A program made the translations under genes and the position numbers. Shown here one piece after another: positions 1-64,000 of a DNA stretch of 64,000 bases. Origin of the DNA: Gordius sp. MW1 (lineage: Eukaryota > Nematomorpha > Gordioida > Gordea > Gordiidae). The DNA is taken from the NCBI GenBank assembly GCA_964036665.1, contig OZ038530.1, positions 682,001 to 746,000 on the forward strand, read 5' to 3'. Under the pieces are notes generated by a model, which ran no database searches, was not told where the DNA came from, and saw only the letters and a program-made list of their open reading frames with translations. How positions within the stretch are numbered: position 1 is the stretch's first letter; each line of letters opens with the position of its first letter.

Positions 1-3000
1 CCCTTGTCCGTCTGATGTCCTTTTGTTGTCCGTCCGTTGTCCGTCCGTTGTCCTTTTGTTGTCTGTCCGTTGTCCGTTCGTTGTCCGTTCGTTGTCCGTT
101 CGTTGTCCGTCCGTTGTCCTTCCGTTGTCCGTCTGAAGTCCGCCTGTTGTCCGTCCGTTGTCCGTCTGATGTCCTTTTGTTGTCTGTCCGTTGTCCGTTC
201 GTTGTCCGTTCGTTGTCCGTTCGTTGTCCGTCCGTTGTCCGCCCGTTGTCCTTCCGTTGTCCTTCCGTTGTCCGTCCGTTGTCCGTCCGTTGTCCGTCCG
301 TTGTCCTTCCGTTGTCCGTCCGTTGTCCTTCCGTTGTCCGTCCGTTGTCCGTCTGATGTCCTTTTGTTGTCCGTCCGTTGTCCGTCCGTTGTCCGTTCGT
401 TGTCCGTCCCTTGTCCGTCTGATGTCCTTTTGTTGTCCGTCCGTTGTCCGTTCGTTGTCCGTTCGTTGTCCGTTCGTTGTCCGTCTGATGTCCTTTTGTT
501 GTCCTTCCGTTGTCCGTTCGTTGTCCGTCTGATGTCCTTCCGTTGTCCGTCCGTTGTCCGCCCGTTGTCCTTCCGTTGTCCTTCCGTTGTCCGTCCGTTG
601 TCCGTCCGTTGTCCTTCCGTTGTCCGTCCGTTGTCCTTCCGTTGTCCGTCCGTTGTCCGTCTGATGTCCTTTTGTTGTCCGTCCGTTGTCCGTCCGTTGT
701 CCGTTTGTTGTCCGTCCCTTGTCCGTCTGATGTCCTTTTGTTGTCCGTCCGTTGTCCGTTCGTTGTCCGTTCGTTGTCCGTTCGTTGTCCGTCTGATGTC
801 CTTTTGTTGTCCTTCCGTTGTCCGTTCGTTGTCCGTCTGATGTCCTTCCGTTGTCCGTCCGTTGTCCGCCCGTTGTCCTTCCGTTGTCCTTCCGTTGTCC
901 GTCCGTTGTCCGTCCGTTGTCCGCCCGTTGTCCGTCTGATGTCCTTTTGTTGTCCGTCCGTTGTCCGTCCGTTGTCCGTTCTTTGTCCGTCCATTGTCCG
1001 TCTGATGTCCTTTTGTTGTCCGTCCGTTGTCCGTCCGTTGTCCTTTTGTTGTCTGTCCGTTGTCCGTTCGTTGTCCGTTCGTTGTCCGTTCGTTGTCCGT
1101 CCGTTGTCCTTCCGTTGTCCGTCTGAAGTCCGCCTGTTGTCCGTCCGTTGTCCGTCTGATGTCCTTTTGTTGTCTGTCCGTTGTCCGTTCGTTGTCCTTC
1201 CGTTGTCCGTCTGATGTCCTTTTGTTGTCCGTCCGTTGTCCGTCCGTTGTCCGCCCGTTGTCCTTCCGTTGTCCTTCCGTTGTCCGCCCGTTGTCCGCCC
1301 GTTGTCCGTCCGTTGTCCGTCCGTTGTCCGTCCGTTGTCCTTCCGTTGTCCGTCTGATGTCCTTTTGTTGTCCGTCCGTTGTCCGTCCGTTGTCCTTCCG
1401 TTGTCCTTCCGTTGTCCGTCCGTTGTCCGTCCGTTGTCCTTCCGTTGTCCGTCCGTTGTCCGTCTGATGTCCTTCCGTTGTCCATCCGTTGTCCGTCCCT
1501 TGTCCGTCTGATGTCCTTCCGTTGTCCGTCCGTTGTCCGTCTGATGTCCTTCCGTTGTCCGTCCGTTGTCCGTCCCTTGTCCGTCTGATGTCCTTCCGTT
1601 GTCCGTCCGTTGTCCGTCCGTTGTCCGCCCGTTGTCCTTCCGTTGTCCTTCCGTTGTCCGTCCGTTGTCCGTCTGATGTCCTTCCGTTGTCCGTCCGTTG
1701 TCCGTCCGTTGTCCGCCCGTTGTCCGTCCGTTGTCCCTCTGATGTCCTTCCGTTGTCCGTCCGTTGTCCGTCCGTTGTCCGTCCGTTGTCCGCCCGTTGT
1801 CCTTCCGTTGTCCGTCCGTTGTCCGTCCGTTGTCCTTCCGTTGTCCTTCCGTTGTCCGTTCGTTGTCCTTCCGTTGTCCGTCTGATGTCCTTTTGTTGTC
1901 CGTCCGTTGTCCGTCCGTTGTCCGTCCGTTGTCCGTCCGTTGTCCGTCCGTTGTCCTTCCGTTGTCCGTCTGAAGTCCGCCTGTTGTCCGTCCGTTGTCC
2001 GTCCGTTGTCCATTCGTTGTATGTCCGTTGTCCTTCCGTTGTCCGTCCGTTGTCCTTCCGTTGTCCTTCCGTTGTCCGTCCGTTGTCCTTCCGTTGTCCG
2101 TCCGTTGTCCGTCTGATGTCCTTTTGTTGTCCGTCCGTTGTCCGTCTGATGTCCTTTTGTTGTCCTTCCGTTGTCCGTCCGTTGTCCATCTGATGTCCTT
2201 CCGTTGTCCATCCGTTGTCCGTCCCTTGTCCGCCCGTTGTCCGTCCGTTGTCCGTCCGTTGTCCGTCCGTTGTCCTTCCGTTGTCCGTCCGTTGTCCTTC
2301 CGTTGTCCGTCCGTTGTCCGTCTGATGTCCTTTTGTTGTCCGTCCGTTGTCCGTCCGTTGTCCGTTCGTTGTCCGTCCCTTGTCCGTCTGATGTCCTTTT
2401 GTTGTCCGTCCGTTGTCCGTTCGTTGTCCGTTCGTTGTCCGTTCGTTGTCCGTCTGATGTCCTTTTGTTGTCCTTCCGTTGTCCGTTCGTTGTCCGTCTG
2501 ATGTCCTTCCGTTGTCCGTCCGTTGTCCGCCCGTTGTCCTTCCGTTGTCCTTCCGTTGTCCGTCCGTTGTCCGTCCGTTGTCCGCCCGTTGTCCGTCTGA
2601 TGTCCTTTTGTTGTCCGTCCGTTGTCCGTCCGTTGTCCGTTCTTTGTCCGTCCCTTGTCCGTCTGATGTCCTTTTGTTGTCCGTCCGTTGTCCGTCCGTT
2701 GTCCTTTTGTTGTCTGTCCGTTGTCCGTTCGTTGTCCGTTCGTTGTCCGTTCGTTGTCCGTCCGTTGTCCTTCCGTTGTCCGTCTGAAGTCCGCCTGTTG
2801 TCCGTCCGTTGTCCGTCTGATGTCCTTTTGTTGTCTGTCCGTTGTCCGTTCGTTGTCCGTTCGTTGTCCGTTCGTTGTCCGTCCGTTGTCCGCCCGTTGT
2901 CCTTCCGTTGTCCTTCCGTTGTCCGTCCGTTGTCCGTCCGTTGTCCGTCCGTTGTCCTTCCGTTGTCCGTCCGTTGTCCTTCCGTTGTCCGTCCGTTGTC

Positions 3001-4575
3001 CGTCTGATGTCCTTTTGTTGTCCGTCCGTTGTCCGTCCGTTGTCCGTTCGTTGTCCGTCCCTTGTCCGTCTGATGTCCTTTTGTTGTCCGTCCGTTGTCC
3101 GTTCGTTGTCCGTCCGTTGTCCGTTCGTTGTCCGTCTGATGTCCTTTTGTTGTCCTTCCGTTGTCCTTCCGTTGTCCGTCCGTTGTCCGTCTGATGTCCT
3201 TCCGTTGTCCTTCCGTTGTCCGTCCGTTGTCCGTCTGATGTCCTTTTGTTGTCCGTCCGTTGTCCGTCCGTTGTCCGTTCGTTGTCCGTCCCTTGTGCGT
3301 CTGATGTCCTTTTGTTGTCCGTCCGTTGTCCGTTCGTTGTCCGTTCGTTGTCCGTCTGATGTCCTTTTGTTGTCCGTCCGTTGTCCTTCCGTTGTCCTTC
3401 CGTTGTCCGTCCGTTGTCCTTCCGTTGTCCTTCCGTTGTCCTTTTGTTGTCCGTCCGTTGTCCGTCCGTTGTCCGTTCGTTGTCCGTCCCTTGTCCGTCT
3501 GATGTCCTTTTGTTGTCCTTCCGTTTTCCGTTCGTTGTCCGTCTGATGTCTTCCGTTGTCCGTCCGTTGTCCGCCCGTTGTCCTTCCGTTGTCCGTCCGT
3601 TGTCCGTCCGTTGTCCTTCCGTTGTCCGTCTGATGTCCTTCCGTTGTCCATCCGTTGTCCGTCCCTTGTCCGTCTGATGTCCTTCCGTTGTCCGTCCGTT
3701 GTCCGTCTGATGTCCTTCCGTTGTCCGTCCGTTGTCCGTCCCTTGTCCGTCTAATGTCCTTCCGTTGTCCGTCCGTTGTCCGTCCGTTGTCCTTCCGTTG
3801 TCCGTCCGTTGTCCGTCCGTTGTCTGTCCGTTGTCCGCCCATTGTCCGTCCGTTCTCCTTCCGTTGTCCGTCCGTTGTCCTTCCGTTGTCCGTCTGATGT
3901 CCTTTTGTTGTCCGTCCGTTGTCCGCCCGTTGTCCTTCCGTTGTCCGTTCTTTGTCCATCTGATGTCCTTTTGTTGTCCGTCCGTTGTCCGTTCGTTGTC
4001 CGTTCGTTGTCCGTTCGTTGTCCGTCTGATGTCCTTTTGTTGTCCTTCCGTTGTCCGTTCGTTGTCCGTCTGATGTCCTTCCGTTGTCCGTCCGTTGTCC
4101 GCCCGTTGTCCTTCCGTTGTCCTTCCGTTGTACTTCCGTTGTCCGTCTGATGTCCGCCCGTTGTCCTTCCGTTGTCCGTCCGTTGTCCGCCCGTTGTCCT
4201 TCCGTTGTCCTTCCGTTGTCCGTCCGTTGTCCTTCCGTTGTCCGTCCGTTGTCCGTTCGTTGTCCGTTCGTTGTCCGCCCGTTGTCCTTCCGTTGTCCTT
4301 CCGTTGTCCGTCCGTTGTCCTTCCGTTGTCCGTCCGTTGTCCGTCTGATGTCCTTTTGTTGTCCGTCCGTTGTCCGTCTGATGTCCTTTTGTTGTCCTTC
4401 CGTTGTCCGTCCGTTGTCCGTCTGATGTCCTTCCGTTGTCCATCCGTTGTCCGTCCCTTGTCCATCTGATGTCCTTCCGTTGTCCGTCCGTTGTCCGTCT
4501 GATGTCCTTCCGTTGTCCGTCCGTTGTCCGTCCCTTGTCCGTCTGATGTCCTTCCGTTGTCCGTCCGTTGTCCAT
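1..4575 (+). repeat. 11-bp satellite array, block A
   Basis: This is an uninterrupted tandem array of 11-bp monomers. The commonest is GTCCGTCCGTT. Other frequent variants are GTCCTTCCGTT, GTCCGTTCGTT, GTCCGCCCGTT, GTCCGTCTGAT, GTCCTTTTGTT, GTCTGTCCGTT, GTCCGTCCCTT and GTCCATCCGTT. Monomers 6-16, 17-27, 28-38 and onward can be counted off without a gap through at least the first 190 bases. One 10-bp monomer (GTCTTCCGTT) lies at 3548-3557. At 3752-3756 the usual TGATG is TAATG. The block recurs almost unchanged from 10,440. The plus strand contains very little A. No gene is seen; the open frames here come from the repeat. Confidence 0.97.
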
Positions 4576-5030
4576 CAGGAGGCTACAAGTTTGAATCCCG
4601 GAGAGTATTCTGTTCTTGTTAATAACATTGATAATATGACTTTTTAGCCGTCCGCTGAAATTTTCACGAAGCCTATATGGTTGAACAAAAAAATTTAAAA
4701 AATTTTCAAGTCGAAAAAATTTTTTTTGTCGGAATTCACCTCTGATATCGAAAATTTTCATGAGGCCTATATGGTGTTACAAAAAAATTGAAAAAATTTT
4801 GAGGTCGAAAAAAATATTTTTTGATAAAAAAATTTAATAAATTGCATAGCACGGAGGGACGACGGAGGGACGACAGAGGGACGACGGACGGACGACGGAG
4901 AGACGACGGAGGGAGGACGGACGGACAACGGAGGGACGACGGACCGTCCGTTGTCCGTCAGGAGGCAACAAGTTTGAATCCGTGAGAGTATTCTGTTGAT
5001 AATATGACTTTTTGGCCGTCCGCTGGCTAC
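4576..5030 (+). repeat. AT-rich linker L1 (type I, 455 bp)
   Basis: This segment interrupts the satellite. Its order is: module M1 (4576-4656, starting CAGGAGGCTACAAG); two copies of an A/T-rich repeat marked by GCCTATATGG at 4671 and 4765, 94 bp apart; an inverted satellite run at 4852-4944 with monomer CGGAGGGACGA; then module M2 (4959-5030, starting CAGGAGGCAACAAG). M1 and M2 are direct repeats that differ mainly by 15 extra bases in M1. No coding potential is credible. Function is unknown. The same segment recurs ten more times in the window. Confidence 0.93.
4852..4944 (-). repeat. Inverted satellite run inside L1
   Basis: About 8.5 monomers of CGGAGGGACGA type are present; the reverse complement is TCGTCCCTCCG. 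This is the satellite in the opposite orientation to every large block. The run ends at a near-palindromic joint: GACGACGGAC, one C at 4945, then GTCCGTTGTC, which can fold back with one mismatch. Equivalent runs lie at 8455-8547, 15291-15383, 31061-31153, 34037-34140, 35143-35246, 40107-40221, 44755-44880, 49416-49508, 56229-56321 and 63455-63547. Their lengths are 93, 104, 115 or 126 bp, differing by whole 11-bp units. Confidence 0.92.
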
Positions 5031-8000
5031 GTCCGTTGTCCGTCCGTTGTCCGCCCGTTGTCCGTCTGTTGTCCGTCCGTTGTCCGTCCGTTGTCCGTTC
5101 GTTGTCCGTTCGTTGTCCTTCCGTTGTCCTTCCGTTGTCCTTCCGTTGTCCGTCCCTTGTCCGTCTGATGTCCTTCCGTTGTCCGTCTGATGTCCTTTTG
5201 TTGTCCGTCCGTTGTCCGTCTGATGTCCTTTTGTTGTCCTTCCGTTGTCCGTCATTTGTCCGCCCGTTGTCCGTCCGTTGTCCGTCCGTTGTCCGTCAGA
5301 TGTCCTTTTGTTGTCCGCCCATTGTCCGCCCGTTGTCCGTCCGTTGTCCGTCCGTTGTCCTTCCGTTGTCCGTCTGATGTCCTTTTGTTGTCCGTCCGTT
5401 GTCCGTCCGTTGTCCGCCCGTTGTCCTTCCGTTGTCCTTCCGTTGTCCGCCCGTTGTCCGCCCGTTGTCCGTCCGTTGTCCGTCCGTTGTCCGTCCGTTG
5501 TCCTTCCGTTGTCCGTCTGATGTCCTTTTGTTGTCCGTCCGTTGTCCGTCCGTTGTCCTTCCGTTGTCCTTCCGTTGTCCGTCCGTTGTCCGTCCGTTGT
5601 CCTTCCGTTGTCCGTCCGTTGTCCGTCTGATGTCCTTCCGTTGTCCATCCGTTGTCCGTCCCTTGTCCGTCTGATGTCCTTCCGTTGTCCGTCCGTTGTC
5701 CGTCTGATGTCCTTCCGTTGTCCGTCCGTTGTCCGTCCCTTGTCCGTCTGATGTCCTTCCGTTGTCCGTCCGTTGTCCGTCCGTTGTCCGCCCGTTGTCC
5801 TTCCGTTGTCCTTCCGTTGTCCGTCCGTTGTCCGTCTGATGTCCTTCCGTTGTCCGTCCGTTGTCCGCCCGTTGTCCGTCCGTTGTCCCTCTGATGTCCT
5901 TCCGTTGTCCGTCCGTTGTCCGTCCGTTGTCCGTCCGTTGTCCGCCCGTTGTCCTTCCGTTGTCCGTCCGTTGTCCGTCCGTTGTCCTTCCGTTGTCCTT
6001 CCGTTGTCCGTTCGTTGTCCTTCCGTTGTCCGTCTGATGTCCTTTTGTTGTCCGTCCGTTGTCCGTCCGTTGTCCGTCCGTTGTCCGTCCGTTGTCCGTC
6101 CGTTGTCCTTCCGTTGTCCGTCTGAAGTCCGCCTGTTGTCCGTCCGTTGTCCGTCCGTTGTCCATTCGTTGTATGTCCGTTGTCCTTCCGTTGTCCGTCC
6201 GTTGTCCTTCCGTTGTCCTTCCGTTGTCCGTCCGTTGTCCTTCCGTTGTCCGTCCGTTGTCCGTCTGATGTCCTTTTGTTGTCCGTCCGTTGTCCGTCTG
6301 ATGTCCTTTTGTTGTCCTTCCGTTGTCCGTCCGTTGTCCATCTGATGTCCTTCCGTTGTCCATCCGTTGTCCGTCCCTTGTCCGCCCGTTGTCCGTCCGT
6401 TGTCCGTCCGTTGTCCGTCCGTTGTCCTTCCGTTGTCCGTCCGTTGTCCTTCCGTTGTCCGTCCGTTGTCCGTCTGATGTCCTTTTGTTGTCCGTCCGTT
6501 GTCCGTCCGTTGTCCGTTCGTTGTCCGTCCCTTGTCCGTCTGATGTCCTTTTGTTGTCCGTCCGTTGTCCGTTCGTTGTCCGTTCGTTGTCCGTTCGTTG
6601 TCCGTCTGATGTCCTTTTGTTGTCCTTCCGTTGTCCGTTCGTTGTCCGTCTGATGTCCTTCCGTTGTCCGTCCGTTGTCCGCCCGTTGTCCTTCCGTTGT
6701 CCTTCCGTTGTCCGTCCGTTGTCCGTCCGTTGTCCGCCCGTTGTCCGTCTGATGTCCTTTTGTTGTCCGTCCGTTGTCCGTCCGTTGTCCGTTCTTTGTC
6801 CGTCCCTTGTCCGTCTGATGTCCTTTTGTTGTCCGTCCGTTGTCCGTCCGTTGTCCTTTTGTTGTCTGTCCGTTGTCCGTTCGTTGTCCGTTCGTTGTCC
6901 GTTCGTTGTCCGTCCGTTGTCCTTCCGTTGTCCGTCTGAAGTCCGCCTGTTGTCCGTCCGTTGTCCGTCTGATGTCCTTTTGTTGTCTGTCCGTTGTCCG
7001 TTCGTTGTCCGTTCGTTGTCCGTTCGTTGTCCGTCCGTTGTCCGCCCGTTGTCCTTCCGTTGTCCTTCCGTTGTCCGTCCGTTGTCCGTCCGTTGTCCGT
7101 CCGTTGTCCTTCCGTTGTCCGTCCGTTGTCCTTCCGTTGTCCGTCCGTTGTCCTTCCGTTGTCCGTCCGTTGTCCGTCTGATGTCCTTTTGTTGTCCGTC
7201 CGTTGTCCGTCCGTTGTCCGTTCGTTGTCCGTCCCTTGTCCGTCTGATGTCCTTTTGTTGTCCGTCCGTTGTCCGTTCGTTGTCCGTTCGTTGTCCGTTC
7301 GTTGTCCGTCTGATGTCCTTCCGTTGTCCGTCCGTTGTCCGTCCCTTGTCCGTCTAATGTCCTTCCGTTGTCCGTCCGTTGTCCGTCCGTTGTCCTTCCG
7401 TTGTCCGTCCGTTGTCCGTCCGTTGTCTGTCCGTTGTCCGCCCATTGTCCGTCCGTTCTCCTTCCGTTGTCCGTCCGTTGTCCTTCCGTTGTCCGTCTGA
7501 TGTCCTTTTGTTGTCCGTCCGTTGTCCGCCCGTTGTCCTTCCGTTGTCCGTTCTTTGTCCATCTGATGTCCTTTTGTTGTCCGTCCGTTGTCCGTTCGTT
7601 GTCCGTTCGTTGTCCGTTCGTTGTCCGTCTGATGTCCTTTTGTTGTCCTTCCGTTGTCCGTTCGTTGTCCGTCTGATGTCCTTCCGTTGTCCGTCCGTTG
7701 TCCGCCCGTTGTCCTTCCGTTGTCCTTCCGTTGTACTTCCGTTGTCCGTCTGATGTCCGCCCGTTGTCCTTCCGTTGTCCGTCCGTTGTCAGCCCGTTGT
7801 CCTTCCGTTGTCCTTCCGTTGTCCGTCCGTTGTCCTTCCGTTGTCCGTCCGTTGTCCGTTCGTTGTCCGTTCGTTGTCCGCCCGTTGTCCTTCCGTTGTC
7901 CTTCCGTTGTCCGTCCGTTGTCCTTCCGTTGTCCGTCCGTTGTCCGTCTGATGTCCTTTTGTTGTCCGTCCGTTGTCCGTCTCATGTCCTTTTGTTGTCC

Positions 8001-8178
8001 TTCCGTTGTCCGTCCGTTGTCCGTCTGATGTCCTTCCGTTGTCCATCCGTTGTCCGTCCCTTGTCCATCTGATGTCCTTCCGTTGTCCGTCCGTTGTCCG
8101 TCTGATGTCCTTCCGTTGTCCGTCCGTTGTCCGTCCCTTGTCCGTCTGATGTCCTTCCGTTGTCCGTCCGTTGTCCAT
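5031..8178 (+). repeat. 11-bp satellite array, block B
   Basis: Same satellite and orientation as block A. From about 5,399 to 7,150 the monomer order copies 1,236-3,000 at an offset of 4,152-4,163 bp. From about 7,308 on it copies 3,705 onward at 3,603 bp. The copies are nearly identical: examples of private changes are C to A at 7791 and G to C at 7983 (TGATG becomes TCATG). No gene is seen. Confidence 0.97.
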
Positions 8179-8633
8179 CAGGAGGCTACAAGTTTGAATC
8201 CCGGAGAGTATTCTGTTCTTGTTAATAACATTGATAATATGACTTTTTAGCCGTCCGCTGAAATTTTCACGAAGCCTATATGGTTGAACAAAAAAATTTA
8301 AAAAATTTTCAAGTCGAAAAAATTTTTTTTGTCGGAATTCACCTCTGATATCGAAAATTTTCATGAGGCCTATATGGTGTTACAAAAAAATTGAAAAAAT
8401 TTTGAGGTCGAAAAAAATATTTTTTGATAAAAAAATTTAATAAATTGCATAGCACGGAGGGACGACGGAGGGACGACAGAGGGACGACGGACGGACGACG
8501 GAGAGACGACGGAGGGAGGACGGACGGACAACGGAGGGACGACGGACCGTCCGTTGTCCGTCAGGAGGCAACAAGTTTGAATCCGTGAGAGTATTCTGTT
8601 GATAATATGACTTTTTGGCCGTCCGCTGGCTAC
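8179..8633 (+). repeat. AT-rich linker L2 (type I, 455 bp)
   Basis: Same order and length as L1, at exactly +3,603 bp: M1, two 94-bp A/T repeats, inverted satellite run (8455-8547) and M2. It marks a copy of the 3.6-kb unit together with the flanking satellite. Confidence 0.93.
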
Positions 8634-11600
8634 GTCCGTTGTCCGTCCGTTGTCCGCCCGTTGTCCGTCTGTTGTCCGTCCGTTGTCCGTCCGTTGTCCG
8701 TTCGTTGTCCGTTCGTTGTCCTTCCGTTGTCCTTCCGTTGTCCTTCCGTTGTCCTTCCGTTGTCCGTCCCTTGTCCGTCTGATGTCCTTCCGTTGTCCGT
8801 CTGATGTCCTTTTGTTGTCCGTCCGTTGTCCGTCTGATGTCCTTTTGTTGTCCTTCCGTTGTCCGTCATTTGTCCGCCCGTTGTCCGTCCGTTGTCCGTC
8901 CGTTGTCCGTCAGATGTCCTTTTGTTGTCCGCCCATTGTCCGCCCGTTGTCCGTCCGTTGTCCGTCCGTTGTCCTTCCGTTGTCCGTCTGATGTCCTTTT
9001 GTTGTCCGTCCGTTGTCCGTCCGTTGTCCGCCCGTTGTCCTTCCGTTGTCCTTCCGTTGTCCGCCCGTTGTCCGCCCGTTGTCCGTCCGTTGTCCGTCCG
9101 TTGTCCGTCCGTTGTCCTTCCGTTGTCCGTCTGATGTCCTTTTGTTGTCCGTCCGTTGTCCGTCCGTTGTCCTTCCGTTGTCCTTCCGTTGTCCGTCCGT
9201 TGTCCGTCCGTTGTCCTTCCGTTGTCCGTCCGTTGTCCGTCTGATGTCCTTCCGTTGTCCATCCGTTGTCCGTCCCTTGTCCGTCTGATGTCCTTCCGTT
9301 GTCCGTCCGTTGTCCGTCTGATGTCCTTCCGTTGTCCGTCCGTTGTCCGTCCCTTGTCCGTCTGATGTCCTTCCGTTGTCCGTCCGTTGTCCGTCCGTTG
9401 TCCGCCCGTTGTCCTTCCGTTGTCCTTCCGTTGTCCGTCCGTTGTCCGTCTGATGTCCTTCCGTTGTCCGTCCGTTGTCCGTCCGTTGTCCGCCCGTTGT
9501 CCGTCCGTTGTCCCTCTGATGTCCTTCCGTTGTCCGTCCGTTGTCCGTCCGTTGTCCGTCCGTTGTCCGCCCGTTGTCTTTCCGTTGTCCGTCCGTTGTC
9601 CGTCCGTTGTCCTTCCGTTGTCCTTCCGTTGTCCGTTCGTTGTCCTTCCGTTGTCCGTCTGATGTCCTTTTGTTGTCCGTCCGTTGTCCGTCCGTTGTCC
9701 GTCCGTTGTCCGTCCGTTGTCCGTCCGTTGTCCGTCCGTTGTCCTTCCGTTGTCCGTCTGAAGTCCGCCTGTTGTCCGTCCGTTGTCCGTCCGTTGTCCA
9801 TTCGTTGTATGTCCGTTGTCCTTCCGTTGTCCGTCCGTTGTCCTTCCGTTGTCCTTCCGTTGTCCGTCCGTTGTCCTTCCGTTGTCCGTCCGTTGTCCGT
9901 CTGATGTCCTTTTGTTGTCCGTCCGTTGTCCGTCTGATGTCCTTTTGTTGTCCTTCCGTTGTCCGTCCGTTGTCCATCTGATGTCCTTCCGTTGTCCATC
10001 CGTTGTCCGTCCCTTGTCCGCCCGTTGTCCGTCCGTTGTCCGTCCGTTGTCCGTCCGTTGTCCTTCCGTTGTCCGTCCGTTGTCCTTCCGTTGTCCGTCC
10101 GTTGTCCGTCTGATGTCCTTTTGTTGTCCGTCCGTTGTCCGTCCGTTGTCCGTTCGTTGTCCGTCCCTTGTCCGTCTGATGTCCTTTTGTTGTCCGTCCG
10201 TTGTCCGTTCGTTGTCCGTTCGTTGTCCGTTCGTTGTCCGTCTGATGTCCTTTTGTTGTCCTTCCGTTGTCCGTTCGTTGTCCGTCTGATGTCCTTCCGT
10301 TGTCCGTCCGTTGTCCGCCCGTTGTCCTTCCGTTGTCCTTCCGTTGTCCGTCCGTTGTCCGTCCGTTGTCCGCCCGTTGTCCGTCTGATGTCCTTTTGTT
10401 GTCCGTCCGTTGTCCGTCCGTTGTCCGTTCTTTGTCCGTCCCTTGTCCGTCTGATGTCCTTTTGTTGTCCGTCCGTTGTCCGTCCGTTGTCCTTTTGTTG
10501 TCTGTCCGTTGTCCGTTCGTTGTCCGTTCGTTGTCCGTTCGTTGTCCGTCCGTTGTCCTTCCGTTGTCCGTCTGAAGTCCGCCTGTTGTCCGTCCGTTGT
10601 CCGTCTGATGTCCTTTTGTTGTCTGTCCGTTGTCCGTTCGTTGTCCGTTCGTTGTCCGTTCGTTGTCCGTCCGTTGTCCGCCCGTTGTCCTTCCGTTGTC
10701 CTTCCGTTGTCCGTCCGTTGTCCGTCCGTTGTCCGTCCGTTGTCCTTCCGTTGTCCGTCCGTTGTCCTTCCGTTGTCCGTCCGTTGTCCGTCTGATGTCC
10801 TTTTGTTGTCCGTCCGTTGTCCGTCCGTTGTCCGTTCGTTGTCCGTCCCTTGTCCGTCTGATGTCCTTTTGTTGTCCGTCCGTTGTCCGTTCGTTGTCCG
10901 TTCGTTGTCCGTTCGTTGTCCGTCTGATGTCCTTTTGTTGTCCTTCCGTTGTCCGTTCGTTGTCCGTCTGATGTCCTTCCGTTGTCCGTCCGTTGTCCGC
11001 CCGTTGTCCTTCCGTTGTCCTTCCGTTGTCCGTCCGTTGTCCGTCCGTTGTCCTTCCGTTGTCCGTCCGTTGTCCTTCCGTTGTCCGTCCGTTGTCCGTC
11101 TGATGTCCTTTTGTTGTCCGTCCGTTGTCCGTCCGTTGTCCGTTTGTTGTCCGTCCCTTGTCCGTCTGATGTCCTTTTGTTGTCCGTCCGTTGTCCGTTC
11201 GTTGTCCGTTCGTTGTCCGTTCGTTGTCCGTCTGATGTCCTTTTGTTGTCCTTCCGTTGTCCGTTCGTTGTCCGTCTGATGTCCTTCCGTTGTCCGTCCG
11301 TTGTCCGCCCGTTGTCCTTCCGTTGTCCTTCCGTTGTCCGTCCGTTGTCCGTCCGTTGTCCGCCCGTTGTCCGTCTGATGTCCTTTTGTTGTCCGTCCGT
11401 TGTCCGTCCGTTGTCCGTTCTTTGTCCGTCCATTGTCCGTCTGATGTCCTTTTGTTGTCCGTCCGTTGTCCGTCCGTTGTCCTTTTGTTGTCTGTCCGTT
11501 GTCCGTTCGTTGTCCGTTCGTTGTCCGTTCGTTGTCCGTCCGTTGTCCTTCCGTTGTCCGTCTGAAGTCCGCCTGTTGTCCGTCCGTTGTCCGTCTGATG

Positions 11601-14600
11601 TCCTTTTGTTGTCTGTCCGTTGTCCGTTCGTTGTCCTTCCGTTGTCCGTCTGATGTCCTTTTGTTGTCCGTCCGTTGTCCGTCCGTTGTCCGCCCGTTGT
11701 CCTTCCGTTGTCCTTCCGTTGTCCGCCCGTTGTCCGCCCGTTGTCCGTCCGTTGTCCGTCCGTTGTCCGTCCGTTGTCCTTCCGTTGTCCGTCTGATGTC
11801 CTTTTGTTGTCCGTCCGTTGTCCGTCCGTTGTCCTTCCGTTGTCCTTCCGTTGTCCGTCCGTTGTCCGTCCGTTGTCCTTCCGTTGTCCGTCCGTTGTCC
11901 GTCTGATGTCCTTCCGTTGTCCATCCGTTGTCCGTCCCTTGTCCGTCTGATGTCCTTCCGTTGTCCGTCCGTTGTCCGTCTGATGTCCTTCCGTTGTCCG
12001 TCCGTTGTCCGTCCCTTGTCCGTCTGATGTCCTTCCGTTGTCCGTCCGTTGTCCGTCCGTTGTCCGCCCGTTGTCCTTCCGTTGTCCTTCCGTTGTCCGT
12101 CCGTTGTCCGTCTGATGTCCTTCCGTTGTCCGTCCGTTGTCCGTCCGTTGTCCGCCCGTTGTCCGTCCGTTGTCCCTCTGATGTCCTTCCGTTGTCCGTC
12201 CGTTGTCCGCCCGTTGTCCGTCCGTTGTCCGCCCGTTGTCCTTCCGTTGTCCGTCCGTTGTCCGTCCGTTGTCCTTCCGTTGTCCTTCCGTTGTCCGTTC
12301 GTTGTCCTTCCGTTGTCCGTCTGATGTCCTTTTGTTGTCCGTCCGTTGTCCGTCCGTTGTCCGTCCGTTGTCCGTCCGTTGTCCGTCCGTTGTCCGTCCG
12401 TTGTCCGTCTGAAGTCCGCCTGTTGTCCGTCCGTTGTCCGTCCGTTGTCCATTCGTTGTATGTCCGTTGTCCTTCCGTTGTCCGTCCGTTGTCCTTCCGT
12501 TGTCCTTCCGTTGTCCGTCCGTTGTCCTTCCGTTGTCCGTCCGTTGTCCGTCTGATGTCCTTTTGTTGTCCGTCCGTTGTCCGTCTGATGTCCTTTTGTT
12601 GTCCTTCCGTTGTCCGTCCGTTGTCCATCTGATGTCCTTCCGTTGTCCATCCGTTGTCCGTCCCTTGTCCGCCCGTTGTCCGTCCGTTGTCCGTCCGTTG
12701 TCCGTCCGTTGTCCTTCCGTTGTCCGTCCGTTGTCCTTCCGTTGTCCGTCCGTTGTCCGTCTGATGTCCTTTTGTTGTCCGTCCGTTGTCCGTCCGTTGT
12801 CCGTTCGTTGTCCGTCCCTTGTCCGTCTGATGTCCTTTTGTTGTCCGTCCGTTGTCCGTTCGTTGTCCGTTCGTTGTCCGTTCGTTGTCCGTCTGATGTC
12901 CTTTTGTTGTCCTTCCGTTGTCCGTTCGTTGTCCGTCTGATGTCCTTCCGTTGTCCGTCCGTTGTCCGCCCGTTGTCCTTCCGTTGTCCTTCCGTTGTCC
13001 GTCCGTTGTCCGTCCGTTGTCCGCCCGTTGTCCGTCTGATGTCCTTTTGTTGTCCGTCCGTTGTCCGTCCGTTGTCCGTTCTTTGTCCGTCCCTTGTCCG
13101 TCTGATGTCCTTTTGTTGTCCGTCCGTTGTCCGTCCGTTGTCCTTTTGTTGTCTGTCCGTTGTCCGTTCGTTGTCCGTTCGTTGTCCGTTCGTTGTCCGT
13201 CCGTTGTCCTTCCGTTGTCCGTCTGAAGTCCGCCTGTTGTCCGTCCGTTGTCCGTCTGATGTCCTTTTGTTGTCTGTCCGTTGTCCGTTCGTTGTCCGTT
13301 CGTTGTCCGTTCGTTGTCCGTCCGTTGTCCGCCCGTTGTCCTTCCGTTGTCCTTCCGTTGTCCGTCCGTTGTCCGTCCGTTGTCCGTCCGTTGTCCTTCC
13401 GTTGTCCGTCCGTTGTCCTTCCGTTGTCCCTCCGTTGTCCGTCTGATGTCCTTTTGTTGTCCGTCCGTTGTCCGTCCGTTGTCCGTTCGTTGTCCGTCCC
13501 TTGTCCGTCTGATGTCCTTTTGTTGTCCGTCCGTTGTCCGTTCGTTGTCCGTCCGTTGTCCGTTCGTTGTCCGTCTGATGTCCTTTTGTTGTCCTTCCGT
13601 TGTCCTTCCGTTGTCCGTCCGTTGTCCGTCTGATGTCCTTCCGTTGTCCTTCCGTTGTCCGTCCGTTGTCCGTCTGATGTCCTTTTGTTGTCCGTCCGTT
13701 GTCCGTCCGTTGTCCGTTCGTTGTCCGTCCCTTGTGCGTCTGATGTCCTTTTGTTGTCCGTCCGTTGTCCGTTCGTTGTCCGTTCGTTGTCCGTCTGATG
13801 TCCTTTTGTTGTCCGTCCGTTGTCCTTCCGTTGTCCTTCCGTTGTCCGTCCGTTGTCCTTCCGTTGTCCTTCCGTTGTCCTTTTGTTGTCCGTCCGTTGT
13901 CCGTCCGTTGTCCGTTCGTTGTCCGTCCCTTGTCCGTCTGATGTCCTTTTGTTGTCCTTCCGTTTTCCGTTCGTTGTCCGTCTGATGTCTTCCGTTGTCC
14001 GTCCGTTGTCCGCCCGTTGTCCTTCCGTTGTCCGTCCGTTGTCCGTCCGTTGTCCTTCCGTTGTCCGTCTGATGTCCTTCCGTTGTCCATCCGTTGTCCG
14101 TCCCTTGTCCGTCTGATGTCCTTCCGTTGTCCGTCCGTTGTCCGTCTGATGTCCTTCCGTTGTCCGTCCGTTGTCCGTCCCTTGTCCGTCTAATGTCCTT
14201 CCGTTGTCCGTCCGTTGTCCGTCCGTTGTCCTTCCGTTGTCCGTCCGTTGTCCGTCCGTTGTCTGTCCGTTGTCCGCCCATTGTCCGTCCGTTCTCCTTC
14301 CGTTGTCCGTCCGTTGTCCTTCCGTTGTCCGTCTGATGTCCTTTTGTTGTCCGTCCGTTGTCCGCCCGTTGTCCTTCCGTTGTCCGTTCTTTGTCCATCT
14401 GATGTCCTTTTGTTGTCCGTCCGTTGTCCGTTCGTTGTCCGTTCGTTGTCCGTTCGTTGTCCGTCTGATGTCCTTTTGTTGTCCTTCCGTTGTCCGTTCG
14501 TTGTCCGTCTGATGTCCTTCCGTTGTCCGTCCGTTGTCCGCCCGTTGTCCTTCCGTTGTCCTTCCGTTGTACTTCCGTTGTCCGTCTGATGTCCGCCCGT

Positions 14601-15014
14601 TGTCCTTCCGTTGTCCGTCCGTTGTCCGCCCGTTGTCCTTCCGTTGTCCTTCCGTTGTCCGTCCGTTGTCCTTCCGTTGTCCGTCCGTTGTCCGTTCGTT
14701 GTCCGTTCGTTGTCCGCCCGTTGTCCTTCCGTTGTCCTTCCGTTGTCCGTCCGTTGTCCTTCCGTTGTCCGTCCGTTGTCCGTCTGATGTCCTTTTGTTG
14801 TCCGTCCGTTGTCCGTCTGATGTCCTTTTGTTGTCCTTCCGTTGTCCGTCCGTTGTCCGTCTGATGTCCTTCCGTTGTCCATCCGTTGTCCGTCCCTTGT
14901 CCATCTGATGTCCTTCCGTTGTCCGTCCGTTGTCCGTCTGATGTCCTTCCGTTGTCCGTCCGTTGTCCGTCCCTTGTCCGTCTGATGTCCTTCCGTTGTC
15001 CGTCCGTTGTCCAT
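8634..15014 (+). repeat. 11-bp satellite array, block C
   Basis: 6.4 kb of uninterrupted plus-oriented satellite. The part from about 10,440 copies the window start at offset 10,439. The part from 8,804 copies 5,190 onward at 3,614-3,636 bp. It includes the 10-bp monomer at 13,987-13,996 expected from the copy at 3,548. Minus-strand frames stay open through almost the whole block in all three registers, so they are not evidence of coding. Confidence 0.97.
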
Positions 15015-15469
15015 CAGGAGGCTACAAGTTTGAATCCCGGAGAGTATTCTGTTCTTGTTAATAACATTGATAATATGACTTTTTAGCCGTCCGCTGAAAT
15101 TTTCACGAAGCCTATATGGTTGAACAAAAAAATTTAAAAAATTTTCAAGTCGAAAAAATTTTTTTTGTCGGAATTCACCTCTGATATCGAAAATTTTCAT
15201 GAGGCCTATATGGTGTTACAAAAAAATTGAAAAAATTTTGAGGTCGAAAAAAATATTTTTTGATAAAAAAATTTAATAAATTGCATAGCACGGAGGGACG
15301 ACGGAGGGACGACAGAGGGACGACGGACGGACGACGGAGAGACGACGGAGGGAGGACGGACGGACAACGGAGGGACGACGGACCGTCCGTTGTCCGTCAG
15401 GAGGCAACAAGTTTGAATCCGTGAGAGTATTCTGTTGATAATATGACTTTTTGGCCGTCCGCTGGCTAC
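15015..15469 (+). repeat. AT-rich linker L3 (type I, 455 bp)
   Basis: Identical in order and length to L1 (offset +10,439) and L2 (offset +6,836). The inverted satellite run is at 15291-15383. Confidence 0.93.
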
Positions 15470-18400
15470 GTCCGTTGTCCGTCCGTTGTCCGCCCGTTGT
15501 CCGTCTGTTGTCCGTCCGTTGTCCGTCCGTTGTCCGTTCGTTGTCCGTTCGTTGTCCTTCCGTTGTCCTTCCGTTGTCCTTCCGTTGTCCGTCCCTTGTC
15601 CGTCTGATGTCCTTCCGTTGTCCGTCTGATGTCCTTTTGTTGTCCGTCCGTTGTCCGTCTGATGTCCTTTTGTTGTCCTTCCGTTGTCCGTCATTTGTCC
15701 GCCCGTTGTCCGTCCGTTGTCCGTCCGTTGTCCGTCAGATGTCCTTTTGTTGTCCGCCCATTGTCCGCCCGTTGTCCGTCCGTTGTCCGTCCGTTGTCCG
15801 TCCGTTGTCCTTCCGTTGTCCGTCTGATGTCCTTTTGTTGTCCGTCCGTTGTCCGTCCGTTGTCCGCCCGTTGTCCTTCCGTTGTCCTTCCGTTGTCCGC
15901 CCGTTGTCCGCCCGTTGTCCGTCCGTTGTCCGTCCGTTGTCCTTCCGTTGTCCGTCTGATGTCCTTTTGTTGTCCGTCCGTTGTCCGTCCGTTGTCCTTC
16001 CGTTGTCCTTCCGTTGTCCGTCCGTTGTCCGTCCGTTGTCCTTCCGTTGTCCGTCCGTTGTCCGTCTGATGTCCTTCCGTTGTCCATCCGTTGTCCGTCC
16101 CTTGTCCGTCTGATGTCCTTCCGTTGTCCGTCCGTTGTCCGTCTGATGTCCTTCCGTTGTCCGTCCGTTGTCCGTCCCTTGTCCGTCTGATGTCCTTCCG
16201 TTGTCCGTCCGTTGTCCGTCCGTTGTCCGCCCGTTGTCCTTCCGTTGTCCTTCCGTTGTCCGTCCGTTGTCCGTCTGATGTCCTTCCGTTGTCCGTCCGT
16301 TGTCCGCCCGTTGTCCGTCCGTTGTCCCTCTGATGTCCTTCCGTTGTCCGTCCGTTGTCCGTCCGTTGTCCGTCCGTTGTCCGCCCGTTGTCCTTCCGTT
16401 GTCCGTCCGTTGTCCGTCCGTTGTCCTTCCGTTGTCCTTCCGTTGTCCGTTCGTTGTCCTTCCGTTGTCCGTCTGATGTCCTTTTGTTGTCCGTCCGTTG
16501 TCCGTCCGTTGTCCGTCCGTTGTCCGTCCGTTGTCCGTCCGTTGTCCTTCCGTTGTCCGTCTGAAGTCCGCCTGTTGTCCGTCCGTTGTCCGTCCGTTGT
16601 CCATTCGTTGTATGTCCGTTGTCCTTCCGTTGTCCGTCCGTTGTCCTTCCGTTGTCCTTCCGTTGTCCGTCCGTTGTCCTTCCGTTGTCCGTCCGTTGTC
16701 CGTCTGATGTCCTTTTGTTGTCCGTCCGTTGTCCGTCTGATGTCCTTTTGTTGTCCTTCCGTTGTCCGTCCGTTGTCCATCTGATGTCCTTCCGTTGTCC
16801 ATCCGTTGTCCGTCCCTTGTCCGCCCGTTGTCCGTCCGTTGTCCGTCCGTTGTCCGTCCGTTGTCCTTCCGTTGTCCGTCCGTTGTCCTTCCGTTGTCCG
16901 TCCGTTGTCCGTCTGATGTCCTTTTGTTGTCCGTCCGTTGTCCGTCCGTTGTCCGTTCGTTGTCCGTCCCTTGTCCGTCTGATGTCCTTTTGTTGTCCGT
17001 CCGTTGTCCGTTCGTTGTCCGTTCGTTGTCCGTTCGTTGTCCGTCTGATGTCCTTTTGTTGTCCTTCCGTTGTCCGTTCGTTGTCCGTCTGATGTCCTTC
17101 CGTTGTCCGTCCGTTGTCCGCCCGTTGTCCTTCCGTTGTCCTTCCGTTGTCCGTCCGTTGTCCGTCCGTTGTCCGCCCGTTGTCCGTCTGATGTCCTTTT
17201 GTTGTCCGTCCGTTGTCCGTCCGTTGTCCGTTCTTTGTCCGTCCCTTGTCCGTCTGATGTCCTTTTGTTGTCCGTCCGTTGTCCGTCCGTTGTCCTTTTG
17301 TTGTCTGTCCGTTGTCCGTTCGTTGTCCGTTCGTTGTCCGTCCGTTGTCCTTCCGTTGTCCGTCTGAAGTCCGCCTGTTGTCCGTCCGTTGTCCGTCTGA
17401 TGTCCTTTTGTTGTCTGTCCGTTGTCCGTTCGTTGTCCGTTCGTTGTCCGTTCGTTGTCCGTCCGTTGTCCGCCCGTTGTCCTTCCGTTGTCCTTCCGTT
17501 GTCCGTCCGTTGTCCGTCCGTTGTCCGTCCGTTGTCCTTCCGTTGTCCGTCCGTTGTCCTTCCGTTGTCCGTCCGTTGTCCGTCTGATGTCCTTTTGTTG
17601 TCCGTCCGTTGTCCGTCCGTTGTCCGTTCGTTGTCCGTCCCTTGTCCGTCTGATGTCCTTTTGTTGTCCGTCCGTTGTCCGTTCGTTGTCCGTTCGTTGT
17701 CCGTTCGTTGTCCGTCTGATGTCCTTTTGTTGTCCTTCCGTTGTCCGTTCGTTGTCCGTCTGATGTCCTTCCGTTGTCCGTCCGTTGTCCGCCCGTTGTC
17801 CTTCCGTTGTCCTTCCGTTGTCCGTCCGTTGTCCGTCCGTTGTCCTTCCGTTGTCCGTCCGTTGTCCTTCCGTTGTCCGTCCGTTGTCCGTCTGATGTCC
17901 TTTTGTTGTCCGTCCGTTGTCCGTCCGTTGTCCGTTTGTTGTCCGTCCCTTGTCCGTCTGATGTCCTTTTGTTGTCCGTCCGTTGTCCGTTCGTTGTCCG
18001 TTCGTTGTCCGTTCGTTGTCCGTCTGATGTCCTTTTGTTGTCCTTCCGTTGTCCGTTCGTTGTCCGTCTGATGTCCTTCCGTTGTCCGTCCGTTGTCCGC
18101 CCGTTGTCCTTCCGTTGTCCTTCCGTTGTCCGTCCGTTGTCCGTCCGTTGTCCGCCCGTTGTCCGTCTGATGTCCTTTTGTTGTCCGTCCGTTGTCCGTC
18201 CGTTGTCCGTTCTTTGTCCGTCCATTGTCCGTCTGATGTCCTTTTGTTGTCCGTCCGTTGTCCGTCCGTTGTCCTTTTGTTGTCTGTCCGTTGTCCGTTC
18301 GTTGTCCGTTCGTTGTCCGTTCGTTGTCCGTCCGTTGTCCTTCCGTTGTCCGTCTGAAGTCCGCCTGTTGTCCGTCCGTTGTCCGTCTGATGTCCTTTTG

Positions 18401-20583
18401 TTGTCTGTCCGTTGTCCGTTCGTTGTCCTTCCGTTGTCCGTCTGATGTCCTTTTGTTGTCCGTCCGTTGTCCGTCCGTTGTCCGCCCGTTGTCCTTCCGT
18501 TGTCCTTCCGTTGTCCGCCCGTTGTCCGCCCGTTGTCCGTCCGTTGTCCGTCCGTTGTCCGTCCGTTGTCCTTCCGTTGTCCGTCTGATGTCCTTTTGTT
18601 GTCCGTCCGTTGTCCGTCCGTTGTCCTTCCGTTGTCCTTCCGTTGTCCGTCCGTTGTCCGTCCGTTGTCCTTCCGTTGTCCGTCCGTTGTCCGTCTGATG
18701 TCCTTCCGTTGTCCATCCGTTGTCCGTCCCTTGTCCGTCTGATGTCCTTCCGTTGTCCGTCCGTTGTCCGTCTGATGTCCTTCCGTTGTCCGTCCGTTGT
18801 CCGTCCCTTGTCCGTCTGATGTCCTTCCGTTGTCCGTCCGTTGTCCGTCCGTTGTCCGCCCGTTGTCCTTCCGTTGTCCTTCCGTTGTCCGTCCGTTGTC
18901 CGTCTGATGTCCTTCCGTTGTCCGTCCGTTGTCCGTCCGTTGTCCGCCCGTTGTCCGTCCGTTGTCCCTCTGATGTCCTTCCGTTGTCCGTCCGTTGTCC
19001 GTCCGTTGTCCGTCCGTTGTCCGCCCGTTGTCCTTCCGTTGTCCGTCCGTTGTCCGTCCGTTGTCCTTCCGTTGTCCTTCCGTTGTCCGTTCGTTGTCCT
19101 TCCGTTGTCCGTCTGATGTCCTTTTGTTGTCCGTCCGTTGTCCGTCCGTTGTCCGTCCGTTGTCCTTCCGTTGTCCGTCTGAAGTCCGCCTGTTGTCCGT
19201 CCGTTGTCCGTCCGTTGTCCATTCGTTGTATGTCCGTTGTCCTTCCGTTGTCCGTCCGTTGTCCTTCCGTTGTCCTTCCGTTGTCCGTCCGTTGTCCTTC
19301 CGTTGTCCGTCCGTTGTCCGTCTGATGTCCTTTTGTTGTCCGTCCGTTGTCCGTCTGATGTCCTTTTGTTGTCCTTCCGTTGTCCGTCCGTTGTCCATCT
19401 GATGTCCTTCCGTTGTCCATCCGTTGTCCGTCCCTTGTCCGCCCGTTGTCCGTCCGTTGTCCGTCCGTTGTCCGTCCGTTGTCCTTCCGTTGTCCGTCCG
19501 TTGTCCTTCCGTTGTCCTTCCGTTGTCCGTCTGATGTCCTTTTGTTGTCCGTCCGTTGTCCGTCCGTTGTCCGTTCGTTGTCCGTCCCTTGTCCGTCTGA
19601 TGTCCTTTTGTTGTCCGTCCGTTGTCCGTTCGTTGTCCGTTCGTTGTCCGTTCGTTGTCCGTCTGATGTCCTTTTGTTGTCCTTCCGTTGTCCGTTCGTT
19701 GTCCGTCTGATGTCCTTCCGTTGTCCGTCCGTTGTCCGCCCGTTGTCCTTCCGTTGTCCTTCCGTTGTCCGTCCGTTGTCCGTCCGTTGTCCGCCCGTTG
19801 TCCGTCTGATGTCCTTTTGTTGTCCGTCCGTTGTCCGTCCGTTGTCCGTTCTTTGTCCGTCCCTTGTCCGTCTGATGTCCTTTTGTTGTCCGTCCGTTGT
19901 CCGTCCGTTGTCCTTTTGTTGTCTGTCCGTTGTCCGTTCGTTGTCCGTTCGTTGTCCGTTCGTTGTCCGTCCGTTGTCCTTCCGTTGTCCGTCTGAAGTC
20001 CGCCTGTTGTCCGTCCGTTGTCCGTCTGATGTCCTTTTGTTGTCTGTCCGTTGTCCGTTCGTTGTCCGTTCGTTGTCCGTTCGTTGTCCGTCCGTTGTCC
20101 GCCCGTTGTCCTTCCGTTGTCCTTCCGTTGTCCGTCCGTTGTCCGTCCGTTGTCCGTCCGTTGTCCTTCCGTTGTCCGTCCGTTGTCCTTCCGTTGTCCG
20201 TCCGTTGTCCGTCTGATGTCCTTTTGTTGTCCGTCCGTTGTCCGTCCGTTGTCCGTTCGTTGTCCGTCCCTTGTCCGTCTGATGTCCTTTTGTTGTCCGT
20301 CCGTTGTCCGTTCGTTGTCCGTTCGTTGTCCGTTCGTTGTCCGTCTGATGTCCTTTTGTTGTCCTTCCGTTGTCCGTTCGTTGTCCGTCTGATGTCCTTC
20401 CGTTGTCCGTCCGTTGTCCGCCCGTTGTCCTTCCGTTGTCCTTCCGTTGTCCGTCCGTTGTCCGTCCGTTGTCCTTCCGTTGTCCGTCCGTTGTCCTTCC
20501 GTTGTCCGTCCGTTGTCCGTCTGATGTCCTTTTGTTGTCCGTCCGTTGTCCGTCCGTTGTCCGTTTGTTGTCCGTCCCTTGTC

Positions 20584-22026
20584 CGTCTGATGTCCTTTTG
20601 TTGTCCGTCCGTTGTCCGTTCGTTGTCCGTTCGTTGTCCGTTCGTTGTCCGTCTGATGTCCTTTTGTTGTCCTTCCGTTGTCCGTTCGTTGTCCGTCTGA
20701 TGTCCTTCCGTTGTCCGTCCGTTGTCCGCCCGTTGTCCTTCCGTTGTCCTTCCGTTGTCCGTCCGTTGTCCGTCCGTTGTCCGCCCGTTGTCCGTCTGAT
20801 GTCCTTTTGTTGTCCGTCCGTTGTCCGTCCGTTGTCCGTTCTTTGTCCGTCCATTGTCCGTCTGATGTCCTTTTGTTGTCCGTCCGTTGTCCGTCCGTTG
20901 TCCTTTTGTTGTCTGTCCGTTGTCCGTTCGTTGTCCGTTCGTTGTCCGTTCGTTGTCCGTCCGTTGTCCTTCCGTTGTCCGTCTGAAGTCCGCCTGTTGT
21001 CCGTCCGTTGTCCGTCTGATGTCCTTTTGTTGTCTGTCCGTTGTCCGTTCGTTGTCCTTCCGTTGTCCGTCCGTTGTCCGTCTGATGTCCTTCCGTTGTC
21101 CGTCCGTTGTCCGTCCGTTGTCCGCCCGTTGTCCTTCCGTTGTCCGTCCGTTGTCCCTCCGTTGTCCGTCTGATGTCCTTCCGTTGTCCGTCCGTTGTCC
21201 TTCCGTTGTCCGTCCCTTGTCCGTCTGATGTCCTTCCGTTGTCCGTCCGTTGTCCGTCCGTTGTCCGCCCGTTGTCTATCCGTTGTCCTTCCGTTGTCCG
21301 TCCGTTGTCCGTCTGATGTCCTTTTGTTGTCCGTCCGTTGTCCGTTCGTTGTCCGTTCGTTGTCCGTTCGTTGTCCGTCTGATGTCCTTTTGTTGTCCTT
21401 CCGTTGTCCGTTCGTTGTCCGTCTGATGTCCTTCCGTTGTCCGTCCGTTGTCCGCCCGTTGTCCTTCCGTTGTCCTTCCGTTGTCCGTCCGTTGTCCGTC
21501 CGTTGTCCGCCCGTTGTCCGTCTGATGTCCTTTTGTTGTCCGTCCGTTGTCCGTCCGTTGTCCGTTCTTTGTCCGTCCATTGTCCGTCTGATGTCCTTTT
21601 GTTGTCCGTCCGTTGTCCGTCCGTTGTCCTTTTGTTGTCTGTCCGTTGTCCGTTCGTTGTCCGTTCGTTGTCCGTTCGTTGTCCGTCCGTTGTCCTTCCG
21701 TTGTCCGTCTGAAGTCCGCCTGTTGTCCGTCCGTTGTCCGTCTGATGTCCTTTTGTTGTCTGTCCGTTGTCCGTTCGTTGTCCTTCCGTTGTCCGTCCGT
21801 TGTCCGTCTGATGTCCTTCCGTTGTCCGTCCGTTGTCCGTCCGTTGTCCGCCCGTTGTCCTTCCGTTGTCCGTCCGTTGTCCCTCCGTTGTCCGTCTGAT
21901 GTCCTTCCGTTGTCCGTCCGTTGTCCTTCCGTTGTCCGTCCCTTGTCCGTCTGATGTCCTTCCGTTGTCCGTCCGTTGTCCGTCCGTTGTCCGCCCGTTG
22001 TCTATCCGTTGTCCTTCCGTTGTCCG
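20584..22026 (+). repeat. Tandem duplication of 726 bp (66 monomers)
   Basis: 20,584-21,309 is repeated at 21,310-22,026. Landmarks agree at +726 bp (for example 20,678 and 21,404; 20,887 and 21,613), which is exactly 66 monomers. The copies stay alike to a rare GTCTATCCGTT monomer near 21,280 and 22,006, then diverge. Confidence 0.85.
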
Positions 22027-22079
22027 TCTGATGTCCTTTTGTTGTCCGCCCGTTGTCCTTCCGTAGTCCGCCCGTTGTC

Positions 22080-24640
22080 CGTCCGTTGTCCTTCCGTTGT
22101 CCTTCCGTTGTCCGTTCGTTGTCCGTTCGTTGTCCGTCCGTTGTCCGTCTGATGTCCTTCCGTTGTCCGTCCGTTGTCCGTCCGTTGTCCGCCCGTTGTC
22201 CTTCCGTTGTCCGTCCGTTGTCCGTCCGTTGTCCGTCTGATGTCCTTCAGTTGTCCGTCCGTTGTCCTTCCGTTGTCCGTCCGTTGTCCGTCCGTTGTCC
22301 GCCCGTTGTCCTTCCGTTGTCCTTCCGTTGTCCTTCCGTTGTCCGTCCGTTGTCCTTCCGTTGTCCGTCCATTGTCCGTCCGTTGTCCGTCTGATGTCCT
22401 TTTGTTGTCCTTCCGTTGTCCGTCCGTTGTCCGTCCGTTGTCCGTTCGTTGTCCGTCCGTTGTCCGTCCGTTGTCCCTCTGATGTCCTTCCGTTGTCCGT
22501 CCGTTGTCCGTTCGTTGTCCGCCCGTTGTCCTTCCGTTGTCCTTCCGTTGTCCTTCCGTTGTCCGTCCGTTGTCCTTCCGTTGTCCATCCGTTGTCCGTC
22601 TGATGTCCTTTTGTTGTCCGTTCGTTGTCCGTTCGTTGTCCGTCCGTTGTCCGTCCGTTGTCCGTCCGTTGTCCTTCCGTTGTCCATCCGTTGTCCGTCT
22701 GATGTCATTTTGTTGTCCGTCCGTTGTCCGTTCGTTGTCCGTCTGATGTCCTTCCGTTGTCCGTCCGTTGTCCGCCCGTTGTCCGTCCGTTGTCCTTCCG
22801 TTGTCCGTCTGATGTCCTTTTGTTGTCCGTCCGTTGTCCGTCCGTTGTCCTTCCGTTGTCCGTCTGAAGTCCGCCTGTTGTCCGTCCGTTGTCCGTCTGT
22901 TGTCCATTCGTTGTATGTCCGTTGTCCTTCCGTTGTCCGTCCGTTGTCCTTCCGTTGTCCTTCCGTTGTCCGTCCGTTGTCCTTCCGTTGTCCGTCCGTT
23001 GTCCGTCTGATGTCCTTTTGTTGTCCGTCCGTTGTCCGTCTGATGTCATTTTGTTGTCCGTCCGTTGTCCGTTCGTTGTCCGTCTGATGTCCTTCCGTTG
23101 TCCTTTTGTTGTCCTTCCGTTGTCCGTCCGTTGTCCGTCTGATGTCCTTTTGTTGTCCGTCCGTTGTCCGTCCGTTGTCCGTTCTTTGTCCGTCCCTTGT
23201 CCGTCTGATGTCCTTTTGTTGTCCGTCCGTTGTCCGTCCGTTGTCCTTTTGTTGTCTGTCCGTTGTCCGTTCGTTGTCCGTTCGTTGTCCGTTCGTTGTC
23301 CGTCCGTTGTCCTTCCGTTGTCTGTCTGAAGTCCGCCTGTTGTCCGTCCGTTGTCCGTCCGTTGTCCTTCCGTTGTCCTTCCGTTGTCCGTTCGTTGTCC
23401 GTTCGTTGTCCGTCCGTTGTCCGTCTGATGTCCTTCCGTTGTCCGTCCGTTGTCCGTCCGTTGTCCGCCCGTTGTCCTTCCGTTGTCCGTCCGTTGTCCG
23501 TCCGTTGTCCGTCTGATGTCCTTCAGTTGTCCGTCCGTTGTCCTTCCGTTGTCCGTCCGTTGTCCGTCCGTTGTCCGCCCGTTGTCCTTCCGTTGTCCTT
23601 CCGTTGTCCTTCCGTTGTCCGTCCGTTGTCCTTCCGTTGTCCGTCCATTGTCCGTCCGTTGTCCGTCTGATGTCCTTTTGTTGTCCTTCCGTTGTCCGTC
23701 CGTTGTCCGTCCGTTGTCCGTTCGTTGTCCGTCCGTTGTCCGTCCGTTGTCCCTCTGATGTCCTTCCGTTGTCCGTCCGTTGTCCGTTCGTTGTCCGCCC
23801 GTTGTCCTTCCGTTGTCCTTCCGTTGTCCTTCCGTTGTCCGTCCGTTGTCCTTCCGTTGTCCATCCGTTGTCCGTCTGATGTCCTTTTGTTGTCCGTTCG
23901 TTGTCCGTTCGTTGTCCGTCCGTTGTCCGTCCGTTGTCCGTCCGTTGTCCTTCCGTTGTCCTTCCGTTGTCCGTCCGTTGTCCGTCTGATGTCATTTTGT
24001 TGTCCGTCCGTTGTCCGTTCGTTGTCCGTCTGATGTCCTTCCGTTGTCCGTCCGTTGTCCGCCCGTTGTCCGTCCGTTGTCCTTCCGTTGTCCGTCTGAT
24101 GTCCTTTTGTTGTCCGTCCGTTGTCCGTCCGTTGTCCTTCCGTTGTCCGTCTGAAGTCCGCCTGTTGTCCGTCCGTTGTCCGTCTGTTGTCCATTCGTTG
24201 TATGTCCGTTGTCCTTCCGTTGTCCGTCCGTTGTCCTTCCGTTGTCCTTCCGTTGTCCGTCCGTTGTCCTTCCGTTGTCCGTCCGTTGTCCGTCTGATGT
24301 CCTTTTGTTGTCCGTCCGTTGTCCGTCTGATGTCATTTTGTTGTCCGTCCGTTGTCCGTTCGTTGTCCGTCTGATGTCCTTCCGTTGTCCTTTTGTTGTC
24401 CTTCCGTTGTCCGTCCGTTGTCCGTCTGATGTCCTTTTGTTGTCCGTCCGTTGTCCGTCCGTTGTCCGTTCTTTGTCCGTCCCTTGTCCGTCTGATGTCC
24501 TTTTGTTGTCCGTCCGTTGTCCGTCCGTTGTCCTTTTGTTGTCTGTCCGTTGTCCGTTCGTTGTCCGTTCGTTGTCCGTTCGTTGTCCGTCCGTTGTCCT
24601 TCCGTTGTCTGTCTGAAGTCCGCCTGTTGTCCGTCCGTTG
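22080..24640 (+). repeat. Tandem duplication of 1,276-1,287 bp
   Basis: The block starting at 22,080 recurs from 23,356. Landmarks agree at +1,276 bp (116 monomers) in the first part and at +1,287 bp (117 monomers) later, so one monomer separates the copies. Part of the second copy (24,517 onward) recurs again at 25,067, +550 bp or 50 monomers. Confidence 0.83.
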
Positions 24641-27600
24641 TCCGTCTGATGTCCTTTTGTTGTCTGTCCGTTGTCCGTTCGTTGTCCGTTCGTTGTCCGT
24701 TCGTTGTCCGTCCGTTGTCCTTCCGTTGTCCTTCCGTTGTCCTTCCGTTGTCCGTCCGTTGTCCGTCCGTTGTCCTTCCGTTGTCCGTCAGATGTCCTTT
24801 TGTTGTCTGTCCGTTGTCCGTTCGTTGTCCGCCCGTTGTCCTTCCGTTGTCCTTCCGTTGTCCGTCCGTTGTCCTTCCGTTGTCCTTCCGTTGTCCTTCC
24901 GTTGTCCTTCCGTTGTCCGTCCGTTGTCCTTCCGTTGTCCTTCCGTTGTCCTTCCGTTGTCCTTCCGTTGTCCGTCTGATGTCCTTTTGTTGTCCGTCCG
25001 TTGTCCGTCCGTTGTCCGTTCTTTGTCCGTCCCTTGTCCGTCTGATGTCCTTTTGTTGTCCGTCCGTTGTCCGTCCGTTGTCCTTTTGTTGTCTGTCCGT
25101 TGTCCGTTCGTTGTCCGTTCGTTGTCCGTTCGTTGTCCGTCCGTTGTCCTTCCGTTGTCTGTCTGAAGTCCGCCTGTTGTCCGTTCGTTGTCCGTCTGAT
25201 GTCCTTCCGTTGTCCGTCCGTTGTCCGCCCGTTGTCCGTCCGTTGTCCTTCCGTTGTCCTTCCGTTGTCCTTCCGTTGTCCTTCCGTTGTCCTTCCGTTG
25301 TCCGTCCGTTGTCCGTCCGTTGTCCGCCCGTTGTCCTTCCGTTGTCCTTCCGTTGTCCGTCCGTTGTCCGTCTGATGTCCTTCCGTTGTCCGTCCGTTGT
25401 CCGTCCGTTGTCCGCCCGTTGTCCTTCCGTTGTCCGTCCGTTGTCCCTCTGATGTCCTTCCGTTGTCCGTCCGTTGTCCGTGTGATGTCATTTTGTTGTC
25501 CGTCCGTTGTCCGTTCGTTGTCCGTCTGATGTCCTTCCGTTGTCCTTTTGTTGTCCTTCCGTTGTCCGTCCGTTGTCCGTCTGATGTCCTTTTGTTGTCC
25601 GTCCGTTGTCCGTCCGTTGTCCGTTCTTTGTCCGTCCCTTGTCCGTCTGATGTCCTTTTGTTGTCCGTCCGTTGTCCGTCCCTTGTCCGTCTGATGTCCT
25701 TCCGTTGTCCGTCCGTTGTCCGTCCGTTGTCCGCCCGTTGTCCTTCCGTTGTCCTTCCGTTGTCCGTCCGTTGTCCGTCTGATGTCCTTCCGTTGTCCGT
25801 CCGTTGTCCGTCCGTTGTCCGCCCGTTGTCCTTCCGTTGTCCGTCCGTTGTCCCTCTGATGTCCTTCCGTTGTCCGTCCGTTGTCCGTCTGATGTCATTT
25901 TGTTGTCCGTCCGTTGTCCGTTCGTTGTCCGTCTGATGTCCTTCCGTTGTCCTTTTGTTGTCCTTCCGTTGTCCGTCCGTTGTCCGTCTGATGTCCTTTT
26001 GTTGTCCGTCCGTTGTCCGTCCGTTGTCCGTTCTTTGTCCGTCTGATGTCATTTTGTTGTCCGTCCGTTGTCCGTTCGTTGTCCGTCTGATGTCCTTCCG
26101 TTGTCCTTTTGTTGTCCTTCCGTTGTCCGTCCGTTGTCCGTCTGATGTCCTTTTGTTGTCCGTCCGTTGTCCGTCCGTTGTCCGTTCTTTGTCCGTCCCT
26201 TGTCGGTCTGATGTCCTTTTGTTGTCCGTCCGTTGTCCGTCCGTTGTCCTTTTGTTGTCTGTCCGTTGTCCGTTCGTTGTCCGTCCGTTGTCCTTCCGTT
26301 GTCTGTCTGAAGTCCGCCTGTTGTCCGTCCGTTGTCCGTCTGATGTCCTTTTGTTGTCTGTCCGTTGTCCGTTCGTTGTCCGTTCGTTGTCCGTTCGTTG
26401 TCCGTCCGTTGTCCGCCCGTTGTCCTTCCGTTGTCCTTCCGTTGTCCGTCCGTTGTCCGTCCGTTGTCCTTCCGTTGTCCGTCAGATGTCCTTTTGTTGT
26501 CTGTCCGTTGTCCGTTCGTTGTCCGCCCGTTGTCCTTCCGTTGTCCTTCCGTTGTCCTTCCGTTGTCCGTCCGTTGTCCTTTCGTTGTCCTTCCGTTGTC
26601 CGTCCGTTGTCCGTCTGATGTCCTTCCGTTGTCCGTCCGTTGTCCGTCCGTTGTCCGCCCGTTGTCCTTCCGTTGTCCGTCCGTTGTCCCTCTGATGTCC
26701 TTCCGTTGTCCGTCCGTTGTCCGTCTGATGTCATTTTGTTGTCCGTCCGTTGTCCGTTCGTTGTCCGTCTGATGTCCTTCCGTTGTCCTTTTGTTGTCCT
26801 TCCGTTGTCCGTCCGTTGTCCGTCTGATGTCCTTTTGTTGTCCGTCCGTTGTCCGTCCGTTGTCCGTTCTTTGTCCGTCCCTTGTCCGTCTGATGTCCTT
26901 CCGTTGTCCTTCCGTTGTCCGTCCGTTGTCCGTCTGATGTCCTTCCGTTGTCCGTCCGTTGTCCGTCCGTTGTCCGCCCGTTGTCCTTCCGTTGTCCGTC
27001 CGTTGTCCCTCTGATGTCCTTCCGTTGTCCGTCCGTTGTCCGTCTGATGTCATTTTGTTGTCCGTCCGTTGTCCGTTCGTTGTCCGTCTGATGTCCTTCC
27101 GTTGTCCTTTTGTTGTCCTTCCGTTGTCCGTCCGTTGTCCGTCTGATGTCCTTTTGTTGTCCGTCCGTTGTCCGTCCGTTGTCCGTTCTTTGTCCGTCCG
27201 TTGTCCGTCTGATGTCATTTTGTTGTCCGTCCGTTGTCCGTTCGTTGTCCGTCTGATGTCCTTCCGTTGTCCTTGTGTTGTCCTTCCGTTGTCCGTCCGT
27301 TGTCCGTCTGATGTCCTTTTGTTGTCCGTCCGTTGTCCGTCCGTTGTCCGTTCTTTGTCCGTCCCTTGTCCGTCTGATGTCCTTTTGTTGTCCGTCCGTT
27401 GTCCGTCCGTTGTCCTTTTGTTGTCCGTTCGTTGTCCGTCCGTTGTCCTTCCGTTGTCTGTCTGAAGTCCGCCTGTTGTCCGTCCGTTGTCCGTCTGATG
27501 TCCTTTTGTTGTCTGTCCGTTGTCCGTTCGTTGTCCGTTCGTTGTCCGTTCGTTGTCCGTCCGTTGTCCGCCCGTTGTCCTTCCGTTGTCCTTCCGTTGT

Positions 27601-27839
27601 CCGTCCGTTGTCCGTCCGTTGTCCTTCCGTTGTCCGTCAGATGTCCTTTTGTTGTCCGTCCGTTGTCCGTTCGTTGTCCGCCCGTTGTCCTTCCGTTGTC
27701 CTTCCGTTGTCCTTCCGTTGTCCGTCCGTTGTCCTTCCGTTGTCCTTCCGTTGTCCGTCCGTTGTCCTTCCGTTGTCCTTCCGTTGTCCTTCCGTTGTCC
27801 TTCCGTTGTCCGTCCGTTGTCCGTCCGTTGTCCTTCCGT

Positions 27840-29423
27840 TGTCCTTCCGTTGTCCTTCCGTTGTCCGTCTGATGTCCTTTTGTTGTCCGTCCGTTGTCCG
27901 TCCGTTGTCCTTTTGTTGTCTGTCCGTTGTCCGTTCGTTGTCCGTTCGTTGTCCGTTCGTTGTCCGTCCGTTGTCCTTCCGTTGTCCGTCTGATGTCCTT
28001 TTGTTGTCCTTCCGTTGTCCGTCCGTTGTCCGTCTGATGTCCTTCCGTTGTCCATCCGTTGTCCGTCCCTTGTCCGTCTGATGTCCTTCCGTTGTCCGTC
28101 TGATGTCCTTTTGTTGTCCGTCCGTTGTCCGTCTGATGTCCTTTTGTTGTCCTTCCGTTGTCCGTCATTTGTCCGCCCGTTGTCCGTCCGTTGTCCGTCC
28201 GTTGTCCGTCAGATGTCCTTTTGTTGTCCGCCCATTGTCCGCCCGTTGTCCGTCCGTTGTCCGTCCGTTGTCCTTCCGTTGTCCGTCTGATGTCCTTTTG
28301 TTGTCCGTCCGTTGTCCGTCCGTTGTCCGCCCGTTGTCCTTCCGTTGTCCTTCCGTTGTCCGCCCGTTGTCCGCCCGTTGTCCGTCCGTTGTCCGTCCGT
28401 TGTCCGTCCGTTGTCCTTCCGTTGTCCGTCTGATGTCCTTTTGTTGTCCGTCCGTTGTCCGTCCGTTGTCCGTCCGTTGTCCGCCCGTTGTCCTTCCGTT
28501 GTCCGTCCGTTGTCCCTCTGATGTCCTTCCGTTGTCCGTCCGTTGTCCGTCCGTTGTCCGTCCGTTGTCCGCCCGTTGTCCTTCCGTTGTCCGTCCGTTG
28601 TCCGTCCGTTGTCCTTCCGTTGTCCTTCCGTTGTCCTTCCGTTGTCCTTCCGTTGTCCGTCTGATGTCCTTTTGTTGTCCGTCCGTTGTCCGTCCGTTGT
28701 CCTTTTGTTGTCTGTCCGTTGTCCGTTCGTTGTCCGTTCGTTGTCCGTTCGTTGTCCGTCCGTTGTCCTTCCGTTGTCCGTCTGATGTCCTTTTGTTGTC
28801 CTTCCGTTGTCCGTCCGTTGTCCGTCTGATGTCCTTCCGTTGTCCATCCGTTGTCCGTCCCTTGTCCGTCTGATGTCCTTCCGTTGTCCGTCTGATGTCC
28901 TTTTGTTGTCCGTCCGTTGTCCGTCTGATGTCCTTTTGTTGTCCTTCCGTTGTCCGTCATTTGTCCGCCCGTTGTCCGTCCGTTGTCCGTCCGTTGTCCG
29001 TCAGATGTCCTTTTGTTGTCCGCCCATTGTCCGCCCGTTGTCCGTCCGTTGTCCGTCCGTTGTCCTTCCGTTGTCCGTCTGATGTCCTTTTGTTGTCCGT
29101 CCGTTGTCCGTCCGTTGTCCGCCCGTTGTCCTTCCGTTGTCCTTCCGTTGTCCGCCCGTTGTCCGCCCGTTGTCCGTCCGTTGTCCGTCCGTTGTCCGTC
29201 CGTTGTCCTTCCGTTGTCCGTCTGATGTCCTTTTGTTGTCCGTCCGTTGTCCGTCCGTTGTCCGTCCGTTGTCCGCCCGTTGTCCTTCCGTTGTCCGTCC
29301 GTTGTCCCTCTGATGTCCTTCCGTTGTCCGTCCGTTGTCCGTCCGTTGTCCGTCCGTTGTCCGCCCGTTGTCCTTCCGTTGTCCGTCCGTTGTCCGTCCG
29401 TTGTCCTTCCGTTGTCCTTCCGT
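27840..29423 (+). repeat. Tandem duplication of 792 bp (72 monomers)
   Basis: About 27,840-28,631 recurs at 28,632-29,423. Landmarks agree at +792 bp (28,015 and 28,807; 28,103 and 28,895; 28,312 and 29,104). The copies part near 29,430, where GTCCTTCCGTT is replaced by GTCCGTTCGTT. Confidence 0.85.
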
Positions 29424-30783
29424 TGTCCGTTCGTTGTCCTTCCGTTGTCCGTCTGATGTCCTTTTGTTGTCCGTCCGTTGTCCGTCCGTTGTCCTTCCGT
29501 TGTCCGTCTGATGTCCTTTTGTTGTCCGTCCGTTGTCCGTCCGTTGTCCTTTTGTTGTCTGTCCGTTGTCCGTTCGTTGTCCGTTCGTTGTCCGTTCGTT
29601 GTCCGTCCGTTGTCCTTCCGTTGTCCGTCTGATGTCCTTTTGTTGTCCTTCCGTTGTCCGTCCCTTGTCCGTCTGATGTCCTTTTGTTGTCCTTCCGTTG
29701 TCCGTTCGTTGTCCGTCTGATGTCCTTCCGTTGTCCGTCCGTTGTCCGCCCGTTGTCCTTCCGTTGTCCGTCCGTTGTCCGTCCGTTGTCCTTCCGTTGT
29801 CCGTCTGATGTCCTTCCGTTGTCCATCCGTTGTCCGTCCCTTGTCCGTCTGATGTCCTTCCGTTGTCCGTCCGTTGTCCGTCTGATGTCCTTCCGTTGTC
29901 CGTCCGTTGTCCGTCCCTTGTCCGTCTAATGTCCTTCCGTTGTCCGTCCGTTGTCCGTCCGTTGTCCTTCCGTTGTCCGTCCGTTGTCCGTCCGTTGTCT
30001 GTCCGTTGTCCGCCCATTGTCCGTCCGTTCTCCTTCCGTTGTCCGTCCGTTGTCCTTCCGTTGTCCGTCTGATGTCCTTTTGTTGTCCGTCCGTTGTCCG
30101 CCCGTTGTCCTTCCGTTGTCCGTTCTTTGTCCATCTGATGTCCTTTTGTTGTCCGTCCGTTGTCCGTTCGTTGTCCGTTCGTTGTCCGTTCGTTGTCCGT
30201 CTGATGTCCTTTTGTTGTCCTTCCGTTGTCCGTTCGTTGTCCGTCTGATGTCCTTCCGTTGTCCGTCCGTTGTCCGCCCGTTGTCCTTCCGTTGTCCTTC
30301 CGTTGTACTTCCGTTGTCCGTCTGATGTCCGCCCGTTGTCCTTCCGTTGTCCGTCCGTTGTCCGCCCGTTGTCCTTCCGTTGTCCTTCCGTTGTACTTCC
30401 GTTGTCCGTCTGATGTCCGCCCGTTGTCCGTCCGTTGTCCTTCCGTTGTCCGTCCGTTGTCCGTTCGTTGTCCGTTCGTTGTCCGCCCGTTGTCCTTCCG
30501 TTGTCCTTCCGTTGTCCGTCCGTTGTCCTTCCGTTGTCCGTCCGTTGTCCGTCTGATGTCCTTTTGTTGTCCGTCCGTTGTCCGTCTGATGTCCTTTTGT
30601 TGTCCTTCCGTTGTCCGTCCGTTGTCCGTCTGATGTCCTTCCGTTGTCCATCCGTTGTCCGTCCCTTGTCCATCTGATGTCCTTCCGTTGTCCGTCCGTT
30701 GTCCGTCTGATGTCCTTCCGTTGTCCGTCCGTTGTCCGTCCCTTGTCCGTCTGATGTCCTTCCGTTGTCCGTCCGTTGTCCAT

Positions 30784-31239
30784 CAGGAGGCTACAAGTTT
30801 GAATCCCGGAGAGTATTCTGTTCTTGTTAATAACATTGATAATATGACTTTTTAGCCGTCCGCTGAAATTTTCACGAAGCCTATATGGTTGAACAAAAAA
30901 ATTTAAAAAATTTTCAAGTCGAAAAAATTTTTTTTGTCGGAATTCACCTCTGATATCGAAAATTTTCATTGAGGCCTATATGGTGTTACAAAAAAATTGA
31001 AAAAATTTTGAGGTCGAAAAAAATATTTTTTGATAAAAAAATTTAATAAATTGCATAGCACGGAGGGACGACGGAGGGACGACAGAGGGACGACGGACGG
31101 ACGACGGAGAGACGACGGAGGGAGGACGGACGGACAACGGAGGGACGACGGACCGTCCGTTGTCCGTCAGGAGGCAACAAGTTTGAATCCGTGAGAGTAT
31201 TCTGTTGATAATATGACTTTTTGGCCGTCCGCTGGCTAC
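30784..31239 (+). repeat. AT-rich linker L4 (type I, 456 bp)
   Basis: As L1 but with one extra T in the second A/T repeat (TTTTCATTGAGG near 30,970). The inverted satellite run is at 31061-31153. It follows the longest linker-free stretch, 15.3 kb. Confidence 0.93.
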
Positions 31240-33760
31240 GTCCGTTGTCCGTCCGTTGTCCGCCCGTTGTCCGTCTGTTGTCCGTCCGTGTTCCGTCCGT
31301 TGTCCGTTCGTTGTCCGTTCGTTGTCCTTGCGTTGTCCTTCCGTTGTCCTTCCGTTGTCCGTCCCTTGTCCGTCTGATGTCCTTCCGTTGTCCGTCTGAT
31401 GTCCTTTTGTTGTCCGTCCGTTGTCCGTCTGATGTCCTTTTGTTGTCCTTCCGTTGTCCGTCATTTGTCCGCCCGTTGTCCGTCCGTTGTCCGTCCGTTG
31501 TCCGTCAGATGTCCTTTTGTTGTCCGCCCATTGTCCGCCCGTTGTCCGTCCGTTGTCCGTCCGTTGTCCTTCCGTTGTCCGTCTGATGTCCTTTTGTTGT
31601 CCGTCCGTTGTCCGTCCGTTGTCCGCCCGTTGTCCTTCCGTTGTCCTTCCGTTGTCCGCCCGTTGTCCGCCCGTTGTCCGTCCGTTGTCCGTCCGTTGTC
31701 CGTCCGTTGTCCTTCCGTTGTCCGTCTGATGTCCTTTTGTTGTCCGTCCGTTGTCCGTCCGTTGTCCTTCCGTTGTCCTTCCGTTGTCCGTCCGTTGTCC
31801 GTCCGTTGTCCTTCCGTTGTCCGTCCGTTGTCCGTCTGATGTCCTTCCGTTGTCCATCCGTTGTCCGTCCCTTGTCCGTCTGATGTCCTTCCGTTGTCCG
31901 TCCGTTGTCCGTCTGATGTCCTTCCGTTGTCCGTCCGTTGTCCGTCCCTTGTCCGTCTGATGTCCTTCCGTTGTCCGTCCGTTGTCCGTCCGTTGTCCGC
32001 CCGTTGTCCTTCCGTTGTCCTTCCGTTGTCCGTCCGTTGTCCGTCTGATGTCCTTCCGTTGTCCGTCCGTTGTCCGTCCGTTGTCCGCCCGTTGTCCTTC
32101 CGTTGTCCGTCCGTTGTCCCTCTGATGTCCTTCCGTTGTCCGTCCGTTGTCCGTCCGTTGTCCGTCCGTTGTCCGCCCGTTGTCCTTCCGTTGTCCGTCC
32201 GTTGTCCGTCCGTTGTCCTTCCGTTGTCCTTCCATTGTCCGTTCGTTGTCCTTCCGTTGTCCGTCTGATGTCCTTTTGTTGTCCGTCCGTTGTCCGTCCG
32301 TTGTCCTTCCGTTGTCCTTCCGTTGTCCGTCCGTTGTCCGTCCGTTGTCCTTCCGTTGTCCGTCCGTTGTCCGTCTGATGTCCTTCCGTTGTCCTTCCGT
32401 TGTCCGTCCGTTGTCCGTCTGATGTCCTTTTGTTGTCCGTCCGTTGTCCGTCCGTTGTCCGTTCGTTGTCCGTCCCTTGTGCGTCTGATGTCCTTTTGTT
32501 GTCCGTCCGTTGTCCGTTCGTTGTCCGTTCGTTGTCCGTCTGATGTCCTTCCGTTGTCCGTCCGTTGTCCGCCCGTTGTCCTTCCGTTGTCCGTCCGTTG
32601 TCCTTCCGTTGTCCTTCCGTTGTCCTTTTGTTGTCCGTCCGTTGTCCGTCCGTTGTCCGTTCGTTGTCCGTCCCTTGTCCGTCTGATGTCCTTTTGTTGT
32701 CCTTCCGTTGTCCGTTCGTTGTCCGTCTGATGTCCTTCCGTTGTCCGTCCGTTGTCCGCCCGTTGTCCTTCCGTTGTCCGTCCGTTGTCCGTCCGTTGTC
32801 CTTCCGTTGTCCGTCTGATGTCCTTCCGTTGTCCATCCGTTGTCCGTCCCTTGTCCGTCTGATGTCCTTCCGTTGTCCGTCCGTTGTCCGTCTGATGTCC
32901 TTCCGTTGTCCGTCCGTTGTCCGTCCCTTGTCCGTCTAATGTCCTTCCGTTGTCCGTCCGTTGTCCGTCCGTTGTCCTTCCGTTGTCCGTCCGTTGTCCG
33001 TCCGTTGTCTGTCCGTTGTCCGCCCATTGTCCGTCCGTTCTCCTTCCGTTGTCCGTCCGTTGTCCTTCCGTTGTCCGTCTGATGTCCTTTTGTTGTCCGT
33101 CCGTTGTCCGCCCGTTGTCCTTCCGTTGTCCGTTCTTTGTCCATCTGATGTCCTTTTGTTGTCCGTCCGTTGTCCGTTCGTTGTCCGTTCGTTGTCCGTT
33201 CGTTGTCCGTCTGATGTCCTTTTGTTGTCCTTCCGTTGTCCGTTCGTTGTCCGTCTGATGTCCTTCCGTTGTCCGTCCGTTGTCCGCCCGTTGTCCTTCC
33301 GTTGTCCTTCCGTTGTACTTCCGTTGTCCGTCTGATGTCCGCCCGTTGTCCTTCCGTTGTCCGTCCGTTGTCCGCCCGTTGTCCTTCCGTTGTCCTTCCG
33401 TTGTCCGTCCGTTGTCCTTCCGTTGTCCGTCCGTTGTCCGTTCGTTGTCCGTTCGTTGTCCGCCCGTTGTCCTTCCGTTGTCCTTCCGTTGTCCGTCCGT
33501 TGTCCTTCCGTTGTCCGTCCGTTGTCCGTCTGATGTCCTTTTGTTGTCCGTCCGTTGTCCGTCTGATGTCCTTTTGTTGTCCTTCCGTTGTCCGTCCGTT
33601 GTCCGTCTGATGTCCTTCCGTTGTCCATCCGTTGTCCGTCTCTTGTCCATCTGATGTCCTTCCGTTGTCCGTCCGTTGTCCGTCTGATGTCCTTCCGTTG
33701 TCCGTCCGTTGTCCGTCCCTTGTCCGTCTGATGTCCTTCCGTTGTCCGTCCGTTGTCCAT
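31240..33760 (+). repeat. 11-bp satellite array, block E
   Basis: Plus-oriented satellite. An irregular joint occurs near 31,288 (GTCCGTCCGTG then TTCCGTCCGTT). The last 800 bp repeat the monomer order that precedes L1, L3 and L4, including the TAATG monomer near 32,938. No gene is seen. Confidence 0.97.
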
Positions 33761-34226
33761 CAGGAGGCTACAAGTTTGAATCCCGGAGAGTATTCTGTTC
33801 TTGTTAATAACATTGATAATATGACTTTTTAGCCGTCCGCTGAAATTTTCACGAAGCCTATATGGTTGAACAAAAAAATTTAAAAAATTTTCAAGTCGAA
33901 AAAATTTTTTTTGTCGGAATTCACCTCTGATATCGAAAATTTTCATGAGGCCTATATGGTGTTACAAAAAAATTGAAAAAATTTTGAGGTCGAAAAAAAT
34001 ATTTTTTGATAAAAAAATTTAATAAATTGCATAGCACGGAGGGACGACGGAGGGACGACAGAGGGACGACGGACGGACGACGGAGAGACGACGGAGGGAG
34101 GACGGACGGAGGACGGACGGACAACGGAGGGACGACGGACCGTCCGTTGTCCGTCAGGAGGCAACAAGTTTGAATCCGTGAGAGTATTCTGTTGATAATA
34201 TGACTTTTTGGCCGTCCGCTGGCTAC
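33761..34226 (+). repeat. AT-rich linker L5 (type I, 466 bp)
   Basis: As L1, with one additional inverted monomer (GGACGGACGGA); the inverted run is 34037-34140, 104 bp. It has two A/T repeats. Confidence 0.92.
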
Positions 34227-34866
34227 GTCCGTTGTCCGTCCGTTGTCCGTACGTTGTCCGTCTGTTGTCCGTCCGTTGTCCGTCCGTTGTCCGTTCGTTG
34301 TCCGTTCGTTGTCCTTCCGTTGTCCTTCCGTTGTCCTTCCGTTGTCCGTCCGTTGTCCGTCTGATGTCCTTCCGTTGTCCGTCCGTTGTCCGTCCGTTGT
34401 CCGCCCGTTGTCCTTCCGTTGTCCGTCCGTTGTCCGTCCGTTGTCCGTCCGTTGTCCGTCCGTTGTCCTTCCGTTGTCCGTCAGATGTCCTTTTGTTGTC
34501 TGTCCGTTGTCCGTTCGTTGTCCGTTCGTTGTCCGTTCGTTGTCCGTCCGTTGTCCGCCCGTTGTCCGCCCGTTGTCCTTCCGTTGTCCGTCCGTTGTCC
34601 TTCCGTTGTCCGTCCGTTGTCCGTCCGTTGTCCGTCTGATGTCCTTTTGTTGTCCGTCCGTTGTCCGTCTGATGTCCTTTTGTTGTCCTTCCGTTGTCCG
34701 TCCGTTGTCCGTCTGATGTCCTTCCGTTGTCCATCCGTTGTCCGTCCCTTGTCCATCTGATGTCCTTCCGTTGTCCGTCCGTTGTCCGTCTGATGTCCTT
34801 CCGTTGTCCGTCCGTTGTCCGTCCCTTGTCCGTCTGATGTCCTTCCGTTGTCCGTCCGTTGTCCAT
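34227..34866 (+). repeat. 11-bp satellite array, block F (640 bp)
   Basis: Short satellite block between the two duplicated linkers, plus orientation. It contains a rare GTCCGTACGTT monomer near 34,245. No gene is seen. Confidence 0.96.
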
Positions 34867-35332
34867 CAGGAGGCTACAAGTTTGAATCCCGGAGAGTATT
34901 CTGTTCTTGTTAATAACATTGATAATATGACTTTTTAGCCGTCCGCTGAAATTTTCACGAAGCCTATATGGTTGAACAAAAAAATTTAAAAAATTTTCAA
35001 GTCGAAAAAATTTTTTTTGTCGGAATTCACCTCTGATATCGAAAATTTTCATGAGGCCTATATGGTGTTACAAAAAAATTGAAAAAATTTTGAGGTCGAA
35101 AAAAATATTTTTTGATAAAAAAATTTAATAAATTGCATAGCACGGAGGGACGACGGAGGGACGACAGAGGGACGACGGACGGACGACGGAGAGACGACGG
35201 AGGGAGGACGGACGGAGGACGGACGGACAACGGAGGGACGACGGACCGTCCGTTGTCCGTCAGGAGGCAACAAGTTTGAATCCGTGAGAGTATTCTGTTG
35301 ATAATATGACTTTTTGGCCGTCCGCTGGCTAC
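34867..35332 (+). repeat. AT-rich linker L6 (type I, 466 bp)
   Basis: Copy of L5 at +1,106 bp with the same extra inverted monomer (run at 35143-35246). It is the last type I linker; all later ones have three A/T repeats. Confidence 0.92.
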
Positions 35333-37118
35333 GTCCGTTGTCCGTCCGTTGTCCGCCCGTTGTCCGTCTGTTGTCCGTCCGTTGTCCGTCCGTTGTCCGT
35401 TCGTTGTCCGTTCGTTGTCCTTCCGTTGTCCTTCCGTTGTCCTTCCGTTGTCCGTCCGTTGTCCGTCTGATGTCCTTCCGTTGTCCGTCCGTTGTCCGTC
35501 CGTTGTCCGCCCGTTGTCCTTCCGTTGTCCGTCCGTTGTCCGTCCGTTGTCCGTCCGTTGTCCGTCCGTTGTCCTTCCGTTGTCCGTCAGATGTCCTTTT
35601 GTTGTCTGTCCGTTGTCCGTTCGTTGTCCGTTCGTTGTCCGTTCGTTGTCCGTCCGTTGTCCGCCCGTTGTCCGCCCGTTGTCCTTCCGTTGTCCGTCCG
35701 TTGTCCTTCCGTTGTCCGTCCGTTGTCCGTCCGTTGTCCGTTCGTTGTCCGTTCGTTGTCCGCCCGTTGTCCTTCCGTTGTCCTTCCGTTGTCCGTCCGT
35801 TGTCCTTCCGTTGTCCGTCCGTTGTCCGTCTGATGTCCTTTTGTTGTCCGTCCGTTGTCCGTCTGATGTCCTTTTGTTGTCCTTCCGTTGTCCGTCCGTT
35901 GTCCGTCTGATGTCCTTCCGTTGTCCATCCGTTGTCCGTCCCTTGTCCGTCTGATGTCCTTCCGTTGTCCGTCCGTTGTGCGCCCGTTGTCCGCCCGTTG
36001 TCCTTCCGTTGTCCGTCCGTTGTCCGTCTGATGTCCTTCCGTTGTCCGTCCGTTGTCCGTCCGTTGTCCGCCCGTTGTCCTTCCGTTGTCCGTCCGTTGT
36101 CCGTCCGTTGTCCGTCCGTTGTCCTTCCGTTGTCCGTCAGATGTCCTTTTGTTGTCTGTCCGTTGTCCGTTCGTTGTCCGTTCGTTGTTCGTTCGTTGTC
36201 CGTCCGTTGTCCGCCCGTTGTCCGCCCGTTGTCCTTCCGTTGTCCGTCCGTTGTCCTTCCGTTGTCCGTCCGTTGTCCGTCCGTTGTCCGTTCGTTGTCC
36301 GTTCGTTGTCCGCCCGTTGTCCGTCCGTTGTCCGTCCGTTGTCCGTTCGTTGTCCGTCCCTTGTCCGTCTGATGTCCTTTTGTTGTCCGTCCGTTGTCCG
36401 TTCGTTGTCCGTTCGTTGTCCGTTCGTTGTCCGTTCGTTGTCCTTTCGTTGTCCGTTCGTTGTCCGTCTGATGTCCTTTTGTTGTCCTTCCGTTGTCCGT
36501 CCGTTGTCCGTCTGATGTCCTTCCGTTGTCCGTCCGTTGTCCGCCCGTTGTCCTTCCGTTGTCCGCACGTTGTCCGCCCTATGTCTGTTGTCCGTCCGTT
36601 GTCCGTCCTTTGTCCGCCCGTTGTCCGTCCGTTGTCCGTCTGATGTCCTTTTGTTGTCCGCCCGTTGTCCGTCCGTTGTCCGTCCGTTGTCCGTTCGTTG
36701 TCCATCCGTTGTCCGTCTGATGTCCTTTTGTTGTCCGCCCGTTGTCCTTCCGTAGTCCGCCCGTTGTCCGTCCGTTGTCCTTCCGTTGTCCTTCCGTTGT
36801 CCGTTCGTTGTCCGTTCGTTGTCCGTCCGTTGTCCGGCCGTTGTCCGTTCGTTGTACGTCCGTTGTCCGTCTGATGTCCTTTTGTTGTCTGTCCGTTGTC
36901 CGTTCGTTGTCCGTTCGTTGTCCGTTCGTTTTCCGTTCGTTGTCCGTTCGTTGTCCGTCTGATGTCCTTTTGTTGTCCTTCCGTTGTCCGTCCGTTGTCC
37001 GTCTGATGTCCTTCCGTTGTCCGTCCGTTGTCCGCCCGTTGTCCTTCCGTTGTCCGCACGTTGTCCGCCCGTTGTATGTCCGTTGTCCGTCCGTTGTCCG
37101 TCCGTTGTCCGCCCGTTG
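35333..37118 (+). repeat. 11-bp satellite array, block G
   Basis: Plus-oriented satellite leading into the first hAT copy. Irregular monomers cluster here: GTCCGCCCTAT followed by a 7-bp GTCTGTT at 36,572-36,589, and GTCCGGCCGTT near 36,833. It ends in GTCCGCCCGTTG, directly against the CAGGG end of the element. No gene is seen. Confidence 0.96.
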
Positions 37119-37345
37119 CAGGGTTTCTTTCAGAGGGGAGCCCGGGGGGGTAATACCCCCCCCCGGGGAGTTTCAAATACCCCCCCGGAGAGTTTTGATT
37201 GAAGGAAGCATGAACATTAACTGAGGTTCCACCATGAAGTCATAAATTATATTAATAATAGGCTTAGGCTAAAATTGAAATTCAATAAATTATTTTAATT
37301 TGTCAATAAAAAATATAAAATTGGCGAAATTAAATTTTTTTACAG

Positions 37346-37551
37346 ATCAGGTGGAAATCATTCATAGACATCATTTTTTAACATCTGTGAACCGTAAATT
37401 TACAATCTTGAAAGTTACAAATTATCTTTAATATATCAATAGGTAACTAAACATAAATAAATGCTTTTAGAATTATTAAATCACTATCTTACTTATAAAC
37501 TTAAAAAGAATTATTATAAATAATACATTCTATGTTTTTTTTGAATTGCAG
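37346..37551 (+). other. Candidate 5' exon and 109-bp intron of the hAT gene, copy 1
   Basis: An acceptor-like TTTTTTTACAG ends at 37345. A donor-like AG|GTAACT sits at 37441-37448. A strong acceptor, TTTTTTTTGAATTGCAG, ends at 37551, four bases before the ATG at 37556. Read together these give a non-coding exon of about 97 bp (37346-37442) and a 109-bp intron (37443-37551). This is inference from splice consensus only. The same signals are in copies 2 to 5. Confidence 0.45.
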
Positions 37552-37555
37552 ATAG

Positions 37556-37792
37556 ATGTCTGGTAAATATAAAAGTACTCTTTTACACTACTTTAGTAAA
37601 AAGGAAAAGTCTAATAAAAAGGATGGTAAATATGATTTAATTTGGAATAATTTTAATTATGCAACAGGTGAAGATATGAATAATTGTTCTGTAGAAAAAA
37701 CTCTGGTTTGTTCCATTCAATGTTATAATGAAAAGGATGGTATTTATATTTATATTACTAACAAAATATTGGTCATTTTAAATGTATATTAA
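37556..37792 (+). pseudogene. hAT transposase N-terminal fragment, copy 1 (78 aa)
   Basis: This open frame starts at the first ATG after a strong splice acceptor and ends at a TAA after 78 codons. It begins MSGKYKSTLLHYFSKKEK and is rich in Lys, Asn and Tyr. A short basic start with a hydrophobic-FSKK patch is common in N-termini of hAT/ZMYM-like transposases, but that similarity is weak and from memory. No zinc-finger cysteine set and no RNase H-like catalytic motif follows; downstream sequence is AT-rich with stops in all frames. The frame is identical in copies 2 and 3. It is therefore best read as the surviving 5' end of a transposase gene whose middle is deleted. Whether a peptide is made is unknown. 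Confidence 0.6.
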
Positions 37793-38160
37793 CTAATTAT
37801 AATTTGCTTGCAAGCATATAAAAAAGATCTTTTTTGTCTAATCAATTATGTATTATGAAAAGGTGAGGATAATTCTGTGGAGAAACTGGTTTATTCCATA
37901 GATTGTCAAAATAAAAAAGATGGTATTTACATTTATACACACAAAATAATGTTTATAACTAATGATAATTATCTGTCATGCATTTAAATTCTGATATAGA
38001 TAAAATATCTTTTTTATCTATTTGATTTTGAATTAGAAATAGGCGAGAAGATATGTTTGGGGAATACTATGGGTATTTGTGTTTATATAAAATAATAAAT
38101 AAGGCATGAATATGTTTGTTTGTAATAGGTAAAGATGGGACTGAATTAAGAAAAACTCTT
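37667..38160 (+). repeat. Degenerate internal repeats within the hAT element, copy 1
   Basis: Four diverged segments begin with related motifs: AGGTGAAGAT (about 37666), AGGTGAGGAT (37861), AGGCGAGAAG (38041) and AGGTAAAGAT (38127). The first two align further: both run through TCTGT-GAAA-CTGGTTT-TTCC and a GATGGTATTTA tract. The fourth shares AAAAACTCTTGTTTTATCC with the first. Spacing is about 195, 180 and 86 bp. They look like old tandem duplications filling the place of the lost transposase core. Confidence 0.6.
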
Positions 38161-38351
38161 GTTTTATCCCTTACTTTAGTGCAATGAACCGAATTATGGT
38201 TGCATTAAGAAACAGGCTAGGGGAGATATCTTTAGACCACTGTATGAGAATATCTATAGAAGGGGCTGACCTTCCTACTGAAGAATATCTAGATATGGCG
38301 ATGAAGGAGTACGCCTTTAAAAAACAAAGAAGTATTCGGTTACTTTCTTAA
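38145..38351 (+). pseudogene. hAT transposase C-terminal dimerisation-domain fragment, copy 1
   Basis: The frame is open from a TGA at 38142 to TAA at 38349-38351; an internal ATG at 38184 would give 55 aa. The translation includes YFSAMNRIMVALRNRLG, then a stretch ending HCMRISIEG, an acidic segment and a Lys/Arg-rich tail. This matches the conserved C-terminal hAT dimerisation region (typical pattern FSAL-R-I...LR-R-L...L--L--I-I-G). The catalytic domain that should precede it is absent. It ends about 190 bp before the element end, as expected for a transposase C-terminus. It is a remnant without a credible start, so a functional protein is unlikely. Confidence 0.82.
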
Positions 38352-38545
38352 AAGAACACTTGCCCGTTAAAATATTACATGTATTTATTTAATGATTATG
38401 CGTGTATGTATCAATTTATATATCACTTATATCACCAATAAAAATTAGTAAATATTATACAAAATGGTTTAGCAATTAAAAAAATTTTTACCCCCCCGGA
38501 AGTTGAAAATACCCCCCCGGAGCATTTTTTCTGAAAGAAACCCTG

Positions 38546-39717
38546 GTCTGATGTCCTTTTGTTGTCCGTCCGTTCGTTGTCCGTTCGTTGTCCGTCTGAT
38601 GTCCTTTTGTTGTCCTTCCGTTGTCCGTTCGTTGTCCGTCTGATGTCCTTCCGTTGTCCGTCCGTTGTCCGCCCGTTGTCCTTCCGTTGTCCTTCCGTTG
38701 TCCGTCCGTTGTCCTTCCGTTGTCCGTCAGATGTCCTTTTGTTGTCTGTCCGTTGTCCGTTCGTTGTCCGTTCGTTGTCCTTCCGTTGTCCTTCCGTTGT
38801 CCGTCCGTTGTCCGTCCGTTGTCCTTCCGTTGTCCGTCTGATGTCCGTCCGTTGTCCTTCCGTTGTCCGTCCGTTGTCCGTCCGTTGTCCTTCCGTTGTC
38901 CGTCAGATGTCCTTTTGTTGTCTGTCCGTTGTCCGTTTGTTGTCCGTTCGTTGTCCGCCCGTTGTCCTTCCGTTGTCCTTCCGTTGTCCGTCCGTTGTCC
39001 GTCCGTTGTCCGTCCGTTGTCCTTCCGTTGTCCTTCCGTTGTCCTTCCGTTGTCCTTCCGTTGTCCTTCCGTTGTCCGTCTGATGTCATTTTGTTGTCCG
39101 TCCGTTGTCCGTCCGTTGTCCGTCCGTTGTCCGTTCGTTGTCCGTCCGTTGTCCGTCTGATGTCCTTTTGTTGTCTGTCCGTTGTCCGTTCGTTGTCCGT
39201 TCGTTGTCCGTTCGTTGTCCGTTCGTTGTCCGTTCGTTGTCCGTCTGATGTCCTTTTGTTGTCCTTCCGTTGTCCGTCCGTTGTCCGTCTGATGTCCGCC
39301 CGTTGTCCTTCCGTCGTCCGTCCGTTGTCCGCCCGTTGTCCTTCCGTTGTCCTTCCGTTGTCCGTCCGTTGTCCTTCCGTTGTCCGTCCGTTGTCCGTTC
39401 GTTGTCCGTTCGTTGTCCGCCCGTTGTCCTTCCGTTGTCCTTCCGTTGTCCGTCCGTTGTCCTTCCGTTGTCCGTCCGTTGTCCGTCTGATGTCCTTTTG
39501 TTGTCCGTCCGTTGTCCGTCTGATGTCCTTTTGTTGTCCTTCCGTTGTCCGTCCGTTGTCCGTCTGATGTCCTTCCGTTGTCCATCCGTTGTCCGTCCCT
39601 TGTCCATCTGATGTCCTTCCGTTGTCCGTCCGTTGTCCGTCTGATGTCCTTCCGTTGTCCGTCCGTTGTCCGTCCGTTGTCCGTCTGATGTCCTTCCGTT
39701 GTCCGTCCGTTGTCCAT
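38546..39717 (+). repeat. 11-bp satellite array, block H
   Basis: Plus-oriented satellite after hAT copy 1. The first seven bases are GTCTGAT rather than the GCCCGTT found after copies 2 and 3. An irregular 15-bp unit, GTCCGTCCGTTCGTT, lies at 38564-38578 and recurs at the same distance from the element in copies 2 (43179) and 3 (47873). No gene is seen. Confidence 0.96.
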
Positions 39718-40307
39718 CAGGAGGCTACAAGTTTGAATCCCGGAGAGTATTCTGTTCTTGTTAATAACATTGATAATATGACTTTTTAGCCGTCCGCTGA
39801 AATTTTCACGAAGCCTATATGGTTGAACAAAAAAATTTAAAAAATTTTCAAGTCGAAAAATTTTTTTTTTTCGGAATTCACCTCTGATATCGAAAATTTT
39901 CATGAGGCCTATATGGTGTTACAAAAAAATTGAAAAAATTTTGAGGTCGAAAAAATATTTTCTGATCAAAAAAATTTTTTTTACGGAATTCACTTCTGAT
40001 ATCAAAAATTTTCATGAGGCCTATATGGTTGAACAAAAAAATGGAAAAAAATTTGAGGTCGAAAAAAATATTTTTTGATAAAAAAAATTTAATAAATTGC
40101 ATAGCACGGAGGGACGACGGAGGGACGACGGAGGGACGACGGACGGACGACGGAGGGACGACGGACGGACGACGGAGAGACGACGGAGGGAGGACGGACG
40201 GACAACGGAGGGACGACGGACCGTCCGTTGTCCGTCAGGAGGCAACAAGTTTGAATCCGTGAGAGTATTCTGTTGATAATATGACTTTTTGGCCGTCCGC
40301 TGGCTAC
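39718..40307 (+). repeat. AT-rich linker L7 (type II, 590 bp)
   Basis: This is the first type II linker. It has three A/T repeats (GCCTATATGG at 39813, 39907 and 40019; spacing 94 and 112 bp) rather than two. The inverted satellite run is at 40107-40221, 115 bp, two monomers longer than in L1. Modules M1 and M2 bound it as in L1. Confidence 0.92.
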
Positions 40308-41733
40308 GTCCGTTGTCCGTCCGTTGTCCGCCCGTTGTCCGTCTGTTGTCCGTCCGTTGTCCGTCCTTTGTCCGTTCGTTGTCCGTTCGTTGTCCTTCCG
40401 TTGTTCTTCCGTTGTCCTTCCGTTGTCCGTCCGTTGTCCGTCTGATGTCCTTCCGTTGTCCGTCCGTTGTCCGTCCGTTGTCCGCCCGTTGTCCTTCCGT
40501 TGTCCGTCCGTTGTCCTTCCGTTGTCCGTCCGTTGTCCTTCCGTTGTCCGTCCGTTGTCCTTCCGTTGTCCGTCCGTTGTCCGTCCGTTGTCCGTCTGAT
40601 GTCCTTTTGTTGTCCTTCCGTTGTCCGTCCGTTGTCCGTCTGATGTCCTTCCGTTGTCCATCCGTTGTCCGTCCCTTGTCCGTCTGATGTCCTTCCGTTG
40701 TCCGTCCGTTGTCCGTCCCTTGTCCGTCTGATGTCCTTCCGTTGTCCGTCCGTTGTCCGTCCGTTGTCCGCCCGTTGTCCTTCCGTTGTCCTTCCGTTGT
40801 CCGTCCGTTGTCCGTCTGATGTCCTTCCGTTGTCCGTCCGTTGTCCGTCCGTTGTCCGTCCGTTGTCCGTCCGTTGTCCTTCCGTTGTCCGTCCGTTGTC
40901 CTTCCGTTGTCCGTCCGTTGTCCGTCTGATGTCCTTTTGTTGTCCGTCCGTTGTCCGTCCGTTGTCCGTCCCTTGTCCGTCTGATGTCCTTTTGTTGTCC
41001 GTCCGTTGTCCGTTCGTTGTCCGTTCGTTGTCCGTTCGTTGTCCTTTCGTTGTCCGTTCGTTGTCCGTCTGATGTACTTTTGTTGTCCTTCCGTTGTCCG
41101 TCCGTTGTCCGTCTGATGTCCTTCCGTTGTCCGTCCGTTGTCCGCCCGTTGTATGTCCGTTGTCCGTCCGTTGTCCGTCCTTTGTCCGCCCGTTGTCCGT
41201 CCGTTGTCCGTCTGATGTCCTTTTGTTGTCCGCCCGTTGTCCGTCCGTTGTCCGTTCGTTGTCCGTCCGTTGTCCGTCTGATGTCCTTTTGTTGTCCGCC
41301 CGTTGTCCTTCAGTAGTCCGCCCGTTGTCCGTCCGTTGTCCTTCCCTGTCCTTCCGTGATCCGTTCGTTGTCCGTTCGTTGTCCGTCCGTTGTCCGTCCG
41401 TTGTCCGCCCGTTGTCCGTTCGTTGTACGTCCGTTGACCGTGTGATGTCCTTTTGTTGTCTGTCCGTTGTCCGTTCGTTGTCCGTTCGTTGTCCGTTCGT
41501 TGTCCGTTCGTTGTCCGTTCGTTGTCCGTTCGTTGTCCGTTCGTTGTCCGTCTGATGTCCTTTTGTTGTCCTTCCGTTGTCCGTCCGTTGTCCGTCTGAT
41601 GTCCTTCCGTTGTCCGTCCGTTGTCCGCCCGTTGTCCTTCCGTTGTCCGCACGTTGTCCGCCCGTTGTATGTCCGTTGTCCGTCCGTTGTCCGTCCGTTG
41701 TCCGTCCGTTGTCCGTCCGTTGTCCGCCCGTTG
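40308..41733 (+). repeat. 11-bp satellite array, block I
   Basis: Plus-oriented satellite between L7 and hAT copy 2. Irregular units near 41,340 (GTCCTTCCCTGTCC... CCGTGATCC) recur at the same place in block K. It ends in GTCCGCCCGTTG against the element. No gene is seen. Confidence 0.96.
41726..41733 (+). repeat. Target-site duplication GCCCGTTG, left of hAT copy 2
   Basis: The same 8 bases follow the element at 43161-43168. Deleting the element and one copy restores a perfect 11-bp register (GTCCGCCCGTT then GTCCGTCCGTT). The 8-bp backward jump in satellite phase therefore marks a true duplication and not a chance match within the repeat. Confidence 0.93.
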
Positions 41734-42170
41734 CAGGGTTTCTTTCAGGGGGGAGCCCGGGGGGGTAATACCTCCCCGTGGAGTTTCAAATACCCCCCCC
41801 CGGAGAGTTTTGATTGAAGGAAGCATGAACATGAACTGAGGTTCCACCATGAAGTCATAAATTATATTAATAATAGGCTTAGGCTAAAATTGAAATTCAA
41901 TAAATTATTTTAATTTGTCAATAAAAAATATAAAATTGGCGAAATTAAATTTTTTTACAGATCAGGTGGAAATTATTCATAGACATCATTTTTTAACATC
42001 TGTGAACCGTAAATTTACAATCTTGAAAGTTACAAATTATCTTTAATATATCAATAGGTAACTAAACATAAATAAATGCTTTTAGAATTATTAAATCACT
42101 ATCTTACTTATAAACTTAAAAAGAATTATTATAAATAATACATTCTATGTTTTTTTTGAATTGCAGATAG

Positions 42171-42407
42171 ATGTCTGGTAAATATAAAAGTACTCTTTTA
42201 CACTACTTTAGTAAAAAGGAAAAGTCTAATAAAAAGGATGGTAAATATGATTTAATTTGGAATAATTTTAATTATGCAACAGGTGAAGATATGAATAATT
42301 GTTCTGTAGAAAAAACTCTGGTTTGTTCCATTCAATGTTATAATGAAAAGGATGGTATTTATATTTATATTACTAACAAAATATTGGTCATTTTAAATGT
42401 ATATTAA
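42171..42407 (+). pseudogene. hAT transposase N-terminal fragment, copy 2 (78 aa)
   Basis: Same 78-codon frame as at 37556 with an identical translation. It sits 437 bp from the element start and directly behind the splice acceptor ending at 42166. The middle of the transposase is missing, so it is a fragment. Confidence 0.6.
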
Positions 42408-42759
42408 CTAATTATAATTTGCTTGCAAGCATATAAAAAAGATCTTTTTTGTCTAATCAATTATGTATTATGAAAAGGTGAGGATAATTCTGTGGAGAAA
42501 CTGGTTTATTCCATAGATTGTCAAAATAAAAAAGATGGTATTTACATTTATACACACAAAATAATGTTTATAACTAATGATAATTATCTGTCATGCATTT
42601 AAATTCTGATATAGATAAAATATCTTTTTTATCTATTTGATTTTGATTTAGAAATAGGCGAGAAGATATGTTTGGGGAATACTATGGGTATTTGTGTTTA
42701 TATAAAATAATAAATAAGGCATGAATATGTTTGTTTGTAATAGGTAAAGATGGGACTGA

Positions 42760-42966
42760 ATTAAGAAAAACTCTTGTTTTATCCCTTACTTTAGTGCAAT
42801 GAACCGAATTATGGTTGCATTAAGAAACAGGCTAGGGGAGATATCTTTAGACCACTGTATGAGAATATCTATAGAAGGGGCTGACCTTCCTACTGAAGAA
42901 TATCTAGATATGGCGATGAAGGAGTACGCCTTTAAAAAACAAAGAAGTATTCGGTTACTTTCTTAA
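42760..42966 (+). pseudogene. hAT C-terminal dimerisation-domain fragment, copy 2
   Basis: Same frame as 38145-38351 at +4,615 bp, with the internal ATG at 42799. The FSAMNRIM...LRNRLG and MRISIEG motifs are intact. No catalytic domain is linked to it. Confidence 0.82.
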
Positions 42967-43160
42967 AAGAACACTTGCCCGTTAAAATATTACATGTATT
43001 TATTTAATGATTATGCGTGTATGTATCAATTTATATATCACTTATATCACCAATAAAAATTAGTAAATATTATACAAAATGGTTTAGCAATTAAAAAAAT
43101 TTTTACCCCCCCGGAAGTTGAAAATACCCCCCCGGAGCATTTTTTCTGAAAGAAACCCTG

Positions 43161-43168
43161 GCCCGTTG
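43161..43168 (+). repeat. Target-site duplication GCCCGTTG, right of hAT copy 2
   Basis: Partner of 41726-41733. It is followed by TCCGTCCGTT, which resumes the normal satellite. Confidence 0.93.
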
Positions 43169-44365
43169 TCCGTCCGTTGTCCGTCCGTTCGTTGTCCGTT
43201 CGTTGTCCGTTCGTTGTCCGTCTGATGTCCTTTTGTTGTCCTTCCGTTGTCCGTTCGTTGTCCGTCTGATGTCCTTCCGTTGTCCGTCCGTTGTCCGCCC
43301 GTTGTCCTTCCGTTGTCCTTCCGTTGTCCGTCCGTTGTCCTTCCGTTGTCCGTCAGATGTCCTTTTGTTGTCTGTCCGTTGTCCGTTCGTTGTCCGTTCG
43401 TTGTCCTTCCGTTGTCCTTCCGTTGTCCGTCCGTTGTCCGTCCGTTGTCCTTCCGTTGTCCGTCTGATGTCCGTCCGTTGTCCTTCCGTTGTCCGTCCGT
43501 TGTCCGTCCGTTGTCCTTCCGTTGTCCGTCAGATGTCCTTTTGTTGTCTGTCCGTTGTCCGTTTGTTGTCCGTTCGTTGTCCGCCCGTTGTCCTTCCGTT
43601 GTCCTTCCGTTGTCCGTCCGTTGTCCGTCCGTTGTCCGTCCGTTGTCCTTCCGTTGTCCTTCCGTTGTCCTTCCGTTGTCCTTCCGTTGTCCGTCCGTTG
43701 TCCGTCTGATGTCATTTTGTTGTCCGTCCGTTGTCCGTCCGTTGTCCGTCCGTTGTCCGTTCGTTGTCCGTCCGTTGTCCGTCTGATGTCCTTTTGTTGT
43801 CTGTCCGTTGTCCGTTCGTTGTCCGTTCGTTGTCCGTTCGTTGTCCGTTCGTTGTCCGTTCGTTGTCCGTTCGTTGTCCGTCTGATGTCCTTTTGTTGTC
43901 CTTCCGTTGTCCGTCCGTTGTCCGTCTGATGTCCGCCCGTTGTCCTTCCGTCGTCCGTCCGTTGTCCGCCCGTTGTCCTTCCGTTGTCCTTCCGTTGTCC
44001 GTCCGTTGTCCTTCCGTTGTCCGTCCGTTGTCCGTCCGTTGTCCGTTCGTTGTCCGTTCGTTGTCCGCCCGTTGTCCTTCCGTTGTCCTTCCGTTGTCCG
44101 TCCGTTGTCCTTCCGTTGTCCGTCCGTTGTCCGTCTGATGTCCTTTTGTTGTCCGTCCGTTGTCCGTCTGATGTCCTTTTGTTGTCCTTCCGTTGTCCGT
44201 CCGTTGTCCGTCTGATGTCCTTCCGTTGTCCATCCGTTGTCCGTCCCTTGTCCATCTGATGTCCTTCCGTTGTCCGTCCGTTGTCCGTCTGATGTCCTTC
44301 CGTTGTCCGTCCGTTGTCCGTCCCTTGTCCGTCTGATGTCCTTCCGTTGTCCGTCCGTTGTCCAT
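43161..44365 (+). repeat. 11-bp satellite array, block J
   Basis: Plus-oriented satellite after hAT copy 2, starting with the right target duplication. The 15-bp irregular unit is at 43179-43193. Monomer order matches block H apart from single-monomer differences. It includes a rare CGTCGTCC joint near 43,950, also present in blocks H, M and O. No gene is seen. Confidence 0.96.
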
Positions 44366-44966
44366 CAGGAGGCTACAAGTTTGAATCCCGGAGAGTATTC
44401 TGTTCTTGTTAATAACATTGATAATATGACTTTTTAGCCGTCCGCTGAAATTTTCACGAAGCCTATATGGTTGAACAAAAAAATTTAAAAAATTTTCAAG
44501 TCGAAAAATTTTTTTTTTTCGGAATTCACCTCTGATATCGAAAATTTTCATGAGGCCTATATGGTGTTACAAAAAAATTGAAAAAATTTTGAGGTCGAAA
44601 AAATATTTTCTGATCAAAAAAATTTTTTTTACGGAATTCACTTCTGATATCAAAAATTTTCATGAGGCCTATATGGTTGAACAAAAAAATGGAAAAAAAT
44701 TTGAGGTCGAAAAAAATATTTTTTGATAAAAAAAATTTAATAAATTGCATAGCACGGAGGGACGACGGAGGGACGACGGAGGGACGACGGAGGGACGACC
44801 GACGGACGACGGAGGGACGACGGACGGACGACGGAGAGACGACGGAGGGAGGACGGACGGACAACGGAGGGACGACGGACCGTCCGTTGTCCGTCAGGAG
44901 GCAACAAGTTTGAATCCGTGAGAGTATTCTGTTGATAATATGACTTTTTGGCCGTCCGCTGGCTAC
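44366..44966 (+). repeat. AT-rich linker L8 (type II, 601 bp)
   Basis: Three A/T repeats as in L7. The inverted satellite run at 44755-44880 is the longest in the window (126 bp, three monomers more than L1) and includes the variant GGGACGACCGACGG. Confidence 0.92.
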
Positions 44967-46425
44967 GTCCGTTGTCCGTCCGTTGTCCGCCCGTTGTCCG
45001 TCTGTTGTCCGTCCGTTGTCCGTCCTTTGTCCGTTCGTTGTCCGTTCGTTGTCCTTCCGTTGTTCTTCCGTTGTCCTTCCGTTGTCCGTCCGTTGTCCGT
45101 CTGATGTCCTTCCGTTGTCCGTCCGTTGTCCGTCCGTTGTCCGCCCGTTGTCCTTCCGTTGTCCGTCCGTTGTCCTTCCGTTGTCCGTCCGTTGTCCTTC
45201 CGTTGTCCGTCCGTTGTCCTTCCGTTGTCCGTCCGTTGTCCTTCCGTTGTCCGTCCGTTGTCCGTCCGTTGTCCGTCTGATGTCCTTTTGTTGTCCTTCC
45301 GTTGTCCGTCCGTTGTCCGTCTGATGTCCTTCCGTTGTCCATCCGTTGTCCGTCCCTTGTCCGTCTGATGTCCTTCCGTTGTCCGTCCGTTGTCCGTCCC
45401 TTGTCCGTCTGATGTCCTTCCGTTGTCCGTCCGTTGTCCGTCCGTTGTCCGCCCGTTGTCCTTCCGTTGTCCGTCCCTTGTCCGTCCCTTGTCCGTCTGA
45501 TGTCCTTCCGTTGTCCGTCCGTTGTCCGTCCGTTGTCCGCCCGTTGTCCTTCCGTTGTCCTTCCGTTGTCCGTCCGTTGTCCGTCTGATGTCCTTCCGTT
45601 GTCCGTCCGTTGTCCGTCCGTTGTCCGTCCGTTGTCCGTCCGTTGTCCGTCCGTTGTCCTTCCGTTGTCCGTCCGTTGTCCTTCCGTTGTCCGTCCGTTG
45701 TCCGTCTGATGTCCTTTTGTTGTCCGTCCGTTGTCCGTCCGTTGTCCGTCCCTTGTCCGTCTGATGTCCTTTTGTTGTCCGTCCGTTGTCCGTTCGTTGT
45801 CCGTTCGTTGTCCGTTCGTTGTCCTTTCGTTGTCCACCCGTTGTATGTCCGTTGTCCGTCCGTTGTCCGTCCTTTGTCCGCCCGTTGTCCGTCCGTTGTC
45901 CGTCTGATGTCCTTTTGTTGTCCGCCCGTTGTCCGTCCGTTGTCCGTTCGTTGTCCGTCCGTTGTCCGTCTGATGTCCTTTTGTTGTCCGCCCGTTGTCC
46001 TTCCGTAGTCCGCCCGTTGTCCGTCCGTTGTCCTTCCCTGTCCTTCCGTGATCCGTTCGTTGTCCGTTCGTTGTCCGTCCGTTGTCCGTCCGTTGTCCGC
46101 CCGTTGTCCGTTCGTTGTACGTCCGTTGACCGTGTGATGTCCTTTTGTTGTCTGTCCGTTGTCCGTTCGTTGTCCGTTCGTTGTCCGTTCGTTGTCCGTT
46201 CGTTGTCCGTTCGTTGTCCGTTCGTTGTCCGTTCGTTGTCCGTCTGATGTCCTTTTGTTGTCCTTCCGTTGTCCGTCCGTTGTCCGTCTGATGTCCTTCC
46301 GTTGTCCGTCCGTTGTCCGCCCGTTGTCCTTCCGTTGTCCGCACGTTGTCCGCCCGTTGTATGTCCGTTGTCCGTCCGTTGTCCGTCCGTTGTCCGTCCG
46401 TTGTCCGTCCGTTGTCCGCCCGTTG
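44967..46425 (+). repeat. 11-bp satellite array, block K
   Basis: Plus-oriented satellite between L8 and hAT copy 3, in the same monomer order as block I with small whole-monomer differences. The target duplication half (46418-46425, GCCCGTTG) ends it. No gene is seen. Confidence 0.96.
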
Positions 46426-46864
46426 CAGGGTTTCTTTCAGGGGGGAGCCCGGGGGGGTAATACCTCCCCGTGGAGTTTCAAATACCCCCCCCCCCGGAGA
46501 GTTTTGATTGAAGGAAGCATGAACATGAACTGAGGTTCCACCATGAAGTCATAAATTATATTAATAATAGGCTTAGGCTAAAATTGAAATTCAATAAATT
46601 ATTTTAATTTGTCAATAAAAAATATAAAATTGGCGAAATTAAATTTTTTTACAGATCAGGTGGAAATTATTCATAGACATCATTTTTTAACATCTGTGAA
46701 CCGTAAATTTACAATCTTGAAAGTTACAAATTATCTTTAATATATCAATAGGTAACTAAACATAAATAAATGCTTTTAGAATTATTAAATCACTATCTTA
46801 CTTATAAACTTAAAAAGAATTATTATAAATAATACATTCTATGTTTTTTTTGAATTGCAGATAG

Positions 46865-47101
46865 ATGTCTGGTAAATATAAAAGTACTCTTTTACACTAC
46901 TTTAGTAAAAAGGAAAAGTCTAATAAAAAGGATGGTAAATATGATTTAATTTGGAATAATTTTAATTATGCAACAGGTGAAGATATGAATAATTGTTCTG
47001 TAGAAAAAACTCTGGTTTGTTCCATTCAATGTTATAATGAAAAGGATGGTATTTATATTTATATTACTAACAAAATATTGGTCATTTTAAATGTATATTA
47101 A
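46865..47101 (+). pseudogene. hAT transposase N-terminal fragment, copy 3 (78 aa)
   Basis: Identical 78-codon frame behind the acceptor ending at 46860. Same reading as copies 1 and 2: the 5' end of a transposase gene with the core deleted. Confidence 0.6.
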
Positions 47102-47453
47102 CTAATTATAATTTGCTTGCAAGCATATAAAAAAGATCTTTTTTGTCTAATCAATTATGTATTATGAAAAGGTGAGGATAATTCTGTGGAGAAACTGGTT
47201 TATTCCATAGATTGTCAAAATAAAAAAGATGGTATTTACATTTATACACACAAAATAATGTTTATAACTAATGATAATTATCTGTCATGCATTTAAATTC
47301 TGATATAGATAAAATATCTTTTTTATCTATTTGATTTTGATTTAGAAATAGGCGAGAAGATATGTTTGGGGAATACTATGGGTATTTGTGTTTATATAAA
47401 ATAATAAATAAGGCATGAATATGTTTGTTTGTAATAGGTAAAGATGGGACTGA

Positions 47454-47660
47454 ATTAAGAAAAACTCTTGTTTTATCCCTTACTTTAGTGCATTGAACCG
47501 AATTATGGTTGCATTAAGAAACAGGCTAGGGGAGATATCTTTAGACCACTGTATGAGAATATCTATAGAAGGGGCTGACCTTCCTACTGAAGAATATCTA
47601 GATATGGCGATGAAGGAGTACGCCTTTAAAAAACAAAGAAGTATTCGGTTACTTTCTTAA
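47454..47660 (+). pseudogene. hAT C-terminal dimerisation-domain fragment, copy 3
   Basis: Same open frame as in copies 1 and 2, but codon 47493-47495 is TTG (Leu) where they have ATG (Met). Leu at this place (FSALNRI) is closer to the usual hAT pattern FSAL. The frame therefore has no ATG near its start, which supports its being an internal remnant and not a short gene. Confidence 0.82.
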
Positions 47661-47854
47661 AAGAACACTTGCCCGTTAAAATATTACATGTATTTATTTA
47701 ATGATTATGCGTGTATGTATCAATTTATATATCACTTATATCACCAATAAAAATTAGTAAATATTATACAAAATGGTTTAGCAATTAAAAAAATTTTTAC
47801 CCCCCCGGAAGTTGAAAATACCCCCCCGGAGCATTTTTTCTGAAAGAAACCCTG

Positions 47855-49026
47855 GCCCGTTGTCCGTCCGTTGTCCGTCCGTTCGTTGTCCGTTCGTTGT
47901 CCGTTCGTTGTCCGTCTGATGTCCTTTTGTTGTCCTTCCGTTGTCCGTTCGTTGTCCGTCTGATGTCCTTCCGTTGTCCGTCCGTTGTCCGCCCGTTGTC
48001 CTTCCGTTGTCCTTCCGTTGTCCGTCCGTTGTCCTTCCGTTGTCCGTCAGATGTCCTTTTGTTGTCTGTCCGTTGTCCGTTCGTTGTCCGTTCGTTGTCC
48101 TTCCGTTGTCCTTCCGTTGTCCGTCCGTTGTCCGTCCGTTGTCCTTCCGTTGTCCGTCTGATGTCCGTCCGTTGTCCTTCCGTTGTCCGTCCGTTGTCCG
48201 TCCGTTGTCCTTCCGTTGTCCGTCAGATGTCCTTTTGTTGTCTGTCCGTTGTCCGTTTGTTGTCCGTTCGTTGTCCGCCCGTTGTCCTTCCGTTGTCCTT
48301 CCGTTGTCCGTCCGTTGTCCGTCCGTTGTCCGTCCGTTGTCCGTCCGTTGTCCTTCCGTTGTCCTTCCGTTGTCCTTCCGTTGTCCTTCCGTTGTCCGTC
48401 CGTTGTCCGTCTGATGTCATTTTGTTGTCCGTCCGTTGTCCGTCCGTTGTCCGTCCGTTGTCCGTTCGTTGTCCGTCCGTTGTCCGTCTGATGTCCTTTT
48501 GTTGTCTGTCCGTTGTCCGTTCGTTGTCCGTTCGTTGTCCGTTCGTTGTCCGTCTGATGTCCTTTTGTTGTCCTTCCGTTGTCCGTCCGTTGTCCGTCTG
48601 ATGTCCGCCCGTTGTCCTTCCGTCGTCCGTCCGTTGTCCGCCCGTTGTCCTTCCGTTGTCCTTCCGTTGTCCGTCCGTTGTCCTTCCGTTGTCCGTCCGT
48701 TGTCCGTTCGTTGTCCGTTCGTTGTCCGCCCGTTGTCCTTCCGTTGTCCTTCCGTTGTCCGTCCGTTGTCCTTCCGTTGTCCGTCCGTTGTCCGTCTGAT
48801 GTCCTTTTGTTGTCCGTCCGTTGTCCGTCTGATGTCCTTTTGTTGTCCTTCCGTTGTCCGTCCGTTGTCCGTCTGATGTCCTTCCGTTGTCCATCCGTTG
48901 TCCGTCCCTTGTCCATCTGATGTCCTTCCGTTGTCCGTCCGTTGTCCGTCTGATGTCCTTCCGTTGTCCGTCCGTTGTCCGTCCCTTGTCCGTCTGATGT
49001 CCTTCCGTTGTCCGTCCGTTGTCCAT
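47855..49026 (+). repeat. 11-bp satellite array, block M
   Basis: Plus-oriented satellite after hAT copy 3. It begins with the right target duplication and has the 15-bp unit at 47873-47887. From about 47,890 it is the template for 54,690-55,839. No gene is seen. Confidence 0.96.
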
Positions 49027-49594
49027 CAGGAGGCTACAAGTTTGAATCCCGGAGAGTATTCTGTTCTTGTTAATAACATTGATAATATGACTTTTTAGCC
49101 GTCCGCTGAAATTTTCACGAAGCCTATATGGTTGAACAAAAAAATTTAAAAAATTTTCAAGTCGAAAAATTTTTTTTTTTCGGAATTCACCTCTGATATC
49201 GAAAATTTTCATGAGGCCTATATGGTGTTACAAAAAAATTGAAAAAATTTTGAGGTCGAAAAAATATTTTCTGATCAAAAAAATTTTTTTTACGGAATTC
49301 ACTTCTGATATCAAAAATTTTCATGAGGCCTATATGGTTGAACAAAAAAATGGAAAAAAATTTGAGGTCGAAAAAAATATTTTTTGATAAAAAAAATTTA
49401 ATAAATTGCATAGCACGGAGGGACGACGGACGGACGACGGAGGGACGACGGACGGACGACGGAGAGACGACGGAGGGAGGACGGACGGACAACGGAGGGA
49501 CGACGGACCGTCCGTTGTCCGTCAGGAGGCAACAAGTTTGAATCCGTGAGAGTATTCTGTTGATAATATGACTTTTTGGCCGTCCGCTGGCTAC
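49027..49594 (+). repeat. AT-rich linker L9 (type II, 568 bp)
   Basis: Three A/T repeats and a 93-bp inverted satellite run (49416-49508), between M1 and M2. With L10 and L11 it is the shortest type II form. The 113-bp excess over L1 is the extra A/T repeat. Confidence 0.92.
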
Positions 49595-50987
49595 GTCCGT
49601 TGTCCGTCCGTTGTCCGCCCGTTGTCCGTCTGTTGTCCGTCCGTTGTCCGTCCTTTGTCCGTTCGTTGTCCGTTCGTTGTCCTTCCGTTGTTCTTCCGTT
49701 GTCCTTCCGTTGTCCGTCCGTTGTCCGTCTGATGTCCTTCCGTTGTCCGTCCGTTGTCCGTCCGTTGTCCGCCCGTTGTCCTTCCGTTGTCCGTCCGTTG
49801 TCCTTCCGTTGTCCGTCCGTTGTCCTTCCGTTGTCCGTCCGTTGTCCTTCCGTTGTCCGTCCGTTGTCCGTCCGTTGTCCGTCTGATGTCCTTTTGTTGT
49901 CCTTCCGTTGTCCGTCCGTTGTCCGTCTGATGTCCTTCCGTTGTCCATCCGTTGTCCGTCCCTTGTCCGTCTGATGTCCTTCCGTTGTCCGTCCGTTGTC
50001 CGTCCCTTGTCCGTCTGATGTCCTTCCGTTGTCCGTCCGTTGTCCGTCCGTTGTCCGCCCGTTGTCCTTCCGTTGTCCTTCCGTTGTCCGTCCGTTGTCC
50101 GTCTGATGTCCTTCCGTTGTCCGTCCGTTGTCCGTCCGTTGTCCGTCCGTTGTCCGTCCGTTGTCCGTCCGTTGTCCTTCCGTTGTCCGTCCGTTGTCCT
50201 TCCGTTGTCCGTCCGTTGTCCGTCTGATGTCCTTTTGTTGTCCGTCCGTTGTCCGTCCGTTGTCCGTCCCTTGTCCGTCTGATGTCCTTTTGTTGTCCGT
50301 CCGTTGTCCGTTCGTTGTCCGTTCGTTGTCCGTTCGTTGTCCTTTCGTTGTCCGTTCGTTGTCCGTCTGATGTACTTTTGTTGTCCTTCCGTTGTCCGTC
50401 CGTTGTCCGTCTGATGTCCTTCCGTTGTCCGTCCGTTGTCCGCCCGTTGTATGTCCGTTGTCCGTCCGTTGTCCGTCCTTTGTCCGCCCGTTGTCCGTCC
50501 GTTGTCCGTCTGATGTCCTTTTGTTGTCCGCCCGTTGTCCGTCCGTTGTCCGTTCGTTGTCCGTCCGTTGTCCGTCTGATGTCCTTTTGTTGTCCGCCCG
50601 TTGTCCTTCCGTAGTCCGCCCGTTGTCCGTCCGTTGTCCTTCCCTGTCCTTCCGTTGTCCGTTCGTTGTCCGTTCGTTGTCCGTCCGTTGTCCGTCCGTT
50701 GTCCGCCCGTTGTCCGTTCGTTGTACGTCCGTTGACCGTGTGATGTCCTTTTGTTGTCTGTCCGTTGTCCGTTCGTTGTCCGTTCGTTGTCCGTTCGTTG
50801 TCCGTTCGTTGTCCGTCTGATGTCCTTTTGTTGTCCTTCCGTTGTCCGTCCGTTGTCCGTCTGATGTCCTTCCGTTGTCCGTCCGTTGTCCGCCCGTTGT
50901 CCTTCCGTTGTCCGCACGTTGTCCGCCCGTTGTATGTCCGTTGTCCGTCCGTTGTCCGTCCGTTGTCCGTCCGTTGTCCGCCCGTTG
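49595..50987 (+). repeat. 11-bp satellite array, block N
   Basis: Plus-oriented satellite between L9 and the first truncated hAT copy, ordered like blocks I and K and ending in GCCCGTTG. No gene is seen. Confidence 0.96.
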
Positions 50988-51425
50988 CAGGGTTTCTTTC
51001 AGGGGGGAGCCCGGGGGGGTAATACCTCCCCGGGGAGTTTCAAATACCCCCCCCCCCCCGGAGAGTTTTGATTGAAGGAAGCATGAACATGAACTGAGGT
51101 TCCACCATGAAGTCATAAATTATATTAATAATAGGCTTAGGCTAAAATTGAAATTCAATAAATTATTTTAATTTGTCAATAAAAAATATAAAATTGGCGA
51201 AATTAAATTTTTTTACAGATCAGGTGGAAATTATTCATAGACATCATTTTTTAACATCTGTGAACCGTAAATTTACAATCTTGAAAGTTACAAATTATCT
51301 TTAATATATCAATAGGTAACTAAACATAAATAAATGCTTTTAGAATTATTAAATCACTATCTTACTTATAAACTTAAAAAGAATTATTATAAATAATACA
51401 TTCTATGTTTTTTTTGAATTGCAGA
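50988..51425 (+). mobile_element. hAT element, copy 4, 3'-truncated (438 bp)
   Basis: The left TIR, subterminal motifs (C-tract of 13) and intron-like 5' region are kept. The sequence stops at TTGCAGA (51425), one base past the splice acceptor, and continues as satellite (CGTCTGATGTCC). The N-terminal ATG, C-terminal fragment and right TIR are gone, so it cannot be mobilised alone. Copy 5 has the same breakpoint. Confidence 0.9.
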
Positions 51426-54400
51426 CGTCTGATGTCCTTTTGTTGTCCGTCCGTTGTCCGTCCGTTGTCCTTCCGTTGTCCTTCCGTTGTCCGCCCGTTG
51501 TCCGCCCGTTGTCCGTCCGTTGTCCGCCCGTTGTCCTTCCGTTGTCCGCCCATTGTCCGTCCGTTGTCCGTCCGTTGTCCGTCCGTTGTCCGTCCGTTGT
51601 CCTTTCGTTGTCCGCCCGTTGTCCGTCCGTTGTCCGTCCGTTGTCCGCCCGTTGTCCTTCCGTTGTCCTTCCGTTGTCCGTCCGTTGTCCTTCCGTTGTC
51701 CGTCCGTTGTCCGTTTGATGTCCTTTTGTTGTCCGTCCGTTGTCCGTCCGTTGTCCTTCCGTTGTCCTTCCGTTGTCCGCCCGTTGTCCGTTCGTTGTCC
51801 GTTCGTTGTCCGTTTGTTGTCCTTCCGTTGTCCGTCCGTTGTCCGTCTGATGTGCTTCCGTTGTCCGTCCGTTGTCCGCCCGTTGTCATTCCGTTGTGCT
51901 TCCGTTGTCCGTTCGTTGTCCGTCGGTTGTCCGTCTGATGTCCTTCCGTTGTCCGTGCGTTGTCCGTCCCTTGTCCGTCTGATGTCCTTCCGTTGTCCGT
52001 CCGTTGTCCGTCCGTTGTCCGCCCGTTGTCCTTCCGTTGTCCGTCAGATGTCCTTTTGTTGTCTGTCTGTTGTCCGTTTGTTGTCCGTTCGTTGTCCGCC
52101 CGTTGTCCTTCCGTTGTCCTTCCGTTGTCCGTCCGTTGTCCGTCCGTTGTCCGTCCGTTGTCCTTCCGTTGTCCTTCCGTTGTCCTTCCGTTGTCCTTCC
52201 GTTGTCCGTCCGTTGTCCGTCTGATGTCATTTTGTTGTCCGTCCGTTGTCCGTCCGTTGTCCGTCCGTTGTCCTTCCGTTGTCCTTCCGTTGTCCGCCCG
52301 TTGTCCGTTCGTTGTCCGTTCGTTGTCCGTTCGGTTTCCGTCCGATGTCCTTTTGTTGTCCTTCCGTTGTCCGTCCGTTGTCCGTCTGATGTCCTTCCGT
52401 TGTCCGTCCGTTGTCCGCCCGTTGTCATTCCGTTGTCCTTCCGTTGTCCGTCCGTTGTCCGCCCGTTGTCCTTCCGTTGTCCTTCCGTTGTCCGTCCGTT
52501 GTCCGTCTGATGTCCTTTTGTTGTCCGTCTGATGTCCTTCCGTTGTCCGTCCGTTGTCCGCCCGTTGTCCTTCCGTTGTCCTTCCGTTGTCCTTCCGTTG
52601 TCCCTCCGTTGTCCGTCTGATGTCATTTTGTTGTCCGTCCGTTGTCCGCCCGTTGTCCGTCCGTTGTCCGCCCGTTGTCCTTCCGTTGTCCTTCCGTTGT
52701 CCGTCCGTTGTCCTTTCGTTGTCCGTCCGTTGTCCGTCCGTTGTCCGTTCGTTGTCCGTTCGTTGTCCGCCCGTTGTCCGTCTGATGTCCTTCCGCTATC
52801 CGTCCGTTGTCCGTCCGTTGTCCGTCTGATGTCCTTCCGTTGTCCGTCCGTTGTCCGCCCGTTGTCCTTCCGTTGTCCGTCCGTTGTCCGTCCGTTGTCC
52901 GTCTGATGTCCTTTTGTTGTCCGTCCGTTGTCCGCCCGTTGTCCATCCGTTGTCCGCCCGTTGTCCGTCCGTTGTCCGTCCGTTGTCCGCCCGTTGTCCT
53001 TCCGTTGTCCTTCCGTTGTCCTTCCGTTGTCCGCCCGTTGTCCGCCCGTTGTCCTTCCGTTGTCCGCCCATTGTCCGTCCGTTGTCCGTCCGTTGTCCGT
53101 CCGTTGTCCGTCCGTTGTCCTTTCGTTGTCCGTCCGTTGTCCGCCCGTTGTCCTTCCGTTGTCCGCCCGTTGTCCGTCCGTTGTCCGTCCGTTGTCCGCC
53201 CGTTGTCCTTCCGTTGTCCTTCCGTTGTCCTTCCGTTGTCCGTCCGTTGTCCGTCTGATGTCCTTTTGTTGTCCGTCCGTTGTCCGTCCGTTGTCCTTCC
53301 GTTGTCACTCCGTTGTCCGCCCGTTGTCCGCCCGTTGTCCGTCCGTTGTCCGCCCGTTGTCCTTCCGTTGTCCGCCCATTGTCCGTCCGTTGTCCGTCCG
53401 TTGTCCGTCTGTTGTCCTTTCGTTGTCCGCCCGTTGTCCGTCCGTTGTCCGTCCGTTGTCCGTCCGTTGTCCGTCCGTTGTCCGCCCGTTGTCCTTCCGT
53501 TGTCCGTTCGTTGTCCGTTCGTTGTCCGTTCGTTGTCCGTCTGATGTCCTTTTGTTGTCCTTCCGTTGTCCGTCCGTTGTCCGTCTGATGTCCTTCCGTT
53601 GTCCGTCCGTTGTCCGCCCGTTGTCATTCCGTTGTCCTTCCGTTGTCCGTCCGTTGTCCGCCCGTTGTCCTTCCGTTGTCCTTCCGTTGTCCGTCCGTTG
53701 TCCTTCCGTTGTCCGTCCGTTGTCCGTCTGATGTCCTTCCGTTGTCCGTCCGTTGTCCGCCCGTTGTCCTTCCGTTGTCCTTCCGTTGTCCTTCCGTTGT
53801 CCTTCCGTTGTCCTTCCGTTGTACGTCCGTTGTCCGTCTGATGTCATTTTGTTGTCCGTCCGTTGTTCGCCCGTTGTCCATCCGTTGTCCTTCCGTTGTC
53901 CTTCCGTTGTCCTTCCGTTGTCCGTCCGTTGTCCGTCCGTTGTCCTTCCGTTGTCCGTCCGTTGTCCGTCCGTTTTCCTTCCGTTGTCCGTCAGATGTCC
54001 TTTTGTTGTCTGTCCGTTGTCCGTTCGTTGTCCGTTCGTTGTCCGCCCGTTGTCCTTCCGTTGTCCTTCCGTTGTCCGTCCGTTGTCCGTCCGTTGTCCT
54101 TCCGTTGTCCGTCTGATGTCCTTTTGTTGTCTGTCCGTTGTCCGTTCGTTGTCCGTTCGTTGTCTGTCCGTTGTCCGTCCGTTGTCCTTCCGTTGTCCTT
54201 CCGTTGTCCTTCCGTTGTCCGTCCGTTGTGCGTCTGATGTCATTTTGTTGTCCGTCCGTTGTCCGTCCGTTGTCCGTTTGTTGTCCGTCCGTTGTCCGTC
54301 TGATGTCCTTTTGTTGTCTATCCGTTGTCCGTTCGTTGTCCGTTCGTTGTCCGTTCGTTGTCCGTTCGTTGTCCGTTCGTTGTCCGTCTGATGTCCTTTT

Positions 54401-55839
54401 GTTGTCCTTCCGTTGTCCGTCCGTTGTCCGTTTGATGTCCTTTTGTTGTCCGTCCGTTGTCCGTCCGTTGTCCTTGCGTTGTCCTTCCGTTGTCCGCCCG
54501 TTGTCCGTTCGTTGTCCGTCCGTTGTCCTTTCGTTGTCCGCCCGTTGTCCGTCCGTTGTCCGTCCGTTGTCCGTCCGTTGTCCGTCCGTTGTCCGTCTGA
54601 TGTCCTTCCGTTGTCCGTCCGTTGTCCGCCCGTTGTATGTCCGTTGTCCGTCCGTTGTCCGTCCTTTGTCCGCCCGTTGTCCGTTCGTTGTCCGTCTGAT
54701 GTCCTTTTGTTGTCCTTCCGTTGTCCGTTCGTTGTCCGTCTGATGTCCTTCCGTTGTCCGTCCGTTGTCCGCCCGTTGTCCTTCCGTTGTCCTTCCGTTG
54801 TCCGTCCGTTGTCCTTCCGTTGTCCGTCAGATGTCCTTTTGTTGTCTGTCCGTTGTCCGTTCGTTGTCCGTTCGTTGTCCTTCCGTTGTCCTTCCGTTGT
54901 CCGTCCGTTGTCCGTCCGTTGTCCTTCCGTTGTCCGTCTGATGTCCGTCCGTTGTCCTTCCGTTGTCCGTCCGTTGTCCGTCCGTTGTCCTTCCGTTGTC
55001 CGTCAGATGTCCTTTTGTTGTCTGTCCGTTGTCCGTTTGTTGTCCGTTCGTTGTCCGCCCGTTGTCCTTCCGTTGTCCTTCCGTTGTCCGTCCGTTGTCC
55101 GTCCGTTGTCCGTCCGTTGTCCGTCCGTTGTCCTTCCGTTGTCCTTCCGTTGTCCTTCCGTTGTCCTTCCGTTGTCCGTCCGTTGTCCGTCTGATGTCAT
55201 TTTGTTGTCCGTCCGTTGTCCGTCCGTTGTCCGTCCGTTGTCCGTCCGTTGTCCGTTCGTTGTCCGTCCGTTGTCCGTCTGATGTCCTTTTGTTGTCTGT
55301 CCGTTGTCCGTTCGTTGTCCGTTCGTTGTCCGTTCGTTGTCCGTTCGTTGTCCGTTCGTTGTCCGTCTGATGTCCTTTTGTTGTCCTTCCGTTGTCCGTC
55401 CGTTGTCCGTCTGATGTCCGCCCGTTGTCCTTCCGTCGTCCGTCCGTTGTCCGCCCGTTGTCCTTCCGTTGTCCTTCCGTTGTCCGTCCGTTGTCCTTCC
55501 GTTGTCCGTCCGTTGTCCGTTCGTTGTCCGTTCGTTGTCCGCCCGTTGTCCTTCCGTTGTCCTTCCGTTGTCCGTCCGTTGTCCTTCCGTTGTCCGTCCG
55601 TTGTCCGTCTGATGTCCTTTTGTTGTCCGTCCGTTGTCCGTCTGATGTCCTTTTGTTGTCCTTCCGTTGTCCGTCCGTTGTCCGTCTGATGTCCTTCCGT
55701 TGTCCATCCGTTGTCCGTCCCTTGTCCATCTGATGTCCTTCCGTTGTCCGTCCGTTGTCCGTCTGATGTCCTTCCGTTGTCCGTCCGTTGTCCGTCCCTT
55801 GTCCGTCTGATGTCCTTCCGTTGTCCGTCCGTTGTCCAT
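51426..55839 (+). repeat. 11-bp satellite array, block O
   Basis: Plus-oriented satellite. About 3.3 kb (51,426 to about 54,690) stands where the 3' two-thirds of the hAT element would be. The rest matches 47,890-49,026. Two unusual substitutions (GTGCTTCCGTT near 51,850 and GTTCGGTTTCC near 52,331) recur in block Q. No gene is seen. Confidence 0.96.
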
Positions 55840-56407
55840 CAGGAGGCTACAAGTTTGAATCCCGGAGAGTATTCTGTTCTTGTTAATAACATTGATAATA
55901 TGACTTTTTAGCCGTCCGCTGAAATTTTCACGAAGCCTATATGGTTGAACAAAAAAATTTAAAAAATTTTCAAGTCGAAAAATTTTTTTTTTTCGGAATT
56001 CACCTCTGATATCGAAAATTTTCATGAGGCCTATATGGTGTTACAAAAAAATTGAAAAAATTTTGATGTCGAAAAAATATTTTCTGATCAAAAAAATTTT
56101 TTTTACGGAATTCACTTCTGATATCAAAAATTTTCATGAGGCCTATATGGTTGAACAAAAAAATGGAAAAAAATTTGAGGTCGAAAAAAATATTTTTTGA
56201 TAAAAAAAATTTAATAAATTGCATAGCACGGAGGGACGACGGACGGACGACGGAGGGACGACGGACGGACGACGGAGAGACGACGGAGGGAGGACGGACG
56301 GACAACGGAGGGACGACGGACCGTCCGTTGTCCGTCAGGAGGCAACAAGTTTGAATCCGTGAGAGTATTCTGTTGATAATATGACTTTTTGGCCGTCCGC
56401 TGGCTAC
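55840..56407 (+). repeat. AT-rich linker L10 (type II, 568 bp)
   Basis: As L9, with one private change in the second A/T repeat (TTTTGATGTCG for TTTTGAGGTCG near 56,060). The inverted satellite run is 56229-56321. Confidence 0.92.
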
Positions 56408-57745
56408 GTCCGTTGTCCGTCCGTTGTCCGCCCGTTGTCCGTCTGTTGTCCGTCCGTTGTCCGTCCTTTGTCCGTTCGTTGTCCGTCCGTTGTCCGTCCG
56501 TTGTCCGCCCGTTGTCCTTCCGTTGTCCGTCCGTTGTCCTTCCGTTGTCCGTCCGTTGTCCTTCCGTTGTCCGTCCGTTGTCCTTCCGTTGTCCGTCCGT
56601 TGTCCGTCCGTTGTCCGTCTGATGTCCTTTTGTTGTCCTTCCGTTGTCCGTCCGTTGTCCGTCTGATGTCCTTCCGTTGTCCATCCGTTGTCCGTCCCTT
56701 GTCCGTCTGATGTCCTTCCGTTGTCCGTCCGTTGTCCGTCCCTTGTCCGTCTGATGTCCTTCCGTTGTCCGTCCGTTGTCCGTCCGTTGTCCGCCCGTTG
56801 TCCTTCCGTTGTCCTTCCGTTGTCCGTCCGTTGTCCGTCTGATGTCCTTCCGTTGTCCGTTCGTTGTCCGTCCGTTGTCCGTCCGTTGTCCGTCCGTTGT
56901 CCGTCCGTTGTCCTTCCGTTGTCCGTCCGTTGTCCTTCCGTTGTCCGTCCGTTGTCCGTCTGATGTCCTTTTGTTGTCCGTCCGTTGTCCGTCCGTTGTC
57001 CGTCCCTTGTCCGTCTGATGTCCTTTTGTTGTCCGTCCGTTGTCCGTTCGTTGTCCGTTCGTTGTCCGTTCGTTGTCCTTTCGTTGTCCGTTCGTTGTCC
57101 GTCTGATGTACTTTTGTTGTCCTTCCGTTGTCCGTCCGTTGTCCGTCTGATGTCCTTCCGTTGTCCGTCCGTTGTCCGCCCGTTGTATGTCCGTTGTCCG
57201 TCCGTTGTCCGTCCTTTGTCCGCCCGTTGTCCGTCCGTTGTCCGTCTGATGTCCTTTTGTTGTCCGCCCGTTGTCCGTCCGTTGTCCGTTCGTTGTCCGT
57301 CCGTTGTCCGTCTGATGTCCTTTTGTTGTCCGCCCGTTGTCCTTCCGTAGTCCGCCCGTTGTCCGTCCGTTGTCCTTCCCTGTCCTTCCGTTGTCCGTTC
57401 GTTGTCCGTTCGTTGTCCGTCCGTTGTCCGTCCGTTGTCCGCCCGTTGTCCGTTCGTTGTACGTCCGTTGACCGTGTGATGTCCTTTTGTTGTCTGTCCG
57501 TTGTCCGTTCGTTGTCCGTTCGTTGTCCGTTCGTTGTCCGTTCGTTGTCCGTTCGTTGTCCGTCTGATGTCCTTTTGTTGTCCTTCCGTTGTCCGTCCGT
57601 TGTCCGTCTGATGTCCTTCCGTTGTCCGTCCGTTGTCCGCCCGTTGTCCTTCCGTTGTCCGCACGTTGTCCGCCCGTTGTATGTCCGTTGTCCGTCCGTT
57701 GTCCGTCCGTTGTCCGTCCGTTGTCCGTCCGTTGTCCGCCCGTTG
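56408..57745 (+). repeat. 11-bp satellite array, block P
   Basis: Plus-oriented satellite between L10 and hAT copy 5, in the monomer order of block N, slightly shorter near its start. It ends in GCCCGTTG. No gene is seen. Confidence 0.96.
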
Positions 57746-58182
57746 CAGGGTTTCTTTCAGGGGGGAGCCCGGGGGGGTAATACCTCCCCGGGGAGTTTCA
57801 AATACCCCCCCCCCCCGGAGAGTTTTGATTGAAGGAAGCATGAACATGAACTGAGGTTCCACCATGAAGTCATAAATTATATTAATAATAGGCTTAGGCT
57901 AAAATTGAAATTCAATAAATTATTTTAATTTGTCAATAAAAAATATAAAATTGGCGAAATTAAATTTTTTTACAGATCAGGTGGAAATTATTCATAGACA
58001 TCATTTTTTAACATCTGTGAACCGTAAATTTACAATCTTGAAAGTTACAAATTATCTTTAATATATCAATAGGTAACTAAACATAAATAAATGCTTTTAG
58101 AATTATTAAATCACTATCTTACTTATAAACTTAAAAAGAATTATTATAAATAATACATTCTATGTTTTTTTTGAATTGCAGA
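57746..58182 (+). mobile_element. hAT element, copy 5, 3'-truncated (437 bp)
   Basis: Same content and same breakpoint as copy 4 (TTGCAGA then CGTCTGATG), at +6,758 bp. The C-tract is 12 long. The shared breakpoint shows that one deletion event was amplified. Confidence 0.9.
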
Positions 58183-61100
58183 CGTCTGATGTCCTTTTGT
58201 TGTCCGTCCGTTGTCCGTCCGTTGTCCTTCCGTTGTCCTTCCGTTGTCCGCCCGTTGTCCGCCCGTTGTCCGTCCGTTGTCCGCCCGTTGTCCTTCCGTT
58301 GTCCGCCCATTGTCCGTCCGTTGTCCGTCCGTTGTCCGTCCGTTGTCCGTCCGTTGTCCGTCCGTTGTCCTTTCGTTGTCCGCCCGTTGTCCGTCCGTTG
58401 TCCGTCCGTTGTCCGCCCGTTGTCCTTCCGTTGTCCTTCCGTTGTCCGTCCGTTGTCCTTCCGTTGTCCGTCCGTTGTCCGTTTGATGTCCTTTTGTTGT
58501 CCGTCCGTTGTCCGTCCGTTGTCCTTCCGTTGTCCTTCCGTTGTCCGCCCGTTGTCCGTTCGTTGTCCGTTCGTTGTCCGTTTGTTGTCCTTCCGTTGTC
58601 CGTCCGTTGTCCGTCTGATGTGCTTCCGTTGTCCGTCCGTTGTCCGCCCGTTGTCATTCCGTTGTGCTTCCGTTGTCCGTTCGTTGTCCGTCGGTTGTCC
58701 GTCTGATGTCCTTCCGTTGTCCGTGCGTTGTCCGTCCCTTGTCCGTCTGATGTCCTTCCGTTGTCCGTCCGTTGTCCGTCCGTTGTCCGCCCGTTGTCCT
58801 TCCGTTGTCCGTCAGATGTCCTTTTGTTGTCTGTCTGTTGTCCGTTTGTTGTCCGTTCGTTGTCCGCCCGTTGTCCTTCCGTTGTCCTTCCGTTGTCCGT
58901 CCGTTGTCCGTCCGTTGTCCGTCCGTTGTCCTTCCGTTGTCCTTCCGTTGTCCTTCCGTTGTCCTTCCGTTGTCCGTCCGTTGTCCGTCTGATGTCATTT
59001 TGTTGTCCGTCCGTTGTCCGTCCGTTGTCCGTCCGTTGTCCGTCCGTTGTCCTTCCGTTGTCCTTCCGTTGTCCGCCCGTTGTCCGTTCGTTGTCCGTTC
59101 GTTGTCCGTTCGGTTTCCGTCCGATGTCCTTTTGTTGTCCTTCCGTTGTCCGTCCGTTGTCCGTCTGATGTCCTTCCGTTGTCCGTCCGTTGTCCGCCCG
59201 TTGTCATTCCGTTGTCCTTCCGTTGTCCGTCCGTTGTCCGCCCGTTGTCCTTCCGTTGTCCTTCCGTTGTCCGTCCGTTGTCCGTCTGATGTCCTTTTGT
59301 TGTCCGTCTGATGTCCTTCCGTTGTCCGTCCGTTGTCCTTCCGTTGTCCTTCCGTTGTCCTTCCGTTGTCCTTCCGTTGTCCTTCCGTTGTCCGTCCGTT
59401 GTCCGTCTGATGTCATTTTGTTGTCCGTCCGTTGTCCGCCCGTTGTCCGTCCGTTGTCCGCCCGTTGTCCTTCCGTTGTCCTTCCGTTGTCCGTCCGTTG
59501 TCCTTTCGTTGTCCGTCCGTTGTCCGTCCGTTGTCCGTTCGTTGTCCGTTCGTTGTCCGCCCGTTGTCCGTCTGATGTCCTTCCGTTATCCGTCCGTTGT
59601 CCGTCCGTTGTCCGTCTGATGTCCTTCCGTTGTCCGTCCGTTGTCCGCCCGTTGTCCTTCCGTTGTCCGTCCGTTGTCCGTCCGTTGTCCGTCTGATGTC
59701 CTTTTGTTGTCCGTCCGTTGTCCGCCCGTTGTCCATCCGTTGTCCGCCCGTTGTCCGTCCGTTGTCCGTCCGTTGTCCGCCCGTTGTCCTTCCGTTGTCC
59801 TTCCGTTGTCCTTCCGTTGTCCTTCCGTTGTCCGCCCGTTGTCCTTCCGTTGTCCGCCCATTGTCCGTCCGTTGTCCGTCCGTTGTCCGTCCGTTGTCCG
59901 TCCGTTGTCCGTCCGTTGTCCGTCCGTTGTCCGCCCGTTGTCCTTCCGTTGTCCGCCCGTTGTCCGTCCGTTGTCCGTCCGTTGTCCGCCCGTTGTCCTT
60001 CCGTTGTCCTTCCGTTGTCCTTCCGTTGTCCGTCCGTTGTCCGTCTGATGTCCTTTTGTTGTCCGTCCGTTGTCCGTCCGTTGTCCTTCCGTTGTCACTC
60101 CGTTGTCCGCCCGTTGTCCGCCCGTTGTCCGTCCGTTGTCCGCCCGTTGTCCTTCCGTTGTCCGCCCATTGTCCGTCCGTTGTCCGTCCGTTGTCCGTCC
60201 GTTGTCCGTCTGTTGTCCTTTCGTTGTCCGCCCGTTGTCCGTCCGTTGTCCGTCCGTTGTCCGTCCGTTGTCCGTCCGTTGTCCGCCCGTTGTCCTTCCG
60301 TTGTCCGTTCGTTGTCCGTTCGTTGTCCGTTCGTTGTCCGTCTGATGTCCTTTTGTTGTCCTTCCGTTGTCCGTCCGTTGTCCGTCTGATGTCCTTCCGT
60401 TGTCCGTCCGTTGTCCGCCCGTTGTCATTCCGTTGTCCTTCCGTTGTCCGTCCGTTGTCCGCCCGTTGTCCTTCCGTTGTCCTTCCGTTGTCCGTCCGTT
60501 GTCCTTCCGTTGTCCGTCCGTTGTCCGTCTGATGTCCTTCCGTTGTCCGTCCGTTGTCCGCCCGTTGTCCTTCCGTTGTCCTTCCGTTGTCCTTCCGTTG
60601 TCCTTCCGTTGTCCTTCCGTTGTACGTCCGTTGTCCGTCTGATGTCATTTTGTTGTCCGTCCGTTGTCCGCCCGTTGTCCATCCGTTGTCCTTCCGTTGT
60701 CCTTCCGTTGTCCTTCCGTTGTCCGTCCGTTGTCCGTCCGTTGTCCTTCCGTTGTCCGTCCGTTGTCCGTCCGTTTTCCTTCCGTTGTCCGTCAGATGTC
60801 CTTTTGTTGTCTGTCCGTTGTCCGTTCGTTGTCCGTTCGTTGTCCGCCCGTTGTCCTTCCGTTGTCCTTCCGTTGTCCGTCCGTTGTCCGTCCGTTGTCC
60901 TTCCGTTGTCCGTCTGATGTCCTTTTGTTGTCTGTCCGTTGTCCGTTCGTTGTCCGTTCGTTGTCTGTCCGTTGTCCGTCCGTTGTCCTTCCGTTGTCCT
61001 TCCGTTGTCCTTCCGTTGTCCGTCCGTTGTGCGTCTGATGTCATTTTGTTGTCCGTCCGTTGTCCGTCCGTTGTCCGTTTGTTGTCCGTCCGTTGTCCGT

Positions 61101-63065
61101 CTGATGTCCTTTTGTTGTCTATCCGTTGTCCGTCCGTTGTCCGTTCGTTGTCCGTTCGTTGTCCGTCTGATGTCCTTTTGTTGTCCTTCCGTTGTCCGTC
61201 CGTTGTCCGTTTGATGTCCTTTTGTTGTCCGTCCGTTGTCCGTCCGTTGTCCTTGCGTTGTCCTTCCGTTGTCCGCCCGTTGTCCGTTCGTTGTCCGTCC
61301 GTTGTCCTTTCGTTGTCCGCCCGTTGTCCGTCCGTTGTCCGTCCGTTGTCCGTCCGTTGTCCGCCCGTTGTCCTTCCGTTGTCCTTCCGTTGTCCGTCTG
61401 TTGTCCTTTCGTTGTCCGCCCGTTGTCCGTCCGTTGTCCGTCCGTTGTCCGTCCGTTGTCCGCCCGTTGTCCTTCCGTTGTCCGTCCGTTGTCCTTCCGT
61501 TGTCCGTCCGTTGTCCGTTTGATGTCCTTTTGTTGTCCGTCCGTTGTCCGTCCGTTGTCCTTCCGTTGTCCGCCCGTTGTCCGTTCGTTGTCCGTTCGTT
61601 GTCCGTTCGTTGTCCGTCTGATGTCCTTTTGTTGTCCTTCCGTTGTCCGTCTGATGTCCTTCCGTTGTCCGTCCGTTGTCCGCCCGTTGTCATTCCGTTG
61701 TCCTTCCGTTGTCCGTCCGTTGTCCGCCCGTTGTCCTTCCGTTGTCCTTCCGTTGTCCGTCCGTTGTCCTTCCGTTGTCCGTCCGTTGTCCGTCTGATGT
61801 CCTTCCGTTGTCCGTCCGTTGTCCGCCCGTTGTCCTTCCGTTGTCCTTCCGTTGTCCTTCCGTTGTCCTTCCGTTGTCCTTCCGTTGTCCGTCCGTTGTC
61901 CGTCTGATGTCATTTTGTTGTCCGTCCGTTGTCCGCCCGTTGTCCATCCGTTGTCCTTCCGTTGTCCTTCCGTTGTCCTTCCGTTGTCCGTCCGTTGTCC
62001 GCCCGTTGTCCTTCCGTTGTCCTTCCGTTGTCCGTCCGTTGTCCTTCCGTTGTCCGTCAGATGTCCTTTTGTTGTCTGTCCGTTGTCCGTTCGTTGTCCG
62101 TTCGTTGTCCGTCCGTTGTCCGCCCGTTGTCCTTCCGTTGTCCTTCCGTTGTCCGTCCGTTGTCCGTCCGTTGTCCTTCCGTTGTCCGTCAGATGTCCTT
62201 TTGTTGTCTGTCCGTTGTCCGTTTGTTGTCCGTTCGTTGTCCGTCCGTTGTCCTTCCGTTGTCCTTCCGTTGTCCGTTCGTTGTCCGTCCGTTGTCCGTC
62301 CGTTGTCCTTCCGTTGTCCGTCCGTTGTCCGTCCGTTGTCCGTCCGTTGTCCGTCCGTTGTCCGTCTGATATCCTTCCGTTGTCCGTCCGTTGTCCGCCC
62401 GTTGTCCTTCCGTTGTCCTTCCGTTGTCCTTCCGTTGTCCTTCCGTTGTCCTTCCGTTGTACGTCCGTTGTCCGTCTGATGTCATTTTGTTGTCCGTCCG
62501 TTGTCCGCCCGTTGTCCATCCGTTGTCCTTCCGTTGTCCGTCTGATGTCATTTTGTTGTCCGTCCGTTGTCCGTCCGTTGTCCGTCCGTTGTCCGTTGTC
62601 CGTCCGTTGTCCGTCTGATGTCCTTTTGTTGTCTGTCCGTTGACCGTTCGTTGTCCGTTCGTTGTCCGTTCGTTGTCCGTCTGATGTCCTTTTGTTGTCC
62701 TTCCGTTGTCCGTCCGTTGTCCGTCTGATGTCCGCTCGTTGTCCTTCCGTTGTCCGTCCGTTGTCCGCCCGTTGTCCTTCCGTTGTCCTTCCGTTGTCCG
62801 TCCGTTGTCCTTCCGTTGTCCGTCCGTTGTCCGTCTGATGTCCTTTTGTTGTCCGTCCGTTGTCCGTCTGATGTCCTTTTGTTGTCCTTCCGTTGTCCGT
62901 CCGTTGTCCGTCTGATGTCCTTCCGTTGTCCATCCGTTGTCCGTCCCTTGTCCATCTGATGTCCTTCCGTTGTCCGTCCGTTGTCCGTCTGATGTCCTTC
63001 CGTTGTCCGTCCGTTGTCCGTCCGTTGTCCGTCTGATGTCCTTCCGTTGTCCGTCCGTTGTCCAT
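58183..63065 (+). repeat. 11-bp satellite array, block Q
   Basis: Plus-oriented satellite copying block O. The offset steps through 6,757, 6,768, 6,779, 6,790 and 6,801 bp as single monomers are gained. A 7-bp partial monomer (GTCCGTT) lies near 62,591. No gene is seen. Confidence 0.96.
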
Positions 63066-63633
63066 CAGGAGGCTACAAGTTTGAATCCCGGAGAGTATTC
63101 TGTTCTTGTTAATAACATTGATAATATGACTTTTTAGCCGTCCGCTGAAATTTTCACGAAGCCTATATGGTTGAACAAAAAAATTTAAAAAATTTTCAAG
63201 TCGAAAAAATTTTTTTTTTCGGAATTCACCTCTGATATCGAAAATTTTCATGAGGCCTATATGGTGTTACAAAAAAATTGAAAAAATTTTGAGGTCGAAA
63301 AAATATTTTCTGATCAAAAAAATTTTTTTTACGGAATTCACTTCTGATATCAAAAATTTTCATGAGGCCTATATGGTTGAACAAAAAAATGGAAAAAAAT
63401 TTGAGGTCGAAAAAAATATTTTTTGATAAAAAAAATTTAATAAATTGCATAGCACGGAGGGACGACGGAGGGACGACGGACGGACGACGGACGGACGACG
63501 GAGAGACGACGGAGGGAGGACGGACGGACAACGGAGGGACGACGGACCGTCCGTTGTCCGTCAGGAGGCAACAAGTTTGAATCCGTGAGAGTATTCTGTT
63601 GATAATATGACTTTTTGGCCGTCCGCTGGCTAC
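63066..63633 (+). repeat. AT-rich linker L11 (type II, 568 bp)
   Basis: As L9 and L10: M1, three A/T repeats, inverted satellite run (63455-63547) and M2. Confidence 0.92.
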
Positions 63634-64000
63634 GTCCGTTGTCCGTCCGTTGTCCGCCCGTTGTCCGTCTGTTGTCCGTCCGTTGTCCGTCCGTTGTCCG
63701 TTCGTTGTCCGTTCGTTGTCCTTCCGTTGTCCTTCCGTTGTCCTTCCGTTGTCCGTCCGTTGTCCGTCTGATGTCCTTCCGTTGTCCGTCCGTTGTCCGT
63801 CTGATGTCTATCCGTTGTCCGTCCGTTGTCCGTCCGTTGTCCGTCCGTTGTCCGTCCGTTGTCCGTCCTTTGTCCGTTCGTTGTCCGTTCGTTGTCCTTC
63901 CGTTGTCCTTCCGTTGTCCTTTTGTTGTCCGTCCGTTGTCCGTCTGATGTCCTTCCGTTGTCCGTCCGTTGTCCGTCCGTTGTCCGCCCGTTGTCCTTCC
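63634..64000 (+). repeat. 11-bp satellite array, block R (runs off the window)
   Basis: Plus-oriented satellite following L11, cut by the window edge. It carries a GTCTATCCGTT monomer near 63,807. No gene is seen. Confidence 0.96.

Follow-up and report, generated by a model that had tools for sequence, protein, structure and literature searches.

A single non-autonomous hAT element was very probably inserted into an already existing 11-bp satellite, with duplication of the 8-mer GCCCGTTG, and was subsequently amplified together with the satellite. Satellites with short units are hard to read as history, because their units look alike. In the present array, the order of satellite, element and amplification is settled by a unique 1.4-kb tag and its clean 8-bp duplication; the tag also provides informative sites for following copies within and between the arrays, which are located on three contigs. 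The analysis was based on a stretch of 64,000 nucleotides (hereafter, the window), representing bases 682001–746000 of contig C4 in a 211.8-Mb genome of 12 contigs. The following features of the window, all on the forward strand, are referred to below:

4–63063 (+): 11-bp satellite with the main unit GTCCGTCCGTT, host of the element, interrupted in places
37119–38545 (+): element copy 1, with GCCCGTTG on the left (37111–37118) and the 8-mer GTCTGATG on the right (38546–38553), phase unchanged
41726–41733 (+): left target-site duplication GCCCGTTG of copy 2
41734–43160 (+): hAT element copy 2, 1427 bp, with the inverted ends CAGGGTTTCTTTCAG
42171–42407 (+): remnant of the N-terminal end of the transposase, 64 of 76 amino acids identical to the longer copy L023
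42760–42966 (+): remnant of the C-terminal end of the transposase, 55 of 58 amino acids identical to L023
43161–43168 (+): right target-site duplication GCCCGTTG of copy 2
43190–43193 (+): CGTT, a further break of the register by 4 bp, located 29 bp beyond the right end of copy 2 and missing in L053/L078, L079 and L080
46426–47854 (+): copy 3, with GCCCGTTG on both sides (46418–46425 and 47855–47862)
50988–51425 (+): copy 4, ending at element position 434, without right end and right duplication
57746–58182 (+): copy 5, with the same cut at position 434 and without right end

The ends of copy 2 are perfect inverted repeats of 15 bp, and their motif was found eight times in the window, always exactly, compared to 0.03 occurrences expected when up to two mismatches were allowed. 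The middle of the transposase gene is missing from the element, while its two protein ends are kept. A longer copy of the family (L023, 4545 bp) encodes the domains DUF4371 (2.2e-10) and Dimer_Tnp_hAT (PF05699, 2.4e-06, above the Pfam cut-off). Judged by its sequence, the window element is a non-autonomous hAT element, namely one derived by internal deletion from a longer member of its family. The hAT assignment made in the sequence-only reading was borne out by the 8-bp duplications, also found outside the array, the CAGGG-like inverted ends, and the dimerisation domain, the latter residing in L023. The length of 8 bp alone is not unique to hAT elements and is the point in favor of another superfamily generating duplications of this size. 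The probability of such an origin is next to nil, given the dimerisation domain above the cut-off in L023 and the CAGGG ends, which are also present in the hAT elements Buster1 and Tip100.

Non-autonomous Buster1 elements, e.g., Buster1_NA1_HM, possess the ends CAGGGTTTCTTAAACT (PMC4298943). As in the window element, their ends begin with CAGGGTTTCTT and short non-autonomous copies occur beside longer ones, whereas the final bases of the ends differ; the comparison refers to end motifs only. The satellite setting belongs to the window element, and none is described for Buster1 in the accessible part of PMC4298943. Similarly, the plant hAT element Tip100, featuring the ends CAGGGGCGGAG and 8-bp duplications, the latter being a hAT signature (PMC12511174), shares the CAGGG start and the duplication length with the window element; however, it originates from a plant and its ends, being the only parts compared, diverge after CAGGG. 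A search of PDB sequences with the DUF4371 piece yielded weak matches only (E of 0.16 and 0.18). Within the long copy L011, a different hAT dimerisation domain was detected on the reverse strand (855–1217, 6.5e-26), and a second hAT element is apparently nested in the first one. Furthermore, L023 contains open frames at 3115–4082 (+), two pieces of which were scanned and had no Pfam match; these frames may be part of another inserted repeat.

The evidence for the insertion itself comes from the junctions and from the register of the satellite. The sequence-only reading had placed GCCCGTTG before CAGGG and after CCCTG in copies 2 and 3, where it was indeed present, and had described a phase step of 8 bp across the element. 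This step was found in copies 1 to 3, with unit-to-unit distances of 1446, 1446, and 1448 bp, each being the sum of the element length, 11 and 8. Removal of the element and one 8-mer had also been proposed to restore the 11-bp register, which was confirmed in part: in the window copies, the register is restored for the next 21 bp only. In copies 1 to 3, the register breaks a second time, by +4 bp (CGTT), at a distance of 29 bp to the right of the element. Because of this break, the near units fit after removal but those farther to the right do not, all 39 counted far-right units being 4 bp out in each of these copies. In a chance control, cut points were drawn at random in the satellite: 3.4% of the draws gave an exact 8-mer repeat, a share that fell to 0.9% with GCCCGTTG as the left 8-mer. 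The match at the junction alone is therefore suggestive. The duplication of GCCCGTTG is made firm by the family-wide and long-range evidence described below.

Genome-wide, the end motif occurs 721 times (346 forward and 375 reverse). The flanks of family members outside the satellite, proposed as a check in the sequence-only reading, were inspected for 25 two-ended copies, whose facing ends are separated by less than 7 kb; these were chosen by eye among 100 listed motif places and are all located on C1 and C2. An exact 8-bp duplication was present in 19 of these 25 copies and a duplication with one mismatch in three (L019, L024, and L044); the remaining three (L016, L018, and L026) had none, L016 showing a 5-bp match in its place. 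Two copies, L009 and L010, have one flank in common, so that the sample represents 24 independent sites.

The long-range evidence was obtained for copy L053 on C9, of which L078 is a longer read. This copy carries GCCCGTTG on both sides and is free of the 4-bp break. Once the element and one 8-mer are taken out of L078, 58 of 58 counted units on the left and 59 of 59 on the right are in one phase. The tested units of L079 (20 left and 27 right) and L080 (15 and 13), both also on C9, likewise fall into one phase after removal, so the predicted restoration of the register holds throughout the tested units of these three copies. Furthermore, L053 carries the base of the outgroup (L028) at 10 of 10 comparable diagnostic sites. 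It is also basal in a tree of the first 34 array copies rooted with L028, with weak support at this position (48–59); L079 and L080 are outside this tree. The single phase of L078 and the outgroup bases of L053 are best explained if the clean 8-bp duplication, in perfect register with the satellite, was the starting condition. The CGTT break, GTCTGATG junctions, steps of 12 and truncated copies would then represent later changes.

The opposite order, in which the element came first, the satellite grew on both of its sides and the 8-bp match arose by chance or slippage, could draw on the 3.4% of random cut points giving an exact repeat. It is extremely improbable in view of the family-wide 8-bp duplications and the single register on both sides of L078. 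It is also at odds with the distribution of the satellite on C4: satellite-like units were present in all 15 sampled 10-kb stretches (base 1 to 836000), 14 of which had no element match. That the satellite is older than the element, as claimed from the window, is supported by the register of L078 and by the 19 exact duplications outside the array.

An exact orthologous empty site was not found: a 67-bp pattern linking the two flanks of L053 via a single GCCCGTTG had no match in the genome, nor did the equivalent pattern for the window lineage, which included the CGTT break. A shorter joined-flank pattern of 47 bp matched twice (C4:1159118 and C9:15757), in both cases with an element copy following a few hundred bases downstream. 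In the window, an element-free stretch of satellite at about 54.6–54.7 kb (54600–54720, string FPAaF-DCEBDC) resembles the two flanks of the element fused without any loss of register. This stretch was dropped as proof of an empty site, its left part being closer to another upstream paralog, and it may have resulted from loss by recombination instead of representing an ancestral empty site.

To count the copies within the satellite, left ends located within 12 bases of a satellite unit were scanned genome-wide; the unit had to begin with GTCCG, so that insertions next to GTCCT units would be missed. In total, 109 satellite-embedded left ends were found. The 100 listed among them are all placed at one satellite position and are distributed over three contigs: 69 on C4 (389,860–1,448,692), five on C8, a contig of 37.43 Mb whose final 32 kb contain them all, and 26 on the 1.37-Mb contig C9. 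At 98 of these 100 listed left junctions, CAGGG is preceded by TTGTCCGCCCGTTG, the other two differing in the last base. The scan for right ends, with a pattern that misses the type represented by L049 and L072, yielded 101 matches. Among the 100 listed, 77 distinct ends remained after double rows had been collapsed, all of them in the +8 phase; 36 carry GCCCGTTG and 41 carry GTCTGATG.

A common position could also have been reached by recurrent targeting, that is, by family members entering one satellite unit separately and many times. The size of the family, with its 721 end motifs, and the identical unit position of all 100 listed left ends are compatible with this explanation, which is nevertheless considered highly improbable. 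The 26 full-ended copies among the first 34 array copies share one internal structure, with a mean identity of 99.6% and a minimum of 99.2%, and this structure was found in none of the 25 outside copies. Similarly, the string of unit variants on the left, hFP-A(1-8)-F, is common to 35 of the 36 array copies read, L073 showing one altered unit. No other phase occurred among the 100 listed left ends, all adjacent to GTCCG. In the reverse orientation, a scan that also required a GTCCG unit beside the end, and would therefore miss insertions next to GTCCT, gave 38 matches: 37 represent right ends belonging to the insertion already described, and the remaining match is located on C6. A single insertion appears to be the source of the satellite copies.

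Transposons within satellites, as well as compound satellite units with transposon parts, are already known (PMC8091179). In Cuscuta europaea, the satellite CUS-TR24 harbors insertions of L1-CS LINE elements, for which recurrent targeted insertion was favored; amplification of a compound unit was weighed and set aside for CUS-TR24, and other compound monomers, e.g., Sobo, were cited (PMC8091179). As in the window array, the transposons occupy preferred satellite positions and the target duplication appears as a shift in satellite coordinates; in contrast to CUS-TR24, however, one insertion amplified as a compound unit fits better here. Element and satellite recur in a fixed order and with high identity, as in a compound satellite unit. 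The present case clearly exemplifies a process that is already known. Beyond the sequence-only reading, the analysis adds a single founder, an apparently ancestral copy in perfect register, and the later decay of the duplication.

This decay was followed in 36 array copies, comprising the five copies of the window, L049, 28 hand-chosen copies (L050–L077), L079, and L080. On the right side, GCCCGTTG was present in 12 copies, GTCTGATG in 14, and a step of 12 in two (L049 and L072), while eight were devoid of the end motif. Only 12 of the 36 copies keep GCCCGTTG on both sides, illustrating how a diagnostic duplication can be replaced or lost within a satellite. The CGTT break was present in 23 of the 28 full-ended array copies and absent from L053, L079, L080, L049, and L072. 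In the latter two, both located on C4 at about 590–602 kb, the right flank opens with a whole unit, giving a step of 12 rather than 8. A small later indel beside the element is the simplest reading of this step; the window copies arrive at the same net value of 12 by 8 + 4. Among the eight copies without right end motif, six are cut at element position 434 and two near position 1401. The cut at 434 (window positions 51425 and 58182, L050, L057, L063, and L068) adjoins the splice-acceptor-like sequence TTTTTTTTGAATTGCAG and is probably one deletion that was later copied to C4, C8, and C9.

The three main classes of right junctions (GCCCGTTG, GTCTGATG, and the cut at 434) were each found on C4, C8, and C9. 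Moreover, all four combinations of variants occur at ten pairs of variable sites, and the GTCTGATG junction is shared by three distinct haplotypes of the element. These patterns point to recombination or conversion between array copies, although some of the sites are close to G or C runs, where alignment or recurrent change could mimic it. In the region G000:C4:931551-975091, three spacings between left ends measure exactly 3637 bp, pointing to a recent duplication of the composite unit.

In the proposed history, the 11-bp satellite would already have been in place when an internal-deletion hAT derivative inserted once into a GTCCGCCCGTT unit, its transposase presumably being supplied by another copy. 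The junctions and the register show that this event created the 8-bp duplication GCCCGTTG. Subsequently, the satellite segment carrying the element was amplified, often with 3.6–6.8 kb between successive copies, and, as the copy pattern shows, is now present on three contigs: C4, close to its start, C8, close to its end, and C9. Recombination within and between arrays is the probable mechanism. In the course of this, the right duplication or the right end disappeared from some copies, and others no longer keep the exact register, as seen in the copies read. The sequence-only reading is supported with regard to element type, mechanism, and order of events. The points standing against the proposed history are the restriction of GCCCGTTG on both sides to 12 of 36 copies, the 4-bp break in 23 of 28, the root support of 48–59, the missing exact empty site, and the three of 25 outside copies devoid of an 8-bp duplication. 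It is conceivable, but rather unlikely, that the insertion, as a unique sequence in a monotonous 11-bp array, aided recombination between contigs and thereby its own amplification to more than 100 copies. If so, the variants of the element could act as natural barcodes that reveal exchange between the ends of non-homologous chromosomes.

Concerning the satellite itself, a literature search for the 11-bp sequence returned one match only, which was unrelated. No report of the satellite or of the hAT insertion was found in the literature searched, which does not prove that none exists. The satellite of the window also contains a composite module in 11 copies (e.g., 4581–5026 and 63071–63629). It consists of two direct copies of a sequence beginning CAGGAGGC(T/A)ACAAGTTTGAATCC, arranged around an AT-rich sequence and a short reverse-oriented satellite tract. 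The AT-rich part forms a tandem array of 112-bp units in five modules from position 39701 on and is shorter in the other six. Rfam matches obtained in the 112-bp module were dismissed, their scores being far below gathering. A strand switch of the satellite array was observed in L034 (C4:756001–766000), and also between L048 and L040.
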